A DNA stretch of 64,000 nt, taken from positions 434,001 to 498,000 of the forward strand of contig NZ_JACHHN010000003.1 in NCBI RefSeq assembly GCF_014202765.1. Direction: 5' to 3'. Positions 1-64,000 of this stretch are shown piece by piece. The position numbers and the translations under genes were made by a program. The stretch is from Silvimonas terrae (GTDB lineage Bacteria; Pseudomonadota; Gammaproteobacteria; Burkholderiales; Chitinibacteraceae). Position 1 is the stretch's first letter. Each line of letters opens with the position of its first letter. A model generated the notes under the pieces. The model worked only from the letters and a program-made list of their open reading frames with translations. It was not told where the DNA came from and ran no database searches.

Positions 1-222
1 TATCTGAGCCAGCAACTGACAGGGCAAGATTATCTGCTGGGCTACTTTACGGTGGCGGATGCCTATCTGATGACCGTGCTCAACTGGTCGCCCTATGCCG
101 GTATTGAGTTGAGAGAATGGCCGCAGTTGCAAGCCTATGCACAGGCACTCAAGCAACGCCCCAGCGTAGCGCGGGCGCTGGCGGAAGAAATGGCGGCTTA
201 TTCCGCAGAGATGAGCCGCTAA
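1..222 (+). CDS. gstA: Glutathione S-transferase, C-terminal part (cut by window start)
   Basis: The open frame runs from the first base to a TAA at 220-222 and gives 73 residues. It contains the helix typical of the C-terminal domain of GstA-type glutathione S-transferases (seen: GYFTVADAYLMTVLNW), including the conserved Asp N-cap of the hydrophobic staple. The family conjugates glutathione to electrophiles in the cytoplasm. The glutathione-binding thioredoxin-like N-terminal domain lies outside the window, so the catalytic residue cannot be checked. It converges on the sugar transporter operon that ends 43 bp further on. Confidence 0.85.
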   Translation, partial: YLSQQLTGQDYLLGYFTVADAYLMTVLNWSPYAGIELREWPQLQAYAQALKQRPSVARALAEEMAAYSAEMSR

Positions 223-264
223 TCAAAGCGCGGGCGATCGAGGGCGGGCGGGGGTAAAACGCAT

Positions 265-1116
265 TCAGCCCTTGGTCGCCCCAAAGGTCAGCCCGGCCAC
301 AAAGTGCCGCTGCATGGCAAAAAACATCATGACCGAGGGCAGCGCTGCCAGGATGGAACCCGCGCTCACCAGGTTCCAGGCGGTCACCCACTGCCCGCGC
401 AGGGCCGCTACACCTACCGTCAGCGGCGCGGCTTCGTCGCCCTGGGTCAGACACAGCGCCCAGAAGTAGTCGTTCCAGACAAAGGTGAACACCAGGATCG
501 ACAGCGCGGCCAGTGCCGGGCGAATCAACGGCAGGATGATGCGCCAGAAAATAGCCCACTCCCCTGCTCCCTCAATGCGGCCGGCTTCAATCAACTCATA
601 CGGCAACTGCTTGATGAAGTTGCGTAAAAACAGCGTACAAAACCCGGTCTGGAAAGCGATATGGAACAACATCAGCGCCCACAGCGTGTTGTAGAGCCCC
701 ATCTGCAAAAAGAGGTCACGCACCGGGATCATCAGAATCTGGATTGGCACAAAGTTACCGCCAACAAAGGTGGCAAACAGTGCCAGGTTGCCCCGGAACT
801 GATACACCGCCAGCGAAAACCCGGCCATGGCGGCCAGCGCAATGGCGCCAATCACGGCCGGCACGGTGATCATCACGCTGTTGAAGAAGTAATGCAGCAT
901 GGGCGAAGTGGTCAGCGCCTCATGGTAGTTGGATATCAGCGCAAAGTGCCTGGGCCAGCCCCAGTAATTGCCTTCGGTGAGTTCTTCCGTGGAACGGATG
1001 GAGGTCACCATCACCGCAATCAACGGCAGCAGCCAGACCAGCAAGGCCAGTGGCAGGGTCAGCTTGTACAGCCGCCGGTTCAGCGGCTTCCAGTGTTCTA
1101 TGGGCATGGGGAACAT
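265..1116 (-). CDS. Carbohydrate ABC transporter permease, MalG type
   Basis: This is a 283-residue inner-membrane protein with about six hydrophobic segments. The cytoplasmic EAA loop that docks the ATPase is at residues 177-196 (E177-A178, G183, then I-L-P196), which identifies a CUT1-family permease of the MalG/GanQ type. It is the last gene of a five-gene operon on the minus strand: ATPase, beta-galactosidase, binding protein, MalF-type and MalG-type permeases. It starts 20 bp after the MalF-type gene. A second possible start is M4. The operon context suggests import of a galactoside; the substrate is inferred from the GH42 gene, not from this sequence. Confidence 0.9.
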   Translation of the reverse strand: MFPMPIEHWKPLNRRLYKLTLPLALLVWLLPLIAVMVTSIRSTEELTEGNYWGWPRHFALISNYHEALTTSPMLHYFFNSVMITVPAVIGAIALAAMAGFSLAVYQFRGNLALFATFVGGNFVPIQILMIPVRDLFLQMGLYNTLWALMLFHIAFQTGFCTLFLRNFIKQLPYELIEAGRIEGAGEWAIFWRIILPLIRPALAALSILVFTFVWNDYFWALCLTQGDEAAPLTVGVAALRGQWVTAWNLVSAGSILAALPSVMMFFAMQRHFVAGLTFGATKG

Positions 1117-1136
1117 GGCGGTCTCTCTGGTCGGTC

Positions 1137-2057
1137 TTAATGCTCGTTACGCAGCAAGCGCCGCAAATGCCAGGCGATATACACCAGCATGATGGCGAAC
1201 AGCACCACGGCAATGGCGGCGGAATAACCATAGCGGTAGTACTTGATCGCCTGGTCGTACATGTAATACGCCAGCACGGTTGAACTCTCGAACGGGCCGC
1301 CACTGCTCATCACCGAGATCAGATCAAAGCTTCTGAGCGCGCCGATGATGGTGACGACCATCGCCATAAAGGTGGTCGGGCGCAATTGCGGCAGCACCAC
1401 GTGCCACAGCAGGGTCCAGCCCCGAGCGCCTTCCATGCGCGCGGCTTCAATCTGCTCCGCGTTCAGCCCGGTCAAGCCGGTCAGATACAGAATCATGCAA
1501 TAGGCGGTTTGTGGCCACAGCGCGGCAAACACAATGCCAAAGGTCACGTAATGCGCATCCCCCAGCACCGGAATACCGTGCCCCAGAATCAGCGCCAGCA
1601 AGCCAAAAGTGGGGTCGTAAAACCAGCTGAAAATCAGCCCTACCACCACACCCGACAACACAAATGGCGCAAAGAAGAGGGATTTGATCAGCCGGATGCC
1701 GGCCACAGCCTGGTTCAGATACAGCGCAATGGCCAGCCCCATGGGTGGCGCCAGCAAGAACAGCAGCAGCCACAAGAGATTGTTCTTGAGCGCGGTGTAA
1801 AAGGTGGGCGCGTGAAACAACTCGACATAGTTGGCCAGCCCGACAAAGGTTTTGTCGGTCATGCCATCCCAGTTATAAAAGCTGAGCGAGATACTTTTGA
1901 GAATCGGGTACAGCACAAACAGGGCGACCATGATGCACGCCGGCGCGAGGAACAACCATGCGGCCCGCCGCTGCCGCCGGGCGCTGGGCGACAAGCGCTT
2001 GCTGACCGCTTTGGCAGCCGGTGCGGCCAACGCAATATCCGTTACCGAATCGATCAC
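1137..2057 (-). CDS. Carbohydrate ABC transporter permease, MalF type
   Basis: 306 residues, six predicted membrane segments after a basic N-terminus (residues 20-32 rich in R/K). The EAA loop is at residues 204-223 (E204-A205-A206, G210, L222-P223). Its length suits the short MalF/UgpA/GanP type, without the large periplasmic P2 loop of E. coli MalF. It pairs with the downstream MalG-type permease to form the heterodimeric channel of a CUT1 importer. It lies 72 bp after the substrate-binding protein gene on the same strand. Confidence 0.9.
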   Translation of the reverse strand: MIDSVTDIALAAPAAKAVSKRLSPSARRQRRAAWLFLAPACIMVALFVLYPILKSISLSFYNWDGMTDKTFVGLANYVELFHAPTFYTALKNNLLWLLLFLLAPPMGLAIALYLNQAVAGIRLIKSLFFAPFVLSGVVVGLIFSWFYDPTFGLLALILGHGIPVLGDAHYVTFGIVFAALWPQTAYCMILYLTGLTGLNAEQIEAARMEGARGWTLLWHVVLPQLRPTTFMAMVVTIIGALRSFDLISVMSSGGPFESSTVLAYYMYDQAIKYYRYGYSAAIAVVLFAIMLVYIAWHLRRLLRNEH

Positions 2058-2128
2058 GCGTTCATCTCCAGGCCAGGCCGGTATGAAAGATTGGCCGCCC
2101 GCCAGCCAGGCCAGCGGACGGCACGGTC

Positions 2129-3376
2129 TTACTTCTTGTAGATGCGCTTACGGGTTTGTTCCAGCTGAGCCAGAATACTGTCGATCTGGCTGGGGTCAGA
2201 CAAGAACTGTTGCATGCCCTTCATACCTTCGTCCGCCATTTCTTTGGTCATGTCACGATCATAGAACTGGGCGATGCCCCCGCGGGTTTGCGACAGAATC
2301 TGAAAGCCGATTCTGGAGATGGGATCTTCCGGCTCTTCTGCCTTGCTGTTGGCCGGCAAAGAACCCAGCCCCTTGGCCAGCCGTCCGCTGATTTCCGGCG
2401 TGCCAACAAACGCCAGGAAGGTATGCGCATCTGCCTTGTTTTTGGCCTTGGCCGGAATATGCAAAGACTCTACCGGGCCGTCTTCTGCCGTCGGCACTTT
2501 GGCGTCAATGATCGGGAACTGGAAGTAACCCATATTCGGTTTGACGGTCGCGGGGAAACCGGCCGAGATAAACGTGCCCATCAGCATCATGGCGGCCTTG
2601 CCCTGGAACAGGAACGGCTGGGCGGCATCCAGATCGTAAGAGAGGGCGTTGTCGATAAAGTACTTATCGTCAATCAAACCCTTCCAGGTGGTGTACACCT
2701 TCTTCACGCGGGCATCGGTATACGGCACTTCACCGGCCATCAGCTTCTGGTGGAAGGCATTACCGTTGATGCGCAGGTCCAGATAATCAAACCAGCCGGC
2801 CAGCGTCCAGGCGTCCCGCCCACCCACGGCAATCGGGGCAATCCCGGCAGCCTTGAGCTTTTTACATGCATCAATGAACTGGTCCCAGGTTTTGGGTTCG
2901 CCACTGATGCCGACCTTCTGAAAGAGGTCCTTGCGGTAGAACATGCCCCAGGAGTAATACACCGTCGGCGCGGCGTATTGCTTGCCATTCCAGGACGAGG
3001 CCTCTTTGGTCGAGGCGTAGGTCTCGTTCCAGCCATTTTTGGCCCAGTCGCCCGAGAGGTCCTCCAGCAGGCCGCGGCGGGCGTAGTAGGCCATGCGTTC
3101 GCCGTCATGCCAGTTCACCACGTCTGGCGCCACTGAGGCCAGCCAGCCAGGCAGTTGCACTTTGTAGGCTTCTTCATCGACAAACGCCACCTTCATGTCG
3201 ATATCCGGATGGGCCTTTTTGAAATCATCAAACACGGATTGCCAGACTGCGCGCTGGCTGGCGCCCTTGAAGGCCACATTGATGGCCAGCGTGCCCGCCT
3301 GTGCGAGCGCGCCGTAACACAAGCCGGCGGCGGCCAGTGTCAAACCCAGAATGCGAGTGCGTACTTTCATGCTCAT
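2129..3376 (-). CDS. Sugar ABC transporter substrate-binding protein
   Basis: A periplasmic binding protein of the family 1 (MalE-like) type, 415 residues from the chosen ATG. A Sec signal peptide is visible (basic MSMKVRTRI, then a hydrophobic stretch ending ALAQA). The start at 3376 is preferred because a GGAG lies about six bases upstream, whereas the longer in-frame start has no such site. The mature part has the aromatic- and glycine-rich layout of oligosaccharide-binding lipid-free SBPs. Following the GH42 gene by about 50 bp and preceding two permease genes, it should deliver the beta-galactoside or galacto-oligosaccharide that the operon imports (inference). Confidence 0.9.
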   Translation of the reverse strand: MSMKVRTRILGLTLAAAGLCYGALAQAGTLAINVAFKGASQRAVWQSVFDDFKKAHPDIDMKVAFVDEEAYKVQLPGWLASVAPDVVNWHDGERMAYYARRGLLEDLSGDWAKNGWNETYASTKEASSWNGKQYAAPTVYYSWGMFYRKDLFQKVGISGEPKTWDQFIDACKKLKAAGIAPIAVGGRDAWTLAGWFDYLDLRINGNAFHQKLMAGEVPYTDARVKKVYTTWKGLIDDKYFIDNALSYDLDAAQPFLFQGKAAMMLMGTFISAGFPATVKPNMGYFQFPIIDAKVPTAEDGPVESLHIPAKAKNKADAHTFLAFVGTPEISGRLAKGLGSLPANSKAEEPEDPISRIGFQILSQTRGGIAQFYDRDMTKEMADEGMKGMQQFLSDPSQIDSILAQLEQTRKRIYKK

Positions 3377-3428
3377 TGTTATCTCCTGCAACATGTTGTG
3401 TGCCTGATATCAGAACTGAACCGGAACT

Positions 3429-5426
3429 TCACTGCACTTGACCGGGCTGACGATAAATTGCCACCCCTTGCGGCTCGACACGCGCTGAACCCACCACAAA
3501 CGCGGTCGCCTCGACACCGGCGATGTCATATGCGACCTCACCGTAATTGAAGACATACACCAGATCACCACGCCGGCTGATGCGGATGGTTTCATCCAGC
3601 ACCTGCGGCTGTAGCCCGGCGCGTTGGGCCACCCCGGCCAGAATGGCGCGGGTGCCGGCATCACTGAAAATGCTGGCCAGGTAATGCACCTTGCCGTGAC
3701 GCAGGATGGCCGGCGCGCCATCGGCAAACGTGGCCAACACCTCGACGGCCGGCGTGGCCTCGATCAGATCACGCCAGTGCTGCGCCACCAGCCGTGGCAA
3801 ACCCGGTGCCACGGCATCTACGGCTTCCGTGACGTTGGGGCGCAACGACTCTACGCGCCAGACGCGCACGGGCATGATGCTGGCCAGCGGACCAGGTGGT
3901 AATTGCGCCGGAATCTGCACACTGGCGGTCTTGGAACCGGTACGCGGCCCCAGGATCACTTGGGCGCCACTGTCCGCCAGGCGTTGCGCCAGATCATCCG
4001 GCACCACCGGCAGCGGCGGCACCACAATCAATTGATAGCCATCCAGCTTGGCGCTGGCCGGGATGATGTCCACATCAAACCCCAGGCTGCGCAGCGCGCT
4101 GTAGTAACCAAAGGCAAAACGCGGGTAGTGAAAATCTGCACCCTGCGGATGGATTTCGAACAGCCATTTGGCTTCGTAATCATGAATGAGCGCGACCCGC
4201 GTGTTCACTGCGCCATCCGCACCGCTGGCCAGCACGCGGCGGATTTCATCGGCAGCACGGGCGGCTTCCGCCGCGCCAATATCCGGTTGGTTGTCCGGCG
4301 TATTGAGACCGGCGTGCATCTGCTCTTGCGCAAATGGCGCTTGCCGCCAGCGGAAATACGATACGCAACCCGCGCCATGCGCCAATGCTTCCCAGGTCCA
4401 CAAGCGCACCATGCCCGGCAGCGGTGCGGGGTTCCACGGCGCCCAGTTCACCGGGCCAGGTTGTTGCTCCATGACCCAGAACGGCAGGCGTGACATCCCC
4501 CGGTACAGGTCATGGTTATAGCTGGCGAAATCCGGATGACCGGTGCGCAGCCAGCGCGCTTTGACCTCGGGGGCAAACCACATTTCTTCCAGCGCGCCTA
4601 GCGGGTAGCTGTCCCAACTGGCGGCATCCAGATCGGCCGCTACCTTGTAGTGGTCAAACTCGTTGAACATCTGCATGAAGTTGTGCACCACCGGCCGACC
4701 CGGCGAATGCGCCCGCAAGATATCCACCTGCATGCGGTTGTAGCGCGCCACTTCGTCCGAGGCAAAACGGCGATAGTCCATGCGATGCGCCGGATGGCCC
4801 TCGGTGACGGCATCGACCGGCGGGTCGATCTCTTCAAAGCCACGGTATTCCATGCTCCAGAACACGGTGCCCCAGGCTTCATTGAGCGTGTTGATATCGC
4901 CATAGCGTGCCCGCAGCCACTGGCGGAACCGCTTGGTGGCGGCCGCCGAATAACTCACCACCGTGTGATGGCAACCGTATTCGTTATCCACCTGCCAGAA
5001 TTTCACCGCCGGGTGCTGGCCGTAACGCTGGGCGATCTCGGTACAGATGCGTTGCGACGCTTCAAACCAGGCGGGGGAAGAAAAATCATAGTGCCGGCGT
5101 GAGCCAAAGCGGCGCGGGCGGCCTTCGGCATTGATCGCCAGAATGTCCGGATATTGATCAATCAACCATTTGGGCGGCGTGGCGGTGGGCGTACACATCA
5201 CCACCTTCAGCCCCGCTGCGCCCAGCACCTCAATGGCCCGATCCAGCCAGCCCCAGTCAAAGCGACCCGGTTCAGGCTCAATGCGGCTCCAGGCAAATTC
5301 ACCAATCCGCACTTGATCAATGCCCAGTTCACGCATGCGGCGGGCGTCATCTGCCCACATGGTTTCAGGCCAGTGTTCCGGGTAATAGCACACGCCAAGG
5401 CGCATGGCTGCGTCGTTTTGGTTCAC
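3429..5426 (-). CDS. GH42 beta-galactosidase
   Basis: Family GH42 retaining beta-galactosidase of 665 residues from a GTG start. The acid/base Glu is in WQVDNEYG (E149) and the nucleophile Glu in WVMEQQPGPVNW (E320); the N-terminal MRLGVCYYPEHWPE is the usual start of the TIM barrel. The GTG at 5426 overlaps the stop of the ATPase gene (GTGA) and has a GGAGA seven bases upstream; an in-frame ATG at 5405 is an alternative. No signal peptide is seen, so it should act in the cytoplasm on galactosides imported by the flanking ABC transporter. Known GH42 enzymes hydrolyse galacto-oligosaccharides or lactose. GH42 is usually 650-700 residues, so the gene appears complete. Confidence 0.93.
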   Translation of the reverse strand: MNQNDAAMRLGVCYYPEHWPETMWADDARRMRELGIDQVRIGEFAWSRIEPEPGRFDWGWLDRAIEVLGAAGLKVVMCTPTATPPKWLIDQYPDILAINAEGRPRRFGSRRHYDFSSPAWFEASQRICTEIAQRYGQHPAVKFWQVDNEYGCHHTVVSYSAAATKRFRQWLRARYGDINTLNEAWGTVFWSMEYRGFEEIDPPVDAVTEGHPAHRMDYRRFASDEVARYNRMQVDILRAHSPGRPVVHNFMQMFNEFDHYKVAADLDAASWDSYPLGALEEMWFAPEVKARWLRTGHPDFASYNHDLYRGMSRLPFWVMEQQPGPVNWAPWNPAPLPGMVRLWTWEALAHGAGCVSYFRWRQAPFAQEQMHAGLNTPDNQPDIGAAEAARAADEIRRVLASGADGAVNTRVALIHDYEAKWLFEIHPQGADFHYPRFAFGYYSALRSLGFDVDIIPASAKLDGYQLIVVPPLPVVPDDLAQRLADSGAQVILGPRTGSKTASVQIPAQLPPGPLASIMPVRVWRVESLRPNVTEAVDAVAPGLPRLVAQHWRDLIEATPAVEVLATFADGAPAILRHGKVHYLASIFSDAGTRAILAGVAQRAGLQPQVLDETIRISRRGDLVYVFNYGEVAYDIAGVEATAFVVGSARVEPQGVAIYRQPGQVQ

Positions 5427-6562
5427 GGCAAGGTCTCCAGATGGGGCACGGCAAAACCGTCTTCGGTAAAGAGGTGGCACAACGCGGCGGGGGCGCGAAA
5501 GGTCAGCGTATCGCCCACCCGGGCCTGCGCATCACCCGGTGCTTTGGCAATCAGCGGCGCTTCGCCCACGGCATTCAGATGCAGGTAACTGAGTTCGCCC
5601 AGCGCTTCAATCAGCGTGACCGTGCGACGCAGGGTCTGGGGTTGGTTTGCGGCATCCGCCACGGTTTCCAGATGTTCTGGCCGGATGCCCAGCGTCACGC
5701 CCTGCCCGACGGCCAGCTTTGCGCCAGACACAGCCACGGTCAGCGTTTCACCAGCGCCATCCAGCACGACCTCCACCCCGCCAGCGGGCAGCGCACTGAC
5801 TGTTGCTTCCAGAAAATTCATGCGCGGCGAGCCAATAAACCCCGCGACAAAACGACTGACCGGCCGGTGATAGAGCGTCAGCGGCGCGCCCACCTGGGCA
5901 ATGCTGCCGTGGCGCTCCATGTCTTTGCCGGTATGCAGCAGCACGATCTTGTCGGCCAGGGTCATGGCTTCGATCTGATCGTGCGTGACGTACACCACGC
6001 TGGCGGCAGCAAACTGCTTGTGCAGGCGGGCGATCTCGATCCGGGTTTGCCCGCGCAAGGTGGCATCCAGATTGGAGAGCGGTTCGTCAAACAAAAACAC
6101 GCCCGGCTCGCGCACAATGGCGCGGCCAATCGCCACACGTTGGCGTTGGCCGCCAGACAACGCCTTGGGATAGCGCGTCAGCAGGTTTTCCAGTTGCAGA
6201 ATGCGGGCGGCGGCGTTGACCTTCTGGTTGATGGTCTCCACCGGCGTTTTGGCCAGCTTCAGGCCAAAGGCCATGTTTTCGAACACCGTCATATGCGGGA
6301 ACAGTGCGTAGCTCTGGAACACCATCGCCACGCCGCGTTCGGCCGAAGAGACCTCGTTCATCAGGCGGCCGCCAATGCGCAGTTCACCATCGGTGAGGTC
6401 TTCCAGACCGGCAATCATCCGCAACAATGTGGATTTACCGCAGCCCGATGGCCCCAGAAACACGCAGAACTCGTTGTCGCCAATCTCCAGATCCACATTG
6501 CGGATCACCTGCTGGTGATCGCCATAGCTTTTCTGCGCCCCTCTCAACGAAATGCTTGCCAT
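5423..6562 (-). CDS. Sugar ABC transporter ATP-binding protein (MalK/UgpC family)
   Basis: 379 residues from the ATG at 6562. Walker A is GPSGCGKST (37-45), the signature LSGGQ is at 135-139, and Walker B FLFDEP is at 156-161; the C-terminal ~130 residues form the TOBE/regulatory domain typical of MalK-type ATPases. The protein energises the CUT1 importer encoded by the same operon. It is the first gene of the operon, starting 31 bp after a perfect 20-bp palindrome that is probably the LacI-type operator. A longer in-frame start at 6592 exists but would overlap the operator and adds no conserved residues. Confidence 0.92.
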   Translation of the reverse strand: MASISLRGAQKSYGDHQQVIRNVDLEIGDNEFCVFLGPSGCGKSTLLRMIAGLEDLTDGELRIGGRLMNEVSSAERGVAMVFQSYALFPHMTVFENMAFGLKLAKTPVETINQKVNAAARILQLENLLTRYPKALSGGQRQRVAIGRAIVREPGVFLFDEPLSNLDATLRGQTRIEIARLHKQFAAASVVYVTHDQIEAMTLADKIVLLHTGKDMERHGSIAQVGAPLTLYHRPVSRFVAGFIGSPRMNFLEATVSALPAGGVEVVLDGAGETLTVAVSGAKLAVGQGVTLGIRPEHLETVADAANQPQTLRRTVTLIEALGELSYLHLNAVGEAPLIAKAPGDAQARVGDTLTFRAPAALCHLFTEDGFAVPHLETLP

Positions 6563-6860
6563 CAACCTGGCTCCGTGGTGTGATTGCGCCATATGATTAA
6601 GCGCTTAATCATGCATTTCAAAAAAAAGCCGCCAGCCACATCAAACTGAACTGGCAGCGTCTGCCCGGATGTAGTTTGCGATCAGTTGCTACGGACTATA
6701 TCAGCAGATTTTTGTCATTTGCAATACAGTGGCATGCTATTGCCGCACACTTTTCATGCTGCCCTGCAGCGTAAAATGCATTGAAATCAACAGCACTGCG
6801 GGATAGACGTCAACCACACCCTTGATGGCGGCCAGCGCCAGAACAGGTAACAAAAACATC
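6563..6860. promoter_or_regulatory. Divergent promoter region between sugar operon and LacI-type gene
   Basis: This 298-bp stretch holds no gene. It separates the galactoside operon (minus strand) from the LacI-family gene (plus strand). It is AT-richer than its surroundings, and the 20-bp palindrome at 6593-6612 is the only strong structure I see. Individual -35/-10 boxes could not be assigned with confidence. Confidence 0.5.
6593..6612. promoter_or_regulatory. Perfect 20-bp palindrome, probable LacI-family operator
   Basis: ATGATTAAGCGCTTAATCAT reads identically on both strands. Its central AAGCGCTT with a CG step at the dyad is the usual form of LacI/GalR-family operators. It lies 31-50 bases before the ATPase start codon, where bound repressor would block transcription of the sugar operon. 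The divergent LacI-family gene at 6861 is the likely binder (inference). Confidence 0.8.
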
Positions 6861-7892
6861 ATGACTACACTTTCAGAGGTTGCCAGTCACGCTGGCGTCA
6901 CCCCCGCCACCGTCTCCAACGTGTTGCGCAACCGGGGGCGGGTGAGTCAGGAAACCCGCGAGCGCGTCATGGCCGCGATCAGTGCGCTGGGTTATCGCCC
7001 CAATCTGAACGCGCGTGCTCTGGCCGAAGGTCGTGGCCCGACCCTGGCGCTGATGGTGTCCAGCATTGCCAACCCGTTCTATCCGGAATTTGCGCTGGCG
7101 GTGGAGCAAGCCGCGCGCGATCACGGCAGCTTTATGCTGCTGTGTAATACCAACGATGACCCCGCCACCGCTTATGCCTATCTGAATCAGTTGTCGGGTT
7201 CGCTCTCGGAAGGCGTGCTGGTGATGAACTGCAATCTGGATTTCGGCACCCTGCGCCAAAGCCGCGCGCCGGTGGTGTTGTGTATGTGGGAAAAACCGGA
7301 AGAACCGCCTGGCCTGCCTTGTGTGGCGGTGAATTTCCGCCTGGCCGGGCAACTGGCGGCGGAACATCTGCTGCGGCTGGGGCACCGGCAGATTGGCGTG
7401 ATTATCGGCAACGGCAAGGGCGGCGTGCACACCACGCGGATGCAGGGTTTTATTGATACCGTGCGTGCAGCCGGGGTTGATTTGCCGGAAAGCCACTGCC
7501 GCAATGGCCTCGATACCGTACAGGGCGGCTACGAGGCGGCGCGGGCCTTGTTGCTGGATCAACCGGGCCTCAGCGCTATTTTTGCCACCAATGACCTGCC
7601 CGCTATTGGCGTCATGCATGCCGCCACCGACCTGAAACTGAGCGTGCCCGACGACCTCTCCGTGATCGGCATTACCGATATCCAGATGGCGCAGGAAACC
7701 CGGCCGGCACTCTCCACCGTCGCCGTGCCCACGCAAGAGGCGGCCGAAATGGCGGTCGATCTCTTGCGCAAACTGATCAAGCAACCGGCCCCGGCAGACG
7801 TAGCGGACGAGATGCGCGTGACGTCCGAGCCCGTGCTCAAGCCGCGCGCCAGTACGGCGCCACCCCGGCCCCCCAAGGGGTACGCGGACTGA
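6861..7892 (+). CDS. LacI/GalR-family transcriptional regulator
   Basis: 343 residues from the ATG at 6861. The N-terminal helix-turn-helix TTLSEVASHAGVTPATVSNV is typical of LacI proteins, followed by the hinge helix around NLNARALAEGR (48-58) and a periplasmic-binding-like sugar sensor domain. An upstream in-frame ATG at 6822 would add 13 residues before the HTH and is less likely. It is divergent from the ABC/GH42 operon, and the palindrome in between is the predicted operator. Induction is probably by a galactoside or a product of GH42; the sensor ligand cannot be read from sequence. Confidence 0.92.
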   Translation: MTTLSEVASHAGVTPATVSNVLRNRGRVSQETRERVMAAISALGYRPNLNARALAEGRGPTLALMVSSIANPFYPEFALAVEQAARDHGSFMLLCNTNDDPATAYAYLNQLSGSLSEGVLVMNCNLDFGTLRQSRAPVVLCMWEKPEEPPGLPCVAVNFRLAGQLAAEHLLRLGHRQIGVIIGNGKGGVHTTRMQGFIDTVRAAGVDLPESHCRNGLDTVQGGYEAARALLLDQPGLSAIFATNDLPAIGVMHAATDLKLSVPDDLSVIGITDIQMAQETRPALSTVAVPTQEAAEMAVDLLRKLIKQPAPADVADEMRVTSEPVLKPRASTAPPRPPKGYAD

Positions 7893-8057
7893 TGCCAGCC
7901 AATCAGGCGGCTGGCTGGGTCTTTAGCTGGCACCCGGTTTCAGAATGACCTACAGCAGCGTCTGCAAGTGACTGATAGTGTTGACTTTGTGCTCAGCGCA
8001 AGCTGTTTCCTGTGATCGATAGAAATCGGTCGAGATGAATCAAACAGGAGACACATC

Positions 8058-8270
8058 ATGAAACTTGCTATCGCTGCTCTCGCCCTTGCGGGCTTTGCTT
8101 TCTCTGGTTTTACCCTGGCTGAGGGTGCATCAGGCGCCCAGCCTGCCAGCGCCGCTGCGCACTCCTCCACGCACAAGTCCAGCAAACATCACAAGAGCAC
8201 CACGGTGCCGGCCACCAGCAAAATGACCGCGTCCGAGCCGCAAGACACCAAGCCGGAACCGCAAAAATAA
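8058..8270 (+). CDS. Small secreted Lys/His/Ser-rich protein
   Basis: 70 residues. A clear signal peptide (MKLAIAALALAGFAFSGFTLA) with a good ribosome site (AGGAG, eight bases before the ATG) precedes a low-complexity mature part of about 48 residues, rich in Ala, Ser, Thr, Lys and His (HSSTHKSSKHHKS) and ending in a Pro/Glu/Lys tail. Its composition recalls acid-shock (Asr-like) periplasmic proteins, but the similarity is compositional only. I do not recognise a domain. It stands alone, converging on the aldo/keto reductase gene. Confidence 0.7.
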   Translation: MKLAIAALALAGFAFSGFTLAEGASGAQPASAAAHSSTHKSSKHHKSTTVPATSKMTASEPQDTKPEPQK

Positions 8271-8304
8271 GGAGCGCTCCGTGACGGCCAGCCGCCGGGG
8301 CGAA

Positions 8305-9321
<1,017 letters not shown>

Positions 9322-10167
9322 TTATTCGCCGGCCGGAAAATCGGTCGATGCCGCCAGCGCGGTCTGTGTTTCAAAATGGGCCAGACGCTGACGCAAGGTG
9401 TCGATGGTGCTTTGCAATGCTTGCGAGCCCAGTACCATGCGCAGCGGCGCCGGGTGGATGTCCGCACTTTCTATGATCCGGGCGGCCATGCGGGCCGGGT
9501 CCCCCGCCGCCAGGCCGTTTTGCGGGTCCAGCATGCGCAAGAAGGCATGGGCAGGCGTGTCGTCATAGATTGACAGCAAGCTGGCCACTTGCGCGCTACC
9601 GTAGCGGAACTCGGTCCGGGCGCCGCCCGGCTCCACGATCGTCATGCCAATGCCAAATCCGGCAACCTCTTGCGCCACGGCCTCCACAAAGCCTTCAATT
9701 CCCCACTTGGTCGCGTGGTACAAAGAATTGCCGGCAAACGCCACCTGGCCGCCATAAGACGACAGCTGGATGATGCGCCCGCCGCCCTGCGCCCGCAGAT
9801 GCGGAATCACCGCACGGATCAACTGGATAGAGCCAACCAGATTGGTGGCAATCATCTGGTCAATCTGTGCATTGGATAGCTCTTCCGCCGCGCCAAACAG
9901 CCCATAACCGGCGTTGCTGATGACCACATCAATACGCTTGAACTGGTCAAATGCATGCTCCACCAGATTGCCGATGGCGTCGGTACTGGTGACATCCAGC
10001 AACTGCGCGCTAAAGGTCTGCGGGTATTGCGCGCCCAGATCGGCTGTTTTGGCCAGATCACGCACGGTACCAATCACCCGGTCACCGCGCGCCAGCAATT
10101 GCTCCGTCAGGTGACGGCCAAAGCCGCTGCTGATGCCGGTAATGAGCCAGGTTCGCTGCTGTGTCAT
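9322..10167 (-). CDS. Short-chain dehydrogenase/reductase (classical SDR)
   Basis: 281 residues from the ATG at 10167; the longer open frame upstream lacks SDR features. The cofactor motif is TGISSGFG (10-17), followed by NAG (85-87), catalytic Ser at 136/137, Tyr150 and Lys154 (YHATK). It resembles oxidoreductases of unknown substrate often annotated near LysR genes. Its start is 100 bp from the divergent LysR-family gene, which is the likely regulator. Confidence 0.9.
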   Translation of the reverse strand: MTQQRTWLITGISSGFGRHLTEQLLARGDRVIGTVRDLAKTADLGAQYPQTFSAQLLDVTSTDAIGNLVEHAFDQFKRIDVVISNAGYGLFGAAEELSNAQIDQMIATNLVGSIQLIRAVIPHLRAQGGGRIIQLSSYGGQVAFAGNSLYHATKWGIEGFVEAVAQEVAGFGIGMTIVEPGGARTEFRYGSAQVASLLSIYDDTPAHAFLRMLDPQNGLAAGDPARMAARIIESADIHPAPLRMVLGSQALQSTIDTLRQRLAHFETQTALAASTDFPAGE

Positions 10168-10267
10168 GGTGATTGCCTTTGCAGATGTCGATGGGGAAAG
10201 TGTATGGCCCAGTGATAAACTGAACAATCCAGCCAAAATGGCATCTCTTGATGAAGGATTTTCATCA

Positions 10268-11170
10268 ATGTTGAAAACCGGTGTCTCTGAACTGGCCGCC
10301 TTTATGGCCGTAGCCGAGCAACGCAGCTTCCGGGCGGCAGCGCGCACGCTGGAGGTCTCGCCCTCTGCCCTCAGTCATGCCATGCGTGCACTGGAGGAGC
10401 GGCTGGGTGCGCGTTTGCTCAATCGCACGACCCGCTCCGTGGCGCTGACCGAGGCCGGCGAAAAACTGCTGAACCGCATCCGCCCGGCGCTGACCGATAT
10501 CGATGATGCCCTGCAGGAAGTCACCAACGCGCGGGAGCGGCCTTCCGGCGCATTGCGGATCAACAGTTCAGAATCGGCGGCCATGCCGCTGCTCCAGCAC
10601 GTGCTGCCGGATTTTCTGGCGCGCTATCCGGATATCCACATTGAGTTTGTGGTGGATTCCAGGCTGGTGGATATCGTCGCCGCCGGTTACGACGCCGGCA
10701 TACGCATTGCCGAGGCAGTACCCAAAGACATGATTGCGGTGAAGTTTGGCCCAGACATCCGCTTTGCCGCTGTGGCCTCGCCCGACTATCTGGCGCGGCA
10801 TGCCCCACCCCAGGTGCCGCTGGACCTGCTCAAGCACCGGTGCATCCGTTTCCGCTTTGAGAGCGGCGCACTCTACCGTTGGGATATGCAATGGCGCGGA
10901 CGCCCCATCAACCTGGATGTCACTGGCCCCATCACCGTGGGCAGCATGCGCCTGGCCATTGAAGCCGCCGTGCAGGGGATTGGCATTGCCTGGATCAACG
11001 AAGCGCAAATTGAAGAACACCTGGCCAGCGGGCGGCTGGTGCGCTTGCTGGGCGAGTGGAGCCCATCGTTCCCCGGCTTGTGTCTGTACTACCCGGCCAA
11101 CCGCCATCCGCCCACCGCCCTGCGCCTGTTTGTGCAGGCGGTGCGCGACTGGATGGCGCAGTTGCCTTAG
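10268..11170 (+). CDS. LysR-family transcriptional regulator
   Basis: 300 residues from the ATG at 10268 (an in-frame ATG at 10238 is also possible). The winged HTH is at residues 5-64 (ELAAFMAVAEQRSFRAAART and the downstream recognition helix), followed by a LysR substrate-binding domain. It belongs to the subgroup whose members (DmlR/AaeR-like) regulate adjacent divergent oxidoreductases. The neighbours divergent to it are an SDR and an aldo/keto reductase. Its stop overlaps the convergent MFS gene by 4 bp. Confidence 0.92.
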   Translation: MLKTGVSELAAFMAVAEQRSFRAAARTLEVSPSALSHAMRALEERLGARLLNRTTRSVALTEAGEKLLNRIRPALTDIDDALQEVTNARERPSGALRINSSESAAMPLLQHVLPDFLARYPDIHIEFVVDSRLVDIVAAGYDAGIRIAEAVPKDMIAVKFGPDIRFAAVASPDYLARHAPPQVPLDLLKHRCIRFRFESGALYRWDMQWRGRPINLDVTGPITVGSMRLAIEAAVQGIGIAWINEAQIEEHLASGRLVRLLGEWSPSFPGLCLYYPANRHPPTALRLFVQAVRDWMAQLP

Positions 11171-12588
11171 TGCGAGATTTTTTCCAGCGCCAGGCCGTTG
11201 GTCTTTGGCCCCATCAAACCAATCACCAGCATCACCACCAGCATGGCAGCGGCAATGAACACAAACACGCCTGGCGTGCCAAAGCCCTTGAGCACGGCGG
11301 CGATGATGAATGAGGAAAAGATGGCGGAAAAACGGCTCCAGGAATACACAAAGCCCACCGCCCGTGCGCGGATGGCGGTGGGGAACAGTTCTGCCTGATA
11401 GGCGTGATAGCTGTACGACATGATGTTGCTGGCCAGGGTAATCAAAATACCCAGCGTCACCAGCATGGCGGCATCGGTGCTGTGGGCAAAGCCCAGACCA
11501 CAGATCATGATCACTGCGGCCATGACGACAATGGCCGTTTTGCGTTCAATCTTGTCGGCAATATACAAGCCGATCAGCGGCCCCACCGGCGCGGCAATGG
11601 CGATCAGGCTGGAGTACATCAAGCTGGTGGTAATGGTAATGCCCTGCTTGATCAACAGCGTTGGCACCCAATTGGCAAAACCGAAAAAACCCACGGTCTG
11701 GAAAATATTGAAGATCACCAGCATGACGGTGCGTTTGCGATACGGGGCAACCCACATATCCGCAAAACGACCCTTTGCCTCAGTCTGTTCTGCCAGGTCA
11801 GGCGCGCCCGGCTCCGGTAACGGGTGGCCCAGTTCGGCCTGAACACGTGCTTCCAGCGCGCCCACAATCTGTTCGGCTTCGGCCACGCGCCCTTGCCGGG
11901 CCAGCCAGCGCGGGCTTTCCGGCAACGAGCGGCGTATCCACCACACCCCAATGGCTGCTTGCGCGCCAATCAACACCACCCAGCGCCAGCCATCCAGGCC
12001 CAAAAATGGATGCGGCACCAGCAAATACGCCAGAAAGGCCGCAAATGGCACCGCCATGAAACCCACTGCTTGTTCACAGGCAAAAGCGCGGCCACGGATT
12101 TCACGCGGGACCAGTTCAGAGATGTACGCGCCAATGGTCACCATCTCTACACCAATGCCAATACCCGCCAGAAAACGCCAGAGATTGAGCCCCAGTGCGG
12201 TGTCCTGAAACGCCATGACGACGTTGGCTACGGAATACCACAGCAAAGACCAGGTAAAGACGGCGCGGCGGCCATAGCGGTCAGCCAGAAAACCACAGGC
12301 GCTGGTGCCGATAAACAAACCGGCAAACAACGCCGCAATAAAACTGGCCACCCCGGTGGTGCCAAACAGACCCTGCGTGGTGGCCGTGAGCAGCCCGCCC
12401 TTCACCAGACCGGGTGCGATATAACCGGTGTACAAGAGATCGTAGAGCTCAAAAAAGAAGCCCAGACTGAGCAGAACCACCAGTTTCCAGACCGTACGCG
12501 TGGCGGGCAGGCGATCAAGGCGGGCAGAAATCAGGGCCGCTGCAAGTGCAGTGTCGCAATCAGGTGAAGGCGCGTGAAGAGATGCCAT
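11167..12588 (-). CDS. MFS transporter, metabolite:H+ symporter type
   Basis: 473 residues and 12 predicted membrane segments. The sugar-porter-like motif GFLADRYGRRAVF follows TM2, and the loop after TM6 carries PESPRWLARQGR, which is the signature of the sugar/metabolite MFS groups (YaaU/YdjK/NaiP-like). The central cytoplasmic loop contains an acidic helix. It likely imports a small organic acid or sugar, but the substrate cannot be derived from sequence. It follows the Tet(A)-like gene on the same strand at a 100-bp distance. Confidence 0.88.
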   Translation of the reverse strand: MASLHAPSPDCDTALAAALISARLDRLPATRTVWKLVVLLSLGFFFELYDLLYTGYIAPGLVKGGLLTATTQGLFGTTGVASFIAALFAGLFIGTSACGFLADRYGRRAVFTWSLLWYSVANVVMAFQDTALGLNLWRFLAGIGIGVEMVTIGAYISELVPREIRGRAFACEQAVGFMAVPFAAFLAYLLVPHPFLGLDGWRWVVLIGAQAAIGVWWIRRSLPESPRWLARQGRVAEAEQIVGALEARVQAELGHPLPEPGAPDLAEQTEAKGRFADMWVAPYRKRTVMLVIFNIFQTVGFFGFANWVPTLLIKQGITITTSLMYSSLIAIAAPVGPLIGLYIADKIERKTAIVVMAAVIMICGLGFAHSTDAAMLVTLGILITLASNIMSYSYHAYQAELFPTAIRARAVGFVYSWSRFSAIFSSFIIAAVLKGFGTPGVFVFIAAAMLVVMLVIGLMGPKTNGLALEKISH

Positions 12589-12688
12589 GGTTGTTTCTTC
12601 CAGTCATGGAGCCGGTCTGGTGCCGGCGACAAAGCCGGCAGCGTACCGCGAAAACCGGCACACCTGGCAAACAGATCACCACCGGGGG

Positions 12689-13900
12689 CTACGCTTCTTG
12701 CGCCGCAGCCCCGGTGGCGTGCAGTTCGGCCGGGCCAAACTGCAAGCCCAGCACCAGCGGTACGGCAATCACATACAACGCCATCACCGACAACCAGATT
12801 GCCCCAGGCCACTGCGTACGCACCACGAAATACAGCGTGGAGAACACCAGCGGCGCAATGATGGAGGCCAGGCTGACCACCGACGCCAGCACGCCCTGGA
12901 ACTGCCCTTGCCGGCTTTCATCCGCCTGGCGGGTGGCCATGGCTTGCAAGGCCGGCGATCCAATCCCGCCCAGCGCAAACACCGGCATGATGGCAAACAC
13001 CCACCAGCCTTGCCGGGCCAGCGCCATCACCGTCAATGCCACACACACGCTGGCAATACCGGCCAGCACCGCGCCACGCTCCCCCAGCAGCTTGACTGCC
13101 GGCCCCGGCAAAAACGCCTGGGCCAGGGTCTGACACACGCCAAACGCCCCCAGTGAAAGCCCAATCCACAGGCCGTTCCACTGGAATGCATCATTGCCCC
13201 ACAAGGCCCAGCACGTGCCGTAGACCTCGCCGGTGGCGCTGAGGATAAAAAAGATCAGCATCACCGGTAGCAAGGGCTTCATGGAGAGCGCCCAGCGCAA
13301 GGGCCGCAACGGGTTGAGCGCGGCAAAGTCGATTTTCGCCCGCGTGGGGGTGCGTGATTCTGGCAAGACCCACAGTGCCAGCAAGAAATTGGCCGCGTTC
13401 AGCACTGCCGCCGCCATAAACGGCCAGCGCAGGCCGTAGTCGCCCAACACGCCACCCAGCACCGGGCCAATGATAAAGCCCGCGCCAAACACGGCGTTGA
13501 AGAGCCCAAAGCGCCGGGCGCGCTGATCCGGCGCTGAAACATCGGTGATATAGGCCATGGCCACCGCAATATTGGCGCTGGTCAAACCAGCAATAGCCCG
13601 GCCCAGGAACAGCATCCATAACTGGGGCGCAAAGGCCATCAGCAGGTAATTGATGGCCGCGCCGCCCAGCGAAATCAGCAACACCGGGCGCCGCCCCAGC
13701 CGATCACTCAACGCCCCCAGTACCGGCGCAAAAATAAACTGCATGACGGCGTACAACGCGGTCATCAGGCCGATCCAGTACGCCACGTTGGCCGCGTGGG
13801 TTACCTCTGCCAACAGGCGCGGCAAGATGGGAAAGATCAAGCCGATGCCGACGGCATCAAGACCAATCGCCGTAAAGATCACAACAAGGGATTTGTTCAT
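12689..13900 (-). CDS. Tet(A)-like MFS drug efflux protein
   Basis: 403 residues, 12 predicted TM segments. It has the features of the tetracycline-efflux (DHA1, TetA) subgroup: LDAVGIGLIFPILP in TM1, motif A GALSDRLGRRPVLL (62-75), the antiporter motif GPVLGG in TM5, and GGIGSPALQAM in the second half. By recall it is close in pattern to Tet(A)/(C) along its whole length, but it is chromosomal in this setting, so the true substrate is uncertain. A TetR-family gene diverges 55 bp upstream, with two inverted repeats in between. Confidence 0.88.
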   Translation of the reverse strand: MNKSLVVIFTAIGLDAVGIGLIFPILPRLLAEVTHAANVAYWIGLMTALYAVMQFIFAPVLGALSDRLGRRPVLLISLGGAAINYLLMAFAPQLWMLFLGRAIAGLTSANIAVAMAYITDVSAPDQRARRFGLFNAVFGAGFIIGPVLGGVLGDYGLRWPFMAAAVLNAANFLLALWVLPESRTPTRAKIDFAALNPLRPLRWALSMKPLLPVMLIFFILSATGEVYGTCWALWGNDAFQWNGLWIGLSLGAFGVCQTLAQAFLPGPAVKLLGERGAVLAGIASVCVALTVMALARQGWWVFAIMPVFALGGIGSPALQAMATRQADESRQGQFQGVLASVVSLASIIAPLVFSTLYFVVRTQWPGAIWLSVMALYVIAVPLVLGLQFGPAELHATGAAAQEA

Positions 13901-13916
13901 GGATTAAATATAAACA

Positions 13917-13945
13917 TGTACTGAGTACAAAATAGCATGTGCTAT
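13917..13945. promoter_or_regulatory. Two inverted repeats between Tet(A)-like and TetR-family genes
   Basis: TGTAC-TGA-GTACA (13917-13929) and ATAGCA-TG-TGCTAT (13932-13945) are perfect inverted repeats inside a 55-bp divergent intergenic region. Either could be the operator of the TetR-family protein that starts at 13956, controlling itself and the efflux gene. The binder is inferred from position. Confidence 0.6.
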
Positions 13946-13955
13946 CATCGCCGGC

Positions 13956-14594
13956 ATGTCAATGCCATCTGACCTGCGTACCCGCAAACGCCTTGCCACC
14001 CGGCAAAGTATTTCCAATGCCGCCACACGCCTCTTTCTTGAGCGCGGCTTTGATAACGTGACGGTGGATGAAATCGCCGCCGCCGCAGACGTCGGGCGGA
14101 TGACGGTGTTTAACTATTTCCCGCGCAAAGAAGACATGTTCTTTGACCGGGATGAAGAAGCGCACGATGCCCTGCGCGCGGCCTTGCGCCAGCGCGAAGC
14201 GGGTGTCTCTCCCATCGAAACCCTGCGCCTGCTGGCACACCGGCTGATTGCTGCCCGCAGCCCGTTTGTGACGTTCTCGGCCGAGAGCAAAGGGTTTATC
14301 GAAACGGTAGAAAACAGCGACACCCTGAAAGCGCGGGCGCGCGCCATGCGGGATGAACTGGCACAGACGGCGGCTACGGCACTGGCTGAAAGTGCCGGGC
14401 AGGAAGCTGCAGAGCCCGACGCGCAATTGGCGGCAAATCTGCTGGTGGCCACCTGGACGGTCGCGTTTCTGCACGCGCACCGCGTTTTTCAGACCCGCCG
14501 GGATACCGCCGCGGCCAACGTGGCGTTTCTGGCGCTGATCGATCAGGGCACGCAGGGCGTGAAAGCCGCGCTGGCCGGTACGCCTTACGTCTGA
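13956..14594 (+). CDS. TetR/AcrR-family transcriptional regulator
   Basis: 212 residues. The TetR-type HTH spans roughly residues 12-58 (FLERGFDNVTVDEIAAAADV and the motif GRMTVFNYFPRKEDMFFD). The C-terminal ligand domain is of the AcrR type and is not that of classical TetR. It is divergent from the Tet(A)-like efflux gene, which it probably represses. Its end overlaps the convergent TetX-like gene by 10 bp. Inducer unknown. Confidence 0.9.
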   Translation: MSMPSDLRTRKRLATRQSISNAATRLFLERGFDNVTVDEIAAAADVGRMTVFNYFPRKEDMFFDRDEEAHDALRAALRQREAGVSPIETLRLLAHRLIAARSPFVTFSAESKGFIETVENSDTLKARARAMRDELAQTAATALAESAGQEAAEPDAQLAANLLVATWTVAFLHAHRVFQTRRDTAAANVAFLALIDQGTQGVKAALAGTPYV

Positions 14595-15700
14595 GGCCCG
14601 GAAAACATCTCGACCAGACTTTGCGGCGCATGTTCGCCGTAGCAAATCTGCTGCAATTCTCTGGCCTGCGCCGCTGCGGCCGCGCTGCGGGCAAACAGTG
14701 CGGGTTCGTACTGGCGCAACGCCGCTTCCATATCGCCCCGGTGCGCGGCAATGGCTTTGCCCAGTTCTGCACCATCCAGTAACGCCAGATTAGCCCCCTC
14801 GCCCGATGGCGCCATCAGGTGCGCGGCGTCCCCCAGCAGGGTCACACCAGGCATACGCGGCCAGCAGTGGTTATCCGGCAGTTCATGCACGGGCCGCAGT
14901 ACCGGATCGGTATCGCTGGCGGTGATCAGTGCGGTCAGCGCCGGTGCCCAGTCGGCAAATTCTGCGGCGATGCGGGTCTGGTCCATTGTGGCAAACCAGT
15001 CCAGCGGCTTTTGCAGCACGGTATAGGCATGCAATACGCCCTCTGGCTCGCGATGAGTCAGGATGCCCTTGCCGGGGGCCAGCGCAAACATGGAACCGCC
15101 ACCCGCCATCCGGGCGGTGGCCTGGTGCCGCTGATCCACATCAAACAGCCAGGTTTCAATCAAGCACAACCCGGCATACACCGGCTGCGCGTCAGAGAGC
15201 AGCGGACGCACTCTGGACCACGCCCCGTCTGCACCCACCAGCAGGTCTGTCGTGCTCGTGCTGCCATTGGTAAAACCCAGGCTGTAGCGGCCCTGCCCCA
15301 GCGCAGATGCACTGGCCAGTTTGTGACCCCATTGCACAGTTTGCGCGGGCAAGGCATCCAGCAAAATCTGGCGCAGTTCGCCCCGGCGCACTTCCGGGCG
15401 GCCGCCGCTGCCATCGTCTTCATCGGCATACAGCAGATTACCGCCTTGATCGAAAACCCGGCTGGCCTGGCCGCCAGGGTGGATAAGCTTGAGAAACTCT
15501 GCGTACAGGCCCGCCTCTTTGAGCGCCAGCTGACCGTTGAAATCATGGATATCCAGCAAGCCACCCTGGGTACGTGCGGCGGGTGACGCCTCGGCCTCAT
15601 AGACCGTCGCGGCAATGCCGTGAACATGAAGGACACGGGCCAGCATCAGGCCGCCCAGGCCGGCCCCGATAATGGCGATGGATGGATTCGTAGTTTTCAT
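14585..15700 (-). CDS. TetX-like FAD-dependent monooxygenase
   Basis: 371 residues, a class A flavoprotein monooxygenase. The dinucleotide-binding GAGLGG is at 12-17, the second FAD motif GDAAHLMAP at 290-298, and DLLVGADGAWSRVR is the DG motif. The N-terminal third (GGLLDIHDFNGQLALKEAGL followed by RRGELRQILLDAL) follows the pattern of Tet(X), which hydroxylates tetracyclines. Similarity in pattern does not prove substrate. Its neighbours are a Tet(A)-like exporter on one side and a divergent TetR-type regulator with two operators on the other. Confidence 0.85.
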   Translation of the reverse strand: MKTTNPSIAIIGAGLGGLMLARVLHVHGIAATVYEAEASPAARTQGGLLDIHDFNGQLALKEAGLYAEFLKLIHPGGQASRVFDQGGNLLYADEDDGSGGRPEVRRGELRQILLDALPAQTVQWGHKLASASALGQGRYSLGFTNGSTSTTDLLVGADGAWSRVRPLLSDAQPVYAGLCLIETWLFDVDQRHQATARMAGGGSMFALAPGKGILTHREPEGVLHAYTVLQKPLDWFATMDQTRIAAEFADWAPALTALITASDTDPVLRPVHELPDNHCWPRMPGVTLLGDAAHLMAPSGEGANLALLDGAELGKAIAAHRGDMEAALRQYEPALFARSAAAAAQARELQQICYGEHAPQSLVEMFSGPQT

Positions 15701-15760
15701 TAGATTGCACTTTGCTGATGGCGTTGGTGTGATCCCACAAACCGCCGTATGCGTAGCTTG

Positions 15761-15799
15761 TGGAACGTTGTTCCATGCTAGTATTGGAACATTGTTCCA
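15761..15799. promoter_or_regulatory. Tandem operators TGGAAC-N3-GTTCCA
   Basis: Two copies of the same 15-bp inverted repeat occur with centres 24 bp apart: TGGAACGTTGTTCCA at 15761-15775 and TGGAACATTGTTCCA at 15785-15799. The second copy ends three bases before the possible ATG at 15803. Placement between a TetX-like gene and a divergent TetR-type gene is the classical arrangement for autoregulated TetR control of both. Confidence 0.85.
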
Positions 15800-15802
15800 T
15801 TC

Positions 15803-16498
15803 ATGTCAAGACGAGCGATGCCCAGAAAAAACCCCAGCCCGGACAAAAGGGAAGACGCGTTATCACGCGAACGGATCATTGAAGCCGCCATCACCCTGCT
15901 CGATACCAGCGGCGAAAGTGGTCTGACTTTTCGGGCACTGGCCGATGCACTCGCCACCGGGGCAGGCGCCATCTATTGGCATATCGCCCACAAAAATGAT
16001 TTGCTGACCGCGGTTTGCGACGCAGTCATTGCCCGTACCCTGCAAGCGGCCGGGGGTGCGGGTGCGGCGACGCCCCATGCCACCGTGCGGGCCATCGCGC
16101 TGGCGGTGTTCGAGGCCATCGACGCTCACCCCTGGGTGGGCTCTGCGCTGACGCAGGCACCGGGGCAGTTGCCCCATGTGCGATTGCTGGAACACATCGG
16201 CCAGCAGGTACGCCAGTTGGGCGTGCCGGAGGCAACGCAATGGGTGGTGGCCTGTACCCTGGTCAATTACATGGTGGGCGTCGGCGGCCAGAACGCCGCC
16301 AATGCCCAATTTGCCCGGCAAGAAGGCATTGAGCGGGACGGGTTTCTGGCCAGTATGGCCAATACCTGGCTGGCGCTCGACGCGGATGAGTTTGGCTTTA
16401 CCCGCAGCATGGCCACCTGCTTGCGCACGCACGATGATCGGGCGGATTTTTTGACCGGGATTGATTTGATCCTGCGCGGGATTGCGACGGAAGACTGA
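15803..16498 (+). CDS. TetR-family regulator with TetR-type C-terminal domain
   Basis: 231 residues (a second start at 15818, MPRKNPS, would free the operator from the coding region). The HTH region (RIIEAAITLLDTSGESGLTF then AIYWHIAHKNDLL) matches the classical TetR pattern in which the recognition helix is followed by YWH.KNK, unlike most AcrR-type regulators. It is divergent from the TetX-like monooxygenase, and the two tandem operators between them are its likely sites. By family knowledge such proteins release DNA on binding a small drug-like ligand. Confidence 0.9.
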   Translation: MSRRAMPRKNPSPDKREDALSRERIIEAAITLLDTSGESGLTFRALADALATGAGAIYWHIAHKNDLLTAVCDAVIARTLQAAGGAGAATPHATVRAIALAVFEAIDAHPWVGSALTQAPGQLPHVRLLEHIGQQVRQLGVPEATQWVVACTLVNYMVGVGGQNAANAQFARQEGIERDGFLASMANTWLALDADEFGFTRSMATCLRTHDDRADFLTGIDLILRGIATED

Positions 16499-16510
16499 TA
16501 CGCCGCCCGG

Positions 16511-17692
16511 CTAAACGCGTTCTGCTGACGGAAAACCATGCCGGCGGGAGCGCAAGGTCACAATCAGTGCGGGCAACAGCAAGGCTATCAAGGCAAACGG
16601 AAAGATCGTGGCGCCTTCGCGCTGCAACAACAAACCGCCGCCAACACCGGCCGCCGCCATGGCGATATTCCACACCGTCACGATCATGGACTGCGCCACC
16701 TCGGCCGCACTGCCTGCCGTTTTGGCCGATGCGGTCTGGAACAAGGTCGCCGCCCCGCCCCAGGCCAGCCCCCACACCGCAATGGCGCCAAACACCGTCA
16801 CCGCACTGTGATTCCAGAACCCGAGCGCGCCTGCCGCCGCCAGAAACAGCACGGTGCTGGCCAGTACCAGTTGCCGCAGCCAGCGGTCGACCAGCAGCCC
16901 GACCACCCACACGCTGGCCAGTGCCACAATGCCAAAGGCCAGCAAGATCAGATCAACCCGGTCGGCCAGCCCGGACGGCACCAGAAACGGGGCGATGTAG
17001 GTGTACAAGAGGTTATGCGCCAGCACAAAGGTCAGCGTCACAAACAGGACGGCACGAATGCCGGGCAACATGAACACCTCTGCAATCGACCGCTGTTGCC
17101 CCGCTGTTTGCCCAGGGTAGTCCGGAATCCGCAGCCACATCCAGCCGGCCAGCCCAAGCGCAATCAGGCTCATGCCGCCAAAGGCAAACCGCCAGCCCGC
17201 ATGAATACCCAGAAAGGTGGCCGCCGGAATACCCACCGACAGCGCCAGCGGAATACCCGCCATGACGATCGCCATTGCCCTGCCCTTGAGCTGATCGGGC
17301 ACCAGCCGGGAGGCATACCCAGCCACCAGAGACCACAACAGCCCGGCAAATACGCCCGCAAAAAAGCGCGCCACCAGCGTCAGTTCATAGTGGCCGGACA
17401 ACGCGGTCACGGCATTGGTGACGGCAAAGCCCAGAATGGCCACGGCCAGCAGCGGCCGCCGCCGCCAGCTTTGGGTAGCGGCCGTTAGCGGAATAGCGGT
17501 CAGCAAGGTGCCAAGGGCATACAGGCTGACCAACTGGCCGGCCAGGGCTTCCGACACCCCCAGCCCTGCGCTCATCTGGCGCAATAATCCGGCCGGTAAG
17601 GCCTCGGTCAACACGGTAATGAATGCCACCAGGGCCAGCGCCAGCAAGGCGGGCAAGGGCAAGCGGTCAGTGGATGGGGTTGTCGCAGACAT
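16511..17692 (-). CDS. MFS efflux transporter, DHA1 (AraJ/SotB-like)
   Basis: 393 residues, 12 predicted TM segments. The TM1 region with FITVLTEALPAGLL and the TM5 motif GIPAATFLG place it in the AraJ/SotB/NepI group of DHA1 exporters, which export sugars, nucleosides or drugs. It has no motif A of the canonical form (seen instead: AATQSWRRRPLL). It converges on the TetR-type gene 12 bp away and diverges from a LysR-family gene at 17839, its likely regulator. Confidence 0.88.
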   Translation of the reverse strand: MSATTPSTDRLPLPALLALALVAFITVLTEALPAGLLRQMSAGLGVSEALAGQLVSLYALGTLLTAIPLTAATQSWRRRPLLAVAILGFAVTNAVTALSGHYELTLVARFFAGVFAGLLWSLVAGYASRLVPDQLKGRAMAIVMAGIPLALSVGIPAATFLGIHAGWRFAFGGMSLIALGLAGWMWLRIPDYPGQTAGQQRSIAEVFMLPGIRAVLFVTLTFVLAHNLLYTYIAPFLVPSGLADRVDLILLAFGIVALASVWVVGLLVDRWLRQLVLASTVLFLAAAGALGFWNHSAVTVFGAIAVWGLAWGGAATLFQTASAKTAGSAAEVAQSMIVTVWNIAMAAAGVGGGLLLQREGATIFPFALIALLLPALIVTLRSRRHGFPSAERV

Positions 17693-17838
17693 GGTGTATC
17701 TCCTCCGAGGTTGCCAGGAAACAAGGTACGGATAGCCGGCATCAGGCCGCTTTACCGCTTGCCCTAACGATATGGGCCAGCGCCGTTGCGGACAATCAGG
17801 CTATAGTTCCTGACATATCGGACAAAAATGCTCAAATC

Positions 17839-18726
17839 ATGGATAGCCTTGGTTCACTGAGTGCCTTTGTGCAGGCCGCAGACACCCGCAGTTTTACGGC
17901 CGCCGGGCGCAAGCTGGGCGTGTCTTCTTCGGCCATCGGCAAGGCGATAACGCGGCTGGAAGACAAACTGGGCGTGCGCTTGTTTCATCGCTCTACCCGC
18001 GCCATCACGCTCACCCCGGAAGGCGCATGTTTTCTGGAGCGCTGCCGCCGCATCTTCAGCGAGATCGAAGCCGCCGAGCAGGAACTGATGCACAGCCAGG
18101 AGGCACCGCGCGGCACCCTGCGCATCAGCCTACCGCTGGCCGGCATGCTGATGATGCCCACGCTGAGCGCCTTCATGCAACACTACCCGGAAATCGCCCT
18201 GGAGATCGACTTCAGCGACCGGCTGGTGGAGGTCATTGAAGAGGGTTTTGATGCGGTGATCCGCGCCGGTGAACTGAGTGACTCACGCCTGATGTCCCGC
18301 GTGCTGGGCACCTTTGAGTTATTGCTGGTGGCCTCGCCCGCCTATCTGGCACGCCAGGGTCTGCCCGCCACGCCGGCAGACCTGCAAGCTCATGTCTGCC
18401 TGCATCATCGCTTTGCCACCAGCGGCAAGCTGGAACCGTGGCCGCTGGCACAACCGGAATTACCGGTGTCCGCTGTGGTCAACACGATTGAACCGCTGAT
18501 TTATATGGCAGAACAGGGCCTCGGCATTGCGTGCCTGCCCGACTTTTCCATCAGGCCGCAACTGGCGCAGGGCCGGCTGGTTCAGGTGCTGGCGGCGCAT
18601 ACCCGGCACTCGGGCACGTTCCGTTTGCTTTGGCCCTCCAGCCGGCATCTATCGCCCAAGCTGCGGGTATTTGTCGACTATATGTCGGCGCATTTGTTTG
18701 CGCGGCACCCCCAAGACGCGGCGTGA
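17839..18726 (+). CDS. LysR-family transcriptional regulator
   Basis: 295 residues from the ATG at 17839. N-terminal winged HTH (SLSAFVQAADTRSFTAAGRK, then HRSTRAITLTPEG) and a LysR effector domain. The longer open frame upstream runs through the divergent MFS gene and is not part of it. The 146-bp region to the divergent MFS start should carry the regulatory site. The effector is unknown. Confidence 0.92.
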   Translation: MDSLGSLSAFVQAADTRSFTAAGRKLGVSSSAIGKAITRLEDKLGVRLFHRSTRAITLTPEGACFLERCRRIFSEIEAAEQELMHSQEAPRGTLRISLPLAGMLMMPTLSAFMQHYPEIALEIDFSDRLVEVIEEGFDAVIRAGELSDSRLMSRVLGTFELLLVASPAYLARQGLPATPADLQAHVCLHHRFATSGKLEPWPLAQPELPVSAVVNTIEPLIYMAEQGLGIACLPDFSIRPQLAQGRLVQVLAAHTRHSGTFRLLWPSSRHLSPKLRVFVDYMSAHLFARHPQDAA

Positions 18727-18910
18727 TCCGCACGCCGCCGCGCGTAAACCACACAATGTGTCGCGCCGGCTGTCCCGTTTCACACAACGCTTGCTGATCA
18801 CAGCGGCAAAACCGTCGTCCTGACCGGTTTTGTCGCTGGCACGCCTTCTGCTCAACAAGGGGTGATGCCGTGGATCACGGCGCCACCTGATTCTTGACGG
18901 AGACCACAGC

Positions 18911-19669
18911 ATGGACCTGCAACTGGAAGGCAAACGCGCCATTGTGACTGGCGGTAGTAAAGGCATCGGCAAAGCCATTGCGCGGCAACTGGCGCGTGAA
19001 GGTGCAGACGTGGTGATTGCCGCACGCGGGCAATCAGACCTGGAGCGCGCGGCCAGAGAACTGGCCGGCGAAACCGGCCGCAAGGTAGTTGCGGTGGTGG
19101 CCGATACCGGCAATGCCGATTCGGTCAACGCCCTGGTCGCACATGCGGTGGAAGCGCTTGGGGGCGTAGACATTCTGATCAATGCCGCTGCGGTGCCCGG
19201 TGGCATCTCGCCCGCACGGAGCCTGGCAGAGGTTGTGGATGAAGAAGCCTTGCTGGACGTTGATCTGAAAGTGATCGGCTATCTGCGCACCGCCCGCGCG
19301 GTGGCGCCGCATCTGCAAGCCAATGGCTGGGGCCGCATCATCAATATTGGCGGCCTGGCGTTGTATCGCACCGGCCGGCCCATTGCCAGTTTGCGCAATG
19401 CCGGCGTGGCCGCGATCAGCAAAAACCTGGCGGATGAACTGGGGCCGCACGGCATCAGCGTGGTGACGGTCCACCCTGGTCACACCCGCACGGAGCGCAC
19501 GGATGCCGAGGCCGAACGTACCGCATCCCGGCACAACACCATCGGCCGCATTGTAGATGCCAGCGAGATCGCAGACATCGTGGCTTTTCTGGCCTCGCCC
19601 CGCAGCACGGCACTGAATGGCGCGGTGCTGCCCGCCGGTGGCGGCATTCCGGGGGTGATCCAGTACTAG
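18911..19669 (+). CDS. SDR-fold protein lacking the catalytic triad
   Basis: 252 residues. The Rossmann cofactor motif TGGSKGIG (13-20) is intact and the NAG-like motif reads NAAA (91-94). At the site of the catalytic Ser the sequence is IINIGGLALY (expected SS), and where Y-x-x-x-K should be it reads ASLRNAGVAAISK, so Ser, Tyr and Lys appear to be missing in my alignment by eye. The fold is clearly SDR, but either a variant mechanism or a non-catalytic role follows. It stands alone, 165 bp before the methylthioribose transporter gene on the same strand. Start codon has AGGAGA-like context (ACGGAGACC). Confidence 0.85.
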   Translation: MDLQLEGKRAIVTGGSKGIGKAIARQLAREGADVVIAARGQSDLERAARELAGETGRKVVAVVADTGNADSVNALVAHAVEALGGVDILINAAAVPGGISPARSLAEVVDEEALLDVDLKVIGYLRTARAVAPHLQANGWGRIINIGGLALYRTGRPIASLRNAGVAAISKNLADELGPHGISVVTVHPGHTRTERTDAEAERTASRHNTIGRIVDASEIADIVAFLASPRSTALNGAVLPAGGGIPGVIQY

Positions 19670-19744
19670 GCCGCGTGCGCTGGGGCCACAACGCGGTTTG
19701 ATATTGCCAATTTTCCACCCCGCCAAAGCCCCAGCAATTAACAA

Positions 19745-19771
19745 ACAAATTGATCTGTAAAAATCATTTGT
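19745..19771. promoter_or_regulatory. Inverted repeat upstream of the methylthioribose transporter operon
   Basis: ACAAATTGAT, eight bases, then ATCATTTGT forms a near-perfect inverted repeat (one extra T in the left arm). It lies 63 bp before the ABC ATPase start in a very AT-rich stretch. It may be an operator. A TATAGA at 19787-19792 could be a -10 box, but no -35 at proper spacing was found. Confidence 0.4.
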
Positions 19772-19833
19772 AATTATTTTGTGGAATATAGAGTGCGGTG
19801 TAGGCTGGGCTCCTCTGTTTACTGATATGCCCC

Positions 19834-21393
19834 ATGACAACACCGGACACCTCATCGCCCTTGCTCGCCCTGCGCCAGATTCGCAAGCGCTATGGCGCGA
19901 CCGTGGCGCTGGATGGCGTGGATCTGACCCTGCATGCCGGTGAAGTATTGGCGCTGATGGGGGCGAACGGCGCGGGTAAATCTACCCTGGTCAAGATCAT
20001 TGCCGGGGTAGAACGCGCCGATGCCGGCCAGGTGCTGTGGCAAAGTCAGCCGGTGACGTTTGGCTCGCCACGCGCCGCACTGTCTGCCGGCGTGGTCACG
20101 GTCCACCAGCAAACCAGCCAGTTGGGCGTGCCCGGTCTGACTGTGGCCGAGAACCTGTTGCTGGGCAAATTGTGCGATCCGGCCAGCCCGGTGCTGCAAA
20201 GCCCGCGCCAACTGCTGGCAGAAGCCGCGCGCGTGGCGGGAGACCTAGCGGGCGGCCTGCCCCTGACCGCGGATTTTGCCGACCTGACCACTGCGCAGCG
20301 CCAGCTACTGGCGCTGGCACGTGCCCTCTATGAAAACGCCCGCCTTGTCATTCTGGATGAACCCACTGCCAGCCTCTCCGCCCACGAATCCCGGCGCCTG
20401 TTTGCGGCGGTAGATCAACTGCGCGCCGCCGGGATTGCGGTGTTGTATATCTCTCACCGCCCGGCTGATCTGCGCCGCCTGGCAGACCGGGCCGTGGTCT
20501 TGCGCAACGGCCAGGTGGCGGGTGGTTTTGCCGCGCCGCTGGATCTGGATGCCGCCTTGCGCGTGCTGACGGGAGGTACGCTGCCGCTCCGCAGCAAGGC
20601 GCTCACGCCAACCGCACCCGGCCCGGTGCGCCTGCAACTGGACGCGGTCCGGCTGTTACCAGAGAGCCCGGCCATCAACCTGACACTGCGTGCCGGCGAA
20701 GTGGTGGCGCTGACCGGCAATCTGGGTGCTGGCAAAAGCCATTTGCTGCGCGTGCTGTTTGGTGCGGGCAGGTTGGCGAGTGGCCGGGTGCTGCTCAACG
20801 GCCAGCCGTGGCGGGCCCGCAATCCGGCGCAAGCCATTGCGGCTGGCGTCTTTATGGCGGCAGAAGACCGCTGGCGTAGCAGCTTTTTGCCGACGACCAC
20901 GCTGGGCGCCACCCTGGCCGATCTGATCGCCCTGCCCCATCTGCCGCAGCTGTTCAAAAGCGGCTGGCTGGATCACACCGCGCTGGATGAACGCGCTATC
21001 AGCTGGATCGCCCGCCTGGGCATCCGCGCACCCGGCCCGCAGGCCACGCCGGATCAGTTGTCTGGCGGCAACCAGCAGAAGGTGGTGCTGGCGCGCTGGC
21101 AATCCATGCCCGCCCAGGTCTTGCTGCTGGATGAACCCTTTCAAGGCGTCGACATTGGCGCGCGGCACGATCTGGTCAACGCCATCCGCGCCAGTACCGA
21201 CCGCGCCGTGCTCATTGCCACCAGCGATCTGGAAGAGGCCGTAGAAGTCGCTGACCGTGTGCTGATCATGGATCAGCACGGCATTTACGATCCTGGCCCG
21301 CTGCGTGACGGCGCATCGTTGCTGGATCACATCGAACAACTGGAACGTTTTGCTGGCCAGGCCAGCAACCCCGCTGAGGAAGCCCTTGCATGA
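19834..21393 (+). CDS. Sugar ABC transporter ATPase, RbsA type (probable methylthioribose)
   Basis: 519 residues with two ATPase domains in tandem. The first has Walker A GANGAGKST (43-51) and a degenerate signature LTTAQRQLL; the second has GNLGAGKSH and a full signature LSGGNQQKVVLARW with Walker B VLLLDEPFQG. This is the CUT2 (ribose-type) architecture. It opens a series of seven coupled genes: importer, then mtnK-mtnB-mtnD-mtnC. The stop overlaps the permease start (ATGA). The substrate assignment rests on context: MtnK phosphorylates 5-methylthioribose, which the importer would supply. Confidence 0.92.
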   Translation: MTTPDTSSPLLALRQIRKRYGATVALDGVDLTLHAGEVLALMGANGAGKSTLVKIIAGVERADAGQVLWQSQPVTFGSPRAALSAGVVTVHQQTSQLGVPGLTVAENLLLGKLCDPASPVLQSPRQLLAEAARVAGDLAGGLPLTADFADLTTAQRQLLALARALYENARLVILDEPTASLSAHESRRLFAAVDQLRAAGIAVLYISHRPADLRRLADRAVVLRNGQVAGGFAAPLDLDAALRVLTGGTLPLRSKALTPTAPGPVRLQLDAVRLLPESPAINLTLRAGEVVALTGNLGAGKSHLLRVLFGAGRLASGRVLLNGQPWRARNPAQAIAAGVFMAAEDRWRSSFLPTTTLGATLADLIALPHLPQLFKSGWLDHTALDERAISWIARLGIRAPGPQATPDQLSGGNQQKVVLARWQSMPAQVLLLDEPFQGVDIGARHDLVNAIRASTDRAVLIATSDLEEAVEVADRVLIMDQHGIYDPGPLRDGASLLDHIEQLERFAGQASNPAEEALA

Positions 21394-22400
21394 ACACCCA
21401 GACGCACCAGCTGCCGCAGCCGGTTTTCTCGCTCGCCCTGTTACGCCGCCATGCGCTGTTTTTGATCTTGTTGTTGCTGATCGCAGGCTTTGCCAGCAAA
21501 GAGCCGGCGTTTGTACAACCCGCCAATCTCTTGAGCATTTTGCAATCCACCTCGGTTGAAGCGCTGCTGGGGCTGGCCGTCACGGTGGCGCTGATTGCCG
21601 GCGGGTTTGATTTGTCGATTGGCGCAACCGCCTCTACCGCCCTGATTGCCAGCAGTTACGCCATGGTGGTCTGGCACTGGGGCGCCGTGCCTACCGTGTT
21701 GTTCGGGCTGTTGAGTGGCGCGGCGATTGGCCTGTTCAACGCCTTGCTGGTGGTGCGTCTGCGCATTCCGGATTTGCTGGCCACGCTGGGCACCATGTTC
21801 CTGCTGGGCGGGCTGCAACTGATCCCCACAGGGGGTCAATCCATCAGTACCGGATTGATGTTGCCGGACGGTAGCAGCGCCAGCGGCACTTTTGCCCCGG
21901 GCTTCCTGGCGCTGGGCCGGGCGCGGCTACTGGGTGTACCCGTACCGGTGATCATCGTTGCCGTGATTGCGCTGGCGTTGTGGTTGCTGATGCAGCGTAC
22001 CCGCTGGGGCCGCGTGTTTTATGCCACCGGCGGCAACGAGCAAGCCGCCGCGCTGGCGGGCGCACCCACGGCGCGTTACCGCACGCTGGCCTATGTGCTT
22101 TCCGGCACGCTGGCGGCCCTGGGTGGCGTGATCATTGCCGCGCGGGTGGGTCGGGGAGATGTCTCGGGCGGCGGCTCGCTGTTGCTCGATAGTGTGGGCG
22201 CCACCTTGATCGGCTTTGCCGTACTGAACGCGCGCCGTCCGCACATTGTCGGCACCGTCGTCGGGGCCTTGTTTGTCGGGGTACTACTCAACGGCCTGAC
22301 CATGCTCAACGTGCCGTTCTATACCCAGGATTTTGTCAAAGGGCTGGTGCTGGTTGGCGCACTGGCTCTCACTTTTGGCCCCGGTCGCGGCCGGGCCTGA
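21390..22400 (+). CDS. Sugar ABC transporter permease, RbsC type
   Basis: 336 residues, about 9-10 hydrophobic segments, typical of CUT2 permeases. The motif VTVALIAGGFDLSIGAT in TM2-3 and the EAA-like loop TGGNEQAAALAG are the RbsC hallmarks. The ATG overlaps the ATPase stop by 4 bp. It probably forms a homodimeric channel with the RbsA-type ATPase and the following binding protein. Confidence 0.93.
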   Translation: MNTQTHQLPQPVFSLALLRRHALFLILLLLIAGFASKEPAFVQPANLLSILQSTSVEALLGLAVTVALIAGGFDLSIGATASTALIASSYAMVVWHWGAVPTVLFGLLSGAAIGLFNALLVVRLRIPDLLATLGTMFLLGGLQLIPTGGQSISTGLMLPDGSSASGTFAPGFLALGRARLLGVPVPVIIVAVIALALWLLMQRTRWGRVFYATGGNEQAAALAGAPTARYRTLAYVLSGTLAALGGVIIAARVGRGDVSGGGSLLLDSVGATLIGFAVLNARRPHIVGTVVGALFVGVLLNGLTMLNVPFYTQDFVKGLVLVGALALTFGPGRGRA

Positions 22401-22445
22401 AAACATCATCACCACACCATAACCACATCTTTGCAGGAGAGCAGC

Positions 22446-23489
22446 ATGCGCACATCGTTCACATTGAAATCCCTGGCAGGTATTGCCGCACTGGTTGCCG
22501 GCCTGAGCGCCCACGCCGAGGGTTTGAAGGGCGCCCCCGCCCCGTTTGACAAAGGCGGCGTCAAGGTGGCCCTGGTGGGGTATATCTCTGGCGGGGATTT
22601 CTTCCGCGCTTTTGACAACGGCGCCCAGCGCCAGGCCAGTGCCCTGGGGATTGATCTGCGCGTATTTCCCGGCAAGGAAGACGCCGCCCTGCAACGTGAC
22701 CAGATTCAGCAAGCCATCAACCTGGGGGTGAAGGCCATCATCATCAATCACGGCCAGCCGGAAGCGCTCAAGGATGTCGTCCAGCAAGCCGTCGACGCCG
22801 GTATCAAGGTCATTGCGTTTGATGTGAACCTGGATAACCCCAAGGTCACGCAGATTGAGCAAAGCGACAAGGACCTGGCCGAAGCCGTGCTGGGCCAGGC
22901 GCTGAAAGATAACGGCAAGGCCTTCAAGGCCGGCTATGTCTATGTCCCGGGCTTCGCCCCGCTTGATCGCCGCGATGCGGTGTGGAGCAGCGTCAAGAAG
23001 ACCAATCCGGGCATTGTGGAAAAAGCCCGCTGGGGCACCGTTTCAGCCCCGGTGGCCACCTCGGTCGCCGCGCAAGCCAACGCCGCTTTGCGCGCCAATC
23101 CGGATATCACCGTGGTGTTTGCGCCGTGGGATGAATTTGCCCGTGGCACCAAGCTGGCCGCCACCGATCTGGGCAGCGGCAAGAAGCTGAAGATTTACAG
23201 CGCGGATGTCTCTACCGCCGATATTGCAGAAATCCGTGAAGCCGGCAGCCCGTGGGTGGCCACCGCCGCCACCAATCCGTCCGTGGTCGGCGCCACCAGC
23301 GTGCGCGCCGCCGCCCTGGCCGTGGCCGGTGCCAACCCGCCGCAACACATTGCCATCAAACCGGTCTTGATTACCCGCGCCGAACTGGATCAGTACGACA
23401 TCAAAACAGTGGATGAACTGGCCAGCAAACTGCCTGCTTTTGGCCGTAGCGACGCCGCCCTGGCGGCATGGATTCCGGCCGTTCACTAA
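22446..23489 (+). CDS. Periplasmic sugar-binding protein (ribose family)
   Basis: 347 residues from the ATG at 22446, preceded by GCAGGAGAGCAGC. Signal peptide: RTSFTLKSLAGIAALVAG and cleavage after AHA. The mature protein has the family-4 (RbsB/LsrB) pattern, including alternating lobes and the hinge signals IIINHGQ and the C-terminal region with AGSPWVATAATNP. It supplies the specificity of the CUT2 importer. Its position between permease and mtnK suggests that it binds 5-methylthioribose (inference). Confidence 0.9.
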   Translation: MRTSFTLKSLAGIAALVAGLSAHAEGLKGAPAPFDKGGVKVALVGYISGGDFFRAFDNGAQRQASALGIDLRVFPGKEDAALQRDQIQQAINLGVKAIIINHGQPEALKDVVQQAVDAGIKVIAFDVNLDNPKVTQIEQSDKDLAEAVLGQALKDNGKAFKAGYVYVPGFAPLDRRDAVWSSVKKTNPGIVEKARWGTVSAPVATSVAAQANAALRANPDITVVFAPWDEFARGTKLAATDLGSGKKLKIYSADVSTADIAEIREAGSPWVATAATNPSVVGATSVRAAALAVAGANPPQHIAIKPVLITRAELDQYDIKTVDELASKLPAFGRSDAALAAWIPAVH

Positions 23490-23539
23490 TCCTTGTTCAT
23501 TCATCCTGTTCACCCATCCAGCCCACCGGAGAACCTATC

Positions 23540-24835
23540 GTGAGCTTGCCCGTACCTGAGGGATACCAGACGCTGGATGACGCCCGCCTGCGCGCCTGGC
23601 TGGCGGGGTTGCCGCACCTTGCCGCAAAACTGGGTGGCGACAGCGCAGCCTGGCAGATTGAAGAAGTCGGTGACGGTAACCTGAACCTGGTGTTCCTGGT
23701 GCGTGGCCCGGCGGGTGGCGTGTGCGTCAAACAATCGTTGCCTTACGTGCGGGCGGCTGGCGAAAGCTGGCCCATGCCGCTGGAACGGGCGTTTTTTGAG
23801 CATCAGCACTACGCCATTGCCGGGCCGCACCTGGCCGGGCTGATCCCGCAAAGCTGGCATTACGACCCACGCTTGTTTGCCAGCGTGATTGAGCTACTCA
23901 GCCCGCACCGCATTTTGCGCCAGGAACTGGTGGCCGGCCACGCTTACCCGCAAGCGGCCCTTGCAGTGGCGGAGTTCGTCGCCCGCAGCGCGGTATTGAC
24001 CTCTCCGCTCGCCCAGCCGTTTGAGACGGTGTTTGCACACAGCGCCGTGTTCTCCCGCAATGTCGCGCTGACCCGGGTCACGGCAGAACTGATCTTTGCC
24101 GATCCGTTTGAAGATCTGGTACGCAACCGCTGGACCACGCCCGAGCTGGACCATGCCGCCGCCGCCATCCGCAACCACGCCGCAGTGCGGGCCGCCGTGG
24201 CGCGGCTGGGCCATGCCTTCCTGACCCGCAAAGAAGCGCTGCTGCACGGTGATTTGCACACCGGTTCAGTCATGGTCAGCGCCGATGACACCCGCGTGAT
24301 CGACCCCGAGTTTGCCGTATACGGGCCGGTCGGGTTCGATGCCGGTCTGTTCATGGCCAATCTCTTGATGGCCTGGTTTGCCCAGCCCGGCCACGCCACC
24401 GCCCAGGACAATCGCCAGGCCTTTGCCGACGGCATTCTGCAGCAGGTACGCCTGTTCTGGCAGCACTTTGCCCAGCGGTATGACGCGCTGTGGCAGGCGC
24501 ACGCCAGCGGCGATGCCTGGCCGGCGCGGTTGTTTGACTCCCCCGCCACCGCAGCGGCATTTGCCACCGAACGCGCCGAGCGTATCCGCGCCGTGTTTGC
24601 CGATGCACTGGGCTTTGCCGGGGCCGAAATCATCCGTCGCATTCTGGGTTTTGCGCATAACCTGGATTTTGAAAGCATTGCCGACCGCCCCACGCGGGCA
24701 GCGGCAGAAGCGGCCGCATTACAACTGGCCGAGCATCTGTTGCTGCACAGCGCAGACATTGCGGACATCGACACGCTCCTGGCCCAACTCCGCCAGGACA
24801 CGCCCAACCACACCCGTCTGGAGGCCGTGGCATGA
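23540..24835 (+). CDS. mtnK: S-methyl-5-thioribose kinase
   Basis: 431 residues from a GTG at 23540, which has GGAG nine bases upstream; a longer in-frame ATG at 23468 lies inside the preceding gene. It has the choline-kinase/APH fold: LLHGDLHTGSVMV is the catalytic loop and IDPEFAVYGPVGFD replaces the DFG region, which is diagnostic for MtnK. The enzyme phosphorylates 5-methylthioribose to its 1-phosphate with ATP. Its stop overlaps the mtnB start (ATGA). Confidence 0.95.
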   Translation: MSLPVPEGYQTLDDARLRAWLAGLPHLAAKLGGDSAAWQIEEVGDGNLNLVFLVRGPAGGVCVKQSLPYVRAAGESWPMPLERAFFEHQHYAIAGPHLAGLIPQSWHYDPRLFASVIELLSPHRILRQELVAGHAYPQAALAVAEFVARSAVLTSPLAQPFETVFAHSAVFSRNVALTRVTAELIFADPFEDLVRNRWTTPELDHAAAAIRNHAAVRAAVARLGHAFLTRKEALLHGDLHTGSVMVSADDTRVIDPEFAVYGPVGFDAGLFMANLLMAWFAQPGHATAQDNRQAFADGILQQVRLFWQHFAQRYDALWQAHASGDAWPARLFDSPATAAAFATERAERIRAVFADALGFAGAEIIRRILGFAHNLDFESIADRPTRAAAEAAALQLAEHLLLHSADIADIDTLLAQLRQDTPNHTRLEAVA

Positions 24836-25461
24836 GCAGCAGCACACAAGCAGTCCATGAGGCCCGACAGCAGGTGATCGCCGCCGGCCGTTTTGCCGCC
24901 GCACGCGGCTGGGTGCCGGCCACCAGTGGCAATTTTTCTGCACGGGTCGACGCCCATCATGCCGTCGTCACCTTGTCAGGCCGGGACAAAGGCCAGTTGA
25001 CCGAGGCCGACCTGGCACTGGTCGCGCTGGCGGAACCCCTGCCCGCTGGCTTGTCCGCCGAAGCCCCGCTGCACATCGCCCGCTATCGGGCCGACCCCGC
25101 CATCGGAGCGATTTTTCATGTGCATGCGGTAAACGCCGCCGTGATCTCGCGCCGCCATGAGCAGCAAGGCGAGATCAAAGTGGCCGGCTGGGAACTGCTC
25201 AAGGCCTTTGCCGGCATTCACACTCACACCCAAAGCGTGCGGGTGCCGGTCTTTGCCAACAGCCAGGACATCCCCACCCTGGCCGGTCAGGTGGAACAAC
25301 GTCTGCAGGATTTTCCGGCCGACGCACTGGCCCCCGGCTACTTGCTGGCCGGTCACGGTTTGTACGCATGGGGACGCAACGGTGCAGAAGCGCAGCGCCA
25401 TCTGGAGGCGTTTGATGCCTTGCTGCAGTTACAGCTTGAATGGGAAAGGATCACCGCATGA
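24832..25461 (+). CDS. mtnB: Methylthioribulose-1-phosphate dehydratase
   Basis: 209 residues, a class II aldolase-fold zinc enzyme. The zinc ligands are in IFHVHAVNAAVIS and LLAGHGLYAWG. N-terminal TSGNFSARVD is the substrate-phosphate motif. The length matches MtnB (about 205 residues). It converts methylthioribulose-1-P to the 2,3-diketo compound. ATGA overlaps at both ends (with mtnK and mtnD) indicate tight translational coupling. Confidence 0.95.
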   Translation: MSSSTQAVHEARQQVIAAGRFAAARGWVPATSGNFSARVDAHHAVVTLSGRDKGQLTEADLALVALAEPLPAGLSAEAPLHIARYRADPAIGAIFHVHAVNAAVISRRHEQQGEIKVAGWELLKAFAGIHTHTQSVRVPVFANSQDIPTLAGQVEQRLQDFPADALAPGYLLAGHGLYAWGRNGAEAQRHLEAFDALLQLQLEWERITA

Positions 25462-26003
25462 GCCAACTTGATATCTATGCCGACGACGCCCCGCAAACGC
25501 GGCTGGCCAGCCTGACCGACGCCCGCGACATTGCCGGCGAACTGGCTCGTGTTGGCGTGGCGTTTGAACAATGGCAGGCCACCCACGCACTCACCGACGA
25601 CGCCGACCAGGCCAGCATTCTGGCTGCCTATAGCGACGATATTGCCCGGCTGCGCCAATTGGGCGGCTATATCACCGCCGACGTGGTTAGCCTGCGTCCC
25701 AGCCATCCCGACCGCGCCACATTGCGGCAGAAGTTTCTGGATGAACACACCCACAGCGAGGACGAGGTACGGTTTTTCGTGGCCGGCAGCGGGGCGTTTT
25801 ATCTGCACCTGCACCAGCGTGTATTCCAGCTGACCTGCGAAAAGGGGGATCTTCTGAGCGTGCCAGCCGGTACGCCCCACTGGTTTGATATGGGTCCCGA
25901 ACCCCACTTCACCGCCATCCGGCTGTTTATTGATCCGGCCGGCTGGGTGGGGCACTTTACCGGCTCGCCCATTGCCCGCCAGTTTCCACGACATGGGGAA
26001 TAA
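25458..26003 (+). CDS. mtnD: Acireductone dioxygenase
   Basis: 181 residues, cupin fold. The metal ligands H97, H99 and E103 (EHTHSEDEVRFFV) and H141 (GTPHWFD) are all present. The enzyme oxidises acireductone to 4-methylthio-2-oxobutyrate (Fe form) or to methylthiopropionate, formate and CO (Ni form). Presence of this gene shows that the pathway goes to methionine and is not the 5-deoxyribose shunt. The start at 25458 is coupled to mtnB by ATGA. Confidence 0.96.
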   Translation: MSQLDIYADDAPQTRLASLTDARDIAGELARVGVAFEQWQATHALTDDADQASILAAYSDDIARLRQLGGYITADVVSLRPSHPDRATLRQKFLDEHTHSEDEVRFFVAGSGAFYLHLHQRVFQLTCEKGDLLSVPAGTPHWFDMGPEPHFTAIRLFIDPAGWVGHFTGSPIARQFPRHGE

Positions 26004-26730
26004 CGTCTTGCAGGAACGCATCAGCAGCATCATTACCGATATAGAAGGCACCACCACGCCCCTGACCTTTGTGCGTGACGTGCTGTTCCCCTATGCCCGC
26101 CCGCGCCTGAGGCCATGGTTGCGAGAACACGCCCAGAGTCAAACCGCCAGCAGTGTGCTGGTCCAGGTGCAACAAGAAGTCGGCCAGCCCTTGAGCCTGG
26201 AACAAGCGATCTCCCGCCTGGAACAATGGAGTGACGAGGACCGCAAGATTGGCGTGCTCAAAACCCTGCAAGGTTTGATCTGGGAGGCGGGCTACGCCGA
26301 TGGCAGCCTGGTTGCGCCGGTTTACCCGGACGTCTTGCCCGCGCTCACCGCCTGGCATGCTGCCGGCATCACGTTGGGTGTGTATTCATCGGGCTCGGTG
26401 GCGGCGCAGCACTTGCTGTTTGGCCACACCAATGAAGGCGATCTGCGCCCCTTGTTCAGTCACTGGTTCGATACCGAAACCGGCGCCAAGCAGGCGGTCG
26501 GGTCTTACCAGCGTATTGCCAGCCAGTTGGGCCACCCCCCCTCCACCCTGTTGTTCCTGTCTGATCACAGTGCAGAAGTCGCCGCCGCGCTTGCGGCCGG
26601 CTGGCATGCGCTGCTGATCACCCGCAACGACGCAGCGCTCCCCGCGCCCCCGTTGCCAGGGCAAACCCCGGTGGACTCCTTTGCCGGTATCCGCATCGAC
26701 ACTCCGGTCACACTCCACCTGGCCGGATAA
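25993..26730 (+). CDS. mtnC: Enolase-phosphatase E1
   Basis: 245 residues, HAD fold. Motif I reads ITDIEGTTTPLTFVRDV (D16, E18 in place of the usual DxD), as in all MtnC proteins; motif II VYSSGS and motif III/IV FLSDHSAEV follow. It enolises and dephosphorylates the diketo phosphate to acireductone. The ATG at 25993 overlaps mtnD by 11 bp; an in-frame TTG at 26008, just after the mtnD stop and preceded by GGGGA, is an alternative start. It converges on mtnA 10 bp away. Confidence 0.95.
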   Translation: MGNNVLQERISSIITDIEGTTTPLTFVRDVLFPYARPRLRPWLREHAQSQTASSVLVQVQQEVGQPLSLEQAISRLEQWSDEDRKIGVLKTLQGLIWEAGYADGSLVAPVYPDVLPALTAWHAAGITLGVYSSGSVAAQHLLFGHTNEGDLRPLFSHWFDTETGAKQAVGSYQRIASQLGHPPSTLLFLSDHSAEVAAALAAGWHALLITRNDAALPAPPLPGQTPVDSFAGIRIDTPVTLHLAG

Positions 26731-26740
26731 GCCGCGCGGA

Positions 26741-27823
26741 TCAGGCCAGCGCCGGTTCCCGCAAGCTCGCTAGGCCCGCATGGCTGGCCGGCACTACGCC
26801 GCGCTCCGTCACAATGGCGGTCACCAGCACGGCCGGGGTGACATCAAATGCCGGGTTCAGCGCCGCAGTGCCGTCAGGGGCCAACTGCACTGTGACCACT
26901 TCGCCCGCCTCGTTGCGACCGGAGATATGCGTTACCTCACGCGGGCTGCGCTGTTCGATTTCAATCTCGTGCACACCATCGACAATGCCCCAGTCCAGGG
27001 TACTCAGCGGTGCAGCAACGTAAAACGGAATGGCATGCGCTTGCGCCGCCAGCGCTTTGAGGTAGGTGCCAATCTTGTTGCAGACGTCACCCCGCGCGCT
27101 GATGCGATCCGCGCCGACAATGCAGACATCCACCTGCCCCTGCTGCATCAACAGGCCGCCCGCGTTATCGACAATCAAGGTTGCCGGCACGCCCCGCCCT
27201 GCCAGTTCCCACGTGGTCAAGCTGGCGCCCTGGTTGCGCGGCCGGGTTTCATCCATCCAGACATGCACCGGCACGCCAGCCGCATGGGCCTTGTAGATGG
27301 CGGCCAGTGCCGTACCCCAATCCACGCAGCCCAGGCGGCCAGCGTTGCAATGGGTCAGCACATTGAGCCTGGCCGGATAACCCAGCGCTTGCCAGCGCTG
27401 TTGCAAGAGGGCGGCACCATGCTCGCCAATGGCTTCATTGGTGTGCACGTCCGCTTGCGCCAGTTCATCCGCCAGCAACAAAGCGTGTTCTGCGCGTGCC
27501 GCCGGTGCCACCGTCGCCAGTTGCGCCGCCACGTGTTCCACTGCCCAGCGCAGGTTCACCGCCGTGGGGCGCGTGGCAATCAACGTTTGCACGGCCGTCG
27601 CCAGGCTGGCGTCATCGGCCGCCGCTTGCAGCGCCAGCGCCACCCCATAAGCCGCAGTCACCCCGATCAACGGCGCGCCGCGCACCACCATGTCCTGAAT
27701 GGCCTGAGCCACCTCCGCCAGCGTGGTCAGTTGTTTCACCTGGGTGTGATGCGGCAGCCGGGTCTGGTCAATGACATGAACCACCTTGCCTTCTCGCCAG
27801 ATGCTGCGGGATGAACCAATCAT
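26741..27823 (-). CDS. mtnA: S-methyl-5-thioribose-1-phosphate isomerase
   Basis: 360 residues from the ATG at 27823 (a longer in-frame start at 27853 is possible). The catalytic Cys is in VLTHCNAGRLGCVDWGTA and the catalytic Asp in IVGADRIS, followed by GDVCNKIGTYLKAL. It isomerises methylthioribose-1-P to methylthioribulose-1-P, the step between MtnK and MtnB. It is transcribed towards the mtnKBDC operon and so must have its own promoter. Confidence 0.95.
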   Translation of the reverse strand: MIGSSRSIWREGKVVHVIDQTRLPHHTQVKQLTTLAEVAQAIQDMVVRGAPLIGVTAAYGVALALQAAADDASLATAVQTLIATRPTAVNLRWAVEHVAAQLATVAPAARAEHALLLADELAQADVHTNEAIGEHGAALLQQRWQALGYPARLNVLTHCNAGRLGCVDWGTALAAIYKAHAAGVPVHVWMDETRPRNQGASLTTWELAGRGVPATLIVDNAGGLLMQQGQVDVCIVGADRISARGDVCNKIGTYLKALAAQAHAIPFYVAAPLSTLDWGIVDGVHEIEIEQRSPREVTHISGRNEAGEVVTVQLAPDGTAALNPAFDVTPAVLVTAIVTERGVVPASHAGLASLREPALA

Positions 27824-27920
27824 TTTTAGTCCAATAGAGAATATCAAACGCATCCAATATATCAGAAATTATCATTAACATGCCGCTGCAGCCAAAGCGC
27901 ATTCAATAGATACGCCAGTC

Positions 27921-27951
27921 AAAAAAAACGGACTGCCTGCTGGCAGCCCGT
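27921..27951 (-). terminator. Intrinsic terminator after SDR gene
   Basis: ACGGACTGCC-tgct-GGCAGCCCGT forms a hairpin with one mismatch, followed in the minus direction by eight T residues (A run at 27921-27928). It lies 24 bp after the stop of the minus-strand SDR gene. Confidence 0.8.
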
Positions 27952-27974
27952 TGTGCTGTGTCTGGTCAAGCGGA

Positions 27975-28739
27975 TCAAACCTGCGCCATGCCGCCGTCCA
28001 CAAACAGTTCCACACCATTTACGTAAGACGATTCATCAGACGCCAGGAAAACTGCGGCGCTGCCGATTTCAGCCGGTTGCCCCACGCGGCCCAGCGGTAC
28101 TTGCGACGCCAGGTAATCCAGCAAGCCCTGCTGCTGCGCGGCATCGTTACCAACCAGTTCCACCAGCCCCGGAGTCTGGATCGGGCCGGGCGAGAGGGTG
28201 TTGATGCGGATAGCACGGCCCTTCAGGTCAAGAATCCAGCTCCGCGCCAGGTTGCGTACCGCCGCTTTGGACGCACTGTAGATGCTGAACGCCGCCGTAC
28301 CCAGGACCGAGGTGGTTGAACCCGCCAGAATGACCGAAGCCCCGGTCGCCGCTTTATCCAGCAACGGCAATGCTTTTTGCACGGTGAAAATCACGGCTTT
28401 GACGTTGCGGGCAAAGATGTCATCCACGTGTTTTTCTGTCAGCTCCCCCAGCGGCAACATATCGCCGCCCCCGGCGTTGGCATACAGCACATCCAGCCGG
28501 CCGTGGCGCTCTTTGATCTGGGCGTACAGCTTGTCCAGATCGTCCGGCCTGGTGGAGTCTGCCAGGACGCCGTGGGCATTGGGGCCGATGGCGGCGACAG
28601 CGGCATCCAGTTCCGCTTTGCGGCGACCGGTGATGTAAACAACCGCGCCCTCGGCAGCAAATGCCTTGGCTGCGCCCAGACCAATCCCTGTGGTACCGCC
28701 GGTGATCACTGCAACTTTGTTAGCAAGACGATTAGCCAT
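27975..28739 (-). CDS. Short-chain dehydrogenase/reductase
   Basis: 254 residues, classical SDR with TGGTTGIG (13-20), NAG at 88-90, catalytic Ser141, Tyr154 and Lys158 (YSASK), and the cofactor-side motif PGPIQTPG. Its length and motif set fit the 3-oxoacyl-reductase-like class. Substrate unknown. It diverges from a LysR-family gene by 116 bp, the usual arrangement of target and regulator. A ribosome site AAGGAG precedes the ATG. Confidence 0.92.
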
Positions 28740-28855
28740 GATGTGCTCCTTGTTTCATGTGTGGTGAAGAGGTGAAGCCACTTTATTCAATTCGCTCCCA
28801 TGGATAAACTAGCCAAAACTCATTTCATAATTTCCACTCATGAATAATCCCTACC

Positions 28856-29803
28856 ATGGATAACCTCCTCGCCCTGCGCGTGTTTGTGCGGATTGTGGAT
28901 GCCGGCGGCTTTGCCAAAGCCGCGGACGCCATGAACCTGCCGCGCGCCACCGCTACCAAGCTCATCCAGGACCTGGAAAAGCATCTGCGTGTGAAGCTTT
29001 TGCACCGGACGACACGTCAGGTCAGCGTCACGCCGGAAGGCGCAGCCTATTACGAACGGGCAGCCCGATTGATTGCCGAACTGGAAGAAATGGATGAGGC
29101 CGTTTCCAATGCCCGCGCACAATTGCGCGGGCGCATCCGCGTCGATGTGGGTTCGGTGCTGGCAAACCAGATCCTGATCCCCGCGCTGCCGGATTTGCGG
29201 GCCCGTTATCCGGAATTGCACGTCGACCTGGGCGTGAGCGACCGGCCGGTCAATCTGATCGGGGAAGGTGTAGATTGCGTGATCCGCGGTGGAGACTTGC
29301 CCGATACCTCGATGGTGGCACGCCATCTGGCAGATCTGGACTGGGTCACCGTCGCCAGCCCGGTCTACCTCAAAGCACGTGGTGAACCCACGCACCCGGA
29401 TGACTTGCAGACGCAGCCGGCCCGCCCCGACGACACCGCACGCCTGCCAGGCCATGCCATCGCCGGCTATTTTTCATCACTTACCGGCCGGGCTTTTGCG
29501 CTGGAGTTTCACAAGGATGGCGAACGGCGTCTGGTCCAGGCCGATCCCGCCGTTGCCGTGAACGAAAGCACCGCACACCTGAGCACCCTTCTGGCGGGTG
29601 TCGGCATAGGCCAGACCTTCCGCTTTGCCGCGCAGCCCTGGCTGGACAACGGCCAGTTGCGGCAAGTCTTGCCAGACTGGACCCGCCCACATCACCCACT
29701 CCATTTGCTGTACCCGCTCAATCGGCACCGCAGCGCCAAGCTGCTGGCGTTTGCCGATTGGGCCCAGGGGGTGTTTGCGCCGTTTGACCGCAGAAAGGGT
29801 TGA
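28856..29803 (+). CDS. LysR-family transcriptional regulator
   Basis: 315 residues. The HTH (LLALRVFVRIVDAGGFAKAA then LPRATATKLIQDLE) and the linker helix to HRTTRQVSVTPEG are typical; the effector domain is slightly longer than usual. It resembles CrgA/DmlR-type regulators that act on divergent oxidoreductase genes, here the SDR at 27975. It converges on the oxygenase-like gene 84 bp downstream. Confidence 0.92.
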   Translation: MDNLLALRVFVRIVDAGGFAKAADAMNLPRATATKLIQDLEKHLRVKLLHRTTRQVSVTPEGAAYYERAARLIAELEEMDEAVSNARAQLRGRIRVDVGSVLANQILIPALPDLRARYPELHVDLGVSDRPVNLIGEGVDCVIRGGDLPDTSMVARHLADLDWVTVASPVYLKARGEPTHPDDLQTQPARPDDTARLPGHAIAGYFSSLTGRAFALEFHKDGERRLVQADPAVAVNESTAHLSTLLAGVGIGQTFRFAAQPWLDNGQLRQVLPDWTRPHHPLHLLYPLNRHRSAKLLAFADWAQGVFAPFDRRKG

Positions 29804-29887
29804 TCGGCAAAGGGACCGGCCATTTGCCGCTGCATCAGCATGAGTGGAACAACAAATAGACAAGATCAACGCGCAATCAATGCCGAC

Positions 29888-31180
29888 CTAGCGCATCCTG
29901 CGAGCAAGCGAAAAGGACTTTGAGCGCCAGGAACGGCTGGCCGGTAGTCCCTGTCCCGCCGTGGCACCAACGTGATGCGCGTGATCGTTTTGCCGATCCC
30001 CAAACAACATCGTCACGTTGATCCGGTGGTTCTCGTATTCCGGTCTGAACGTGACTTTGTCCGTTGCATGAAAAAGATCGGAATTGAAGATGATGGCCCG
30101 GTTCTGGCGATACGGGATTCTTAAGGGCTCAGTTCTGGTCGCCCGCAAAAATGCGCGAATAACGTCGCTGCGGGAGTTATACGTGTCAAAGCCCCACCCA
30201 AGCGGCGCTTCGACACCGTGGACAACAAGCCCACCCCGGTCAGGTTCAAGATTGGCGTCGTCGGGTGTGATCCAGAAGTTCACATTCACGGCGGCGAAAT
30301 CCGCGTGCGTGGTGACATCGGCGGGTAGACATTCCGTGTTCTTGAATGCCCATAACTGCCGAAGTGGATAACGATTTCCCAACAGGTTGGGAAACGCGCC
30401 TCTCACTTCCTCCGCAATCTGTATCAGGAGTGGACAGTTGAAGCCGTCATGAAAAAACGCCCCCAGCCGGCCGTGCGCATAGCGATTGCCGGTCCAGACC
30501 GTGGACTCCAGACAGTAAGCTCGCACCTCGCGAAGGGCGTCTGCGGTCAGGAAATTGTCGATCACGACCACGCCCAATGGCGCCGCATCGTAAGCGGCTT
30601 CGATTGCCGCACCATCCCACGTCAAGGACAAAGCCCGTTGCAAGCGGGGCGTTTCCCGTGTGTTGGCCATCAGATTGAAAACCGCACCGACTCGCTCGTA
30701 AAGTGGGCCATCAAGCGGCACTCGCCACGCGTGACCCGCCTTGAGTTCACGACTGATGGCTTCGTATTCTCCAATGACGGGGTCGAACTCCGCGCCAAGT
30801 ACCCCAAGCGACTGCAGATAGCGGAACTGGGCTGCGTCGTGGACGAGTTTCGAGGCGGTCAGAAACCGGGGTTCAGGATGGAGTGGCAGCGGCCGCCCAA
30901 CGAACTCTGCAGTTTGTGGCCGAATGGCGGTTCCCCAGCGGATTTCCGCCACGAGCTGAAGGCAGCGGCTTGCCAGCGCCAGTTCACCGCGCCGCATTGC
31001 CGCCGACGCCACACGCTGCAACCACTCCAGTTCACTCACCGCATCGACTGCGGCCTCGTAAAGCAGTGGCCTTAGCCGCGAAAGCTCACCATTTCGTATC
31101 CATTGCTCGGCCAGTGCCCGGTCGAACCGACGGTTTTGCACCGGCGAGGCAATTTCGGCGTAGGCACCCTGACTACGCAT
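29888..31180 (-). CDS. 2-oxoglutarate/Fe(II) oxygenase-like protein
   Basis: 430 residues from an ATG at 31180 that overlaps the stop of the repeat-protein gene (ATGCGTAG). The N-terminal ~120 residues are helical and Ala/Arg/Leu-rich, TPR-like by appearance. The C-terminal half has the jelly-roll dioxygenase pattern: HADFAAVNVNFWITPDD carries the H-x-D pair, FNSDLFHATD the distal His, and NHRINVTMLF the Arg that would bind 2-oxoglutarate. The order and spacing fit a prolyl- or asparaginyl-hydroxylase-type fold. Its substrate is unknown; the coupled upstream gene is a candidate (inference). The GC content is lower than in core genes nearby. Confidence 0.75.
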   Translation of the reverse strand: MRSQGAYAEIASPVQNRRFDRALAEQWIRNGELSRLRPLLYEAAVDAVSELEWLQRVASAAMRRGELALASRCLQLVAEIRWGTAIRPQTAEFVGRPLPLHPEPRFLTASKLVHDAAQFRYLQSLGVLGAEFDPVIGEYEAISRELKAGHAWRVPLDGPLYERVGAVFNLMANTRETPRLQRALSLTWDGAAIEAAYDAAPLGVVVIDNFLTADALREVRAYCLESTVWTGNRYAHGRLGAFFHDGFNCPLLIQIAEEVRGAFPNLLGNRYPLRQLWAFKNTECLPADVTTHADFAAVNVNFWITPDDANLEPDRGGLVVHGVEAPLGWGFDTYNSRSDVIRAFLRATRTEPLRIPYRQNRAIIFNSDLFHATDKVTFRPEYENHRINVTMLFGDRQNDHAHHVGATAGQGLPASRSWRSKSFSLARRMR

Positions 31181-32189
31181 CGCCAGCCAACTCAATACCA
31201 TTGAGCTCGCCAAGCTGTGCCAACTCCAGCGCAAACTGGTGTAGTGCATCAAGCGTGGGGCGGGCGTAAGTCGAGCCAATCAACCGGAAGCGCTCATCAT
31301 CCGGGTCCTCCGGTTGTACCTGGAGCGTAGAAGCGGTCTCTGTTCGTGTAAAGGGTGATCGCGTGAACCCCGTCCCGGTCAGGGTAATGGGCGGCGAGGG
31401 AGGCGGTGGTGGCTGAGTTGTCGGGGGCAGGAATGTCTTCCATACCACCGCAGTCAAGGTCGAGCCACCTTGGGGGCCCGTGCCGTCATCGGTGCCATCG
31501 TTAGTGCCATCGTTAGTGCCGTCATTGGTTCCGTCATTGGTTCCGTCATTGGTGCCGTCATTAGTGCCGTCGTTGGTCCCATCGTTAGTGCCGTCGTTGG
31601 TCCCGTCGTTAGTGCCGTCGTTGGTCCCGTCGTTAGTGCCGTCGTTGGTCCCGTCGTTAGTCCCGTCATTGGTCCCGTCGTTGGTCCCATCCTCGGTCTC
31701 ATCGGCGATTCGGCCACCCCGACTCCCCGGGAGGCCAAGAAAACCAGGGCTGAACAGAATATCGAGTAGTGGTTCTGCCGAGAGCATCAAGGATTGGCCC
31801 GTTGTTCGCTCGCTCATCAAGGCATAAAGGACATGGTGTCCCTTCGTCTCAATCAAGGCGGCACCAAAGTCCTGGAAAAACCGTGGCCGGCTCACCGTCT
31901 GGCCAAGGTTCTCGCGGCCATATCCGTGTAGCCACACAAGCAACGACCGGTTCGCAAAAACCGCGAATATCAGCCGGTTGCTTTCCTCCGCCTCCCTTGC
32001 CGGGATGGACCGCCCTTTCACGTATTCAGCAATGATCTGGGCCGGATCCGTCACAAACTGTTGCTGGAGCAGATAGTCATGCTCCATCGCTCTGAACAAC
32101 GCATCAACGCGCCGCCCTTTTGCGATGCGCGCCAGTGCAGACTCCTTCGCACTCGTTGCAGTGGTATCAGTACTGATGGATCTTGTCAC
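31173..32189 (-). CDS. Protein with about 18 DGTN tetrapeptide repeats, leader-like N-terminus
   Basis: 338 residues from a GTG start at 32189, chosen because a perfect GGAGGT lies five bases upstream; a longer in-frame start exists but lacks such a site. Order: a helical, Ala/Arg-rich N-terminal domain of about 130 residues, including FVTDPAQIIAEYV, which resembles the F-x-x-DP-x-x-x-x-x-EY pattern of nitrile-hydratase-type RiPP leaders; then about 18 acidic DGTN repeats; a Pro-rich stretch (PPTTQPPPPPSPP); and a C-terminal region of about 60 residues. No signal peptide. The next gene, an oxygenase-like protein, is translationally coupled. I do not recognise the family. Confidence 0.65.
   Translation of the reverse strand: MTRSISTDTTATSAKESALARIAKGRRVDALFRAMEHDYLLQQQFVTDPAQIIAEYVKGRSIPAREAEESNRLIFAVFANRSLLVWLHGYGRENLGQTVSRPRFFQDFGAALIETKGHHVLYALMSERTTGQSLMLSAEPLLDILFSPGFLGLPGSRGGRIADETEDGTNDGTNDGTNDGTNDGTNDGTNDGTNDGTNDGTNDGTNDGTNDGTNDGTNDGTNDGTNDGTNDGTDDGTGPQGGSTLTAVVWKTFLPPTTQPPPPPSPPITLTGTGFTRSPFTRTETASTLQVQPEDPDDERFRLIGSTYARPTLDALHQFALELAQLGELNGIELAGDA
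31480..31695. repeat. Coding 12-bp tandem repeat, 18 units
   Basis: Eighteen contiguous 12-bp units, variants of GTGCCGTCGTTG and GTCCCGTCGTTA on the plus strand, encode DGT-N/D repeats on the minus strand. Synonymous variation alternates between neighbouring units (GTGCC/GTCCC; TTAG/TTGG), suggesting a 24-bp higher-order period. No spacer of different sequence, so it is not a CRISPR array. Confidence 0.9.
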
Positions 32190-32403
32190 CGGGCACCTCC
32201 AATGAAAGCAGGTTAGAGGGAAAGGCGGCCTGGACCGCATGGCTAAGCCTAGGTGCTGACCCCAAGGATTCAAGAAAAATATCAATCAGATCAGATATCT
32301 GGGCGCCCTCTGACGCCAACCCCTTGCCGCTCTCGACGCAAAACCCGGGCGGGGCACCGTTCGTAACCGCGACACCTGCTCCTCTCGCAGATGTGCTACC
32401 CAA
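32167..32403 (-). CDS. Possible small protein overlapping the repeat-protein start
   Basis: 78 residues from a TTG start at 32403; no ribosome site is visible and the start may be further in (TTG within GKGLASEG). The C-terminal half (SDLIDIFLESLGSAPRLS then AVQAAFPSNLLSLEVPG) looks like real amphipathic helix rather than random sequence, and the end overlaps the GTG start of the repeat-protein gene by 23 bp. It may be a small leader-peptide-like partner of the coupled pair, or a chance frame. Together with the empty flank this covers the 376 bp up to the acyltransferase gene, in which I see nothing else. Confidence 0.35.
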   Translation of the reverse strand: MGSTSARGAGVAVTNGAPPGFCVESGKGLASEGAQISDLIDIFLESLGSAPRLSHAVQAAFPSNLLSLEVPGDKIHQY

Positions 32404-32565
32404 AACATCGCCAGCCCCAGGGTCGTGTCATTCAGCGTGTGCGCATCATCCCGGTCTCTTGTCAGCGCCAGCCAACAGCCATCCTGCTGAAATTACGGGC
32501 AAAGTTGCCGGTTTGCAGGGCATCGGTTACGATCCAGGCCCCTTTTCCGTGCTGCCGTCGCCGTT

Positions 32566-33732
32566 ATGTCCTCCTTGCCCCCTGCGCCCGCTGGCGCCCC
32601 TCGCTACGCTGAACTGGAAAGCCTGCGCGGGCTGGCGGCATTGCTGGTGGTGCTGTTTCATGTTCCCGGCTGGAATAGCGCATTGCATGATGTCGCAATC
32701 ATCCGCAACGGCGCGCTGATGGTGCAGTTGTTTTTCGTCTTGTCCGGCTTTGTGATGTACACCGCGTATGGTCAGAAATTGCAGTCCGGCGGCGCGGTGC
32801 TGCGCTTTCAGTTGTTGCGGCTGGGGCGCTTATACCCGGTGCATCTGGTCATGCTGGCCGCGTTTGTGCTGATGGAGTTTCTCAAGGCACCGTTGCTGCA
32901 AATGGGTTATGACCTGGGCACCCCGTTTGTCTCTAACACCTGGCATGCCTTCTTCCAGCAACTGTTGCTGATCCAGGCCATTGGCCCGCATAACGCCGGT
33001 TTCACTTTTAACGGGCCCGCGTGGTCAATCAGTGTGGAGTTTTATACCTACCTGCTGTTTGCGGGGGTGGTGTGTCTGCTACCGCGCATCAAACTGTGGG
33101 TCTGCGCCGTGTTGGCAACGGCGGCCATGTACATGATGTGGGCCAAAATCGGCGCGGATTACATCAACCTGGTGTGGTGCGTGGCCGGGTTCTTCCTGGG
33201 CTGTCTGATTGCCGCGCTGGTTCAGGCACGCGCCCCCGCCCTGCCAGCCTTTACCCCGTGGTTGGCCCTGGCTTTGTTACTGGCGTTTTTGCAGTTTAAC
33301 CACAGCGTGCGCAACGATGTGGCGATCTTCCCGCTGGCCGGCTTGCTGATTCTGGGCATTGTCTGCGGCCGGCCGGGCGTGTTTCAGCGCGTGCTGCGCG
33401 CGCGGGCGCTGCAATGGCTGGGCCAGCATTCTTATGCCATCTATATGGTGCATTCCTTTGTGCTGTATCTGCTGTTTCTGACTTTGTTTTATGGCCTCCC
33501 AGACCGTCTCCCGGATGATGGCAGCAACTTGCCGCATCTCTATCTGGGTGAAGCGCTGCTTGTCTATCTTGTCTTTCTGGCCATCACCCTGGGCGCGGCA
33601 GTCTTGTTGCATCGCTACGTTGAAACGCCCTGGCGCACCCGCAGCCGCAAATGGGTGCAGCGCGAGGCCGCCCCGTGGTGGGCGCTGGGGACGTTAGCGC
33701 TGTTGTACGGTATGCAATACCTGAGCCGGTAA
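32566..33732 (+). CDS. Acyltransferase-3 family membrane protein
   Basis: 388 residues with about 10 predicted membrane segments. The N-terminal YAELESLRGLAALLVVLFHV and LFFVLSGFVMY are the hallmarks of the acyltransferase 3 (OafA/YrhL/ExoZ) family, which O-acylates surface polysaccharides in the inner membrane. No SGNH periplasmic domain follows, so this is the short form. The polysaccharide target is unknown. It is divergent from the repeat-protein/oxygenase pair. Confidence 0.92.
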   Translation: MSSLPPAPAGAPRYAELESLRGLAALLVVLFHVPGWNSALHDVAIIRNGALMVQLFFVLSGFVMYTAYGQKLQSGGAVLRFQLLRLGRLYPVHLVMLAAFVLMEFLKAPLLQMGYDLGTPFVSNTWHAFFQQLLLIQAIGPHNAGFTFNGPAWSISVEFYTYLLFAGVVCLLPRIKLWVCAVLATAAMYMMWAKIGADYINLVWCVAGFFLGCLIAALVQARAPALPAFTPWLALALLLAFLQFNHSVRNDVAIFPLAGLLILGIVCGRPGVFQRVLRARALQWLGQHSYAIYMVHSFVLYLLFLTLFYGLPDRLPDDGSNLPHLYLGEALLVYLVFLAITLGAAVLLHRYVETPWRTRSRKWVQREAAPWWALGTLALLYGMQYLSR

Positions 33733-33795
33733 TTGCACGGCTGCTTCATGCTTTGTTGACCCTCCTGCTTTAGAGAACTCTTGCTGCACCGCACA

Positions 33796-33839
33796 TGACA
33801 ATTGACTTTGTCATGAATTGATAAATACAATTGTTGTAT
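33796..33839 (+). promoter_or_regulatory. Promoter of marR-MFS operon with two palindromes
   Basis: TTGACT (33802-33807) and TACAAT (33826-33831), 18 bases apart, form a good sigma70 promoter. TGACAA-N6-TTGTCA (33796-33813) covers the -35 box and ATACAA-TTG-TTGTAT (33825-33839) covers the -10 box. These are likely binding sites for the MarR-family protein encoded directly downstream. Confidence 0.75.
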
Positions 33840-33859
33840 AAATCAACGCAGGAGCCAGC

Positions 33860-34291
33860 ATGCTTCCCTACCTTGGCCACAATCTGGCGCACATCGTTAA
33901 CCTCAAGCGCCGCCGGCTGGACAGTTACCTGCAAAGTGCCGGGATCACCCGACCGCAGTGCCAGGTGCTGCTCATGCTGCATGTGCATGGCGACGGCACG
34001 CAGAAAAGCCTGCTGGGCCGGCTGGATATGGACCCGGCACAACTGGCCAGAACGCTGGATGCACTGGAAAAAGACGGCTACGTATCGCGCCGCCCCTGGC
34101 AGGAAAACCGCCGCTGCATGTTCGTCGAAATGACCGAGCGCTGCCGCAACGAGCGGATGCCCGCCTTGCTTGCAGCCATGAACAGCGTAGAGGCGCAGTT
34201 GTTTAGCGGCTTCAGCAAAGACGAACTTGCGTTGATGCACACCATGCTGACCAGGATGCAAGCCAACCTGCAGCCCGACGAGGATCAATAA
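33860..34291 (+). CDS. MarR-family transcriptional regulator
   Basis: 143 residues, winged helix. The core TRPQCQVLLMLHVHGDG, LDMDPAQLARTLDALEKDG (recognition helix) and the wing with RRPWQENRR are MarR-like. It is the first gene of a two-gene operon with the Bcr/CflA-type exporter, with no gap (stop at 34289-34291, next ATG at 34292). Two inverted repeats overlapping its promoter suggest autorepression that is relieved by a phenolic or drug-like ligand (family knowledge). Confidence 0.92.
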   Translation: MLPYLGHNLAHIVNLKRRRLDSYLQSAGITRPQCQVLLMLHVHGDGTQKSLLGRLDMDPAQLARTLDALEKDGYVSRRPWQENRRCMFVEMTERCRNERMPALLAAMNSVEAQLFSGFSKDELALMHTMLTRMQANLQPDEDQ

Positions 34292-35515
34292 ATGACCAAT
34301 AACACACTCTCTCTGGCGCCCGGGCAGCAGAAGCGCTTGCTGGCTGTACTGTTACTGCTGATGCCGCTGTTCGGGATGGCCGTCGACCTGATCGCACCAT
34401 CATTACCGGCCATGGCCGTGGCGCTGGGCCAATCCGACGGCGCCGTCAAAAACCTGATCAGCCTGTATCTGCTGGGTTACGCGCTGGGTAACTTCTTTTC
34501 CGGCTTTTTGACCGATGCCTGGGGGCGCCGCAAATTGCTGCTGGGCGGCATGGCCGGGTTCGTACTGATCAGCCTGCTGCCCTTGTGCTGGCCCACGCTG
34601 CCGGTGCTGCTGGCTACCCGGCTGATTCAGGGTTTGATGGTGGGCACCATTTCGGTCGTGGCGCGCTCCATCTTTCCGGACGTACTGGAATCGCATGAAC
34701 TGGTGAAGATTGGCGTGCTCTCCGGCAGCATGTTCGGCCTTGGCCCGATCATCGGACCGGTCCTGGGTGGTTATCTGCAGGTGTACGCGGGCTGGCAGGC
34801 TTGCTTTGTGTTCTTTGCCGTCTCCATGACGCTAATGTGGCTGCTGGTCGTCTTTCTGGTACCGGAAACGCATTTTCGCCGCCACCCACTGGCCTTGCCC
34901 ACCATCCGCCGTAATCTGGCAGAGGTCATCCGGCATCGGCAATTTATGGGCATGGTGATACTGATGGGGGCCATTTATTCGATGAGCATTGCCTTCAACA
35001 CCGTCGGCCCCTTCATTATCCAGAGCGCCTGGCATTACTCCCCCATCATGTTTGGCCACATTGCCTTTGGGCTAGGCTGCGTATTCATGCTCGCCACCTT
35101 TGTTTGCCGCTACATGGTCAAGCGGTTTCCGGTTGCGCGTGTGCAGCACGTCATGACCAGCCTTTTGCTGGCCGTGGTACTGGTGGGGCTTGGGTTCTCG
35201 CAATTCTGGCCAGAAAGCCTGCCCCTGTTGTGCGGCATCAGCGCCTTGATGTTCTTCGGCCAGGGAATGTTGTTCCCCATGTCCATGGGTCGCGGCTTGT
35301 CTTTGTTCCGGCATATTGCCGGCACCGCCACCGCGCTGATGTTCTTGATCAACATCCTGATCACCAGCGTGACCTCCTTCCTGCTAAGCCTGTTGTCGGT
35401 ACACAGCGCGCCAGCACTATTGGTGGTCTACCTGATCCTGGCGCTAATCTGTTTCTTTGCCAACCGCTTGCTTATCCAGCCGGGGGAACAAGCGCTTGTG
35501 CAGAAGGCTGCGTGA
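34292..35515 (+). CDS. MFS drug exporter, Bcr/CflA type
   Basis: 407 residues, 12 predicted TM segments. PLFGMAVDLIAPSLPAMA in TM1 and GFLTDAWGRRKLLLGG (motif A) match the Bcr/CflA/MdfA family, exporting bicyclomycin, chloramphenicol or sulfonamides. The TM5 motif GPIIGPVLGG is the antiporter signature. Co-transcribed with the marR gene; SD GAGGA at -14. It ends 60 bp before a strong hairpin that terminates transcripts from the opposite direction. Confidence 0.92.
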   Translation: MTNNTLSLAPGQQKRLLAVLLLLMPLFGMAVDLIAPSLPAMAVALGQSDGAVKNLISLYLLGYALGNFFSGFLTDAWGRRKLLLGGMAGFVLISLLPLCWPTLPVLLATRLIQGLMVGTISVVARSIFPDVLESHELVKIGVLSGSMFGLGPIIGPVLGGYLQVYAGWQACFVFFAVSMTLMWLLVVFLVPETHFRRHPLALPTIRRNLAEVIRHRQFMGMVILMGAIYSMSIAFNTVGPFIIQSAWHYSPIMFGHIAFGLGCVFMLATFVCRYMVKRFPVARVQHVMTSLLLAVVLVGLGFSQFWPESLPLLCGISALMFFGQGMLFPMSMGRGLSLFRHIAGTATALMFLINILITSVTSFLLSLLSVHSAPALLVVYLILALICFFANRLLIQPGEQALVQKAA

Positions 35516-35574
35516 TATGCGATATAGCCTCACAATTCAGGCTGCCTTGACCAGGTTTTTCTGAATAACCCGGA

Positions 35575-35614
35575 AAACAAAAAACCCCAGAAGCGTTGAT
35601 TCTTCTGGGGTTTT
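35575..35614 (-). terminator. Terminator, probable original tRNA-Leu terminator
   Basis: AAAACCCCAGAAG (35581-35593) and CTTCTGGGGTTTT (35602-35614) pair perfectly; in the minus direction the stem is followed by a T run. It serves the convergent MFS gene too. Position relative to the att copy at 35645 mirrors that of the present tRNA terminator relative to tRNA-Leu. Confidence 0.8.
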
Positions 35615-35644
35615 GAGCCTTCCTAAGGCAACTTTGGAAGGGAA

Positions 35645-35663
35645 TCTGGTGCCGAGGTCGGAA
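35645..35663 (-). repeat. attL: copy of tRNA-Leu 3' end
   Basis: TCTGGTGCCGAGGTCGGAA is identical to positions 39959-39978 except for one missing C. That right-hand copy covers the acceptor end and CCA of tRNA-Leu(CAA). The two copies flank an AT-rich segment with an integrase relic next to the tRNA gene, so they are read as att sites. Confidence 0.8.
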
Positions 35664-36046
35664 ACTAAAATCTATAAATACAGCCAAACTTTGTCATCTT
35701 GGGACAATTTTGGGACACTATTTCCACCCGGATGGATGTCCGACACAGCTCGGTGCGATTCCGTATAAAGGAACCAAACTCCCCCCCAAGACTATCGAAA
35801 GCGTGGTAGCGACTAGAGATCCGGTTCTGATCGAAGGCAAGCACTAAGCTGCTATTCCTCACGTCGGCACAACACAGCTCTCTTCCGAACGCGAGAAAGA
35901 AGACGCACACTACACCATCTACCAACGACACAGTGATTGGAGATACAATCCGGCGGCGCCACTTGGCTATCTGTCGGCTCGGAGAGTCCCACACTGAGTT
36001 TTGAACTATTATAACCAAGGTAATGATTGACTTACTTTAACGGCTC
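35664..36046. other. Island left arm without genes
   Basis: These 383 bp hold no convincing gene; the frame on the minus strand (35665-36018) has no recognisable domain and an odd composition. Features seen: GGGACA at 35701 and TTTTGGGACACT at 35708-35719, direct copies of a motif near the integrase end. The region directly before 36047 is very AT-rich and should contain the promoter of the next gene. Confidence 0.5.
35698..35719 (+). repeat. GGGACA repeats, left arm
   Basis: CTTGGGACAA and TTTTGGGACACT occur 7 bp apart. The 12-mer TTTTGGGACACT is repeated exactly at 39804-39815, near the other end of the island, in the same orientation. They could be arm-type integrase binding sites (inference). 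Confidence 0.5.
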
Positions 36047-36826
36047 ATGAAAAACACTTTATTGAATGAAGCGCATATCAAATGCGCAGTTATTGAGCGT
36101 TTGATTGAGTCCGGCGCACTTAATGATGCGGTCTTAATCAATGAAATGGTCGTTGCCAATTGGTCGCGGAGGGTTGATTTAGCCGTAGCCAATGGTAAGT
36201 TGCATGCATTCGAAATTAAAAGTGACGTCGACACCCTGAGACGTTTGGATGGGCAACTTGCGACGTATCTCCAGACTTTTGATAAAGTTACCGTAGTAAC
36301 AACAGAAAAGCACGCAACTCAAATCGCAAGCATGATTCCAAACAATGTGGAGTTATGGGTCGCAAGCGCTTCCAATCAAAAAATTTCACTAAAGGTCGTT
36401 AAAAGAGGCAGAACCGATAAAGTATCAGGGCATGATGCATTGTGTAGCCATTTAACCAAGGCTGAAATTTTCACCCTTCTAAAGAAGAATGGAATTTCTT
36501 CAAAGCTGTATCAAAAGAAAGAAAGCCTGATACAAGCTTCAGAAATCATATCCGTCAACTTGGTTCGTAAACATTTACTAGACTGCCTTAAAAATAGATA
36601 CAAAAAAACTCACGACCAATTTATAAATGGCCTTGCCCATCGAATAACCATTAACGACCTTACAAGATTAAGAAAGATCAGCGATTTACCTAAAATCAGC
36701 TTGGCGCATATTTCGCCAGAAAATATTGAGCGCCGCATTCTTGATTACGATGTCTTTTCAAGAAAATATGGGGAACTCCCAGCAGGAGCCCCCGTATTTA
36801 TTAGGACACGAAAAAAATTAGATTAA
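36047..36826 (+). CDS. sce7726-like PD-(D/E)xK protein
   Basis: 259 residues. The N-terminal half carries the nuclease-like core: RVDLAVANG (Asp), then HAFEIKSDVDTLRRLDGQL with the E-x-K pair, YLQTFDKVTVVTT. This pattern is that of the sce7726 family (by recall), whose members lie next to sce7725/beta-type genes. The rest is helical and Lys-rich, with LTKAEIFTLLKKNGI resembling a small DNA-binding-like helix. The role is not known; a defence or restriction-like nuclease is an inference. It is AT-rich, unlike neighbouring core genes, and its end overlaps the convergent beta-family gene by 9 bp. Confidence 0.75.
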   Translation: MKNTLLNEAHIKCAVIERLIESGALNDAVLINEMVVANWSRRVDLAVANGKLHAFEIKSDVDTLRRLDGQLATYLQTFDKVTVVTTEKHATQIASMIPNNVELWVASASNQKISLKVVKRGRTDKVSGHDALCSHLTKAEIFTLLKKNGISSKLYQKKESLIQASEIISVNLVRKHLLDCLKNRYKKTHDQFINGLAHRITINDLTRLRKISDLPKISLAHISPENIERRILDYDVFSRKYGELPAGAPVFIRTRKKLD

Positions 36827-37882
36827 ATCTTCAAAATCATCAGCAAACGTAGCTGGATATACGTTCACCTGTCGTTCAATGTGCATATTGACGCGTGCTG
36901 CAATCCAGCTCGATGGAGTTTTCATACCATCGATGCTGCCGGCAGCCGCTTTTCGAATCATTTCCGCCCCCCACGTATCCTCTTTCGCGATAGATGGGAT
37001 CTTGTCTAACAAAGCTTGTGCGGCATCGATATAGCCTTCCGAAGTTGTATCCGGCCTGCGTTCAAAACACCAGTCCTCGGGCGAAGGATAATCGATACGT
37101 GGGGTATATCGCCCCCCTCCGGTTACGTAAACCTTAGCGTGAATCGACCCGTAGTCGCCATAGATGGCCGCATCTGCCCCAATCTGTTCATGCAAGTCGC
37201 GCTCCAAGATCCCGATCACTCCTGTGGATGGCCCCCCCGTCAGGAAAGATGTTACTGAGGACGGGAAACTCGAGGAAATTACGGCAATAGTTGCCTCCTC
37301 AACTCCATCTCTTATTTCATTGATAGTATTCACAGATGCGATAAGTGACGAAGCCATAGAGTCACGGATATATCCCGCATCCACTATAACCAACGCATTG
37401 TCTGCAGAGTCGAGAGAGGCAAGAGCAGCAGACGCAAATGAAATGATTTGTGGATTAAACGGTAAGCGAAAGGCCAGCTTTCCGAGCCCTCTGCTTTCAA
37501 ACGCTCTCGCTTGCCGAATCACCTGTGCCATTTTAGAAGATGAGGTTATTTGGACAACGGGAATCACGTTCTCTATATTTGCAGTAAACTCCTTCCAGAG
37601 GGAAAAACCATCGTTAGGGTCCAATAGCTTTTGAAGATCATCCGTCTGATGCAAAGGCTCTTTGGAGAGGTCCAAAATAAAAGGCCGACCACCAACAGCA
37701 GCTAACGTATTATTGAGTCCCTCTTTTAAATCCTGGTGCCTCGGCCAAGCTCCCAAAGTAAATGTCGGGATTATTTTGTCCTTTACAGAATCTTTTAAAT
37801 TTTTATACCCCAATATCTCGGCAGGCCTAGAACGAAGGGCCGGATAATAATTCTTTGAATTGAAATCGATAGAAATGCTCAC
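36818..37882 (-). CDS. Beta-family protein (T4 beta-like), island gene
   Basis: 354 residues from a GTG start coupled to the preceding gene (GTGA). The beginning, YYPALRSRPAEILGYKNL, and the run IIPTFTLGAW match the beta-protein family (Pfam Beta_protein, by recall), probably a TIM-barrel-like fold of unknown reaction. The C-terminal third contains a conserved Trp/Arg cluster (CFERRPDTT) and FEDLI end. Beta-type and sce7726-type proteins tend to be neighbours, as here. The function is unknown; membership of a phage-defence module is only inferred from island location and association. Confidence 0.7.
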   Translation of the reverse strand: MSISIDFNSKNYYPALRSRPAEILGYKNLKDSVKDKIIPTFTLGAWPRHQDLKEGLNNTLAAVGGRPFILDLSKEPLHQTDDLQKLLDPNDGFSLWKEFTANIENVIPVVQITSSSKMAQVIRQARAFESRGLGKLAFRLPFNPQIISFASAALASLDSADNALVIVDAGYIRDSMASSLIASVNTINEIRDGVEEATIAVISSSFPSSVTSFLTGGPSTGVIGILERDLHEQIGADAAIYGDYGSIHAKVYVTGGGRYTPRIDYPSPEDWCFERRPDTTSEGYIDAAQALLDKIPSIAKEDTWGAEMIRKAAAGSIDGMKTPSSWIAARVNMHIERQVNVYPATFADDFEDLI

Positions 37883-38298
37883 TTTTCTTTTCCTTCATCA
37901 ACTGAATTTTCAACACCGGGGACTTCGTTAGATTTTCTTCTTCTTTCTGCCGTTCGTCTTGTAGCATTTCCAATAACATACGCATCAATTTCAATAAGCC
38001 GTTGATTTGCTGCCTTTATCTGCTCTCGTTCTTCTGCAATTTTCTGCAACTGCAAAAATTGCTCATTTATAACATTTACTAATTTGCAGATTATAAAAAA
38101 TAAAACGGCAGATATAATAATAGCGGCACCCCATCCTGAAAGAACGAGATACCGGTAATTTTCATCCTTATTAAACAAAGGATAAATACCAATTATTAAA
38201 GAAAAAACACCAAATATGATACCTATTATTCCGACAATATAACCTTTGTACGTTGCTCCATCGACATCTAATCTCTTCAAAGCATTAAGGTCTTCCAT
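37879..38298 (-). CDS. Small membrane protein with coiled-coil tail
   Basis: 139 residues from the ATG at 38298 (AGGGGG lies five bases upstream). Two TM segments (YIVGIIGIIFGVFSLIIGI and VLSGWGAAIIISAVLFFIIC) are followed by a charged helical tail (EQFLQLQKIAEEREQI) that looks like a coiled coil. The order TM-TM-coiled coil resembles small effectors or sensors of island-borne defence operons, but this is inference. Its stop overlaps the beta-family start (GTGA), so the two are co-translated. Confidence 0.7.
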   Translation of the reverse strand: MEDLNALKRLDVDGATYKGYIVGIIGIIFGVFSLIIGIYPLFNKDENYRYLVLSGWGAAIIISAVLFFIICKLVNVINEQFLQLQKIAEEREQIKAANQRLIEIDAYVIGNATRRTAERRRKSNEVPGVENSVDEGKEK

Positions 38299-38431
38299 AT
38301 TCCCCCTGAATATAGGCGTTCCAAACCTCACCCACGTAGGCTTCGTCTTACAAAGATATTCGATTGCGTAGGGATGGTCAAAGCCGGCTCCTGATTTACC
38401 TCAAAAAATAGTCTTCGAGAAAACAACGCAG

Positions 38432-38537
38432 GGCTGCAAGAAAACGCACGAAATTGCAAGATTCCTCTACCCCTAAAAATCCGCCGAAACCCCGCAGCAA
38501 CAAAAGGTGACCGGACTGGTGCAAGGCTGCAAGAAAA
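38432..38537 (+). repeat. Two direct copies of GGCTGCAAGAAAA
   Basis: The 13-mer occurs at 38432-38444 and 38525-38537, 93 bp apart, in the non-coding interval between the membrane-protein gene and the phage remnants. It may be left over from a replication or regulatory region. Confidence 0.45.
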
Positions 38538-38546
38538 GCGACCTAT

Positions 38547-38753
38547 TTAGCGGGCAGGCGTGGCGGGGAAATACTGAGACAGATCCACACCGCGCCGTGT
38601 GTACTTGGCCAGCGCCGCCCGTAATGCCAGCGGCTTGCCCATGACCGAGTCGATCCTCTCAAAGTCGGCATTGCCGAACACCAGGTAGTCAGTCACGAAG
38701 CTCGAGAACTCGGTGCGCGACAGCAGCGGGTGCGGGATATATCCGCCCGTCAT
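38547..38753 (-). pseudogene. Remnant of an unrecognised phage-type gene
   Basis: A 68-residue open frame, GC-richer than its neighbours. It begins MTGGYIPHPLLSRTEFSSF and ends YTRRGVDLSQYFPATPAR, with no recognisable fold. It joins directly, on the opposite strand, to the truncated AlpA frame, so it is probably the end of a broken gene from the element (a C-terminal fragment of a replication protein is possible). No family could be assigned. Confidence 0.35.
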
Positions 38754-38759
38754 GCCTCA

Positions 38760-38894
38760 GAACGTTATGCATGTCGGCCGGACTTCCCCAAGGCCATCCA
38801 CCTACCCACTGAGGGCGAAAAGCGCGCTATTCGACGCTGGCGGGCTACAGAGGTTATTCGCTGGGCTGAAGCTCGCCAAGAAAAGCGCAAATAA
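38760..38894 (+). pseudogene. alpA: AlpA-family regulator, C-terminal fragment
   Basis: The frame ending at TAA 38892-38894 reads ERYACRPDFPKAIHL, then RAIRRWRATEVIRWAEARQE. This is the C-terminal half of AlpA-type excisionase/regulators (x-x-FPxPI, then RxxRWxxxEVxxWIEAR). The N-terminal helix-turn-helix and any start codon are missing. AlpA proteins activate integrase genes of P4-like elements. It is the frame of choice here; the longer plus-strand frame in another phase is not protein-like. Confidence 0.75.
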
Positions 38895-38919
38895 AAAAAG
38901 GCCGGGTTCGGCCTTTTTT
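38893..38919. terminator. Bidirectional terminator
   Basis: GGCC-GGGTTC-GGCC hairpin flanked by seven A and six T residues. It sits after the AlpA remnant (plus) and directly at the end of the Imm35-like gene (minus). Confidence 0.75.
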
Positions 38920-39451
38920 ACTTTCCATATGACACCGTCGCGTTAAATCCTATTCTATCTAGCTCCGAGACGCATTCCTGCGCTGCAGCTACAGATGTCA
39001 TTGGGATTTTCACTCTATGTCTATCCAGACAACTATCGATGGCTTGTTTAGAAGCCCCCAATGGCCAGCCACTTTTAGCTCTCACGATTTGAGTTGCTTG
39101 TATTTTTTCTGCATCAGCTCGCCAACCCAACAAGTCGATTTCAGCATTTGCTAGCGCGTTAGGGTCACCGCAATATTCATATGCGCTCATTGCCTCATCC
39201 AGTGACCGGTGGTAATTCAGAAACCAGCCCGCGCCTGCAGCTCGCGGGATAAAAACTGGCGCGTTACCGACAAGTGCATAGTGAACGTCGTTAGTCTCCA
39301 GAAACTTCGAGGCCTGATAGAAGTAAACCCAACCTGCCGGGAATTCTTGTGTCTGGGCATCAATGATCGAGACCTCACTAGCCATGTCTGCTAGGTCGCC
39401 TTGGAGAAAACATTCGGCAGCTTTTTTCGCGGTTTCTGCAGTTCGGCTCAT
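38918..39451 (-). CDS. Imm35/YrhB-like immunity protein with L7/L12-like C-terminus
   Basis: 177 residues. The N-terminal ~90 residues (FPAGWVYFYQASKFLETND, ALVGNAPVFIPRA) fit the Imm35/YrhB domain, which occurs in polymorphic-toxin immunity proteins. The last ~65 residues (TQIVRAKSGWPLGASKQAID, then VAAAQECVSELDRIGFNATV) resemble the C-terminal domain of ribosomal protein L7/L12. No toxin gene is near. It starts 2 bp after the integrase-relic stop and has no clear ribosome site, so reinitiation is likely. Its stop lies at the bidirectional terminator. Confidence 0.7.
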   Translation of the reverse strand: MSRTAETAKKAAECFLQGDLADMASEVSIIDAQTQEFPAGWVYFYQASKFLETNDVHYALVGNAPVFIPRAAGAGWFLNYHRSLDEAMSAYEYCGDPNALANAEIDLLGWRADAEKIQATQIVRAKSGWPLGASKQAIDSCLDRHRVKIPMTSVAAAQECVSELDRIGFNATVSYGK

Positions 39452-39453
39452 TT

Positions 39454-39804
39454 TTAATCCAGTCTACTGGCCACCAAACTCATATCTGGAGCGTAGTAGG
39501 TGTTCTGAAGGATGCGAAGATCTCGATGTCCGCTGATCTTGGCCAAGGTCATCACATCAACCTTAGAAGCAAGGCGAGTAGCGCCCCGCTTGGAAGGGAT
39601 AACATCTTCGATGTATCGCTCGAGGAGCTCAGCAAAGGTTTTATTGGGGATCAGGCCCAGCCGGCCGGCCTCCATATCGCTTTCGACTTGTGCGGCCCAA
39701 GCAACAGCCTGAGCCTTGGTACGGAAAGTTTCGGAGACATTCACGTCGCCACGGCGGATGCGGGCGCGGTAATGGCCATTTGAGCGCTTCTCTATGGTCG
39801 CCAT
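39454..39804 (-). pseudogene. Tyrosine recombinase with internal deletion
   Basis: 116 residues remain of a usual ~330-400. The N-terminal arm-binding/SAM-like part (MATIEKRSNGHYRARIRRGD, TFAELLERYIEDVIPSK) runs in frame into the extreme C-terminus (MTLAKISGHRDLRILQNTYY), which holds the H-x-D-R-like end and the nucleophilic Tyr. The middle, with the first catalytic Arg and the Lys and H-x-x-R pair, is absent. It lies next to tRNA-Leu and reads away from it, the usual position for an integrase of such an island. Probably inactive. Confidence 0.8.
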
Positions 39805-39877
39805 TTTGGGACACTCACGGGGACACTGACGGGACACAGTGTAGTGTAAAACTGCGATTTATTGCGGAGACGGGACA
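39804..39877 (+). repeat. GGGACA repeats, right arm
   Basis: TTTTGGGACACT (39804-39815), GGGGACACT, GGGACACA and, further right, GGGACAAA all lie between the integrase relic and the tRNA terminator. They have the same orientation as the copies at 35698-35719. They could be arm-type integrase sites or host-factor sites (inference). Confidence 0.5.
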
Positions 39878-39890
39878 AAAACAGCGGGAA

Positions 39891-39933
39891 TAAAAAAACC
39901 CGCAAAGCCTTGTACTACGGGGCTTTGCGGGTT
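39891..39933 (-). terminator. Terminator of tRNA-Leu
   Basis: AACCCGCAAAGCC (39897-39909) and GGCTTTGCGGGTT (39921-39933) pair perfectly; followed in the minus direction by seven T residues. It ends the tRNA-Leu transcript, 27 bp after the CCA end. It lies inside the island. Confidence 0.85.
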
Positions 39934-39960
39934 ATTCGGTCACTTGCGTGACCTAGTGTC

Positions 39961-40045
39961 TGGTGCCCGAGGTCGGAATCGAACCGACACTCCTTTCGGA
40001 ACCGGATTTTGAGTCCGGCGCGTCTACCAGTTCCACCACTCGGGC
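39961..40045 (-). tRNA. tRNA-Leu(CAA)
   Basis: 85 nt on the minus strand. The acceptor ends GCCCGAG and CTCGGGC pair, the CCA is encoded (39961-39963), the D-loop GGTAGACGCG and the anticodon stem CCGGA/TCCGG with loop CTCAAAA give anticodon CAA. The variable arm (TTCCGAAAGGAG) is long, as in all class II tRNA-Leu genes. The 3' end is the attachment site of the island to its left. It is followed by the terminator at 39891. Confidence 0.95.
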
Positions 40046-40092
40046 AGGAGGCGGGATTATTAACCAGATGCAGGGCGGCTGGCAAGTGCTTG

Positions 40093-40962
40093 TTACGATT
40101 GCATTGCTTTTTTTAGTTCCAACGCGCGTTCGTACAGGGCGTTGCGGGGGGCACCGGTGATGGTTTGGGCGATGGCGACGGCTTGTTTGAGCGGGAGTTC
40201 CGCCAGCAAGGGGTGCAGGACGTGGTCGTGGGCGTTGGTTTCGTCTGGCGCGGCCGGCGGGGCGGCGTCGATGACAATGACGAACTCACCGCGTTGCTGG
40301 TTGCTGTCGGCTTCAGCCCAAGGCAAGAGTTCGCCCAGCGGAGCGCGGCGCAGGGTTTCGAAGGTTTTGGTCAGTTCGCGGGCGATGAGGGCGGTGCGGT
40401 CGTGACCAAAGCCGTCGGCCAGGTCCTTGAGGGTATCAAGGATGCGGTGGGGGGCTTCATAAAATACAGTGGCATAAGGCAGTGTGACTAACGGAGCGAT
40501 GGCGTCCTGGCGCTGCCGGGATTTGGGCGGCAAGAAACCGTAGAACAATGTATGCGGGCACGTAAAGCCGGCGCCAGAGAGCGCGGTGGTCAGGGCGGAT
40601 GCACCCGGCACCGGGATCACGCGCAGGCCAGCGGCGTGCACGGCGGCGACCAGTTGCGCGCCGGGGTCAGAAATGGCGGGCGTACCGGCGTCTGATACCT
40701 GGGCGACAGCGTCACCAGCCTGCAGACGCTGTACCAGTTTCTCGGCCATTGCACGCTCGTTGTGTTCACGCAAGCTGATCATGGGCGTGTTAATGCCAAA
40801 ATACTTGAGTAGCTGGCCGGTGACGCGGGTATCTTCAGCGGCAATGACGTTCACGCCACGCAACACGTCGATGGCCCTGGGGGTCAGGTCCTGCAGGTTA
40901 CCGATGGGCGTGGCCACCACATATAATGAAGACTTACTGACAATCAAAGGCTCTGTATGCAC
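40093..40962 (-). CDS. rsmI: 16S rRNA 2'-O-methyltransferase (C1402)
   Basis: 289 residues. The N-terminal LYVVATPIGNLQDLTPRAI and GTPAISDPGAQLV match RsmI (YraL) of the SAM-dependent tetrapyrrole-methylase fold. It 2'-O-methylates C1402 of 16S rRNA. The GTG start at 40962 overlaps the start of the divergent lpoA gene by 6 bp; a later TTG (at LIVSK) would also keep all conserved parts. RsmI lying beside lpoA-yraN-diaA-dolP is a widely conserved arrangement. Confidence 0.95.
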   Translation of the reverse strand: MHTEPLIVSKSSLYVVATPIGNLQDLTPRAIDVLRGVNVIAAEDTRVTGQLLKYFGINTPMISLREHNERAMAEKLVQRLQAGDAVAQVSDAGTPAISDPGAQLVAAVHAAGLRVIPVPGASALTTALSGAGFTCPHTLFYGFLPPKSRQRQDAIAPLVTLPYATVFYEAPHRILDTLKDLADGFGHDRTALIARELTKTFETLRRAPLGELLPWAEADSNQQRGEFVIVIDAAPPAAPDETNAHDHVLHPLLAELPLKQAVAIAQTITGAPRNALYERALELKKAMQS

Positions 40963-42174
40963 GCTCGGGTTCTCCCTGCGGTAATGCGCGGTGTCGCGGC
41001 CGTACTATACGGCCTGACCATGCTGGCGGCCAGCCCGTTGCATGCAGAACCCGTCCTGCAAATGCGGATTGCCTCGGCGCCGGTGGCCAGCGAGGCGGCG
41101 AGCGTACCGATGTCTTTGCCCGCGTCAGCCAGCGCCTCAGCGCCACAAGCGGCCCCGTCCAAGGGTGGTAATTTCATTGCGGTATTACTGCCCGCCAAAG
41201 CCAAAGCATGGCGACCGGCGGTAGAGGCGATCAAGGCCGGTCTCTTCGCGGCGGAATCCGCGCTTTCTGACGGTAACCAGCCCCCCTTGCGTATCTTTGA
41301 TACGACCGATGCCGATGAAGACGTCCTGACGCAGTTTGAGCGGGCCAGTCAGATGGGTGCCGCAGCGGTGATCGGGCCGTTGACCAAAAGCGCGGTCAAC
41401 AAGCTGGCAGACAGTGGCGAATTCTCCTTTCCGGTATTGGCCCTTAACAGTTTTGATGGCGAAACGCCGCGCCAGCCCCACTTGTTCAGCTTTAGCCTGT
41501 CGCTGGAAGCCGAAGCCGCCCAGGTGGCCAAACAGATGCGATCCGATGGTGTCTCTCGCCCCGTGGTGATCTCGGTCGATGGGGCCCTGCCCTTGCGCAT
41601 GACCCAGGGCTTTACCGATGGCTGGCGCGCTCAGGGCGTTGAGGGTGCATCCGTGCTCAAAGTCGGGCCCAAAGAGTTCGCCTTGCTTAAGGGGCAACTG
41701 GAGCTGATGGATGCAGATGCCGTGTTCCTTGCCATGGATGAGCGCACCGCGCGCCGGGTGCGTCCGTTTATTGGCACGGGGCGACCTATTTATGCCAGCA
41801 GCCAGATCAACACGGGTAAATTGCCGACGACAGCCATGCTGGATCTGGCCGGTATTCATTATCTGGACATGCCCTGGTTGATCAACCCGGATACCCCTGA
41901 ATACAAGATTTACGAACACGCCCGCTCGCCCTCCAACGATCTGGAGCGTTTGTTTGCCATGGGGGTAGATGCCTGGAAGATTGCCGCCGCGCTATTACTT
42001 ACCCCGCCGGACCAGCTGGCCATCAAAGATGGCCTGACTGGCCGTTTGCGAATGGACCCGCACAACATCGTTCAGCGCGAGTTGGTGCCTGGCACCTTGT
42101 CGGTCAGCATTCCCAACGCAGAAGCGCCCGGCTACACCGAAGCGCCCGATCCAGCCCCAGCTTCCGCGCCATGA
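40957..42174 (+). CDS. lpoA: LpoA-like penicillin-binding-protein activator
   Basis: 405 residues, beginning with a signal peptide (RGVAAVLYGLTMLAASPLHA; an ATG at 40984 would start closer to it). The body is the periplasmic-binding-like C-terminal domain of LpoA (FIAVLLPAKAKAWRPAVEAI; VIGPLTKSAVNKLAD). Gammaproteobacterial LpoA has an additional N-terminal TPR domain that is absent here. No lipobox Cys is seen, so lipid attachment is questionable. LpoA activates PBP1a in peptidoglycan synthesis; here the assignment is by family and neighbourhood. ATGA overlap with yraN. Confidence 0.85.
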   Translation: MHARVLPAVMRGVAAVLYGLTMLAASPLHAEPVLQMRIASAPVASEAASVPMSLPASASASAPQAAPSKGGNFIAVLLPAKAKAWRPAVEAIKAGLFAAESALSDGNQPPLRIFDTTDADEDVLTQFERASQMGAAAVIGPLTKSAVNKLADSGEFSFPVLALNSFDGETPRQPHLFSFSLSLEAEAAQVAKQMRSDGVSRPVVISVDGALPLRMTQGFTDGWRAQGVEGASVLKVGPKEFALLKGQLELMDADAVFLAMDERTARRVRPFIGTGRPIYASSQINTGKLPTTAMLDLAGIHYLDMPWLINPDTPEYKIYEHARSPSNDLERLFAMGVDAWKIAAALLLTPPDQLAIKDGLTGRLRMDPHNIVQRELVPGTLSVSIPNAEAPGYTEAPDPAPASAP

Positions 42175-42518
42175 AGCAACAGGGAGATGCGGCGGAGGCG
42201 CGCGCAGCAGATTACCTGGCTGCCCGCGGCCTGACCCTGCTCGCCCGCAACTGGCATTGCCGCTTTGGTGAGATCGACTTGATTGCGCAAGAAGGCGAAA
42301 CACTGGTATTTGTGGAGGTACGCCAGCGCCGTAACACCCGTTTTGGCGGTGCAGCCTTTAGCATTACCCCGGCTAAACAAGCCAGGTTACTTGCCACCTC
42401 AACCCTTTATCTGGCCCAATTGCAGCCCCAGCCGCCGTGCCGCTTCGACGCCATCATCATTGAAGGCAATCAGTTGCACTGGCTGAAAAACTGTATCGAC
42501 GCTTCTGACGGATATTAA
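42171..42518 (+). CDS. yraN: YraN-family (UPF0102) putative endonuclease
   Basis: 115 residues. Starts GDAAEARAADYLAARGLTLL, followed by FGEIDLIAQEG and LVFVEVRQRRN. These carry the D...E-x-K-like residues of a Holliday-resolvase-like fold. The start is coupled to lpoA (ATGA). The role in the cell is not well established for the family. Confidence 0.95.
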   Translation: MKQQGDAAEARAADYLAARGLTLLARNWHCRFGEIDLIAQEGETLVFVEVRQRRNTRFGGAAFSITPAKQARLLATSTLYLAQLQPQPPCRFDAIIIEGNQLHWLKNCIDASDGY

Positions 42519-42522
42519 TTGA

Positions 42523-43113
42523 ATGGATTTGATGCAACGCGTGCGCCAGCACTTTGACGATGGCATCACCGCCGCCGAACTGACGCGCGAAATTCTGTCG
42601 CCGCAAATTGCCCAGGCGGCCGAGCGCCTGATGCAAACACTGATTGCTGACGGCAAGATTCTGACCTGTGGGAATGGTGGTTCCGCCGCCGATGCACAGT
42701 ACTTTGCCACCGAAATGGTCGGCCGCTTTGAGCGCGAGCGCCCCGGTTTGTCGGCCATTGCGCTCTCGACCGACACCTCGGCCATGACGGCCATTGCCAA
42801 CGATTACGACTTTGACATGGTGTTCTCGCGCCAGGTCCACGCCATTGGCCGCGCAGGCGATGTGCTGCTGGCCATTTCAACATCCGGGAACTCTGCCAAT
42901 GTCATTTCTGCCATACATGCGGCACATGACCGGCAAATGAGCGTGGTTGCGCTCACCGGGCGGGATGGCGGCCAGGTGGCTGACATTCTTTCCAATGAAG
43001 ACACACTGTTGTGCGTGCCTGTAGAACGCAGTGCGCGCATCAAGGAAATGCACGTCACCATCATCCATGCGATGTGTGATGCCATCGACTATTTGCTGTT
43101 AGGGGGCGAGTAA
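42523..43113 (+). CDS. diaA: SIS-domain protein, DiaA/GmhA type
   Basis: 196 residues. The SIS motif CGNGGSAADAQYFATEM and SGNSANVISAI are typical of DiaA and GmhA. In this position (between yraN and dolP) it is normally DiaA, a DnaA-binding initiation factor, though a sedoheptulose-7-P isomerase (GmhA) role cannot be excluded on sequence alone. Starts 4 bp after the yraN stop. Confidence 0.88.
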   Translation: MDLMQRVRQHFDDGITAAELTREILSPQIAQAAERLMQTLIADGKILTCGNGGSAADAQYFATEMVGRFERERPGLSAIALSTDTSAMTAIANDYDFDMVFSRQVHAIGRAGDVLLAISTSGNSANVISAIHAAHDRQMSVVALTGRDGGQVADILSNEDTLLCVPVERSARIKEMHVTIIHAMCDAIDYLLLGGE

Positions 43114-43116
43114 GCC

Positions 43117-43728
43117 ATGAAAGGATTGTTGAGCAAGAAAGGGCTGGCAGCCGCTGGCGTGGCGGTGATGATTGGCCTGCAAGGCTGCGTACCGCTAGTC
43201 TTTGCCGGCGGTGCGGCACTGGGCGTGTTGATTGGTACTGACCCGCGCCCGGCCGAAACCATCAAGGCTGACGTGGATCTGGGCAACCGTATTGGCGCCA
43301 ACATTAACGACACCTGGAAAGACCAGGCGCACGTGAACGTGAATATCTTTAATGGCAACGTACTGCTGACCGGCGAAGTGCCGGACGAAGCCGCCCGCAG
43401 CCGCGTGCAGCAGATAGCCCAAAGCCAGCCCGGCGTGCGCCGCGTGTATAACTCCACGGTCGCCGGCCCGGTGTCATCGACTACCGACCGCCTGAACGAC
43501 GCGCAACTGACCACGCGGGTGAAGACCTCCATCGTCAGTCAGAGCGGCATGGATTCCAGCGGTTTGCATCTGGTGGTCGTCACCGAGCGCAAGGTGGTGT
43601 ACCTGCTGGGGATTGCCAAGCCGGATGTGGCGGACCGTGCGGCACAGGCAGCTAGCGTGGTTTCCGGGGTGGAACAGGTGGTCAAGCTGGTGGAAAACCA
43701 GCCACAAGGTCCGGCTGATCGTAACTGA
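43117..43728 (+). CDS. dolP: Outer-membrane lipoprotein with two BON domains (DolP)
   Basis: 203 residues. Lipobox LQGC in the signal MKGLLSKKGLAAAGVAVM... followed by BON domain 1 (VNVNIFNGNVLLTGEVPDEAA) and domain 2 (TERKVVYLLGIAKPDVADRA). DolP (YraP) supports outer-membrane integrity and BAM function. It ends the rsmI-side cluster; its stop is 14 bp before a strong terminator. Confidence 0.93.
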   Translation: MKGLLSKKGLAAAGVAVMIGLQGCVPLVFAGGAALGVLIGTDPRPAETIKADVDLGNRIGANINDTWKDQAHVNVNIFNGNVLLTGEVPDEAARSRVQQIAQSQPGVRRVYNSTVAGPVSSTTDRLNDAQLTTRVKTSIVSQSGMDSSGLHLVVVTERKVVYLLGIAKPDVADRAAQAASVVSGVEQVVKLVENQPQGPADRN

Positions 43729-43742
43729 TGATCTGCCTCAAC

Positions 43743-43772
43743 AAAAAAGGTGCGAATCTTCGCACCTTTTTT
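43743..43772. terminator. Bidirectional terminator dolP / tesA
   Basis: GGTGCGAA-tc-TTCGCACC with six A before and six T after. Ends dolP (plus) and the tesA-like gene (minus). Confidence 0.85.
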
Positions 43773-43804
43773 GTTGTCTTATGCCCGCGCAGGGCAAATC
43801 GAAA

Positions 43805-44419
43805 TCAAAGCAGCGGTGCCAGGTCTTTGCGGATTTGCGTTGCCAGCAAGGGCTGGCCTGCGGCGGTAGGATGCAACTGGTCGGCCTGGAACATATCCGG
43901 GTGCATGATGACGGGGGCCAGCAAGAACGGCGTCAAACCGGTGCGATACTGTCTGGCCAGTGCGGGGTACATATTGGCAAAACTGCGGGTGTAGTCCGGC
44001 CCCATATTGGGCGGCATCTGCATGCCGATCAAATGGACTTTGGCACCGGCCGCTTGTGCCAGTTCGATCATCCGGGCAAGGTTGCGCTGGGCGACATCCA
44101 GTGGCAAGCCGCGCAGGCCATCGTTGGCCCCCAGTTCCAGCACCACCAGTCTGGGATGATGTTCTTTCAGTGCTGCGGGCAGCCGCGTCAGGCCGCCCGC
44201 GGTCGTTTCACCCGATACACTGGCATTGACGACGCGATATGGCGTCTTGCTGCCAGCCAGATCACGTTGCAACAAGCTGGGCCAGGCCTGATTGGCCGCC
44301 AGCCCGTAACCGGCGGACAAGCTATCGCCAAACACCAGCATTACCGGCGCAACGGCGGCCGCACATGCCACTTTGCTGATCAACAGGATCAAAGCAGCCA
44401 CAATGAACGATCTACGCAA
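43805..44419 (-). CDS. tesA: Arylesterase / lysophospholipase L1-like SGNH hydrolase
   Basis: 204 residues from a TTG start at 44419, which has AGGAG about seven bases upstream; longer ATG-initiated frames (44437, 44521) extend into the divergent ABC gene. Signal peptide [21 protein letters not shown] blocks: FGDSLSAGYGL (Ser), LGANDGLRG (Asn) and DQLHPTAAGQ (Asp/His). The protein is likely a periplasmic lipase/esterase like TesA. It diverges from the YbbA/YbbP-type exporter genes, as in E. coli. Confidence 0.92.
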   Translation of the reverse strand: MRRSFIVAALILLISKVACAAAVAPVMLVFGDSLSAGYGLAANQAWPSLLQRDLAGSKTPYRVVNASVSGETTAGGLTRLPAALKEHHPRLVVLELGANDGLRGLPLDVAQRNLARMIELAQAAGAKVHLIGMQMPPNMGPDYTRSFANMYPALARQYRTGLTPFLLAPVIMHPDMFQADQLHPTAAGQPLLATQIRKDLAPLL

Positions 44420-45119
44420 TTCTCTTTCTCCTGACATGCTGGCGGCGGACGCACTGGGCAAGCGCGTCATTGCCGGCGATGAAACCATCGACATCCTGCA
44501 GGATATCTCGTTCACACTCACCCGCGGGCAGAGTCTGGCGATTGTGGGCGCATCGGGCTCGGGTAAATCTACGCTGCTGTCTTTGCTGGCCGGGCTGGAT
44601 ACCCCCAGCCATGGCGAGGTACGGCTGGCCGGGCAAACCCTCTCGACGCTGGATGAAGATGGCCGTGCCCGCTTGCGCGGCGCGCATGCCGGGTTTGTGT
44701 TTCAGTCTTTTCAGCTGTTACCTGAGCTGTCAGCGCTGGAAAACGTGATGTTGCCGCTGGAACTCCTGGGCAACAAAGTGCCCGCCGCGCAATTGCGCGA
44801 AACCGCGCGCCACTGGCTGGACCGGGTGGGTCTGGGTAAACGGCTGGAGCACACCCCGCGCACACTGTCGGGGGGTGAACAGCAGCGCGTGGCACTGGCC
44901 CGTGCGTTTGCCACCCAGCCCGACATTCTGTTTGCGGATGAGCCCACCGGTAGCCTGGATAGCCATACCGGCGAACATGTCGCCAACCTGCTGTTTGAAC
45001 TCAACCGCGAAACCGGGGCCACGCTGGTGCTGGTCACGCACGATGAAACCCTGGCCGCCCGTTGTGGTGCGCGCCTGCGGCTGGAAGCCGGTCGTATGCT
45101 TGAATGGGTCAACGCATGA
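44403..45119 (+). CDS. ybbA: ABC transporter ATPase, YbbA type
   Basis: 238 residues from the ATG at 44403 (a later ATG at 44436 is possible; neither has an ideal ribosome site). Walker [10 protein letters not shown], signature [14 protein letters not shown], Walker [13 protein letters not shown]. This is the LolD/MacB-type ATPase group. Stop overlaps the permease start (ATGA). The first codons overlap the 5' part of the divergent tesA gene. Confidence 0.92.
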
Positions 45120-47581
45120 TCTGGCGACTGACGCTTCGCCGCTTCCGGCGCGGTCTGGTGGCCGGAGACTATCGCACCTTGCTGGCGGCGCTGATCGTCA
45201 CCGTCGCCGCGCTGACCGCCGTGGGCATCCTCACGGGCCGCATGGGCAGTTTGCTCAATGCCCAGGCCAATACCCTGCTGGCGGCCGATGCCGTGCTGTC
45301 TGCGGACCATCCGGTGCCTGACCAGTACCAGCAAAGCGCCAGCGCGTCTCATTTGACGAGCACGCATACCGCGGGCTTTCCCAGCATGGTCAGCGCCAAT
45401 GGCAAAGCCCGCCTTTCCGCCATCAAGGCGGTGAATGCGGGCTATCCTTTGCGCGGTACGGTGACCCTGCAAGACGGCCCGGGTGTGCGCCCGGCCAAGG
45501 GGATTCCTGCCCCCGGCGAGGTCTGGATCGATCCGCGCCTGGGGGTCTTGCTGGGTCTCAAGGTGGGCTCCACGCTGGATCTGGGCTTAAGCCACTTTAA
45601 AGTGGCCGCCGTGCTGGACAAGGAACCCGATGCCGCGCTGGATTTCTCCAGCCTGCAGCCTCGCCTGACCATGAACGCCGCCGACCTGCCCGCAACGGGC
45701 TTGCTCGGGTTTGGCAGCCGGGTACGCTACCGTCTGCTCGTGGCCGGCGCCGTACCCGACGTCACCGCCTGGAAAACCGCCACCAAAGGCCACTTGCAAC
45801 GCGGTGAACGACTGGAAGATGTGCGTAGCGCCCGGCCGGAAGTCAAAGTGACACTAGAACGCGCAGAAGACTTCTTGCGTCTGGTCACGCTGCTGGCCGC
45901 CGCACTGGCGTCGGCCGCCGTATTGTTGGCGGCACGCCGGCACGCGCTGCGCCAGACCGACGCCGTGGCCTTGTTTGTCGCGATCGGGGCATCCCGCCGC
46001 CGTATTGCCGGCATGCTCTGGGCCGAACTCTTCATCCTGTGGTTACTGGCAGCGCTGATCGGCGGCGCCATCGGCTGGAGCGCCCAGGCCGGGCTGGGCT
46101 GGCTGGTGCAGGACCGCCTGCCCGCACCGCTGCCACCGGGCGACCTGGGGCACTGGCTGATTGCGGCAGGTCTAGGCGGCATTCTGTTATTGGGAACAGC
46201 CGGCCCTGCCCTGCTGCAACTGGCACGCACGCCACCGGTGCGCGTTTTGCGCCACGACAGCACCGCGCCAGCATCCGTCTGGGCCACCTGGTTGCTGGCC
46301 GGACTGTGCGCCATTGCGCTGATGTTCTGGCTGGGCGGGCGCCTCAAACTCACGCTCATCGTACTGGGGGCCATGGCGGGGGCGCTGGTGGTGTCCGCAC
46401 TGCTTGGTTGGGCCTGCCTGAGCCTGTTAAGCCGCTTCAGCCGGGGTTTTGCGGCGCGGATTGCGTTACGCCAGCTGATCCGCCGGCGGTGGCTATCGAT
46501 GGCACAAATGGCGGCATTGGCCATGGGGTTATTGGGAGTCTGGCTGCTGACCGTGGTGGAGCATGATCTGCTGGCGACCTGGCAAAGCAAGATTCCGGAG
46601 CATGCCCCCAATCAGTTTGCGATCAACATCCAGCCTGCTCAGGCCATGGCATTCAGCCGCACGCTGGCCGCCGCGGGTGTCACCGATGCCCCGCTGCAAC
46701 CCATGATCCGGGGCCGCTGGACCGAACGCAACGGGCAGCCCGTGAAGGTGGATGGCCTGAAAGATGATCGCGCCCGGCAACTGGCGGAGCGCGAGTTCAA
46801 CCTGTCCTGGGGCGATACCTTGCGGGAGGACAACCGCCTGCAGGCCGGTGTGCCACTGCGCGAATCCGCACCCGGTTTTTCGGTTGAGAGCGGCCTGGCC
46901 GAGACACTACATATCAAAGTCGGTGACGAGCTGACCTTTGACGTCGCCGGCACCCCCATCACCGCCCGCGTCATCAATCTGCGCAAGGTGGATTGGGATT
47001 CGTTCAAGGTCAATTTCTTTGTCACCGGCACGGGAGCGCTGTTCCGCAATTTGCCGGCCAGCCTGATTACCAGCTTCTATCTGCCGCCGGGCAATACCAC
47101 GCTGGTGCCGCAGATCGTCAACGCCTACCCCAACGTCACGGTGATTGATGTGGGCGAAGTGCTGGCCGAAGTCCGCCGCGTGCTGGGACTGGCGACCAGC
47201 GCATTAAGCCTGGTGTTTACCTTTTGCTTGGTCGCGGCGCTGGTGGTGCTGGTCGCCGCGCTGGAAACCACCGCGCCAGAACGTCAGCGTGAGGTCGCCA
47301 TCCTGCGCGCATTGGGTGCGCAGCGGCAGCACATTGCCGCGATCCAGCGCTGGGAAGGTCTGGCGATTGGCGCCGTGGCGGGTCTGGTGGCCGGATTGGG
47401 CGCCAGCGTGGCAGGCTGGGCGCTGGGTAAGCAGGTGCTCGATTTGCCGGTCAGCTTCAATGCATGGCTACCGCTGGTGAGTGTGGTCAGTGGCGTGGCC
47501 CTGGCCAGCGCGGTGACGGCTTGGGAGCGGCGCAGATTGAGCCGGGTGACGGCATTGACGCTGTTGCGTGATCCGGCATAA
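45116..47581 (+). CDS. ybbP: ABC transporter permease, YbbP type (FtsX family)
   Basis: 821 residues from the ATG at 45116. FtsX-like layout: an N-terminal TM, a large periplasmic region, a block of three TM segments around residues 260-360, another periplasmic region, then the final TM group ([20 protein letters not shown]). The cytoplasmic loop [15 protein letters not shown] contacts the ATPase. YbbA/YbbP export or mechanotransmission function is not fully known; with TesA it may handle envelope lipids (inference). Confidence 0.92.
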
Positions 47582-47593
47582 GACGAACTCGCA

Positions 47594-47700
47594 GCCCGGA
47601 TGAAGGCCTACGGCCGGGCATTCGGGGCTACTTGGTGGTACTTGCCGGCAAAGGCCCCCTGGATTCCGGCGCAAGGGGGCCGCCGAGGAGCGGAATGACG
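47594..47700. repeat. Intergenic interleaved inverted repeats (REP-like)
   Basis: Between ybbP and recQ (convergent genes). GCCCGG/CCGGGC (47594-47619) forms one hairpin. Then GGCCCCCT (47653-47660) pairs with AGGGGGCC (47674-47681), and ATTCCG (47663-47668) pairs with CGGAAT (47691-47696), so the two stems interleave. The motif TGGATTCC...GGAATGACG is a common dispersed repeat of proteobacterial intergenic regions. Confidence 0.5.
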
Positions 47701-47721
47701 AGCCCGCGGGATGCGTATTCG

Positions 47722-49518
47722 TCACCCCCGCTCGGCAATCACGGCGAGGAAGTCCTCGGCGTATTTCTCCAGCTTGCGATCACCCACGCCAGAAATACGC
47801 GCCATCTCGTACCGGTCTGCCGGGCGCAGGCGGACCATTTCCTTGAGTGTGGCGTCGGCAAAGATGACGTAGGCCGGCACGTTTTGCGCATCGGCCAGCT
47901 CCTTGCGTTTACGGCGCAGTGCAGCCCAGAGTTGTTTGTCTTCTGGCTCCAGGAACTCGCTGGTATCCCGTTCACGCACCTTGAACTTCTCGGTGCGGGC
48001 ACGCAGGTACAGCGGCGCTTCGCCGCGCAGGATCGGCCGGGCGGCATCGCCCAGGGTCAGGCCACCAAAGCCATCGCCGCTGACTTGCAAGGCCCCCCGC
48101 GCCAGCAACTGGCGGTAAATGGCGCGCCAGGTGGCTTCATCGACATCCTGACCAATGCCAAAAGTGCTGGTCTTGTCGTGATTCCAGCTTTTGACCTTGT
48201 CATTGAGTTTGCCGCGTAACACGTCCACCAGATGCCCCACGCCAAAGCGGTTACCGGTGCGAAACACGCAGGACAGCGCTTTGCGCGCCGATTCGCTGAC
48301 ATCGGTCAGTTGAGGCGGGTTCAAACAATTGTCGCAGTTGCCACAAGGCGCGGTTTGCTCACCAAAATAACTCAGGAGCGCCTGGCGACGGCAGCCGGTG
48401 GCCTCACATAGACCCAACATGGCATCCAGCTTGCGGCGCTCTACTTGTTTCTGGGTGTCGCCGCTATTGCCTTGCTCGATCATCTCGGCCAGCAACACCA
48501 CATCGTTGAGGCCATAGGCCATCCAGGCGGTGGCCGGCTGGCCATCCCGGCCGGCCCGGCCGGTTTCCTGGTAGTAGTTTTCAATGCTCTTGGGTAAATC
48601 CAGGTGCGCCACAAAACGCACATCCGGCTTGTCGATACCCATGCCAAAGGCAATGGTCGCCACCATGACCACGCCCTCTTCGCGCAGGAACAGTTGCTGG
48701 TGTTTGGCACGGGTACTGGCGTCCAGTCCGGCGTGATACGGCAGCGCTTTGATCTCGCGCTCCCGCAGCCAGGCGGCTGTTTCTTCTACTTTCTTGCGGG
48801 ACAAACAGTAGACAATGCCCGCCTCACCTTCGTGCTCCCGTCGCAGCAAGGTCAGGAGCTGATCGCGCGCGTTCTTTTTCTCGACGATGGTGTAGGTGAT
48901 ATTGGGGCGATCAAAACTGGTAATGAACTGGCGCGCGTCCTGCAGGGCCAGCCGGGTGACGATTTCTTCCCGGGTGGCATGGTCAGCCGTGGCGGTCAGG
49001 GCAATGCGCGGCACGCCCGGAAACTGTTCGGCCAGCACCGACAATCCAAGGTATTCCGGCCGGAAATCATGCCCCCATTGCGAGACGCAGTGCGCCTCAT
49101 CAATGGCAAACAGGGCAATCTGCGCTTGTTGCAACAGCGCCATGAAGGACGGCGTCACCAGGCGTTCTGGCGCAGCGTACAGCAGCTGCAAGTCCCCGTT
49201 GACGAAGGCTTGTGCGACCTCGCGTGATTCTTCTGCACTCAAGGTGGAATTCAGAAACGCCGCCGAAACACCCAGCTGGCGCAGGGCATCCACCTGGTCC
49301 TGCATCAGCGCAATCAGCGGGGATACCACCACGGCGCAGCCGGGCCGGGCCAGTGCGGGAATCTGGTAGCACAGGGATTTGCCGCCGCCCGTAGGCATGA
49401 GCACCAGCGCGTCACCGCCTTCAGTCACATGCTGGACGATATCGGTCTGCATACCGCGAAAATCGCGGTAACCAAAAACGTGCTGGAGGATTTCCAGAGG
49501 TGCGGGACGGGCGGACAT
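47722..49518 (-). CDS. recQ: ATP-dependent DNA helicase RecQ
   Basis: 598 residues from the ATG at 49518. Helicase motifs: [31 protein letters not shown], and GRAGRDGQP (VI). The RecQ-C domain has the zinc cluster (CEATGC, then CGNCDNC), and an HRDC domain ends the protein (DLKEMVRL-like region, [17 protein letters not shown]). It unwinds DNA 3'-5' in recombination repair. Complete RecQ length (~600). Confidence 0.96.
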
Positions 49519-49597
49519 AAGTGCCAACAGCAAGAAAGGCGTGATTGTACCGCAGCGCGGGCAGCGGCAAGCCGTCTTCGGTCAGATCGGGTCCGGA

Positions 49598-50677
49598 TTA
49601 CGCGGTGTGCTGGTGCAGGCGCAAAAGTTGCAACACGCGCTCGTTCAAAAGGTCACCATTTTCGTCAAGCTGATGGAGCTGGGTTTCCAGCCGTTCCAGC
49701 GGCGTGTGACCATTGGCAAACCGGTCACGCACTTTCTTGAGCAGGTGCAAGCGGGCCACGATATGCGCCCGGCGACGTTCGATCTCTTTCTGTTCGCGTC
49801 GAAACGCACCCAGCGAAAGGTTCATCCAGACAATCAAGGCCAACGCCAGCCACCACCACTCCATAAAGAGCGCAGAGATGGCAATGATCACCAACACCAG
49901 ATACCACATCTGGTCAGCCTGGTCGAAATCCTTGAGCCATACCGAGGGGGCCGGCCAGCGCCAGCCCAGGGACTCGCGAATACGTTCGTCATCCACGGCA
50001 TCACGCTTGCGCCGGGCGATGGCCATATCCACCACGACCGTCGCATACCACTGTGAAATCAGCCGGGAGTGTAACCACGGCGTTTCCAGGTAAGTTTGCA
50101 GATGCTGGTTGAAGTCAGCCTCAAACGAGCTGGAAGCCAGCGGCGGCAGCAGATCGTTGAACTGGTGCGATTGCGAATGCTGGACCAGCAGCGGGTAGCC
50201 GGCTATTTCGATCAGCGTCTGCTTGCGGGCCGCCAGCATTTGCGGGTTGATGGGCAGCGCCGGGTCGTCGAGCTTGAGGTAATGCCCTAGCAAGACCTCC
50301 AGCCGGGCAAAGTCGGGCAGTTTGCCCGGATTGGCCGCCATGGCCTGACGCAATCGGGCCACTTCGGTACGGACATTGCGGGCCAGCGGTTCAGCCTCTG
50401 GCACCCAGGCGTGGCGCAACAAAGACTCGGCCTTGAACAGGCTGTCATCGTAATGGCGGTAGAAAGCCTCGGTGTAGCGCTTGTATTCGTCGTCGTCCTG
50501 GGGCTTGTTGCCACTTTGCAGCGGCGGGGTCGGCGGAGCGCGGCGGACATCCACCAGCACGCGCGACACCATGGATTCCAGCTCCGGCGCAACGCCGGCA
50601 GCGGCAAACATCGGGTCGAGTTCGTGCTTGCGGCTGCGCCAGTCTTCCAGCGCTTTCCAGACACTCCAGTCACTCAT
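49598..50677 (-). CDS. Uncharacterised membrane protein
   Basis: 359 residues from the ATG at 50677. The N-terminal ~230 residues are soluble, acidic and helical. Two close TM segments (MWYLVLVIIAISALFM and WWLALALIVWMNLSL) follow, then a charged helical tail (REQKEIERRRAHIVARLHLL). I do not recognise the family. It sits between recQ and a nitroreductase, all minus strand, with no clear functional link. Confidence 0.75.
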   Translation of the reverse strand: MSDWSVWKALEDWRSRKHELDPMFAAAGVAPELESMVSRVLVDVRRAPPTPPLQSGNKPQDDDEYKRYTEAFYRHYDDSLFKAESLLRHAWVPEAEPLARNVRTEVARLRQAMAANPGKLPDFARLEVLLGHYLKLDDPALPINPQMLAARKQTLIEIAGYPLLVQHSQSHQFNDLLPPLASSSFEADFNQHLQTYLETPWLHSRLISQWYATVVVDMAIARRKRDAVDDERIRESLGWRWPAPSVWLKDFDQADQMWYLVLVIIAISALFMEWWWLALALIVWMNLSLGAFRREQKEIERRRAHIVARLHLLKKVRDRFANGHTPLERLETQLHQLDENGDLLNERVLQLLRLHQHTA

Positions 50678-50827
50678 GTTGCGTGCGATCCCCAAAGTGG
50701 ATGCGTCCATCCACGTCCGGCACCAGGTTAGCACACCCGATGCGGCTTTATCATTGTTCTGTGCATAGAGGGCGCCCGCGTTGCGCAGGCGCCCTGCCCG
50801 GCCGCGCGGTGGCGGCCGGAGACAAGC

Positions 50828-51418
50828 TTAATCGATACGGCAGGCTTCGTCGAAATCCAGGCGCGGATTACGCGGATGCAGTTGCGTATCGTCCCCATAA
50901 CCCAGGTTGATGAGGAAATTGGATTTCCACGGCGTGCCGGCAAAGAATGCGGCGTCGACCGCGCCGTTATCAAAACCGGACATCGGACCGCAATCGAGCC
51001 CCAGCGCGCGGGCCGCTTCGATCAGATAAGCGCCTTGCAGGCTGCCGTTGCGAAATGCCGTGCTCTGAATGGCAGCATCATTGCCGGCAAACCAGCTGCG
51101 GGCATCGGCATGCGGGAACAGCTTGGGCAGCTTTTCGTAGAACTCCAGATCGTAGGCGACGATGACGTTCACCGGCGCGGCCATGGTTTTGTCTACGTTA
51201 CCGGCGGACAGGGCTGGCTTGAGCTTTTCTTTGGCGGCTTGCGATTTGACGAACACAAAACGGGCCGGGTTGGCGTTGGCAGCGGTCGGGGCGTAGCGCA
51301 AGAGTTCGTACAGGCGCTTGAGCGTCGCGTCCGTCACTTCCTGCGGTTTGAAATGGCTATAGGTGCGCGCGTTGTTGAACAATTGATCAAGCACGGCGGC
51401 GTCAAGAATCGGTTTCAT
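50828..51418 (-). CDS. rutE: Nitroreductase-family protein, RutE-like
   Basis: 196 residues with the FMN-dependent nitroreductase fold: [20 protein letters not shown] (FMN binding), [23 protein letters not shown], and the C-terminal INLGYGDD. Length and motifs are those of RutE (malonic semialdehyde reductase), but no other rut gene is near, so the physiological role may differ. A separate transcription unit before pap. Confidence 0.88.
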
Positions 51419-51485
51419 GCACTAATCTCCGGCAAGCAATAAAAGATGCGCGGACCGCAACGCGGCCGGCATCCGGTTCAGGTCA

Positions 51486-53006
51486 TCATTTTTTCTTGTG
51501 CGACGTCCGGGTCACAGCGCCGGCCTGCCGGGCCAGCCCTGCTTCAATGGCGTCGCACAAGGTCTGCAACACGTTGATCCGCGCATGATACTTGTTATTG
51601 GCGCCAATCAGGTGCCACGGTGCATGCGGCGTACTGGTGCGCTCGATCATGTCGCTGGCGGCCTCTACGTACTGGCTCCATTTTTCGCGGTTGCGCCAGT
51701 CGTCGTCGGTGATCTTGAAACGCTTGTAGCCGATCTCTTCGCGGGACTGGAAGCGTTTGAGTTGCTCGTCCTGATCAATCGACAACCAGAACTTCACGAC
51801 AACGACGCCAGCAGCATCCAGCTGCATTTCAAAATCATTGATCTCGTTGTAGGCGCGCATCCATTCTGGCACGCTGGCAAAACCTTCAATGCGCTCGACC
51901 AGCACGCGGCCGTACCAGGTACGGTCAAATACGGTAAAACGGCCACGCGCCGGCACATGCCGCCAGAAGCGCCATAACCAGGGCTGGGCTTTTTCTTCAT
52001 CGGTGGGGGCCGCAATCGGCACCACCCGATATTGGCGGACATCCAGCGCGCCGGTAATACGGCGAATGGCGCCACCTTTACCTGCGGCATCCATCCCTTC
52101 AAATGCCACCACTACCGCCATTTTGGCAAAACCAGGGTCGCGGCTCAGTCCGTTCAGGCGCCCCTGCAACGCTTCCAGTTGTTGCTGGTAATCGTGTTTG
52201 TCGAGCTCATGGTTGAGCTTGAGGGTATCCAGCAACCGCAGACCATCCACCGGCGGTAATAGTGGCGGCGCCTCAACCCGGTTTTCAGCCTCAGCGCTGC
52301 GCGCGACATGGTGAGAAAGCGCGTCCTTGAGCTGGCGGCCCACGGTGAGCGCACGGAAATTCTCATCCACGCTTTCCACCACACGCCACGGGGCCAAGGC
52401 CAGGTTGGTCGCCATCAAAAGTTTGCGGGCGCTATCCAGGTTGCGCGGGTAATGCTTGAGATACGCATGATCCTCATCCGCTACCCGCCAGGCGGTGAGC
52501 GGGTTGTCAGAGAGTTTCTGCATGCGTTTTTTAAGTTCCGGCGCAGACAGATGCAACCAGAATTTGAGTAGCAGCACGCCTTCCGACGCCAGCATGCGCT
52601 CAAAGCGGGCTATCTTTTCCGCCTCACGCTGCAAGGTGGCGGCGTCTTGCTGGTGCTCCCCGGCCCAGATGGGCCCGGCGTACCAGCCACCAAACAGGAT
52701 GGATATTTGTCCTTTGGGTGGCAGACTGCGCCAGAAGCGGTACATCTCCGGCCGGCCAGCATCATCAAGCGGATGCGTGCTGAAAGCGTGGGTGGCGATA
52801 TGGCGCGGGTCCATCCACTCCATCAGCTTGTTGGCCATTTCACCCTTGCCGGCCGTGGGCACGCCGGCCAGCAAAATCACCACGGAGCGCTCGGCCCGCT
52901 CATGCATCTGGTATTGCAGGTCGAGTAGCGCCTCGCGCAGCGGTGGTTCCTCTGCCTTCCAGGTGGCCTTGTCGATATGATGACCCAGCTCTGCCGCTTC
53001 AAACAT
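51486..53006 (-). CDS. pap: Polyphosphate:AMP phosphotransferase
   Basis: 506 residues, two fused PPK2 domains. The N-terminal domain has the P-loop GVPTAGKGE and the C-terminal domain GMDAAGKGG (catalytic Walker A); the lid motif DRTWYGRVLVER follows. Two-domain PPK2 (class II) enzymes phosphorylate AMP to ADP using polyphosphate. Cytoplasmic. Ends with a Lys-rich tail. A clear terminator lies in front of the gene (53057), belonging to the previous unit. Confidence 0.95.
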   Translation of the reverse strand: MFEAAELGHHIDKATWKAEEPPLREALLDLQYQMHERAERSVVILLAGVPTAGKGEMANKLMEWMDPRHIATHAFSTHPLDDAGRPEMYRFWRSLPPKGQISILFGGWYAGPIWAGEHQQDAATLQREAEKIARFERMLASEGVLLLKFWLHLSAPELKKRMQKLSDNPLTAWRVADEDHAYLKHYPRNLDSARKLLMATNLALAPWRVVESVDENFRALTVGRQLKDALSHHVARSAEAENRVEAPPLLPPVDGLRLLDTLKLNHELDKHDYQQQLEALQGRLNGLSRDPGFAKMAVVVAFEGMDAAGKGGAIRRITGALDVRQYRVVPIAAPTDEEKAQPWLWRFWRHVPARGRFTVFDRTWYGRVLVERIEGFASVPEWMRAYNEINDFEMQLDAAGVVVVKFWLSIDQDEQLKRFQSREEIGYKRFKITDDDWRNREKWSQYVEAASDMIERTSTPHAPWHLIGANNKYHARINVLQTLCDAIEAGLARQAGAVTRTSHKKK

Positions 53007-53056
53007 GTATTGACCCTTGCGTGCGGAAAATCATCATTATGGATGTCGCAGGCATG

Positions 53057-53086
53057 AAAAAAGGAAGTCCGCAGACTTCCTTTTTT
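53057..53086. terminator. Terminator between erpA and pap
   Basis: GGAAGTC-CGCA-GACTTCC hairpin with A6 before and T6 after. It ends the erpA transcript (minus strand) and is bidirectional. Confidence 0.8.
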
Positions 53087-53108
53087 GATTTGACCCCAAG
53101 ACGCAGGA

Positions 53109-53459
53109 TCAGGCCGAGAACGACGAACCGCAACCGCAGGTCGACGTGGCGTTCGGGTTCTTGATGGTGAACTGCGAACCTTCCAGGCTTTCTACGTAGT
53201 CGATTTCAGCGCCCACCAGGTATTGGTAGCTCATTGGATCGATCAACAGGGTCACGCCGCTCTTTTCAACAGCGGTGTCATCTTCATTGACGATTTCGTC
53301 AAAAGTGAAGCCGTACTGAAAGCCAGAGCAGCCACCGCCGGTGACGAACACGCGCAGCTTCAGATCAGGATTGCCTTCTTCCTCGATCAGATCGCGTACC
53401 TTGCCGGCCGCAGAATCAGTAAAAATAAACGGGCTCGGCATTTCGGCTACCGCATTCAT
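53109..53459 (-). CDS. erpA: Iron-sulfur cluster insertion protein ErpA
   Basis: 116 residues from the ATG at 53459 (AGGAG upstream). A-type carrier with three conserved Cys: [15 protein letters not shown] and the C-terminal STCGCGSSF. ErpA delivers Fe-S clusters to apo-enzymes such as IspG/IspH. In betaproteobacteria it is often adjacent to bactofilin and argC genes, as here. Confidence 0.95.
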
Positions 53460-53569
53460 GGGATGCTCCTGCAATAGTTGACTAATATAGTTGGATTATC
53501 CGCCTCGCATGGCGGGCGGTCAATCCATCACATTATGCAAAGCGGACATCGCCAGTGCGGTGCGCCGCT

Positions 53570-53998
53570 TCAAACGTGGGCGGTTTCTTTCTCTTGCGCC
53601 ACCTGATGCGGCTTGTCCGTGCTCGCCGGTGTCACCACCGATGCACCAGCCAGCGGAATCAGTCGGCCCTCAATCACCGCACCCGGATGCATTTCCAGGG
53701 TTTTGTAGGTGAGGTCACCCTTCACCCGCGCCTTGGGCTGCAACTCCACGAACTGCGAGACCTCAATCGGGCCCAGCACTTCGCCGTTCAGTACAAGATG
53801 GCTACAACGCACCTTGCCTTCAACCCGTGCTTTTTCCGAGACGACGAGCGTACCGTTTTTTTCATCGGCCGCTGTCACGCTACCGCGGATCGTGCCATCA
53901 ACCCGCAGGCCGCCAGCAAATACGACATCGCCACTGACCGTGCTGCCCTGACCGATCAGGCTATCGATACGCTGGTTACCTTTTTTATTCTTGAACAT
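53570..53998 (-). CDS. Bactofilin-family protein
   Basis: 142 residues from the ATG at 53998, which overlaps the stop of the preceding gene (TGATG). The central part is a right-handed beta-helix repeat (LIGQGSTVSGDVVFAGG, VDGTIRGSV, ARVEGKVRCSHLVLNGEVLG), typical for bactofilins, with a short polar N-terminus and a disordered Pro/Thr-rich tail. Bactofilins polymerise into filaments that scaffold cell shape or envelope enzymes. Confidence 0.93.
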   Translation of the reverse strand: MFKNKKGNQRIDSLIGQGSTVSGDVVFAGGLRVDGTIRGSVTAADEKNGTLVVSEKARVEGKVRCSHLVLNGEVLGPIEVSQFVELQPKARVKGDLTYKTLEMHPGAVIEGRLIPLAGASVVTPASTDKPHQVAQEKETAHV

Positions 53999-54705
53999 CA
54001 AATTCCTCCGGCTTTCTTCTGACATTGCGCCAGCGTCGTCCTGGCATCCTTGACACCCAGCGTGGCCTCAAAGAGTTCCGGCCGTGCGCCCTCGGGCATG
54101 GTCACATCACCCTCAATACGCTGGTAGTGCTTGACCCGCACCGTTTGCTGCGCAAATTCAATCCGCGCAGGTTTGGCCTTGCTGGTCGCCGCAATATTGA
54201 GCACACCATCAAACTCCGGTGCGCGGTCTACCCCTTGTACCACGGTGAGACGGTAATGCCATTTGTTCAATTCGCCCGGCTCAAATTCACAGGAGGCGAA
54301 ACTTACCTGATGAGCGCGGTCGTTGGCAGTCAGTAATGTCTCAAAAAAAGCCAGCCGTTCGCGACTACCGGCCAGTTCCTGCTGCGCACTCGCCAGATCA
54401 CTGGCCAGTGCCGTGCGGGCGGCCTCTGCCATTTGCAATTGCTGGGTTTTCTCTGCTAGTTGCAAGCTGGCTTGCGCTAGCGCACTGGCGTTGGCAATCG
54501 ACGCTCTGGCGGCCTGCCCCAGGCGTTCCTGCTCTTGGCGGGCGCCATCCTTGTAACCCCACCATACGCCAGCCACCACGGCTGCCGATAGCACGCCGAC
54601 CAGCGTAGCCAGTTGCAACAACCGGCCGGTCAGGCCCGGCGCTGGCTTGACAGACAAAGGCGCGGCTGTCAGCCGCGCCCGCTGTAAACGATAAAGACGT
54701 CGCAT
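53998..54705 (-). CDS. Membrane protein with coiled coil (DUF6776-like)
   Basis: 235 residues. One TM segment (LVGVLSAAVVAGVWWGY) follows a basic N-terminus; then a coiled-coil region of ~70 residues (SLQLAEKTQQLQMAEAARTA) and a C-terminal domain with beta structure. This layout is that of the DUF6776 family found before bactofilin genes in betaproteobacteria (by recall). It is co-translated with the bactofilin gene, suggesting that it anchors or recruits it (inference). Confidence 0.82.
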   Translation of the reverse strand: MRRLYRLQRARLTAAPLSVKPAPGLTGRLLQLATLVGVLSAAVVAGVWWGYKDGARQEQERLGQAARASIANASALAQASLQLAEKTQQLQMAEAARTALASDLASAQQELAGSRERLAFFETLLTANDRAHQVSFASCEFEPGELNKWHYRLTVVQGVDRAPEFDGVLNIAATSKAKPARIEFAQQTVRVKHYQRIEGDVTMPEGARPELFEATLGVKDARTTLAQCQKKAGGI

Positions 54706-54718
54706 GCGTCAGCCGCGC

Positions 54719-55762
54719 TCAGGGCAGCAACGGAACAATTTCAAGCCCTTGCTGCTCCGGCAGATCAAACATCAGATTCATCACTTGCACGGCTTGACCC
54801 GACGCGCCCTTCACCAGATTGTCTTCCACCACAAGGATGATCAACAAGTCACCATTACCCGGGCGGTGTACCGCAATACGCGCATAGTTGGAACCGCGGA
54901 CAGAGCGGGTTTCCGGTGTGGCACCGGCCGGCATCACATCCACAAACGGCTCATTGGCAAAGCATTCTTCAAACAGTTTCTGAAAATCGGTATCGCGCGC
55001 TTGCGGCAGAATGCGGGCGTACAGCGTGGAATGAATACCCCGAATCAGCGGGGTCAGGTGCGGCACAAAGGTCAGATGGACCGGTGCACCATGAATGGCG
55101 GTCAGGCCCTGGACCATTTCCGGCGAATGGCGGTGGCCTTTCACGCCATACGCTTTGAAGTTGTCACCAGCTTCGGCAAACAAGGTGCCCACTTCTGCCT
55201 TGCGACCCGCGCCGGACACGCCGGACTTGCAGTCGGCAATCAACGTGTCGGTTTCGATCAGCTTCTTGCCGCCTTCCAGCAAGGGCTTGAAGCCCAGTTG
55301 TACCGAAGTCGGATAACACCCCGCCATGCCGATCAGACGGGCTTTGCGGATGGCATCGCGGTTTACTTCCGGCAGACCATACACGGCCTCGGCCAGCAAA
55401 TCCGTGCAGGTATGCTCCATGGCATACCATTTCTGGAATTCAGCCGGATCTTTCAGGCGGAAATCGGCGGCAAGGTCGATCACCTTGACCCCGGCCTCCA
55501 GCAGTTCACGCGCCTGGGCCATGGCCACACCATGCGGCGTGGCAAAGAAGACAACATCACACTTTTTAAGGTCAGAGTCATCCGGCGAGGAGAATGCGAC
55601 ATCCACACAGCCGCGCAAGCTGGGGAACATGTCTGCCACCGGCATGCCGGCTTCCTTGCGGGAGGTCACGGCCTTGATCTTGACGCCACCATGGCGCGAC
55701 AGGAGACGCAGCAGTTCTACACCGGTGTAACCTGTGCCGCCAACAATGCCTACGTTGATCAT
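54719..55762 (-). CDS. argC: N-acetyl-gamma-glutamyl-phosphate reductase
   Basis: 347 residues. NADP motif [17 protein letters not shown] at the start, catalytic Cys in GMAGCYPTS, and the substrate-binding HxH-like region GHRHSPEM. It performs the third step of arginine synthesis. The length is normal for the type 1 ArgC family. Confidence 0.96.
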
Positions 55763-55947
55763 GTTTGCTCGTCTCCCATGGCTAAAAATCAGACTGATGA
55801 TTCTAACAGACTAAAGCGCCAACCTTACTGGCATCTCTGTAACGCATGCCATCGCAAGTCTGCCGACGCACACCGCTCGTCCGCCATCAAAAGCCGGTGA
55901 TGAAACCATGAAGCCCAGACGGATCGCCAGTTCGCAAAGTCTGAAAA

Positions 55948-55976
55948 TAAAAAAACCGCCCACAAGGGGCGGTTTT
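55948..55976 (-). terminator. Terminator after rpsI
   Basis: AAAACCGCCC-acaag-GGGCGGTTTT hairpin; the A run before it gives a T run in the minus direction. It lies 26 bp after the rpsI stop. Confidence 0.85.
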
Positions 55977-56001
55977 CTGTGCAGCAAGTGCTCGCAGCGA
56001 A

Positions 56002-56394
56002 TTAACGCTTGGAGAACTGCTTGCGACGGCGGGCCTTGCGCAGACCAACCTTCTTACGTTCAACTTCACGGGCATCACGAGTCACCAGACCAGCAGCCTT
56101 CAGAGTCGGCTTCAGTTCAGCAGAGAAGTCGATCAGAGCGCGGGTGATGCCGTGACGCAGCGCGCCAGCTTGACCGGTTTCACCACCGCCAACCACATTG
56201 ACCAGAATGTCAAAGGATTGCAGGTTCTGGGTGAGTTCCAGCGGCTGACGAACAACCATGCGACCAGTTTCGCGAGCGAAGTATTGGTCCAGCGGCTTGC
56301 CGTTAACAACAATGTTGCCAGTACCCTTGGTCAGGAACACGCGAGCAACTGCGCTCTTGCGACGACCGGTACCGTAATAGTATTTGCCTACCAT
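56002..56394 (-). CDS. rpsI: 30S ribosomal protein S9
   Basis: 130 residues with the S9 signature [12 protein letters not shown], the motif [15 protein letters not shown] and the C-terminal [11 protein letters not shown] that reaches the P-site tRNA. It is 11 bp after rplM, with which it forms the usual two-gene operon. Confidence 0.98.
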
Positions 56395-56405
56395 GTGGGC
56401 TTTCC

Positions 56406-56834
56406 TTAGATATCCAGAACTTGCGGCAGCTGGGCAGAGTGCGGGTGCTCAGTGCCAGCATAAACCTTCAGCTTCTTGAGCATGGCGTAGCCCAGAGGGC
56501 CCTTGGGCAGCATGCCCTTCACTGCGGTCTCGAGCACGCGGCCCGGGAACTTGTTTTGCAGTTCGGTGAAGGTACGTTCGTAAATACCACCCGGGAAGCC
56601 GGAGTGACGGTAGTAAATCTTGGACGTTGCCTTGTCACCGGTTACGCGCAGTTTGTCTGCGTTAACCACTACGATGTAGTCGCCCGTATCAACGTGAGGG
56701 GTGTACTCGGCCTTGTGCTTGCCACGCAGACGCTTGGCGATTTCAGCCGCGAGACGACCCAGCACTTTGTCAGTGGCGTCAACGACGTACCACTCGCGCT
56801 TTACCTCGTGCGGCTTGGCAGAAAAAGTTTTCAT
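56406..56834 (-). CDS. rplM: 50S ribosomal protein L13
   Basis: 142 residues from the ATG at 56834 ([19 protein letters not shown]), which is the exact length of the family; an in-frame start further out at 56852 is unlikely. Seen: [17 protein letters not shown] and the [16 protein letters not shown] end. First gene of the rplM-rpsI operon; its promoter should be in 56835-56946. Confidence 0.98.
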
Positions 56835-56946
56835 AACTGCTCGTATCCACAATTCGATTTGGAGAAAGTCGCGGATTTTATCCCTGTATTCAAGGCTCTG
56901 TCAAACCTGAATGTGTCGGGATGCGCTAACACTGACATACGGTGGT

Positions 56947-57036
56947 AAAAAAAACGCAATCCTGGTCTGGATTGCGCTGAATTCCACCAAAGAAGGAGGA
57001 TGGAGGAGACAACATCAAGGCGAACCTTGACGTTGC
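56947..57036 (-). ncRNA. Candidate trans-acting small RNA with anti-Shine-Dalgarno loops
   Basis: About 90 nt on the minus strand. Order of elements: a stable hairpin AACGTCAAGG-TTCG-CCTTGATGTT with a UUCG loop; a CU-rich single-stranded stretch with two CCTCC boxes (TCTCCTCCATCCTCCTTC); and a terminator hairpin CGCAATCC-AGACCA-GGATTGCG followed by eight T. A -10/-35 pair lies upstream. No gene lies on this strand between the promoter and terminator. The layout is that of Hfq-dependent sRNAs that block ribosome binding sites, as in the Neisseria sibling sRNAs (by recall); targets are unknown. Confidence 0.75.
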
Positions 57037-57042
57037 GATTTG

Positions 57043-57072
57043 AGTATATGACAAACAGCTAAATCGTTTCAA
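57043..57072 (-). promoter_or_regulatory. Sigma70-like promoter of the candidate sRNA
   Basis: On the minus strand: TTGAAA (57072-57067), 18 bases, TATACT (57048-57043). A start near 57036 would give the ~90-nt transcript that ends at the T run 56954-56947. Confidence 0.7.
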
Positions 57073-57197
57073 GCAGAAATTGTTGCAATGCCGCAATCCA
57101 GGCAAAGTCCGCCGCGGCTGGCCGCACGCCAGGTTGAAAGGCTACAATCTTGCACCACATATAATCTTTATATTCAGACCGACACGCGGGATTGATA

Positions 57198-57617
57198 ATG
57201 AAAGCACGATTGAAATGGGTTGAAGCAGTCAGCTTCCTGGCCGAATCCGGTTCCGGCCACGCGGTATTGATGGATGGCGCGCCAGAAGGCGGTGGCCGTA
57301 ACCTGGGTCCGCGCCCGATGGAACTGGTGCTGATGGGCACCGTAGGCTGCACCACGTACGACGTGATCCATATCCTGAAGAAAAGCCGTGCCGACGTGCG
57401 CGACTGTGTCGTGGAGGTCGACTCCGACCGTGCCACGGAAGACCCGAAAGTATTCACCCGCATCCACTTTCATTTCATTGTGACTGGCAAGGCACTCAAG
57501 CCCGAGCTGGTGGAACGCGCCATCAAACTGTCGGCAGAGAAATACTGTTCAGCTTCCATCATGCTGGGCAAGACCGCCGACATTACCCATGATTTTGAGA
57601 TTCGCGAGGCCGAATAA
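57198..57617 (+). CDS. OsmC-family protein
   Basis: 139 residues from the ATG at 57198. The two redox Cys are in GTVGCTTYDV and EKYCSASIML, as in OsmC/YhfA proteins, and RPMELVLMGT is the family motif. OsmC members reduce organic hydroperoxides; the YhfA-like subgroup to which this fits is less studied. Downstream of it is a hairpin terminator. A TATAAT at 57160-57165 lies in a suitable place for the promoter, but spacing to a -35 was not optimal. Confidence 0.92.
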   Translation: MKARLKWVEAVSFLAESGSGHAVLMDGAPEGGGRNLGPRPMELVLMGTVGCTTYDVIHILKKSRADVRDCVVEVDSDRATEDPKVFTRIHFHFIVTGKALKPELVERAIKLSAEKYCSASIMLGKTADITHDFEIREAE

Positions 57618-57655
57618 GCCCCTTGGGCTGGCGCCCTATATAGAAAAGAAAAACA

Positions 57656-57681
57656 AAAAGGCCGCTGACAAGCGGCCTTTT
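57656..57681. terminator. Terminator osmC / focA
   Basis: AAAAGGCCGCT-gaca-AGCGGCCTTTT, placed between the convergent osmC-like and focA genes. Confidence 0.85.
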
Positions 57682-57702
57682 CTGTTTGCAGGTGCAGAGG
57701 GT

Positions 57703-58557
57703 TCAGGGAACGAGGTCTGGCACGCAGCCTTGCGTCACTTCTGGCTCAGCTGTGCTGACTGGCTGGCTTTTACGGGCTGGTAGATAAATCAGCGCATACG
57801 GCAGGCCAATCATCAGTGCGCCGCCCACCAGGTTGCCCAGCGTGGCAGGAATCAGGTTGCCGATGATGAACTGGCTCATGCTGATATCTGCACCGGCCAT
57901 CATGGCCGCCGGGATGATGAACAGGTTGGCGATACTGTGCTCCATACCCAGCGTAACAAAGGCCATCACCGGGAACCAGATGCCCAGCATGCGTCCAAAG
58001 GTATCTTTGGCGGAATAACCCTGCATGGAGGCCACGCAGACCAGCATGTTGGCGAGCAACCCCTTGGTGAAGGTCATCCAGAACGGGTGTGACACTTTGC
58101 CCTGGGCGATATTGACGAGGAACTGGGTGGCCGCGTCCGACGTCAGCAAATGCGTTTCCAGCCCGAACAACCATGCGGTCGCCACAGCACCAATGGCATT
58201 ACCAACAAAAGAGATGACCCAGAAGCGCACCAGCAGTTTGTGGCCGATACCACCCTGCCACCAGCCGGTGAAGCCGCCGGCGCAATTAGAAGTAAACAGA
58301 TCGACCCCGGTCAGGGTGACGGCAATAAAGCCCAGCGGAAACACCGCGCCGAACAAAAGCTTCACCAGCCCCGGGTTCGTCGCCGCAAGGCCGGTAGCGC
58401 CACCGGCAACTTCCATGGCCAGCAGGGTGCCAAGGCCAATGAACATCCCGCCCAGTACCGCCATCAGGCCCAAGCGCCACACAGGCATCCGCGCTTTCTC
58501 GGTGCCGTGATGGGCCATGTAATCGACAATTTCAGAAGGAGAACGTAGAAGCGACAT
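57703..58557 (-). CDS. focA: Formate/nitrite transporter
   Basis: 284 residues, six predicted TM segments in the aquaporin-like FNT fold. The motif LFTSNCAGGFTGWW and the later NLIPATLGNLVGGALMIGL match FocA/NirC-type channels. FocA moves formate across the inner membrane during anaerobic growth. A perfect FNR box lies 104 bp upstream. No pfl gene is within the window. Confidence 0.93.
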   Translation of the reverse strand: MSLLRSPSEIVDYMAHHGTEKARMPVWRLGLMAVLGGMFIGLGTLLAMEVAGGATGLAATNPGLVKLLFGAVFPLGFIAVTLTGVDLFTSNCAGGFTGWWQGGIGHKLLVRFWVISFVGNAIGAVATAWLFGLETHLLTSDAATQFLVNIAQGKVSHPFWMTFTKGLLANMLVCVASMQGYSAKDTFGRMLGIWFPVMAFVTLGMEHSIANLFIIPAAMMAGADISMSQFIIGNLIPATLGNLVGGALMIGLPYALIYLPARKSQPVSTAEPEVTQGCVPDLVP

Positions 58558-58660
58558 GCCGCACCCGCAAGGTCAAATGATATGACATGCAGTTATACGC
58601 GTCGGACGCGGGCCAACTCTGTGAACAAGTTCCGACCCGGCACTTTGTCCTGGAGATTTA

Positions 58661-58674
58661 TTGATTCAAATCAA
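58661..58674. promoter_or_regulatory. FNR/Anr box upstream of focA
   Basis: TTGAT-TCAA-ATCAA is a perfect match to the FNR consensus TTGAT-N4-ATCAA and is palindromic. It lies 104 bp before the focA start. The other neighbour, coq7, ends at 58729, so focA is the only likely target. Confidence 0.8.
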
Positions 58675-58728
58675 GCATTTCGGGAGGTCGCCCACGTGAC
58701 CTCCTCCTTCTGGCGGATTTACAGACCG

Positions 58729-59382
58729 TTAGAAGCGGTACGCCAGGGATGTCATGATCTTTGAAGTGCCCGCCATCAGACGCACTACCGGGGCGGGCAG
58801 CGGCACCCCGCCCATGTCTTCGGCCAGATGGGCGTGCTGCATTTCATCGGTATGCATCTGTTCAACGACAGCACGGCTTTTGGCGTCTTGCGGCGGTAAT
58901 TCCAGCAGGTGTGATTGCAGGTGCGCCCCAACCTGGCGCTCGGTTTCGACCAGGAAACCCAGATTCCACTTATCCCCGATCACACCAGCTGCCACGCCCA
59001 GCGCAAGACTACCTGCGTACCATAGTGGGTTGAGTACGCTGGGGTGACTCCCCAGATCATGCAGACGGTGTTCGGTCCAGGCCAGGTGCTCTACTTCTTC
59101 ATGCGCAGCATGGCGCAAGGCATTTCGCGCAGCCGGGTCACGTGCAGTCAGGCTCTGACCTTGATACAAGGCCTGGGCGCAGACTTCGCCGGTGTGATTG
59201 ACGCGCATCAGGCCGGCGGCATGCGCCTTGTCAGCCTCGGTCATGTCGGCCTCATCGATATGCGCATCCGGATGTGCCCGTTCGCTCATGGCCGGCGCGG
59301 CCAGGGTGCGCAACATGACATCAAACTCGCCAATGAGGCGATCAACGGACGGCAGGACGGGCAGACGAGGCAAAGGCAGCAT
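58729..59382 (-). CDS. coq7: Demethoxyubiquinone hydroxylase Coq7
   Basis: 217 residues, ferritin-like di-iron protein. The iron ligands lie in the motifs HTGEVCAQAL, HEEVEHLAW and DEMQHAHL. It hydroxylates 2-polyprenyl-3-methyl-6-methoxy-1,4-benzoquinol in ubiquinone synthesis. Typical for betaproteobacteria, which use Coq7 and not UbiF. Confidence 0.95.
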   Translation of the reverse strand: MLPLPRLPVLPSVDRLIGEFDVMLRTLAAPAMSERAHPDAHIDEADMTEADKAHAAGLMRVNHTGEVCAQALYQGQSLTARDPAARNALRHAAHEEVEHLAWTEHRLHDLGSHPSVLNPLWYAGSLALGVAAGVIGDKWNLGFLVETERQVGAHLQSHLLELPPQDAKSRAVVEQMHTDEMQHAHLAEDMGGVPLPAPVVRLMAGTSKIMTSLAYRF

Positions 59383-59502
59383 GGCGAGGGTATCCAGTAA
59401 TCAACCGGTTTGCAGGCGCAAACTGGTCCATATTCTAGCGCAAGGACACGCTTGCATGCCGTGATATCATTGCCGCTCTTGTCCCTCATCGAGTCATTAC
59501 GC

Positions 59503-60063
59503 ATGAAAAAGTTCTTGCTGGCACTGGGCCTGACACTGATCGCAGGCATGGCTGCAGCGGCCAATCCGCAAGTGGTTCTGGAAACCTCCAAAGGCCAGGT
59601 CACGGTCGAGTTGTACCCGGATGCCGCTCCGGCGTCCGTCGCCAACTTTCTGCAATATGTAAAAGACAAACACTACGATGGCACTATCTTTCATCGGGTG
59701 ATCAAGGACTTTGTGGTGCAAGGCGGCGGTATGGACGTCAACATGAGTGAACGTCCGACGCGCGCACCCGTCAAAAACGAAGCGGCCCGCGCATACAAGG
59801 CCGGGTTGAAGAATGATCGCGGCACGCTGGCCATGGCCCGCACCGCTGATCCGGATTCGGCCACCAGCCAGTTCTATATCAATCTCAAGAACAATGATTT
59901 CCTGAATTACCCTGGCCGTGATGGTTACGGCTATACCGTGTTCGGCAAGGTGATCAAGGGCATGGACGTTGTTGACGCCATTGCCAACACACCGACCCAG
60001 CCGGGTGATGTTCCCACTACGCCGGTGCTGCTCAAAAGCGCCCGCGCCGGCAGCGCCAAATAA
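59503..60063 (+). CDS. ppiA: Peptidyl-prolyl cis-trans isomerase A, periplasmic
   Basis: 186 residues from the ATG at 59503. Signal peptide KKFLLALGLTLIAGMAAAA, then a cyclophilin domain with FHRVIKDFVVQGGG (catalytic Arg), MARTADPDSATSQFYINL and YTVFGKVIKGM. Acts in periplasmic protein folding. A tandem cytoplasmic homologue follows. Confidence 0.94.
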   Translation: MKKFLLALGLTLIAGMAAAANPQVVLETSKGQVTVELYPDAAPASVANFLQYVKDKHYDGTIFHRVIKDFVVQGGGMDVNMSERPTRAPVKNEAARAYKAGLKNDRGTLAMARTADPDSATSQFYINLKNNDFLNYPGRDGYGYTVFGKVIKGMDVVDAIANTPTQPGDVPTTPVLLKSARAGSAK

Positions 60064-60102
60064 CGTTTGAAATTTGTAGAACCCATCAAAGGACACTAGA
60101 CC

Positions 60103-60606
60103 ATGACGACCAAAGTGAAGCTTGCCACCTCCATGGGCGATATCGTGCTGGAGCTGGACGAAGCCAAAGCACCGAAAACCGTCGCCAATTTTGTGCAATA
60201 TGTACAAGACGGCCACTACAACGGTACGGTGTTCCACCGGGTCATTGATGGCTTTATGGTTCAGGGCGGCGGTTTTGAGCCTGGCCTGAAGCAAAAGCCG
60301 ACTCGCGAGAACATTGAAAACGAAGCGGCGAATGGCCTGAAGAACGACGCGTACACCGTGGCCATGGCCCGCACGCCGGAACCGCATTCCGCCTCGGCCC
60401 AGTTCTTTATCAATGTGTCTGACAATGACTTCCTGAACTACAAGTCTCCGACACCGCAAGGCTGGGGCTATGCCGTGTTCGGCAAAGTGGTAGAGGGCAA
60501 GGACGTTGTTGACCAGATCAAGGGCGTGAAGACCGGCAACAAGGGCTTCCACCAGGACGTGCCGCGCGACGATGTCACCATCGACAGCGCAGAAGTCCTC
60601 GAATAA
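60103..60606 (+). CDS. ppiB: Peptidyl-prolyl cis-trans isomerase B, cytoplasmic
   Basis: 167 residues, no signal peptide. Cyclophilin with [33 protein letters not shown] and [14 protein letters not shown]. Probably a duplication partner of ppiA 39 bp upstream. Followed by a terminator. Confidence 0.95.
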
Positions 60607-60627
60607 GCGATTGACCTTTGTGGCACA

Positions 60628-60657
60628 AAAAAGCGCGGTCATCTGGCCGCGCTTTTT
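60628..60657. terminator. Terminator after ppiB
   Basis: AAAAAGCGCGG-tcatctgg-CCGCGCTTTTT, 22 bp after the ppiB stop. Confidence 0.85.
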
Positions 60658-60672
60658 GTATCCTGCTGATTC

Positions 60673-61464
60673 ATGATGACCCGACCCATCCTGTTTATTT
60701 CTGATCTGCACCTGTCTGAGGCTGACCCGGCCACGACGGCGGCATTTTGCCGTTTTCTGGCTGGACACGCTCGCACCGCCAGCCGGCTATACATCCTGGG
60801 CGATTTGTTTAACGCGTGGATCGGGGATGACCAGCTCTCAGAGCCGTACTACGCCGGCATGGCCGAGGCGATCAAGGCGCTCGCCACCAGCGGTGTGGCC
60901 ATCTATTTCATGCCGGGCAACCGGGATTTTCTCTGCGGTAAACGGCTGGCGCGCGAAGCCGGCTTGCGTATCCTGCCTGATCCATCCGTCATCACACTGG
61001 ATGACGGCAAGCCGGTGTTACTGGCGCATGGTGATGCGTATTGCACCGACGACGTCAGCTATATGAAGTTTCGCCGGATTGTCCGCAGCCGCTGGGCCCA
61101 GGCCATCTGGTCGGCCCTGCCCTATCGCTGGCGCAACCGCAAAGCCGGGCAATTGCGGGCACAGTCTTCTGCCGCCAACCAGACCAAGATGCACGCCATC
61201 ATGGATGTCAATGCGGCCGCGATTGAAGGCGCGCTACGCCAGGCCGGGACGGACGTGCTGGTTCATGGCCACACCCATCGCCCGGCGCGACATAAGGCCT
61301 CGTTTGGCACGCGCTGGGTTTTGCCAGACTGGTATGCCGGCGCGGGGGGATATCTGCAATGGCAAGATGGCGAATGGGCCATGCGCACGCTGGAAGATGC
61401 CGCGTTACTGGATGAAACCGGCCAGCCCCAAGCCGGGTTGCGCGGCCCGGCGCACGTTCACTGA
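60673..61464 (+). CDS. lpxH: UDP-2,3-diacylglucosamine pyrophosphatase
   Basis: 263 residues (first two codons both ATG). The calcineurin-like metal ligands are in ISDLHLSE, ILGDLFNAWIGDD, MPGNRDFL, LAHGDAYC and VHGHTHRP. LpxH makes lipid X in the fourth step of lipid A synthesis, at the inner-membrane face. It follows ppiB as in many proteobacteria. Confidence 0.96.
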   Translation: MMTRPILFISDLHLSEADPATTAAFCRFLAGHARTASRLYILGDLFNAWIGDDQLSEPYYAGMAEAIKALATSGVAIYFMPGNRDFLCGKRLAREAGLRILPDPSVITLDDGKPVLLAHGDAYCTDDVSYMKFRRIVRSRWAQAIWSALPYRWRNRKAGQLRAQSSAANQTKMHAIMDVNAAAIEGALRQAGTDVLVHGHTHRPARHKASFGTRWVLPDWYAGAGGYLQWQDGEWAMRTLEDAALLDETGQPQAGLRGPAHVH

Positions 61465-61478
61465 TACACCCACACCGG

Positions 61479-62399
61479 TTAGCGGTGACGTTCAATCACG
61501 TCATGCACGCAAGCAATGTGATCCGGCCCGATCCCGCAGCAGCCACCCACAATACTCACGCCCTCGTCCAGCCAGCGTTGCGCCCACCGGGCATAACCTG
61601 GCGGGTCCAGATCCGGGCGTAATTCATCGAGCGCGCCATTGGCTTCGGCATCCACACTTTGCGGTGGAAAAGCATTGGCGTAGACGCCCAGTGGCACGCT
61701 GGCTTGCAGATTCGCCAGCATGGTCTGCGCCGCCTTGACCGCCGCACTCATCACCTCTGGCTGGCTGCAATTGAACAGCACTGCGGCCGCACCCAGTTCT
61801 ACCGCAACCCTGACAGCCTCTGCCACAGCCTCGCCCGAGCGGATACGCGGGTGTGCGGGATCCGGCTGTTCGTCTTGCAGCGTGTAGGACACCCACAGCG
61901 GTTGCGTCTGCCTTTGCGCATTCAGGGCGGCACGCACGGCGACGATCTCTGCGGTGGTGCTCTGGGTTTCTGCCAGCCAGACATCGACAAACGGTGCAAG
62001 GCCACCGATCAGGCAGGCGAGAATGCGATCAGCCTGCTTGCGATCAAACAAATCGGCCCGGTAAGAGCCGCAAGTGGGCGGCAACGAACCAGCCACACGT
62101 ACCGGATGCGACGCCGCCGTGGCCGCATCCCGCGCCAGTTGGCCTGCCAGTGCGGCCAGTTGCCGGCCTTCGACCGCAAACACGGCTTCGCCCACATGAA
62201 AGGGCACGACGGCGTAACTGTTGGTGGTAATGACCTGTGCGCCAGCTGCAATAAAGTGGTCATGCACTGAACGCACGGACTGCGGGGCCTCCATCAGCGC
62301 CAGCGCCGACCATTCCGGCTGGCGGAACGGCGCACCAATGCGCGCCAGTTCGTGGCCCATGCCGCCGTCCAGCAAGATCACTTCACGCGCTGTGCTCAC
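61479..62399 (-). CDS. mmuM: Homocysteine S-methyltransferase
   Basis: 306 residues from a GTG start overlapping the ispF stop (GTGA). The zinc ligands lie in VLFNCSQPE and the double Cys [11 protein letters not shown]; the N-terminal [12 protein letters not shown] is the family motif. It methylates homocysteine to methionine with S-methylmethionine or SAM. It is the last gene of the ispD-msrC-ispF-mmuM operon. No mmuP transporter is near. Confidence 0.93.
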
Positions 62400-62890
62400 T
62401 GGGCAATGACGCCGTGTTCACGAGGCAGCAGCAAGCAAACGGCCTGGGCCTCTACAGATTCGGACGCCCCCACCGGGCCCAGTTTTTCATAGGTCTTGGC
62501 TTTGACATTCACCTGCCCTGGTGTCACACCCAGGTCCGCCGCAATATTGACCACCATGGCCGGGATATGCGGGGCCATTTTAGGTTGCTGGATCAGGATG
62601 CTGGCATCGACATTGCCCACCTGCCAGCCGGCCTCGCCAACACGGCGCACCGCCTCGCGCAGCAACACGCGACTGTCCGCGCCTTTGAAATTCGGGTCAG
62701 TATCCGGAAAATGCCGGCCGATATCGCCCAGGCCGGCCGCGCCCAGCACGGCATCGGTAATGGCGTGCAGCAAGGCGTCGGCATCCGAGTGGCCCAGCAG
62801 ACCCAAATGAAACGGAATCTCCACGCCCCCCAGGATCAGCTTGCGCCCTTCAACCAGCCGATGAACGTCCCAGCCCTGACCGATTCTCAT
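62396..62890 (-). CDS. ispF: 2-C-methyl-D-erythritol 2,4-cyclodiphosphate synthase
   Basis: 164 residues from the ATG at 62890, coupled to the preceding gene by ATGA. IspF motifs: GWDVHRL (D8, H10), [19 protein letters not shown] and [11 protein letters not shown]. It closes the cyclic diphosphate in the MEP isoprenoid pathway. Complete. Confidence 0.96.
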
Positions 62891-63384
62891 GCCGGCACCT
62901 TGTATGACACGCCCGTCATCACGGCCATCAGGCGTTCCAGCCAATAGCCATCTTCATCGTCAAACGTCGCCAGTTCTGTGCTATCGACATCCAGCACGCC
63001 AGTCACTTTGCCATCGGCGTCGTGCAGCGGCACCACCACTTCAGAGCGAGAGAGCGAAGAACACGCGATATGGCCGGGGAACGCATCCACATCCGGCACC
63101 ACCAGCGTTTTGTTCTGTGCCCAGGACCCGCCACACACCCCCTTGCCCCAGGCAATCCGCGTGCAGGCAATCGGTCCCTGGAAGGGTCCGAGCACCAGTT
63201 GCTCACCCACCACCCGGTAAAAGCCGATCCACAGCCAGCCAAAGGTCATTTGCAGTGCCGCAGCGGTATTGGCCATGCGGGCGATAGGGTCGGGCTCACC
63301 ATCCAGCAAGGCGATCAGTTGCTTTTCCAGCGACTGGTAGCGTTCTGCCTTGCTACCGCCCTCGATCACCAGTGTTTCTGCCAT
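62887..63384 (-). CDS. msrC: Free methionine-R-sulfoxide reductase (GAF)
   Basis: 165 residues, a single GAF domain. The three Cys of fRMsr are visible: [19 protein letters not shown] and [16 protein letters not shown]. The enzyme reduces free Met-R-sulfoxide with thioredoxin. Its stop is coupled to ispF (ATGA), and ispD lies 7 bp upstream, so it is inserted in the isp operon. Confidence 0.93.
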
Positions 63385-63391
63385 GTTTTTC

Positions 63392-64000
63392 TTAATCCTT
63401 GTCGATGGTTGCGCTGGCCAGGATCAGGCTGGCCAGGTGTAAATCCTGCGGGTAGGTCACCTTCAGGTTCCACGGGCTACCGTGTATCAGTTTTGGCGAT
63501 TGACCGGTTTTTTCAATGGCGCTGGCCTCATCGGTGATATCCGGCCCCATACCGTCCACGAGCGCATCGTGCAACGGTTGCAGGCGGAACATCTGTGGCG
63601 TCTGCGCTTGCCACAGACCATCCCGCGGGCGTGTAGCAGCAATACGCCGGTCTGCATCTGCCGCCTTGAGCGTATCGGCCACCGGCACGGCCAGAATGCC
63701 CCCGACCGGATCATCGGCAAGCTCACTGATCATGCCGGAGACCAGTTCCGGAGCAATGCACGGGCGGGCGGCATCATGCACCAGCACCCAGCTTTGCGCG
63801 TCATGGCCGGCGGCGCGCAAGGCATCAAGCCCGTTGCAAACCGACGCAGCACGGGTATCGCCGCCGCAACGCAGCACCAACAGTCGCTCAAAACCGTGCC
63901 AGGCCAGCTCATCCCAGCGCGTGTCATCGGCCGAGATGACCACGGCCACCAGATCAATCTCCGGCACGGCATGCAGCGCGGCGACCGTGTGTTCCACCAC
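63392..64000 (-). CDS. ispD: 2-C-methyl-D-erythritol 4-phosphate cytidylyltransferase (cut by window end)
   Basis: At least 202 residues of the C-terminal part. Seen: VLVHDAARPCIAPELV, a conserved catalytic region, ATRPRDGLWQAQTPQMF and a C-terminal PQDLHLASLIL. IspD makes CDP-methylerythritol in the MEP pathway. The N-terminal CTP-binding loop is outside the window. Confidence 0.95.
   Translation of the reverse strand: MVEHTVAALHAVPEIDLVAVVISADDTRWDELAWHGFERLLVLRCGGDTRAASVCNGLDALRAAGHDAQSWVLVHDAARPCIAPELVSGMISELADDPVGGILAVPVADTLKAADADRRIAATRPRDGLWQAQTPQMFRLQPLHDALVDGMGPDITDEASAIEKTGQSPKLIHGSPWNLKVTYPQDLHLASLILASATIDKD

Follow-up and report, generated by a model that had tools for sequence, protein, structure and literature searches.

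A small RNA of the RF02278 family in Silvimonas terrae and a PhaR-type palindrome at its promoter: sequence evidence for a possible link to the PHB store

Which signal might control a small RNA (sRNA) gene that lies between two other genes and has a promoter and a terminator of its own? The question arises in the window analyzed here, a 64,000-nucleotide stretch of the Silvimonas terrae genome (contig NZ_JACHHN010000003.1, positions 434,001 to 498,000). An initial annotation, made from the letters alone, had placed an sRNA gene on the minus strand between rplM, encoding ribosomal protein L13 (PF00572; 56406..56834, minus strand), and an osmC-like gene (PF02566; 57192..57617, plus strand). The sequence bears out this position, with osmC divergent. 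The predicted transcript extends over 56946..57036 (minus strand), its start being placed about 7 nt past the -10 element. The promoter, hairpin and terminator of the annotation are likewise all present. The -35 element, TTGAAA (57067..57072, minus strand), and the -10 element, TATACT (57043..57048, minus strand), both located by a promoter scan and an alignment of 30 loci, are separated by an 18-bp spacer and give a σ70-like promoter with a 10/12 match. In 3 kb, the scan gave 2 sites of this quality, compared with 1.3 expected by chance; since the score by itself is not above chance, the promoter call depends on conservation: CTTG in the -35 element is invariant in 30/30 aligned osmC-rplM intervals from the bacterial family.

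The transcript would begin with a 12-bp hairpin capped by UUCG (57009..57036, minus strand), identified by fold and covariation. This is followed by a CU-rich seed region, UGUCUCCUCCAUCCUCC, with a weak second hairpin (56983..57011, minus strand; model match, fold and alignment) and by an intrinsic terminator, a stem (56978-56953) with a T run (56947..56978 in all, minus strand; sequence, fold and covariation). Across the same 30 loci the seed is nearly invariant and the terminator nearly or fully so, which, together with the -35 element, gives the conservation among relatives to which the annotation had looked for support. The folding energy of the 92-nt sRNA strand is -38.1 kcal/mol (z -6.8), a value equaled by 0 of 200 shuffles. 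Compensatory change, also sought by the annotation, is found in the 5' hairpin: among 23 sequences, 7 of its 12 pairs show changes on both sides, with 93.5% of cells paired, and a control in which the pairing partners were shifted abolished covariation for the whole structure. Two details need qualification. Of the two CCUCC boxes thought to be unpaired, the second does lie in a loop; the first is unpaired in the centroid alone, the minimum-energy fold placing it in a weak hairpin of 6 bp. Similarly, the absence of a protein-coding frame holds for ORFs of at least 60 aa, none of which covers 56949-57036, so that a coding gene of this size was rejected; four ORFs of 29-59 aa do overlap the sRNA, and the 59-aa ORF begins upstream of the predicted transcription start. 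Beyond the terminator comes a conserved promoter belonging to rplM itself (TTGACA-18-TAAAAT; 56875..56904, minus strand; sequence and conservation in the alignment). Thus, the sRNA gene stands apart from rplM and is not its leader.

The 3' 66 nt of the sRNA (56946-57011) match the Rfam family RF02278, "Betaproteobacteria toxic sRNA," with 51.4 bits against a cut-off of 50 (model positions 1-64), leaving the UUCG hairpin outside the model. The CU-rich seed, double hairpin and T-run terminator of this family are all present. Structure, covariation, synteny and the match to a named family therefore support an sRNA gene whose product has anti-Shine-Dalgarno arms; by sequence, the RNA is new only as a member of a family already known, and the novelty implied by the initial annotation falls away. 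It had also likened the RNA to the sibling sRNAs of Neisseria. The likeness is real, since the NmsR/RcoF siblings (RF02877) share the layout of 5' hairpin, CU-rich single strand and terminator and NmsRb aligns with an E value of 0.0013, but it is distant: at 33.5 bits, below the cut-off of 52, NmsR membership was rejected. The window sRNA may nevertheless work like NmsR.

The window sRNA is the sole RF02278 match in its genome. At E 0.001, matches occur in 37/43 genomes of the bacterial family (only 8/43 above cut-off) and in 80/120 sampled genomes of the order (49/120 above cut-off), counts that may miss weak matches because the profile search applies stricter filters above 40 genomes. In all 30 loci fetched from its own family, the sRNA is flanked by osmC and rplM, with osmC divergent. 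By its best rplM matches (92% and 87% identity), the lineage is near Chitiniphilus, which belongs to Chitinibacteraceae, and Andreprevotia. Farther afield, 29 of 80 named rplM loci have a seed-plus-terminator pattern in the 800 nt that precede rplM, although for 7 of the 80 the available upstream sequence was shorter than this; loci with the pattern include those of Pseudogulbenkiania, Azoarcus, Thauera, Cupriavidus, Pandoraea and Burkholderia, and none of the Neisseria, Comamonas or Methylotenera loci listed among the 80 has it. This distribution points to an old sRNA locus upstream of rplM.

Upstream of the -35 element is a palindrome that was missed in the first reading of the window. The sequence TTGCGGCATTGCAACAA (57080..57096, minus strand) ends 7 nt before the -35 element and matches the PhaR motif of Ralstonia eutropha at 16/17 positions; in the own-family alignment of the osmC-rplM interval, a TGC-N3-GCA palindrome precedes the -35 element. 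PhaR is a regulator that senses PHB granules, and the phasin gene is its classical target. In the accessible portions of the published reports, on which the literature cited here and below is based, the PhaR site is given as TGCRNYGCASMA in Bradyrhizobium diazoefficiens and as YTKNTGCRNYGCANMAR in R. eutropha, and PhbF of the betaproteobacterium Herbaspirillum seropedicae has a footprinted site, TG-N-TGC-N3-GCAA. The window site agrees with the 12-mer motif of B. diazoefficiens at 10-11 of 12 positions (11/12 at best) and is one conserved base off TGC-N3-GCA. The genome contains 121 palindromes of the R. eutropha type (at most 1 mismatch) and 134 exact 12-mers, compared with 41 and 40, respectively, for the reversed patterns. 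It also carries phaR (PF07879 at G000:C12:57187), which shares with a divergent phasin gene an intergenic region having exact 12-mer sites at two places; a second phasin gene has two more. Within the family, phaR is present in 43/43 genomes, so that no contrast is possible there, and the 12-mer score is 10 or less in 9/30 loci despite phaR in all genomes.

Since the palindrome idea arose in the own family, it was tested on other genomes of the Burkholderiales (GTDB sense). The sample comprised 112 of about 135 sRNA places in 120 genomes, 4 own-family and 19 low-scoring places being omitted. Each locus was scored by its closest 12-mer match in the 150 nt upstream, and phaR status was taken from PF07879 on the same 120 genomes. 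In these data 20 genomes lacking an sRNA match and 17 lacking PF07879 do not appear by name, unlisted genomes being counted as phaR-negative from their absence among 83 PF07879 hits; two phaR-negative assemblies, G139 and G131, are 87% and 85% complete. The exact 12-mer precedes 34/85 sRNA loci in phaR-positive genomes, where fewer than 1 would be expected, versus 0/27 in phaR-negative genomes. With at least 11/12 matches, the counts are 56/85 versus 0/27, a site of this quality not being found within 150 nt upstream in the other 29 of the 85. The background for the exact site is 0.35% in shuffles and 0.77% in other windows of the same loci, and about 7% for at least 11/12. The count was also made per bacterial family: a site of at least 11/12 is present in 21/24 families with phaR versus 0/12 without it, or in 19/24 versus 0/12 when each family is represented by one locus, chosen by its sRNA score. 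A 17-mer used in the same way gave a weaker contrast (at least 15 matches in 46/85 versus 2/27). Thus, a tie between the site and phaR across genomes is established at the level of sequence. Of the 29 named rplM loci that have the sRNA, some from species that overlap the own-family sample, 18 have an exact site and 7 others a match of 11/12; at one of the other 4, Cupriavidus gilardii, an exact site lies just past the 150-nt limit.

Other features were seen at sRNA loci of other genomes. Six phaR-negative loci (L130, L131, L132, L134, L137 and L139) share another upstream element, resembling TTGC...ATATTAGA/ATATTCTA. Two genomes of one bacterial family (G048 and G096; for example, loci L182 and L231) contain 8-9 RF02278 copies each, some of them arranged in tandem at distances of a few hundred bases, with a PhaR-type site at only some copies.

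A second connection to PHB is found in the same sample. Six of the 112 sRNAs (L248, L252, L253, L233, L239 and L246) begin 3-107 nt past the stop codon of a same-strand phasin gene, a count enriched by choice, since two of the six, from the low-scoring G157 and G063, were fetched ahead of other low-scoring places because they are near phaR. The phasin assignment (PF09361) holds in 6/6, with one barely above cut-off, and in 5/6 phaR lies divergently beyond the phasin gene. These sRNAs are weaker RF02278 matches (33-40 bits); none has the exact 12-mer upstream, and one has an 11/12 match. From their position, they look like phasin 3'-UTR sRNAs.

What is reported for known relatives gives an indication of function. 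RF02278 is the family of ncS03, ncS05, ncS27 and ncS62, the "double-hairpin RNAs" of Burkholderia cenocepacia, which were found by dRNA-seq. Like the window sRNA, they have a CU-rich single strand, two 3' hairpins and a terminator; unlike them, the window sRNA has a covarying UUCG 5' hairpin. A 5' extension and processing are described for ncS27. In glucose medium the levels of ncS03, ncS05 and ncS27 increase 4- to 8-fold and in biofilm 3- to 10-fold; starvation also raises them, about 3- to 4-fold. Over-expression of ncS27 slows growth; such growth inhibition is reported for RF02278 members and not for the window sRNA. PhaR control of the ncS RNAs is not mentioned in the accessible RF02278 literature on them. 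S17 of Bordetella pertussis, reported to be similar to RF02278, has the same type of seed as the window sRNA and represses genes with complementary ribosome sites: its absence raises the expression of 92 genes, 70 of which are complementary at or near these sites. S17 differs in having a 190-nt long precursor that is cut by RNase E and in having been studied under Bvg control; a word search of the accessible text of the S17 paper found neither PhaR nor PHB. S17 adjoins coq7, and coq7 (58729-59382, minus strand) is also two genes upstream of the window sRNA, so that the two sRNAs may occupy the same ancestral place. Outside the own family, coq7 is near 16/112 of the sRNA loci examined. Finally, a precedent for a PhaR-controlled sRNA is MmgR of Sinorhizobium meliloti, whose promoter has a PhaR (AniA) site that is bound in EMSA and repressed (PMC12542648). 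MmgR differs in being alphaproteobacterial, of another family (alpha-r8) and class, and linked to phasin control (PMC12542648, PMC8401924).

Taken together, a reading that we consider likely is that this RF02278 sRNA is made from its own σ70-type promoter, is repressed by PhaR until PHB builds up, and then uses its CU-rich arms to block mRNAs for uptake and catabolism. When PHB is scarce, PhaR would occupy the palindrome beside the -35 element and keep the promoter low. With carbon in excess, PHB granules would form and draw PhaR to themselves, allowing the sRNA to be made; its CU-rich arms could then reduce translation by pairing with Shine-Dalgarno regions, chiefly those of mRNAs for uptake and catabolism. 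Binding of PhaR, repression as the sign of control and the targets at this locus are what we infer. The chain from PHB to a higher sRNA level and then to a block of uptake is drawn from the reported movement of PhaR from DNA to PHB granules as they form, the rise of the ncS RNAs in glucose medium and the targets of S17. Counted against repression by PhaR are the imperfect window site, the phaR-positive loci with no good site, the weaker contrast given by the 17-mer, the fact that phaR status follows clades, the 134 exact sites in the genome, the ability of PhaR to activate as well and the rise of the ncS RNAs under starvation too.

The strongest alternative is that this is an ordinary RF02278 sRNA, PhaR is uninvolved, and the palindrome is bound by another regulator or is simply inherited promoter context. 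That the window palindrome is imperfect and that several phaR-positive relatives have no site would fit this idea, and phaR and the site could have vanished together in some lineages for unrelated reasons. However, the contrast between phaR-positive and phaR-negative loci, which is also seen by family, argues against it, as do the phasin-linked copies, and we regard it as unlikely. A second alternative, that PhaR activates the gene and the sRNA is made at low PHB, seems less probable still. Such a role has examples, since phaP3 of R. eutropha and a number of B. diazoefficiens genes are activated by PhaR, and in the window the site is just upstream of the -35 element; yet at R. eutropha phaP1 a site directly upstream of the -35 element belongs to a repressed promoter, and the ncS RNAs rise in glucose medium. 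Also against activation, 15 of the 34 exact sites are on the -35 element of the best-guess promoter, centered at about -29 (calls that use the letters of the box and are thus not independent of the site); 12 are directly upstream, at about -48 to -50, and 7 are elsewhere. Sites on or next to the -35 element suit repression that is relieved by PHB. Least of all can the sRNA be a leader or attenuator of rplM, a very improbable reading that was rejected: rplM is close by on the same strand in 30/30 own-family loci, but a strong terminator and a distinct conserved promoter intervene, only 36/112 loci elsewhere show rplM in the fetched stretch (BLAST), and related sRNAs are reported as short independent transcripts.

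Possible targets of the seed were sought in two ways. Calculated duplex energies of the seed region with 63 predicted starts in the window and three pha genes gave a median of -10.9, versus a mean shuffled median of -11.5; the real sRNA thus did not outperform its shuffled versions, a result that speaks neither for nor against the broad anti-Shine-Dalgarno action proposed in the initial annotation. A strict genome search for GGAGGAGAYR before ATG returned 6 sites, versus 1 for the reversed pattern. Four lie ahead of plausible genes, whose products are a solute-binding protein of the sugar type, an MFS transporter, a CBM56 protein and a DUF2909 protein; the ORFs that follow the other two have 9 and 24 aa. 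As targets, the genes behind these sites are candidates only. In the MFS transporter gene (16511-17692, minus strand), 10 nt of the seed can base-pair with the start region, GGAGGAGATA. The start region of the CBM56-domain gene (G000:C8:125109-125385, L263), GGAGGAGACA, is complementary to the seed, and an exact PhaR palindrome lies about 250 nt upstream of this gene.

What is new, as far as sequence can indicate, is the proposed wiring of an RF02278 sRNA to PhaR. A word search of the main texts of the papers listed for RF02278, and of a review (PMC10987360), found no link to PhaR, phasin or PHB, and none of the papers listed for combinations of such terms joined an RF02278 sRNA name with PhaR; nor did the accessible part of PMC8401924, on MmgR, yield a link to RF02278. 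An upstream motif common to three homologues is given in Fig. S3 of Sass 2017, and this figure, or Sass 2019 on NcS27, could already contain the PhaR-type motif.

RF02278 sRNAs, which are widespread in the order, slow growth or carbon use in Burkholderia according to the accessible reports, and their trigger is not stated in the literature covered. On balance, we lean toward the view that across the Burkholderiales (GTDB sense) they may form the RNA arm of the PhaR regulon: as granules release PhaR, phasins and sRNA would rise together, and uptake and catabolism would be braked so that the influx of carbon matches storage. The wiring would have been reached by two routes, either through a PhaR box in the promoter of the sRNA gene or through an sRNA behind a phasin gene, with phaR-negative lineages having no box. 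If true, the link to PhaR would make the state of the PHB store the defined signal for these sRNAs, in keeping with their higher levels in glucose medium and in biofilm. It would also add to bioplastic metabolism a post-transcriptional layer, one that is open to testing in standard PHB producers.
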